This document shows, piece by piece, positions 1 through 13,294 of a DNA stretch of 13,294 nt; position 1 is the stretch's first letter, and the number at the start of each line of letters is the position of its first letter. The stretch is from Bdellovibrio sp. (lineage in GTDB: Bacteria; Myxococcota; SpSt-1050): positions 1 to 13,294 of the forward strand of contig DYEF01000014.1 of the NCBI GenBank assembly GCA_020725805.1, in the 5' to 3' direction. The notes under the pieces were generated by a model, which made no database searches, was not told where the DNA came from, and saw only the letters and a list, made by a program, of their open reading frames with translations. Position numbers and translations under genes: made by a program.

Positions 1-53
<53 letters not shown>

Positions 54-60
54 ACATAAT

Positions 61-543
61 TTATTTCTTCTTCTTCTTCATAACAGCTGCTTTTTTAATA
101 TTCTTAGACAATGCCGTCTTATTCTTACTGATGTTATTCCCTTTAGCCTTTTGGGGTGATGACTTCTTCTGGTTTACATTCTGCTTCAAACCAGCCGTTT
201 TAGCTGCCTTTTTACCGGTTGCGGCTGATTTCTGAGCGGTATTCTGGGCCGGTTCTTTTTTGATATTCTTCCTCTCTTCCTCGAGGTGGGCTATCCGTTC
301 GATTATTTCCTTGGCAGCCCTGAATGTAGTCTGCATAATTGCCGGTGCAAATATTCTGCCCTGGTCTATCATCTGAAAGACCTGTTCTCCCAGCATCCTG
401 AAAACCTTGTCCTTTTCAAAAAGTAGCTGCTGCAGATCAGTAATCATATGATAGTGCTTTGAAGCAATCTTGATTCCGGCCTCAACACCGTTTTTGATAA
501 CATCCGACAGCATCTCAATATTACTGTTTTTTTCTTTCTCCAT
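61..543 (-). CDS. Phasin-like small protein with Lys-rich basic tail
   Basis: A 160-residue protein in two parts. Residues 1-92 are amphipathic and mostly helix-forming, without a signal peptide or membrane segment, and end in a charged stretch (HLEEERKNIKKE). Residues 94-160 are a low-complexity tail with 21 Lys in 67 residues plus Ala, Ser, Asn and Gln, ending in five lysines. This layout recalls phasin/PhaF-like granule-associated proteins, in which a helical phasin domain coats polyhydroxyalkanoate granules and a histone-like tail binds DNA; the similarity is by layout, not by a decisive motif. A strong Shine-Dalgarno (546-554) and a fitting promoter (565-593) support the ATG at 543. The stop codon is 7 nt from the tRNA-Ala gene. 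Alternatives: a nucleoid- or RNA-binding protein, or a general coiled-coil protein. The gene is near certain; the function is tentative. Confidence 0.85.
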   Translation of the reverse strand: MEKEKNSNIEMLSDVIKNGVEAGIKIASKHYHMITDLQQLLFEKDKVFRMLGEQVFQMIDQGRIFAPAIMQTTFRAAKEIIERIAHLEEERKNIKKEPAQNTAQKSAATGKKAAKTAGLKQNVNQKKSSPQKAKGNNISKNKTALSKNIKKAAVMKKKKK

Positions 544-545
544 TA

Positions 546-554
546 CCCCTCCTG
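546..554 (-). promoter_or_regulatory. Strong Shine-Dalgarno of the phasin-like gene
   Basis: On the minus strand the bases before the ATG read CAGGAGGGGTAATG, an almost perfect match to the anti-Shine-Dalgarno core at a short but workable distance. It fixes the start at 543 and contrasts with the other genes here, which have weak or no such site. Confidence 0.85.
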
Positions 555-564
555 AGACTTAGGC

Positions 565-593
565 TTGATAACAGAAACTATAAAAAAAGTCAA
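565..593 (-). promoter_or_regulatory. Candidate sigma70-type promoter for the phasin-like gene
   Basis: Minus strand: -35 TTGACT at 593-588, a 17-bp spacer containing a run of T, then -10 TATCAA at 570-565 (4 of 6 consensus positions). Predicted transcription start is near 558, leaving a leader of about 15 nt that just contains the Shine-Dalgarno. The order and spacing are convincing; usage is inferred. Confidence 0.5.
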
Positions 594-600
594 TATTTTA

Positions 601-629
601 TTGATAATATCAGATAGATAGCATATATT
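601..629 (+). promoter_or_regulatory. Candidate sigma70-type promoter for the SGNH hydrolase gene
   Basis: Plus strand: -35 TTGATA at 601-606 (5 of 6), an exact 17-bp spacer, then -10 TATATT at 624-629 (5 of 6). Predicted start is near 636-637. The -10 box overlaps the TTG codon at 628, so a transcript from here cannot use that codon and would use ATG 649. Its -35 lies 7 bp from the -35 of the opposite promoter (588-593), so the two promoters are back to back and may compete for or share regulators. Confidence 0.55.
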
Positions 630-648
630 GAAACTTCATGATAAGGTT

Positions 649-1743
649 ATGAACAGATTATACAACATCCTCCTACTTTTTATTTCTGTAATTGTAGGCT
701 TAGTATTTTCTGAACTGATTTTCCGAAGCTTTCTGAACGTAAAATATCAGTTTAAGGAGAAGCTTCCGGGTATGAGAATCTATCCGTTTCCCGGTCTGGC
801 CTATGATATGGAAGAATGCAAAGAATGTACTATAAAGATTAATTCGCTTGGTCTGAGGGGAGGGGAAATAAGTATTGCCAAACCTGAAGGCACAGTCCGC
901 ATATTGATAATAGGGGATAGTGCTACCTTCGGGGCAGGTGTTGAAAAGGATGAGGAGACAATCCCCGGAAGGCTTGGCAAGCGGCTAAAAGATGAACCCT
1001 ATATCGAAAATATGAAATTTGAAGTAATCAACGGTGGTATCCCGGGATACGATATTCAGGAAATCTACCTTCATTACAAATATAAACTAAAACAACTGAA
1101 AAGTGACATTGTAATATACAATTTTTTCCCGAATGATTTTCTAAATGCCAAGTATAAGGTTGAAATAATTGATGGTAAACCTACACTTATAAGATTTGTG
1201 AATGCCGAAAGTCCCGGATTACAGATAATATCTTTCCTTCCCGAAAGACTTAATATAGCTTTAAATGAAAATTCACTCCTGTACAGATATGTATTATTTT
1301 ACTTTTCACAGCTGTTTTCAAAAGACAACTCTGAGCTATCCGCATATCTGGGTAAATTCCAGACAACAAATATAAAATATATGGATATGCTTATGGAAGA
1401 AATCAGAAAAGACAACTCAGAATTTGTATTGAGCAGCGAAATATATTCATTCTGTGCAAATTGCAGGGAACCGCTGACAGATACAAATTGTCCGGAGGAA
1501 CATGCATGCAAGTCGGTTTACAACCTGATAAAATGGATTGAAAACGAAATGAGGAAGAAGAATACTCCTTTTGTCTATCTATCCGAAGCCGTCGCTGATA
1601 TCGAACTGAAAGAGATTATGGTAGATAACTTTGCACATTATACAGGAAAGGCAAACGTAATTATGGCCGACAGGCTTTATGACTTCCTGATTCCCGTCAT
1701 AAAAGACAAATATAAAGCAGGTAAGGTACTGGGCAGATTCTAA
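649..1743 (+). CDS. Membrane-anchored SGNH/GDSL-type hydrolase
   Basis: Longest frame starts at TTG 628 (371 aa), but a good promoter -10 box covers that codon, so ATG 649 (364 aa) is preferred; numbers below are for the 371-residue form. Residues 10-30 form one hydrophobic N-terminal anchor, placing the rest outside the inner membrane. SGNH marks: the lead-in NSLGLRG (72-78); block I GDSATFG (96-102) with nucleophile Ser98; block II NGGIPG (135-140); block III PND (168-170); a C-terminal block V with Asp333 and His337. SGNH enzymes cleave or transfer ester-linked groups on lipids, glycans or peptidoglycan; the substrate is not evident. Odd points: Asp and His are spaced DxxxH rather than DxxH, and Cys pairs occur at 64/67, 276/279 and 288/294. 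The gene converges on the giant surface-protein gene with 6 bp between stops, so they are not co-transcribed. Confidence 0.85.
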   Translation: MNRLYNILLLFISVIVGLVFSELIFRSFLNVKYQFKEKLPGMRIYPFPGLAYDMEECKECTIKINSLGLRGGEISIAKPEGTVRILIIGDSATFGAGVEKDEETIPGRLGKRLKDEPYIENMKFEVINGGIPGYDIQEIYLHYKYKLKQLKSDIVIYNFFPNDFLNAKYKVEIIDGKPTLIRFVNAESPGLQIISFLPERLNIALNENSLLYRYVLFYFSQLFSKDNSELSAYLGKFQTTNIKYMDMLMEEIRKDNSEFVLSSEIYSFCANCREPLTDTNCPEEHACKSVYNLIKWIENEMRKKNTPFVYLSEAVADIELKEIMVDNFAHYTGKANVIMADRLYDFLIPVIKDKYKAGKVLGRF

Positions 1744-1792
1744 CCATTATCAATACTTCCCTGTTGCACGGACAAAGAAGCCGTGATGGTTA
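1741..1792. other. Nested inverted repeats over the convergent stop codons
   Basis: TAACCAT (1741-1747) is complementary to ATGGTTA (1786-1792), and inside it CACGG (1767-1771) pairs with CCGTG (1781-1785) around a 9-nt loop. The right-hand arms are contiguous; the left-hand arms are separated by 19 nt. The structure covers the stop codons of both convergent genes. It could be a shared end-of-transcript structure, but neither strand shows the T-run expected of an intrinsic terminator. Confidence 0.3.
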
Positions 1793-4700
1793 TAATCCCT
1801 CAGACGATAGAGATTGTCCGAGAAGTCAGTAAAATTGTAACCGAGTGCGAGTCTGAAATATCTGTTAAAGTTATAGCCCAAATCAATTAGAAAACCGCTC
1901 TTACTTTCATTATCCAGCACCGACAGCAATCTGTACTCAATACCTGCGGCAAACATCCTTTTATAGAAGTTATAGTTAATACGGTTTACCCACAATAAGG
2001 AATCAAGGGATTCTGAAGTCTGAACTGAGTAGTCGTTAATATATGAGCGTTTTAGGGCAAGCTTTTCAACAAGTTCAAAGCCATAAGGAAGTTCAAATAC
2101 CGGGATTATGCTGAATATATGAGAATAACTCTCAAACTCGCTCTTTTGCATAAAATCATACCTGTCCTCATACACATTTGAGAACTTCAGAAAGAGATTT
2201 ACCCAGTCAAAATCCTTGGGTCTTAGTGCCAGACCGAAACTGTTTTCGGAGAATCTGTATTCATCTCTTTTGTGCTCCAGATTATTGACCGCCAGATAAT
2301 GCCCGGTAAAACTAAGACTTATATCTCTGGAAATTCCCCACATCAAAGAGAGTCTTATAAGGTACTGTATCCTGTCCTCTCCCCCAAAATTCTCATCATT
2401 ATTGTCAAGTCTGAACTCTGTAAAGACTGAACCCTTGAGATTTTTCAATTTGACATATTCAACCGAGCCCGAAACGACATCACGCTTATTATCTCCCTGT
2501 GCAAAGCCCAGAGGGTAATTCAGTCCCATATATTCATAGATTAGGTCGTTGTTTATCCCTAATTTCTGGGTATACGAATATCCGTAAAGAGGTCCCCTCT
2601 TTTCATTTGAGTATGAATAATTCTGAACAGTCTGAAGGTTGGTATCAGTAATAAAGCCGGGTTCCTGATAGTTATATGAGAGCTCTCCGTTTGAAACCAC
2701 CTCCGTGTGCTCATAATTAATCAAAGCATTGAGGCCATCTGCCACAGCGAATCTACCTTTGGTTCCGAGTATCGCCCTCGAATTCAGTTGATTTGACAGG
2801 GTATCAATCTGGTACTCCCCGTAAGAGCTTATACCACCTGAGAGCTGTTCTTCTGCACCAAGGATAGAAGTTGCAACGAATTCACTTCCAAAACTACCTA
2901 CTCTCTCACCGAAATAGACACTCCCTGTTTCAGAGACGGGTATGCGTGCGGATATCTGAGTATAATTGTCAAGATTCAACCTTAGTGTATCAGAAAGGGT
3001 AAGATACAGTTTTGGTTTTACCTTGTATGTAGAACCAACCGTTATGTATAGTCTGTCTGTAATCTCATTAAACTCCTTTTCATCACCCCAGAATACTGAA
3101 TGGAGAGAGCCAAATACGTTTATCTTCGGAGTTACCTGATAATTCGTGCCTATACCCAGAATATCCGTTGAATAACTTTTATCCACAATCTTTGTGTTAA
3201 AGTCCGAATATGAATAAATATTTTCGGACAGCAGATCGAGTCTCTCTGTAAGTCTGTATTTCAGCTTCTGCTGGGACATAAACAAGGAAATATCGCCCAT
3301 CTTCTCCATATTAGAAAGTGAGAGAGGCTCAATAAAGTGTCCGTAAAAAGTCGCAGATGCCGAGAGGCTTTTGTCAATATCCTTTGAAATCTCGAGACCG
3401 GTACTCTTAATACCCTGACTGACAAGGGTATCCGAGCTTGTGAAATACGGTGTGTTCATTCTGAAAAAGAGTCTGTACGACAATAGCCTGTCCTCCTTTA
3501 ATAACAGGTCTGCAATATCACCCCTTGTCTCTATCATTGCAGAATATCCGTCTTTTGATTCCACTGACAGGGAGCGACCGCTTATACCTCCGTCAGTTGA
3601 TAAGAGATAATCGGAATAACCGTATTTACTCGCTGCAAACTCACCCTTTACTGATGAATATTTCAGATACTTCATCGAAATACCGACACTGTATAGTTTG
3701 TACCTTGTATCTCCGGATTCGAATTCATTGATTATTCCCCCGCCTATATCCAGTCTCTTGTCAAAATTCTCCTTAACATATGCACCGACAGAATAATTTT
3801 CATCTGATTTAAGACTGAAATAGTCATATTCAGCCAGAAGATAAACACTCCCGGAAGGATTCCCCGAAATACCGACGGATGACGGGGTCTCAATATAGGA
3901 ATTCAGGGGCTGATTCAGTATCAGAGTACCTGTTGAATAATTCATCGAATAGTCGGTGTATCGCACGAGTGTCTTTTCATATAAAGTATTACCGGTCAGC
4001 ATATCTCTGACAACTATCCTGATATTCTCGGAACCGTTTATTATATCAGAGACACCCAGAAAATATACAGAACCACCTGTTGCCTTCAGAATCGTCCTCT
4101 TGTGTCTGGAATACTCAACGGGGATACCGGCAAATAATCTTGAATAATTAGATGTGTGATACTTTTCAAATGTATTGTCAAGAGTGAGGCTCAGTCCGTA
4201 TAACCGTTTCTCGTATCTGAACTGGTCAAATCCCGCTATCTGTGTATTGAAATTGCCAAAGAGCAGTCTGTTTCTGTCCGCATCAATCCTCAGGTAGAAC
4301 TTATCAACCGAATCCACATCCTTGATTAAAGTCGAACTATCCCCGAAGGTCGGGAAATACATATAATCGGCTATGCGGTTTTCAAAGAGATTGAATTCCC
4401 TCTCCCTCATCTTTGAGGAGTCGAAGTGCAGGGTCATATCGATATCCTTAAATCCAAGGCGGTTTTTCAGATGATGCTTTGCATAGATTACTGCCTTTGA
4501 GTCAAGACCAAACCCTGCGGCCGTGATATGCGTAGAAGGCAAATATCCGTCCGGATAGAAATCAGAATTCGAAACAAGTCCGGTAAAGTACACCAATAAA
4601 AACGGCTCTCTCTCCTTTCTTTCTATCTCAAAGAATACCGCAGATGCCCTATTTTGTGAATCTACTATATCAATCACAACCTTGTTCCTGCCGTACTCGA

Positions 4701-7700
4701 GCGGAATCTCGAATCTGAAACTGCCGTCTGATGTTTTGATTTCGTTGTTTTTATAGAAAATCTTATTTCCTGAAGCAAGTTTTCCATAAACGACAGCATA
4801 CTCGGAGGTTGTGACTTTCTCCTCTGGTATGAAGATGATATTCTCTTCGGTCTTTACCTCTTTGCTTCTGTCAACAGGTGTAGCAGTGGCTTTCTCTGAT
4901 ATTGCAGGAGCATTGGCAGAAGCATCCGTCTTATTACTACTTGTTTCAGAAGGAACCTCTGTCTTTACCTCTTTTATATTTGCATCCTGTTTAGATACTT
5001 TATCACCGGCATTCTCTCCGCCCTTACTAATATGTATCTCTGCAAATCCGGTATCTGTTCTGTAAAAATCCGAATCCTTTATAACCCTCTTCTCTGTTTC
5101 ACATACAAGAGGAAAGTTTATCCTTGCAGGCAATCCGTTTGTAAAATACATATCCACACTCTCATAGAGCGGTTTAGTACCTGCCGGAAGAGAATTTCTG
5201 TCGAGTTTTACTATATGATAACCACTGTCAAGCTGAGGGAAGTGATAGAGACCATACTGGTCTGAAACGGCAATAAATCCGGTATCCAGCATAACTTTAG
5301 CAGATGAAATACCAACCTCACCTGTGTCGAATCTTTCATTATTGTTTTCATCACAGAAAACGCGTCCGAAGAGCATTGAGTTTTCGAAATCGTAATCTTT
5401 CCTTACATATACAGTATTATAAGCCGTCTTCACTACCCTGCCCGATTTCTCGAACAGAGTTGCCCGGTTAGATAGTTTCATAACATCGTAATCAAAACCT
5501 GCATAGACAAAGTACTTTAATACCTTAGTCTCATTAGCCGGAACACTGAACTCATTTGTTTTATAAAGCAGTTTTGATTTAAACTTCTCTGTCTTAACGC
5601 CAAGTCTTCCGTCCGGCTTCAAACCATTATCCTTCAGAGTACCAAGTGAAAAATCTTTCGATTTTATTATAAGCCCATTATCTGGTTCATCCGAAATATA
5701 GAATGTTATATCTTTCGAGGTCCCGTTTCTGACAACGAGAGAATATTCTATCAGCTCACCTTTTGTAACAACACTTTTATCTGCACTCTTATAGAATGTT
5801 ATCAGCGAAGAGGAACTGTCAACAGGGAGATTATTGTTTACCAGCCTCAGTTTGCCATTTTCGGCTTTGCTAAAGTCAATCTGCGTCAGATATTTCTTGT
5901 TTTCTATTACCTTAGGTGCAAAGTCATTTGACACATAACCTTCTATATCGGGTTTGATATTATTATCGGGCAAAATAAGAGCAGAAGGGAATACATAAGA
6001 ACCATCCGATGATACAACATCGAATTTATAGGATTTGTTATCAAAATCAAACCAGTAAATACCGTATCTGTCCGTTATAAACTCCTTCTTTATCCCGTCA
6101 TTTGCCGTAAGTATTACTTTAAGATTTTCAACAGGTAAGTATTTTTCTGATGAATACACAACACCTGTTGGGACTATTGCAAATTCGACATTTGAGAGCG
6201 AGCCTTCGGAGAGGTCAATATCCTTTACACCAATCAATGAATCCTTTTCATTGTAGGCATACAATCTGTATCTGCCCTGCGTAAGGTTCAATATTACAAA
6301 CTTTCCGTCACTGTCCGTATAATTTTTGTCGGCCGGTTTGAATTTTGGCGGCGGAAGAATCTTATCCTGTGAATCATCTATTCTCTCAGCAACAACCTTA
6401 TAACCCGAAAGCAAGATATCTGTATCATATATGAATTTCTTTTCATCTCTGTTCATCTTTCTAAAAAGAATCCCTTGAATCGAAACGGTCCCGATCTCCC
6501 CTCCCACAGTCAGTCTTACTGTATTGGACTCGAAATATTTATTTTCCTGAGTATATAAATACGCCTTATTTTCAATCAAATCCCCGTATTTTGCATCCTT
6601 CTTTACACTGACGTTGAAGATAATTTCCGCTCCCTGCAACTGAGATGAACCAAACTTAAGCCCTTTTACAATTATCAGACCATTATTATATCTTCCCGAA
6701 GGCGGCGGTACATAATTGAATTCGGCACCTTCCGGAAGAATTATATCCGATTTCCTGCCCGAAAACTGGACATACATAGGAATATCATCCATAAAGGTCA
6801 CTTCATCAACCCTGCTGTTCCCCTGACTTGTAACAGAGATTCTGAATGTAATCTTATCAGATGGCTCTACCTTTCCTCCGTTATTATCAGTGGCTGTTTT
6901 ATAGAGCTCATAGTAATTCTGAGGCAGGTCGCAGGTAGCGACATAGGTCTTCTGAATCCCGTTTTGGGGATTCCCATCATAATCACTCAAAATTTTCCCA
7001 TTGTCATATACAAGTTCTGCCTGATTCAGAAAACCTCCGCAGACATTCACAACTGCATCAAAGGTTATCAGGACATCCGTTGAAGGTGGCAGGTCATTTA
7101 TAACAAACCTGTTTGCAACCTGACCATTTATAGTGGCAACCTCTCCTTCATCTGAGTCAGATTCATCGGTGAGTGTCTTTGTAACCGAATTTATCATAAT
7201 CTTCATCGTTCCCGCAAGATAGCTCGCCTGAGAAGGTATTATATCCGTAATCTCAACCTTTTTGGCTGCTGAATTTCCCTCATTTCTGAACCTGAGATAA
7301 AACCTTAGATTGTCTCCTATATCCGCAACCGAATTGCCGTTTTTGTCTGAACTAATACTATATTCCTTAACAAGGGTAGTAATGAGCGGCTTATCCCCAA
7401 CCGGAATCTGAATCTCGGGTATCAGATATTCACCACCCTTGAATGTTATCCTTGCACCGTTTTTCATAACTGAGACATTCTTTGGAACGATTGCAGAAAA
7501 TTCCACTAATGCAATATTCTTCTCAAGCCCTCCATCGGATATTGGTGATACAACCCCTTTATTGCTGCCAGAACCCTCATATTTTGCCGAGTTTATCAGA
7601 AGCCCGCTCTCGAGAGGAGATTTACCGCCAATATCACTTACAACAGTACCGTTCAGCTTAGTAGAGCCTTTTACATACTCCCAGCCATATCTTGTTATTT

Positions 7701-10700
7701 CGTCATATAGTCTTGTCTCATTAGATGCAGTATCACCCGAATTGATTACCGATATCACAAAATCAATCTTATCACCGTATTTTACAGGCTCAGTCTTTGC
7801 GATATACTCTTTCTTGGATGAGGCGAAATAAGGTCCGCTATATCTTTTGACAGTCACAATAGTCGGGTCGTTCTTTTTCAGGGTTCTCGTATCGTCGCTC
7901 ACAAAAACAGTCTTTGCATTCGAACACTCAACAGCAGCCTGATTTATTATCTGTGAATTATCCTCTACATCGATATTCACCCTGACCTTATACCAGAGCT
8001 CTGCACTCTCACCCTTCCTCAGAACTTTCAGGGCGGAAATCGTATTGTAATCAAACTTTATCTCGCTTCCGTCATAATCCCCGCCGCTCATTACCTCTGT
8101 AACCTTGACTTTGGATTTATCCGGACTGTCTCTGATTATTATATCCCTTGCATCAATATCAGAATCATTTCTGACAATAAGTCTGTATATAAACTCTTCA
8201 TCCGGATATACATACTCTTCCGTCCTAATAATTTGGCTGCTTAGTCTGTAAGGAGTCTTTGAGATATAAAGTTCGGGTCTGTTTATTACAAGGACGGAGG
8301 TCTTATTTATTCCGTCAGATTTATCTGCATTATTATCGCTCAGAATCTCAGGCGAATTAGATGCTCTAAGTCTGCCTTGATTAGGAAGTATTGTGCCATC
8401 AGGGATATCCGGGCGGAGTTTTACTGCAAAATCAAATCTCTTATAATACTGCGGTGCAATACCGAGTTCTGAGAGAGTAAATGTAAGAGTGTGATTAGAG
8501 GCATCGTAACTACCCTCCCCTTTTGTCTGAACATCATCAATATGCTGATACATCTCGTCAAAAGTGTCTGTCACAACTATATCTCTTCCAAAATCACTCC
8601 CCGTATTCAGGACCAGTATGCTGTAATTAATTACAGAGCCCGGAGCAGTCTCCAAGGCATCGGCGGTCTTAATAATATAGATTTCAGGACTGCTCTTTAC
8701 TCTGAACTCCGTCGGGTCATCCAAAACTGACGTATCCGGGTCATCGGAGAGGAGCCTCCCCTTGTAATTTATGGCCTCAATATATGCCTGATTCCGGATC
8801 ATACTCCCATCTTTAATTGGAATTTTAACCTTTGCCTCTACCCTGATTGGAGTCAGATTCTTCAATTGTTTTGTACTTAATGTCAGAGTATTCTTATTTA
8901 GAATGCCTCCGGAACTCGACAGAATCTCAAGTGAATCAGGGAAGACATCAGTTATTACTGCATCACAGAGAGAGATATCATCTGTTGTAAAACTAATTTC
9001 ATAAATTACCTTTTCATTTACGGTAACTTCTTTAGGGGATAAAAGTTTCTTACTGAATTTCCCCTTTTTAGCTAAATTATCAACAACAAGTTCGAGATTA
9101 TTCGATTTTACAGGATTGAGAATCTCTCTCGATGTAGCCTCTGCATAATTAATAATCTTTCCCGAAATACACTCTCTGACTCTCGCCCTAAAAGAGAGAG
9201 TCTTTTTATAGGTCTCGCCGATGTTAATATCCGGAATATTCCATACGACCTGATTACCTGAGACAAATCCGCCGTCATTAACAGAGAGAATCTCCAATCT
9301 GTCCTTATCGATATAATCTGACACGACCACATCATTTGCAATACTGTTGCCGGTGTTTAATATCTCCACGACAAAATCTATCTCGTCTGATGGTCTTACA
9401 GGACCAATAATCTCCTCCCCGTTCTTATTTATTGCCTTGACCTTTAAGACAAGATAGGGAGATGAAGAGACGGTTATTAAAAGCGGGTCAGGTGATAGAG
9501 GCGTATCTGGGTCATCACTCAATACCTCTTTGGTTTCATTGGAAATGATTTTTGCCTGATTATAAATAGTTGCACCGTTCTCGAGCGGGCTCTTTATCTT
9601 ACCCTTAAATGATACCGTGCGGCTTTCATTGGGGTTCAAGAGTGGGATACTCCAGACGACCTCGTTGGAAATCAATACCCCGCCGTCCGATATATCGCTG
9701 ACAGATTCTATCTTACTGTCGAGCGGGTCTCTTATCTTTACCTGATTTGCAGGGACAGGACCGGAATTCCTGACGATAATACTGAATACAAGTGTATCTC
9801 CTGCATTTGCATTATGTGTCCGCTTTGCATAATCTCCGTCATAAGAGGCATATTTGAATGTATTTGACAGATTCGGTTCATCATAGACATAGACAGTAAC
9901 CGTATCAGTGTTCTTACTGTATGTCGTGCCGGCTATTATCGTACCAAAATTACTAATTACAGTAGAAGGCTTGGTAGGTGGCCTTACCTCTGCCCTGAAA
10001 ATAAAGGTCTTCTTCTCCTTATGGTTCAGAAGCGGCACATTCCAGTTTATTGTCTGGTTGGCATCCACAGAGCCGCCGGGAGTTATCAACTCTACATTCT
10101 TAAGGAGTTTCGAAACAGAATCAGACAGAATCAGATTTTTGAGCGGTCCGGGCGAATCATTTTCAAACTCGAGAGTAAATGTGAGGATATCTCCTCCATG
10201 AGCCCATATACTCTTCTGATTATTGACAAATTTTAAGGCATTTTTAATCTGAGGACCGAATTTTATGGTTATGTCTGTGCTGTCACCAAGGACTGATGTA
10301 ACCGGGTCATCACTGAATATCTTTTTGATATCCTGAGAATAAAGACTTGCCTGATTTTTGATGACGTAATTGTTTTCGATAGGGATATTTACCGTTGCAG
10401 AGAATCTGAGTGTCCTCGTTATTCCGACTCCGATTATAAGATACTCCCATACTATTCTGCCCTGAGAGAGTTTTCCGCCATCAGATATACTACTTGGGTC
10501 TACTGTCAGATTTGAATCGATTATATCCTCGACAACTACATTATTTGCGGCACCGTTACCAGTGTTTCTGATTGTGATATAGTAATCGATTCTATCTCCG
10601 GGTTTTCCGGTCCTGACCTCTGCCCCGTTTATCTTTGCACCTTTCTGAAAGAGAGAAATATTCGGTCCTGAGACAACCGTCAGGGAGGAGGAGACATCAA

Positions 10701-13029
10701 TGAAATAATTCGGTTCATCAGTCGAATAAATCCGGGCTGTGTTCTTAAATTCCACAGAGCCCGGCGGGATTGCATAGCTGATTCTCACTCGGTATCTGAT
10801 AGTAGCCGTCTCATTTGTGGCAAGTGAAAAGTTATAGAAGATGAGTTTATTTGCTCCGATGCTGTATTTCATCTGTGAGGGACTCATTGAGTCCACAGCA
10901 ATGAATTCTGCATAACTCGAGAGGGTATCTTCTACCTGAATACCTACTGTGCGTGTTCCGGTATTCCTCACATTTATCGTATACAGAAGCTCGTCACCGG
11001 GTTCCGGATTACCTCCGTTAATATCAACGACAGATTTGGAAGATGAACTCAGATCAGAGCCATATCTTACTGTAACAACTGTCGGGTCTGACGGAGCAGG
11101 TGTTGTGGGGTCATCGGAGAGATAAACCCTGTCGAGGGAACCACCCGACAGAGTACCCTGATTCTTTATCTGATAGCCGTTTATCGGATCCGAATTCCCC
11201 CATTCGGAAACCGTATCCACCCTTAGAATATAACGGATATACTGTGATGCATACGGGTCAAATGAGATGTTCTTTATCACAATCGCACTCTGCGTTGACT
11301 CATTAATGCTCCCCGGCGGATTGTTAACACTGACAATTCTGGTATGTTTTGGAATAATATCCTCAAATTTCTCGATAGTTATAGGGAATGACGAATTGCT
11401 CTTTATTCGTACTTCGTAATTGATGCTATCCCCCGGCTCCAGATAACTCTTCTGCCTGCCATAGGAGTCTGTAATTGACAGAATCTTTTTGGTAAATTCT
11501 GATACCGAAGCCAACTTTACAAGTGTTGATACCCTGTTGGTAGTAAAAGGAGAAATCTCACTGCATTTTATCGTAGCACTGTTGTAAATGTAGGTCCCAC
11601 CGGAGGTATTCTCATTGATTTTCACCTTAAACTGAATTCTCTTCCGATAGGTAATTCCGACCTTTACTGTACCTATATTCATTCCGGAAAACAGCGGCGA
11701 ATTACCGCCGACATCCGGAACAAGCGAACCATCCAGATATGTGGAATTAGGGACATAAGTGGTATTTGCCGGAAGGGTATCTGTAATAATTACATTTGTA
11801 GCATCCTGTGAACCTGTGTTAATGACATCGATGGTATATGTCAGTATCTCACCGGCAGAGGCCTCCAGTTTATCTACATGTTTCTGGGAATTTTCAAAAA
11901 TCGGTGCAATAGTATCCAGACCGAGTGCTATAAATCCTAAAAATACGCTCTCACCACCACCGGCTGCGGAATCATTGAAATCAGGTGCATTCTGATTGCC
12001 GGATACAGGATGGACCGGGAACCCGTCCCCTACACCGGCCTGTACAATAAGTGAAGTATCACCGGGCCTGAGGACATTTAATCCTCCTACCCCTATGTTG
12101 AAGGTATCTATATCGATTCCTACACCGTTTGCCTCGACACCGGAATATGACGAATTCCATATGTTTTTGGGAGGACTTGCGCTGTTCTGAAGATAGATAT
12201 AATCACCGCCGGGCCTTTTTACTCTTATAAAATCGTCACAGGTAACACAATACAGGGGGTCTGTCTTCGGAAGCAGAGATTGTTCGGGCTCACCAAGCTG
12301 AGAGTCACCCTCAAGTCCGAAGAAAGTCAGTTCCACATAAGCCGGATTACCAACTACAAATCCGTCGAGTGTAAAAGGAGGTGCAATTCCCGCAGAACTT
12401 GTAGTCTCATCCAGATGATAAAACCCATCGTAGATTACAATGTCTCTGTAGCGCGAAAAAGTCTGCGATTCCCATATTACAATCATCGACCATCCGGCAT
12501 ATCTCGCCTGACAATGAGGGTCGATATTGCAGTTTGATGAGATAAATGCATCAATGGAACCAACTGTGTATATATCGCCCCTCTTTACGGATAACCCCTT
12601 TAGCTGGCTTGTAACATCTGCCCGGCAGTAGTAGAAATTACCGAGGGAGAGCGGAAGCATCGTACACTGGGTCGTAGAAATATTATGAGTCTGTCCGTAA
12701 GGTGTTTTAATCGTTGCCGTGTTATCCGCTATCGCAGGATAATCATAGGTAGAACCCGACCAGAAGAGATAAGCCTTCTTTATCTTGGCATCATTTGGAA
12801 AATCCTGAACGAAAGAGGCTGATGCCTCAGAGAGCAGATAGAAATTGTACATCCCGTATTCATACTGGTCTGCGAGTGTGAGAGTCGAACCGAGCGCGGC
12901 ATAAGAGCCTCTGAGTTTATTCTCCTGATAAATCTTCGATGGGACATTACCGTCGATGTCGGCAAAAAGATCCGCAGACCACAGCCCACAGGTCAGCGCA
13001 GAAACAATAATTATAAATACCCGGTTCAC
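1750..13029 (-). CDS. Giant DUF11-repeat surface protein with C-terminal outer-membrane beta-barrel
   Basis: A single intact 3759-residue frame (over 400 kDa). Order of parts: signal peptide (1-23); beta-rich head with six Cys (24-370); 13 DUF11 modules (371-2175); regulatory-type beta folds (2176-2395); a 14th DUF11-like module (2396-2543); SdrD B-like module (2550-2646); Lys/Glu/Ser/Thr linker (2647-2743); small beta domain (2744-2808); conserved pre-barrel block and barrel (2810-3759) ending GFFVRATGKY. The final Tyr after alternating residues fits the beta-signal by which outer-membrane proteins are recognised for assembly. I infer a stalk held in the outer membrane by its own C-terminal barrel, with a role in adhesion, envelope structure or cell contact; this is not shown. 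Start is GTG 13029: an in-frame TAA lies five codons upstream, and the signal peptide begins at once. There is no Shine-Dalgarno. No frameshift, transposon or stop interrupts the gene. Confidence 0.93.
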   Translation of the reverse strand: MNRVFIIIVSALTCGLWSADLFADIDGNVPSKIYQENKLRGSYAALGSTLTLADQYEYGMYNFYLLSEASASFVQDFPNDAKIKKAYLFWSGSTYDYPAIADNTATIKTPYGQTHNISTTQCTMLPLSLGNFYYCRADVTSQLKGLSVKRGDIYTVGSIDAFISSNCNIDPHCQARYAGWSMIVIWESQTFSRYRDIVIYDGFYHLDETTSSAGIAPPFTLDGFVVGNPAYVELTFFGLEGDSQLGEPEQSLLPKTDPLYCVTCDDFIRVKRPGGDYIYLQNSASPPKNIWNSSYSGVEANGVGIDIDTFNIGVGGLNVLRPGDTSLIVQAGVGDGFPVHPVSGNQNAPDFNDSAAGGGESVFLGFIALGLDTIAPIFENSQKHVDKLEASAGEILTYTIDVINTGSQDATNVIITDTLPANTTYVPNSTYLDGSLVPDVGGNSPLFSGMNIGTVKVGITYRKRIQFKVKINENTSGGTYIYNSATIKCSEISPFTTNRVSTLVKLASVSEFTKKILSITDSYGRQKSYLEPGDSINYEVRIKSNSSFPITIEKFEDIIPKHTRIVSVNNPPGSINESTQSAIVIKNISFDPYASQYIRYILRVDTVSEWGNSDPINGYQIKNQGTLSGGSLDRVYLSDDPTTPAPSDPTVVTVRYGSDLSSSSKSVVDINGGNPEPGDELLYTINVRNTGTRTVGIQVEDTLSSYAEFIAVDSMSPSQMKYSIGANKLIFYNFSLATNETATIRYRVRISYAIPPGSVEFKNTARIYSTDEPNYFIDVSSSLTVVSGPNISLFQKGAKINGAEVRTGKPGDRIDYYITIRNTGNGAANNVVVEDIIDSNLTVDPSSISDGGKLSQGRIVWEYLIIGVGITRTLRFSATVNIPIENNYVIKNQASLYSQDIKKIFSDDPVTSVLGDSTDITIKFGPQIKNALKFVNNQKSIWAHGGDILTFTLEFENDSPGPLKNLILSDSVSKLLKNVELITPGGSVDANQTINWNVPLLNHKEKKTFIFRAEVRPPTKPSTVISNFGTIIAGTTYSKNTDTVTVYVYDEPNLSNTFKYASYDGDYAKRTHNANAGDTLVFSIIVRNSGPVPANQVKIRDPLDSKIESVSDISDGGVLISNEVVWSIPLLNPNESRTVSFKGKIKSPLENGATIYNQAKIISNETKEVLSDDPDTPLSPDPLLITVSSSPYLVLKVKAINKNGEEIIGPVRPSDEIDFVVEILNTGNSIANDVVVSDYIDKDRLEILSVNDGGFVSGNQVVWNIPDINIGETYKKTLSFRARVRECISGKIINYAEATSREILNPVKSNNLELVVDNLAKKGKFSKKLLSPKEVTVNEKVIYEISFTTDDISLCDAVITDVFPDSLEILSSSGGILNKNTLTLSTKQLKNLTPIRVEAKVKIPIKDGSMIRNQAYIEAINYKGRLLSDDPDTSVLDDPTEFRVKSSPEIYIIKTADALETAPGSVINYSILVLNTGSDFGRDIVVTDTFDEMYQHIDDVQTKGEGSYDASNHTLTFTLSELGIAPQYYKRFDFAVKLRPDIPDGTILPNQGRLRASNSPEILSDNNADKSDGINKTSVLVINRPELYISKTPYRLSSQIIRTEEYVYPDEEFIYRLIVRNDSDIDARDIIIRDSPDKSKVKVTEVMSGGDYDGSEIKFDYNTISALKVLRKGESAELWYKVRVNIDVEDNSQIINQAAVECSNAKTVFVSDDTRTLKKNDPTIVTVKRYSGPYFASSKKEYIAKTEPVKYGDKIDFVISVINSGDTASNETRLYDEITRYGWEYVKGSTKLNGTVVSDIGGKSPLESGLLINSAKYEGSGSNKGVVSPISDGGLEKNIALVEFSAIVPKNVSVMKNGARITFKGGEYLIPEIQIPVGDKPLITTLVKEYSISSDKNGNSVADIGDNLRFYLRFRNEGNSAAKKVEITDIIPSQASYLAGTMKIMINSVTKTLTDESDSDEGEVATINGQVANRFVINDLPPSTDVLITFDAVVNVCGGFLNQAELVYDNGKILSDYDGNPQNGIQKTYVATCDLPQNYYELYKTATDNNGGKVEPSDKITFRISVTSQGNSRVDEVTFMDDIPMYVQFSGRKSDIILPEGAEFNYVPPPSGRYNNGLIIVKGLKFGSSQLQGAEIIFNVSVKKDAKYGDLIENKAYLYTQENKYFESNTVRLTVGGEIGTVSIQGILFRKMNRDEKKFIYDTDILLSGYKVVAERIDDSQDKILPPPKFKPADKNYTDSDGKFVILNLTQGRYRLYAYNEKDSLIGVKDIDLSEGSLSNVEFAIVPTGVVYSSEKYLPVENLKVILTANDGIKKEFITDRYGIYWFDFDNKSYKFDVVSSDGSYVFPSALILPDNNIKPDIEGYVSNDFAPKVIENKKYLTQIDFSKAENGKLRLVNNNLPVDSSSSLITFYKSADKSVVTKGELIEYSLVVRNGTSKDITFYISDEPDNGLIIKSKDFSLGTLKDNGLKPDGRLGVKTEKFKSKLLYKTNEFSVPANETKVLKYFVYAGFDYDVMKLSNRATLFEKSGRVVKTAYNTVYVRKDYDFENSMLFGRVFCDENNNERFDTGEVGISSAKVMLDTGFIAVSDQYGLYHFPQLDSGYHIVKLDRNSLPAGTKPLYESVDMYFTNGLPARINFPLVCETEKRVIKDSDFYRTDTGFAEIHISKGGENAGDKVSKQDANIKEVKTEVPSETSSNKTDASANAPAISEKATATPVDRSKEVKTEENIIFIPEEKVTTSEYAVVYGKLASGNKIFYKNNEIKTSDGSFRFEIPLEYGRNKVVIDIVDSQNRASAVFFEIERKEREPFLLVYFTGLVSNSDFYPDGYLPSTHITAAGFGLDSKAVIYAKHHLKNRLGFKDIDMTLHFDSSKMREREFNLFENRIADYMYFPTFGDSSTLIKDVDSVDKFYLRIDADRNRLLFGNFNTQIAGFDQFRYEKRLYGLSLTLDNTFEKYHTSNYSRLFAGIPVEYSRHKRTILKATGGSVYFLGVSDIINGSENIRIVVRDMLTGNTLYEKTLVRYTDYSMNYSTGTLILNQPLNSYIETPSSVGISGNPSGSVYLLAEYDYFSLKSDENYSVGAYVKENFDKRLDIGGGIINEFESGDTRYKLYSVGISMKYLKYSSVKGEFAASKYGYSDYLLSTDGGISGRSLSVESKDGYSAMIETRGDIADLLLKEDRLLSYRLFFRMNTPYFTSSDTLVSQGIKSTGLEISKDIDKSLSASATFYGHFIEPLSLSNMEKMGDISLFMSQQKLKYRLTERLDLLSENIYSYSDFNTKIVDKSYSTDILGIGTNYQVTPKINVFGSLHSVFWGDEKEFNEITDRLYITVGSTYKVKPKLYLTLSDTLRLNLDNYTQISARIPVSETGSVYFGERVGSFGSEFVATSILGAEEQLSGGISSYGEYQIDTLSNQLNSRAILGTKGRFAVADGLNALINYEHTEVVSNGELSYNYQEPGFITDTNLQTVQNYSYSNEKRGPLYGYSYTQKLGINNDLIYEYMGLNYPLGFAQGDNKRDVVSGSVEYVKLKNLKGSVFTEFRLDNNDENFGGEDRIQYLIRLSLMWGISRDISLSFTGHYLAVNNLEHKRDEYRFSENSFGLALRPKDFDWVNLFLKFSNVYEDRYDFMQKSEFESYSHIFSIIPVFELPYGFELVEKLALKRSYINDYSVQTSESLDSLLWVNRINYNFYKRMFAAGIEYRLLSVLDNESKSGFLIDLGYNFNRYFRLALGYNFTDFSDNLYRLRDYNHHGFFVRATGKY
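1753..4602 (-). other. Conserved pre-barrel block and large outer-membrane beta-barrel
   Basis: Residues 2810-3759, free of cysteine. The first part holds recognisable family marks: YFPTFGDSST (2891-2900), FYLRIDADRNRLLFGNFNTQ (2911-2930), RLYGLSLTL (2942-2950), TGGSVYFLGVSDIINGSENI (2984-3003), VVRDMLTG (3006-3013) and YTDYSMNYSTGTLILNQPL (3024-3042). From about 3060 to the end the sequence is a run of short alternating hydrophobic/polar segments ending in turns or loops; by eye I count roughly 30-36 strands. The last strand ends in Tyr3759. The block before it resembles, in style, the DYxxDYxxGR segments of SprA-type giant barrels. Topology and strand number need modelling. Confidence 0.7.
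4606..4800 (-). other. Small beta domain preceding the membrane part
   Basis: Residues 2744-2808: YAVVYGKLASGNKIFYKN (2744-2761), SDGSFRFEIPLEYGRNKVVI (2767-2786), then VDSQNRASAVFFEIERK to 2805. The pattern, a value-assignment turn followed by a DG-F-F strand, a YGRN turn and a xDSQxR turn, is that of a Big/FN3-like beta-sandwich repeat commonly placed next to periplasmic or pre-barrel regions. Confidence 0.5.
4801..5091 (-). other. Low-complexity Lys/Glu/Ser/Thr/Ala linker with a 14-bp direct repeat
   Basis: Residues 2647-2743 lack hydrophobic patterning and are rich in Lys, Glu, Ser, Thr and Ala, so probably disordered. The hexapeptide KEVKTE occurs twice (2686-2691 and 2723-2728); in DNA the plus strand shows gtctttacctcttt at 4850-4863 and again at 4961-4974, 111 bp apart (37 codons, in frame). 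It joins the SdrD B-like module to the membrane part and could act as a hinge. Confidence 0.6.
5092..5382 (-). other. SdrD B-like module with acidic loop
   Basis: Residues 2550-2646. GRVFCDENNNERFDTGE (2555-2571) is the classic SdrD B opening, with Asp/Asn/Glu side chains (2560-2564, Asp2568, Glu2571) placed as in calcium-binding loops. It continues with SDQYGLYHFPQLDSGYHIVK (2589-2608) and a closing segment FTNGLPARINFPL (2629-2641). In staphylococcal Sdr proteins this fold binds calcium and stiffens the stalk. Here it lies close to the barrel, as it does in other large DUF11/barrel proteins I know of. Confidence 0.7.
5401..5844 (-). other. Fourteenth, detached DUF11-like module
   Basis: Residues 2396-2543. 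After the regulatory-type folds a DUF11 pattern returns: KGELIEYSLVVRNGTS (2423-2438), ISDEPDNG (2445-2452), FSVPANETKVLKYFVYA (2494-2510) and the closing strand LSNRATLF (2519-2526). It sits just before the SdrD B-like module and is separated from the main array by about 220 residues. Confidence 0.6.
5845..6504 (-). other. Carboxypeptidase-regulatory/Cna-B-like folds of the giant protein
   Basis: Residues 2176-2395. Two stretches look like seven-stranded prealbumin-type folds: 2180-2287, with the turn TDSDGKFVILNLTQGRYRLY (2238-2257), and 2288-2355, with ITDRYGIYWFDF (2318-2329). The pattern of an acidic DG(K/R) or RYG turn, a beta strand, then G-Y/R-Y is typical of carboxypeptidase-regulatory and Cna-B domains, which act as rigid stalk spacers. 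The remainder (2356-2395) is not recognised. Confidence 0.55.
6505..11919 (-). repeat. Array of 13 tandem DUF11 modules
   Basis: Approximate module limits in residues: 371-505, 506-656, 657-787, 788-923, 924-1049, 1050-1189, 1190-1318, 1319-1445, 1446-1583, 1584-1729, 1730-1881, 1882-2033, 2034-2175. Most carry the family pattern: a PGD-type turn, a strand like YTINVRNTG, a VxxxD turn (ITDTLP in the first), a GG turn, a W/L strand such as VVWNIP, and a closing strand with NQA or similar. The modules are 125-155 residues long and strongly diverged, so there are no long near-identical DNA repeats. Acidic SDDP-type linkers end modules 2, 4, 6, 8 and 10, with weaker forms ending 9 and 12. Module 12 also has a DxNxNxxxDxGD loop (1895-1906) that could bind calcium. 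DUF11 modules are Ig-like rods, so the array should form an extended stalk. Confidence 0.85.
11920..12960 (-). other. N-terminal beta-sandwich-like head domain of the giant protein
   Basis: Residues 24-370. Recognisable marks are AYLFWSG (86-92), DVTS (138-141), YTVGSIDAF (154-162), AGWSMIVIWE (178-187) and IVIYDGF (197-203). From memory, the same series (a YLFWSG-like strand, a DVT turn, an AGWSLVV-like strand and a DGF turn) precedes DUF11 arrays in other large bacterial surface proteins and resembles DUF3344-type domains. Six cysteines (122, 135, 167, 173, 261, 264) could form up to three disulfides in the oxidising periplasm or at the surface. As the membrane-distal tip it is the best candidate for ligand or cell contact, but no binding site can be read. 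Confidence 0.6.
12961..13029 (-). other. Signal peptide of the giant protein
   Basis: Residues 1-23: short basic start (MNR), hydrophobic core VFIIIVSALTCGLW, then a polar region with likely signal peptidase I cleavage after Ala23 (LFA before DIDGN). Cys14 is preceded by ALT, which does not fit a lipobox, so a lipoprotein is unlikely. Sec export to the periplasm is inferred. Confidence 0.85.
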
Positions 13030-13038
13030 AAGAGGTAT

Positions 13039-13066
13039 ATTTTAACCAACAAAAGCCAAAATGCAA
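13039..13066 (-). promoter_or_regulatory. Candidate promoter of the giant gene, almost leaderless
   Basis: Minus strand: TTGCAT at 13066-13061 (3 of 6), 16-bp spacer, then TAAAAT at 13044-13039 (5 of 6). Only 9 nt separate the -10 box from the GTG start, so transcription would begin about 1-3 nt before the start codon. The -35 is weak and the region is AT-rich, so chance matches are possible. Confidence 0.35.
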
Positions 13067-13103
13067 TAATAAATAAAACAATATCTGTAATAAATGACTC
13101 ATA

Positions 13104-13132
13104 TTGCAGGACAAATATTAAATACCTATAAC
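13104..13132 (+). promoter_or_regulatory. Candidate promoter towards the right edge
   Basis: Plus strand: TTGCAG at 13104-13109 (3 of 6), exact 17-bp spacer, TATAAC at 13127-13132 (5 of 6). Predicted start is near 13139, about 30 nt before the ATG at 13169. It points away from the giant gene and would make the region divergent. Confidence 0.35.
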
Positions 13133-13160
13133 TGAAATCTTTATCAGCACACCGGTAATC

Positions 13161-13176
13161 CCTAACGCATGTTAGG
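13161..13176. repeat. Perfect hairpin repeat over a possible start codon
   Basis: CCTAAC (13161-13166) and GTTAGG (13171-13176) are perfect inverted repeats around GCAT, and the ATG at 13169 lies in the loop/right arm. It could be an operator or an RNA hairpin that hides the start. No T-run follows, so it is not a typical terminator. Confidence 0.4.
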
Positions 13177-13294
13177 ACCTAAATATCCAACAACGGTTTA
13201 CGGATTCTATTACGGATTCTGTTTTGGAATAATCACATATTTCTTCATTTTACTGAATATACCCCAAAATTTTGGTATTTTTAGAGTGTATGAG
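13169..13294 (+). CDS. Possible start of a hydrophobic membrane protein, cut by window edge
   Basis: From ATG 13169 the frame stays open for 42 codons to the end of the window; an in-frame TAA at 13163-13165 closes it upstream. The translation begins MLGPKYPTTVYGFYYGFCFG and continues with a hydrophobic stretch (IITYFFILLNI) that looks like a membrane segment. A 12-bp tandem repeat in frame (13199-13210 and 13211-13222; TACGGATTCTAT and TACGGATTCTGT) gives YGFY-YGFC. A promoter candidate lies at a fitting distance, but there is no Shine-Dalgarno and 42 open codons can arise by chance. I do not recognise a family. It could be non-coding. Confidence 0.3.
   Translation, partial: MLGPKYPTTVYGFYYGFCFGIITYFFILLNIPQNFGIFRVYE

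Follow-up and report, generated by a model that had tools for sequence, protein, structure and literature searches.

A single giant gene and its modular product

The window analysed here, a stretch of 13,294 bases, is an entire contig of a 3.29-Mb genome assembled in 115 contigs, and most of it is taken up by one gene. This gene runs from position 13029 to position 1750 on the minus strand, is read from a GTG start codon and encodes a protein of 3759 amino acids; the uninterrupted frame that the initial annotation had reported, without giving its strand, is thereby borne out. The open frame comprises 3760 codons at about 41% GC. An in-frame stop codon is found just 5' of the GTG and a clear Shine-Dalgarno sequence is absent, so that the exact start is the sole soft point. 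A chance open reading frame, or an artefact of assembly or frame, was considered and discarded in view of the length of the frame, a longest exact repeat of 14 bp within the gene, the low pairwise identity of the DUF11 modules of its product (mean 21%, maximum 38%), and a pN of 0.07-0.12 relative to an orthologue from the same genus (genome G001), with synonymous sites near saturation. Hence, the giant gene is real and is a single open frame under purifying selection.

It had also been remarked that the window holds no helper gene. This is correct; as the contig ends with the window, however, only 265 bp are visible upstream of the giant gene. A 371-amino-acid SGNH/GDSL hydrolase with an N-terminal hydrophobic anchor is encoded convergently with the giant gene (628-1743, plus strand), the two ends lying 6 bp apart, and a 160-amino-acid protein with a phasin-like start and a Lys-rich tail, whose Pfam matches are all sub-threshold, is encoded at 61-543 on the minus strand. 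A terminator-like hairpin with T-rich sequence is present just inside the start of the giant gene (12972-12991, minus strand); one was seen where 0.2 were expected, and it may be due to chance. The giant protein comprises the following features, from its N- to its C-terminus:

12958 to 13029, minus strand: signal peptide, residues 1-24, read by eye in the translation
11890 to 12957, minus strand: head domain, residues 25-380 (matches in relatives, alignment)
6553 to 11883, minus strand: DUF11/CLIPPER modules 1-13, residues 383-2159 (profile matches; Pfam PF01345, E=2e-97)
Modules 1-5, minus strand: residues 383-488, 514-628, 664-769, 794-898 and 928-1032 (repeat profile)
Modules 6-10, minus strand: residues 1060-1163, 1197-1299, 1325-1417, 1456-1555 and 1590-1700 (repeat profile)
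Modules 11-13, minus strand: residues 1740-1861, 1890-2006 and 2042-2159 (repeat profile)
5815 to 6537, minus strand: CarboxypepD_reg/Cna-B-like spacers, residues ~2165-2405 (PF13620, two stretches, best 2236-2284)
5452 to 5796, minus strand: DUF11/CLIPPER module 14, residues 2412-2526 (repeat profile, E=2.5e-21)
5098 to 5364, minus strand: SdrD_B-like module, residues ~2556-2644 (PF17210 at 2556-2611)
4825 to 5097, minus strand: low-complexity linker, candidate lumen-threading segment, residues ~2645-2735 (composition)
4606 to 4824, minus strand: Ig-like domain before the barrel, residues 2736-2808 (AlphaFold2 strands at model residues 4-70; weak PF09136)
1753 to 4602, minus strand: giant outer-membrane barrel, ~42 strands predicted, residues 2810-3759 (AlphaFold2, Foldseek, VIA-align, conservation over 59 sequences)
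3853 to 4083, minus strand: plug-like insert of 77 residues between predicted strands 8 and 9, residues 2983-3059 (conservation, strand parity)
1753 to 1782, minus strand: C-terminal beta-signal ...GFFVRATGKY, residues 3750-3759 (aromatic ends in relatives; stop codon at 1750-1752)

Head and DUF11 stalk

The signal peptide, the Cys-containing head, the 14 DUF11-like modules, the Cna-B/SdrD-type spacers and the disordered-looking linker that the initial annotation had recognized were all recovered. Cleavage of the signal peptide, which was predicted by eye from the translation, probably occurs between ...LFA and DIDG, and the same-genus orthologue possesses a similar junction (...IWA and DVDG). 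The head contains six Cys residues, four of which (122, 135, 167 and 173) are invariant in an alignment of five sequences. Of 58 relatives, 20 possess the head at E<=0.001, for the most part at the beginning of the long open reading frames that also contain the barrel, with identities outside the genus of mostly about 37-50%. AlphaFold2 modeled the head with a pLDDT of 60, and the jelly-roll matches of this model were set aside because it is too poor. The architecture of the protein makes an adhesive role of the head reasonably likely.

A profile built on the protein's own repeats finds exactly 14 DUF11 modules, and Pfam finds 13 tandem DUF11 stretches (PF01345; 321.8 bits against a cut-off of 24.6). 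Among the spacers, the CarboxypepD_reg (PF13620) and SdrD_B (PF17210) matches both fall just under the Pfam cut-offs; the SdrD_B-like module resembles in its position the one that precedes the OmpA-like end in those relatives in which stalk and barrel are encoded by separate genes. Inspection of the alignments revealed a Lys-Asp-Asn triad in all 14 modules, with the Lys on strand A, the Asp in an xDxx motif and the Asn in an xNx[AG] motif; the Asp column is invariant and the Asn column nearly so. In 9IFR, a DUF11 domain of an Acinetobacter fibrillar adhesin with an OmpA anchor (PMC12617251), this triad forms a real isopeptide bond, and each of the 14 modules is therefore probably stapled by an intramolecular Lys-Asn bond, as judged from the aligned residues. 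The complete set of triads is notable because some DUF11 domains lack the bond according to the CLIPPER authors (PMC12617251). At an estimated 4 nm per module, 14 modules would give a stalk of about 55 nm.

The Acinetobacter protein in question, B9T28_05395 of Acinetobacter silvestris, is matched by our module profile (9IFR, E 7.5e-6) and, like the giant protein, combines an N-terminal adhesive part with tandem DUF11 domains that carry the triad (PMC12617251). It ends in an OmpA domain, however, with no barrel in its chain or described together with it, whereas the protein studied here has the barrel fused and is devoid of OmpA. The best match of the stalk profile in sequence searches of the PDB is the grappling hook protein GhpA of Aureispira (9flp, E 6.8e-12), which is also giant; only the Ig-like modules match, and evidence for a hook is absent from the giant protein. 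The same genome encodes a second DUF11-bearing secreted protein (L040:5255-9136; G000:C45) of 1293 amino acids with one DUF11 match; it ends in the Cys-rich tail ...DNGGCGCSYLE, with no membrane helix after it.

The predicted C-terminal barrel

For residues 2735-3759 (1025 residues), AlphaFold2 returned a model with a pLDDT of 83.2 and a pTM of 0.80 from an alignment of 59 sequences. The closure of the barrel, the number of strands and the position of the plug-like insert were read from the predicted secondary structure; this count gives 42 strands, and about 40 would be the safer figure. Such a barrel would exceed every solved single-chain pore of its kind in size. Both the alignment and the structure prediction support the proposal, made from the translation, of a C-terminal barrel of some 950 residues with Tyr as its last residue. 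Aromatic ends resembling G[FWY][FY]..xxG.[YF] are present in nearly all relatives. Side chains alternate in these strands (z 7.9), as would be expected of a membrane barrel; since soluble beta sheets show such alternation too, this is minor evidence.

Outer-membrane barrels generally have their C-terminus in the periplasm; by strand parity, strand 1 would therefore start in the periplasm as well and the long loops would lie outside. The 20 turns on the periplasmic side measure at most 11 amino acids, with the exception of the plug-like insert, and mostly disordered loops of 40 and 67 residues are found opposite. The insert falls, by the same parity, in a periplasmic-side turn and is the most conserved segment of the barrel region, with a mean majority-residue frequency of 0.57; in 15 of 75 columns this frequency reaches at least 90%.

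No Pfam or NCBIfam family covers the barrel, and sequence searches of the PDB with the single barrel, the barrel profile and the whole N-terminal part yielded nothing meaningful. In structural comparisons, the best Foldseek match of the model is SprA; that of VIA-align is FimD, with a Z score of 14.2 (335 of 1025 residues, 13.8 A rmsd), and SprA also ranks near the top there, with a Z score of 13.6 (401 residues, large rmsd). These matches suggest a large, protein-conducting type of barrel and do not speak for homology. SprA/Sov, the type IX translocon of Bacteroidota with 36 strands and a pore of about 7 nm (PMC7463736), shares with the giant protein the property of being a very large single-chain outer-membrane barrel, which holds for the latter by prediction only. 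The cargo of the type IX system is separate and carries C-terminal signals, whereas the stalk studied here is part of the same chain as the barrel. A possible likeness to FimD-type ushers, whose barrel has 24 strands, would lie in a protein-conducting barrel with a plug that is placed in one of the first periplasmic turns; the usher family is absent among the Pfam matches, and chaperone or pilin genes were not seen.

The initial annotation had compared the protein to an autotransporter, and this comparison holds for topology: as in type Va autotransporters, a signal peptide, a passenger, a linker and a C-terminal barrel with an aromatic end follow each other. It fails for the family. The barrel of type Va autotransporters is a PF03797 domain of 12 strands, and their passenger is typically a beta-helix, whereas the giant protein has about 42 predicted strands, an Ig-like passenger, and an Ig-like domain (in relatives also OmpA) between linker and barrel. 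The type Va-like topology, and SprA as the best Foldseek match, might be taken to mean that this is an ordinary type V autotransporter or type IX translocon component which the databases have missed. In the same direction, a distant barrel homologue, encoded in a complete genome of 9 Mb from the phylum, has a weak match to the SprA family TIGR04189 (E=0.0067), but at 13.6 bits this lies far from the cut-off of 200. Moreover, the PF03797 beta-domain is absent from the protein (Pfam) and from the genome at E<=1, and TIGR04189 has no significant match in the protein (NCBIfam) and none in the genome. We therefore consider membership in one of these known families very improbable.

Fused and split forms, topology and a proposed mechanism

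Among 195 genomes of the phylum, 120 encode the barrel, as do 102 of the 149 good ones; this includes a more divergent form, mostly in open reading frames of 1200-1450 amino acids, that is present in most of the large-genome family f9. It was also found in hundreds of other contigs, including those of Proteobacteria, Nitrospirota, Acidobacteriota and Campylobacterota. The barrel family is widespread, and it is absent from Pfam and NCBIfam. No description of this barrel with DUF11 stalks was found in the open-access literature; an earlier description elsewhere is possible. In several families of the phylum, head and barrel share open reading frames of 3800-5350 amino acids, with 14-18 DUF11-like modules between them in the fused genes that are complete at both ends, and they form the two conserved ends of the Myxococcota long form.

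In Proteobacteria, stalk and barrel are often encoded apart: the barrel gene immediately follows a giant repeat gene, and its product generally carries a signal peptide of its own. This split form was found in Kangiella, Colwellia, Lysobacter, Pseudoalteromonas, Caldimonas, Hydrogenophaga, the Geobacteraceae and others. About 23 of the roughly 25 free-standing barrel genes that are complete at their 5' end are preceded by an open reading frame, usually for a giant repeat protein, that lies no more than 100 bp away or overlaps them. Annotated records in which a DUF11 or SdrD protein is followed by the barrel come from Croceibacterium, Pseudochrobactrum and Eleftheria, and the names given to such pairs in plasmid records vary (OmpA family, SdrD B-like, TonB-dependent receptor, hypothetical). 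On the barrel tree, at least four changes between the fused and the split state are required. The most compelling evidence for a joint function of stalk and barrel is this gene pairing, together with the switching between the two forms.

Two further arrangements were observed. In the complete 9-Mb genome mentioned above (L139:2500-12833), a 1198-amino-acid barrel homologue is part of an apparent operon with genes for a 632-amino-acid Invasin_D3/Big_1 stalk protein, a beta-propeller protein and a MYXO-CTERM protein. Plasmid p4 of Acinetobacter haemolyticus (L151:8395-18464), typed as mobilizable, encodes a DUF11 protein with a barrel-like match, then an OmpA-family protein, and then another DUF11 protein.

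The segment between stalk and barrel bears on the topology of the chain. The linker of about 90 residues is of low complexity (76% P/A/S/T/E/K/G/D/Q/N, 20% large hydrophobic residues), and several relatives possess low-complexity linkers at the equivalent position. Pfam detects no OmpA domain in the giant protein; a relative of the same order is also devoid of it, and linker and Ig-like domain are kept in both. Among eight long fused Myxococcota relatives scanned with Pfam, six have OmpA between stalk and barrel, including divergent copies that our own OmpA profile missed. Some free-standing barrels carry SPOR and OmpA (Geobacteraceae) or OmpA (Eleftheria) at their N-terminus, and in most of the split stalks examined the C-terminal end consists, by inspection, of an SdrD_B-like module and then an OmpA-like part, with the OmpA of Croceibacterium confirmed by Pfam. 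Both OmpA and SPOR domains are peptidoglycan-binding, which would place the part of the chain directly in front of the barrel, and the start of strand 1, in the periplasm. The Ig-like domain, which follows OmpA/SPOR domains in relatives, would be periplasmic as well. A peptidoglycan-binding site adjacent to the barrel, beyond which the stalk lies, agrees with an external fibre rooted through the lumen, in a topology that is taken from the relatives.

A periplasmic segment before the barrel would also suit an arrangement in which the stalk serves as a periplasmic spacer. SlpA/OmpM proteins of Deinococcus and other diderms likewise unite an N-terminal stalk and a large C-terminal barrel in one chain, the stalk of SlpA being periplasmic and its barrel 30-stranded, and three further barrels of D. 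radiodurans are predicted at 38 strands (PMC9388160); SlpA is also among the structural matches of our model (Foldseek, VIA-align). These proteins, however, possess SLH and coiled coil where the giant protein has head and DUF11 modules, and their peptidoglycan-binding part occupies the stalk end that is remote from the barrel. Pfam finds no SLH match in the protein and no other known peptidoglycan-binding domain at its distal end, and in relatives OmpA adjoins the barrel and not the far end of the stalk. In addition, 14 to 18 modules, or roughly 55-70 nm, are too long for the usual periplasm, as had been argued for 14 modules in the initial annotation, and DUF11 repeats are known to build the stalks of extracellular adhesins (PMC12617251). 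We thus regard a periplasmic spacer as unlikely, and a position of the stalk outside the cell as quite likely.

An extracellular stalk might nevertheless be exported otherwise, by a BAM/TAM-assisted hairpin or another translocon, with the barrel as an anchor or a separate pore, for instance for substrate uptake. Classical autotransporters need BAM and cross the membrane with a small barrel, and some relatives of the giant barrel are labelled TonB-dependent receptors, by annotation only. Against this, a barrel of about 40 strands is far bigger than an anchor requires, and free-standing barrels stay operon-linked to stalk genes, several with their own OmpA anchor, so that the barrel is not needed there as an anchor. 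Furthermore, no conserved neighbour gene, and hence no conserved helper, was found around the fused genes, and no SprA-type translocon gene was found in this genome. Export by another route appears to us even somewhat less likely than a periplasmic spacer.

Building on the observed domain order, its conservation, the gene pairing, the triads in the sequence and the confident barrel-type prediction, we favor, as fairly probable, the reading that the giant protein is a self-anchoring fibrillar adhesin with its stalk outside and its linker running through its own giant barrel. The proposal of one polypeptide that combines a DUF11 stalk with its own C-terminal outer-membrane barrel is supported in this respect. 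After export via Sec, the C-terminal region would form a single barrel of about 40 strands in the outer membrane, and the Ig-like domain just before it would stay in the periplasm. The disordered linker would then run through the lumen, a step that we rate as somewhat probable, and the 14-module stalk would present the conserved Cys-containing head, which might bind a surface, a neighbour or prey. The barrel would serve as the export pore of its own stalk; we give this step an even chance, and it would explain both the size of the barrel and its plug-like insert. How so long an N-terminal part crosses the membrane had been left unclear in the initial annotation. A candidate answer is that a barrel of SprA size with a plug and a periplasmic segment in front of it would allow the linker to thread the lumen, and the candidate helper is the barrel itself, which is a separate gene beside the stalk gene in other bacteria. 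More tentatively, and with slightly more doubt than confidence, we suggest a separate class of outer-membrane secretion device, in which a barrel of about 40 strands, larger than SprA, exports and then holds an isopeptide-stapled fibre; barrel and fibre would share one chain in Myxococcota as well as in some further lineages, while many Proteobacteria would encode them as a two-gene module, with anchoring to peptidoglycan through OmpA/SPOR domains in many cases.

If this reading is true, OmpA-anchored DUF11 fibrillar adhesins would gain a candidate for a missing part, the outer-membrane pore for the stalk. The data also point to a widespread barrel family outside Pfam and NCBIfam whose predicted size exceeds that of the 36-strand SprA. 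Since split versions are present in cultivable bacteria, the question of export would be testable by the deletion of a single gene.
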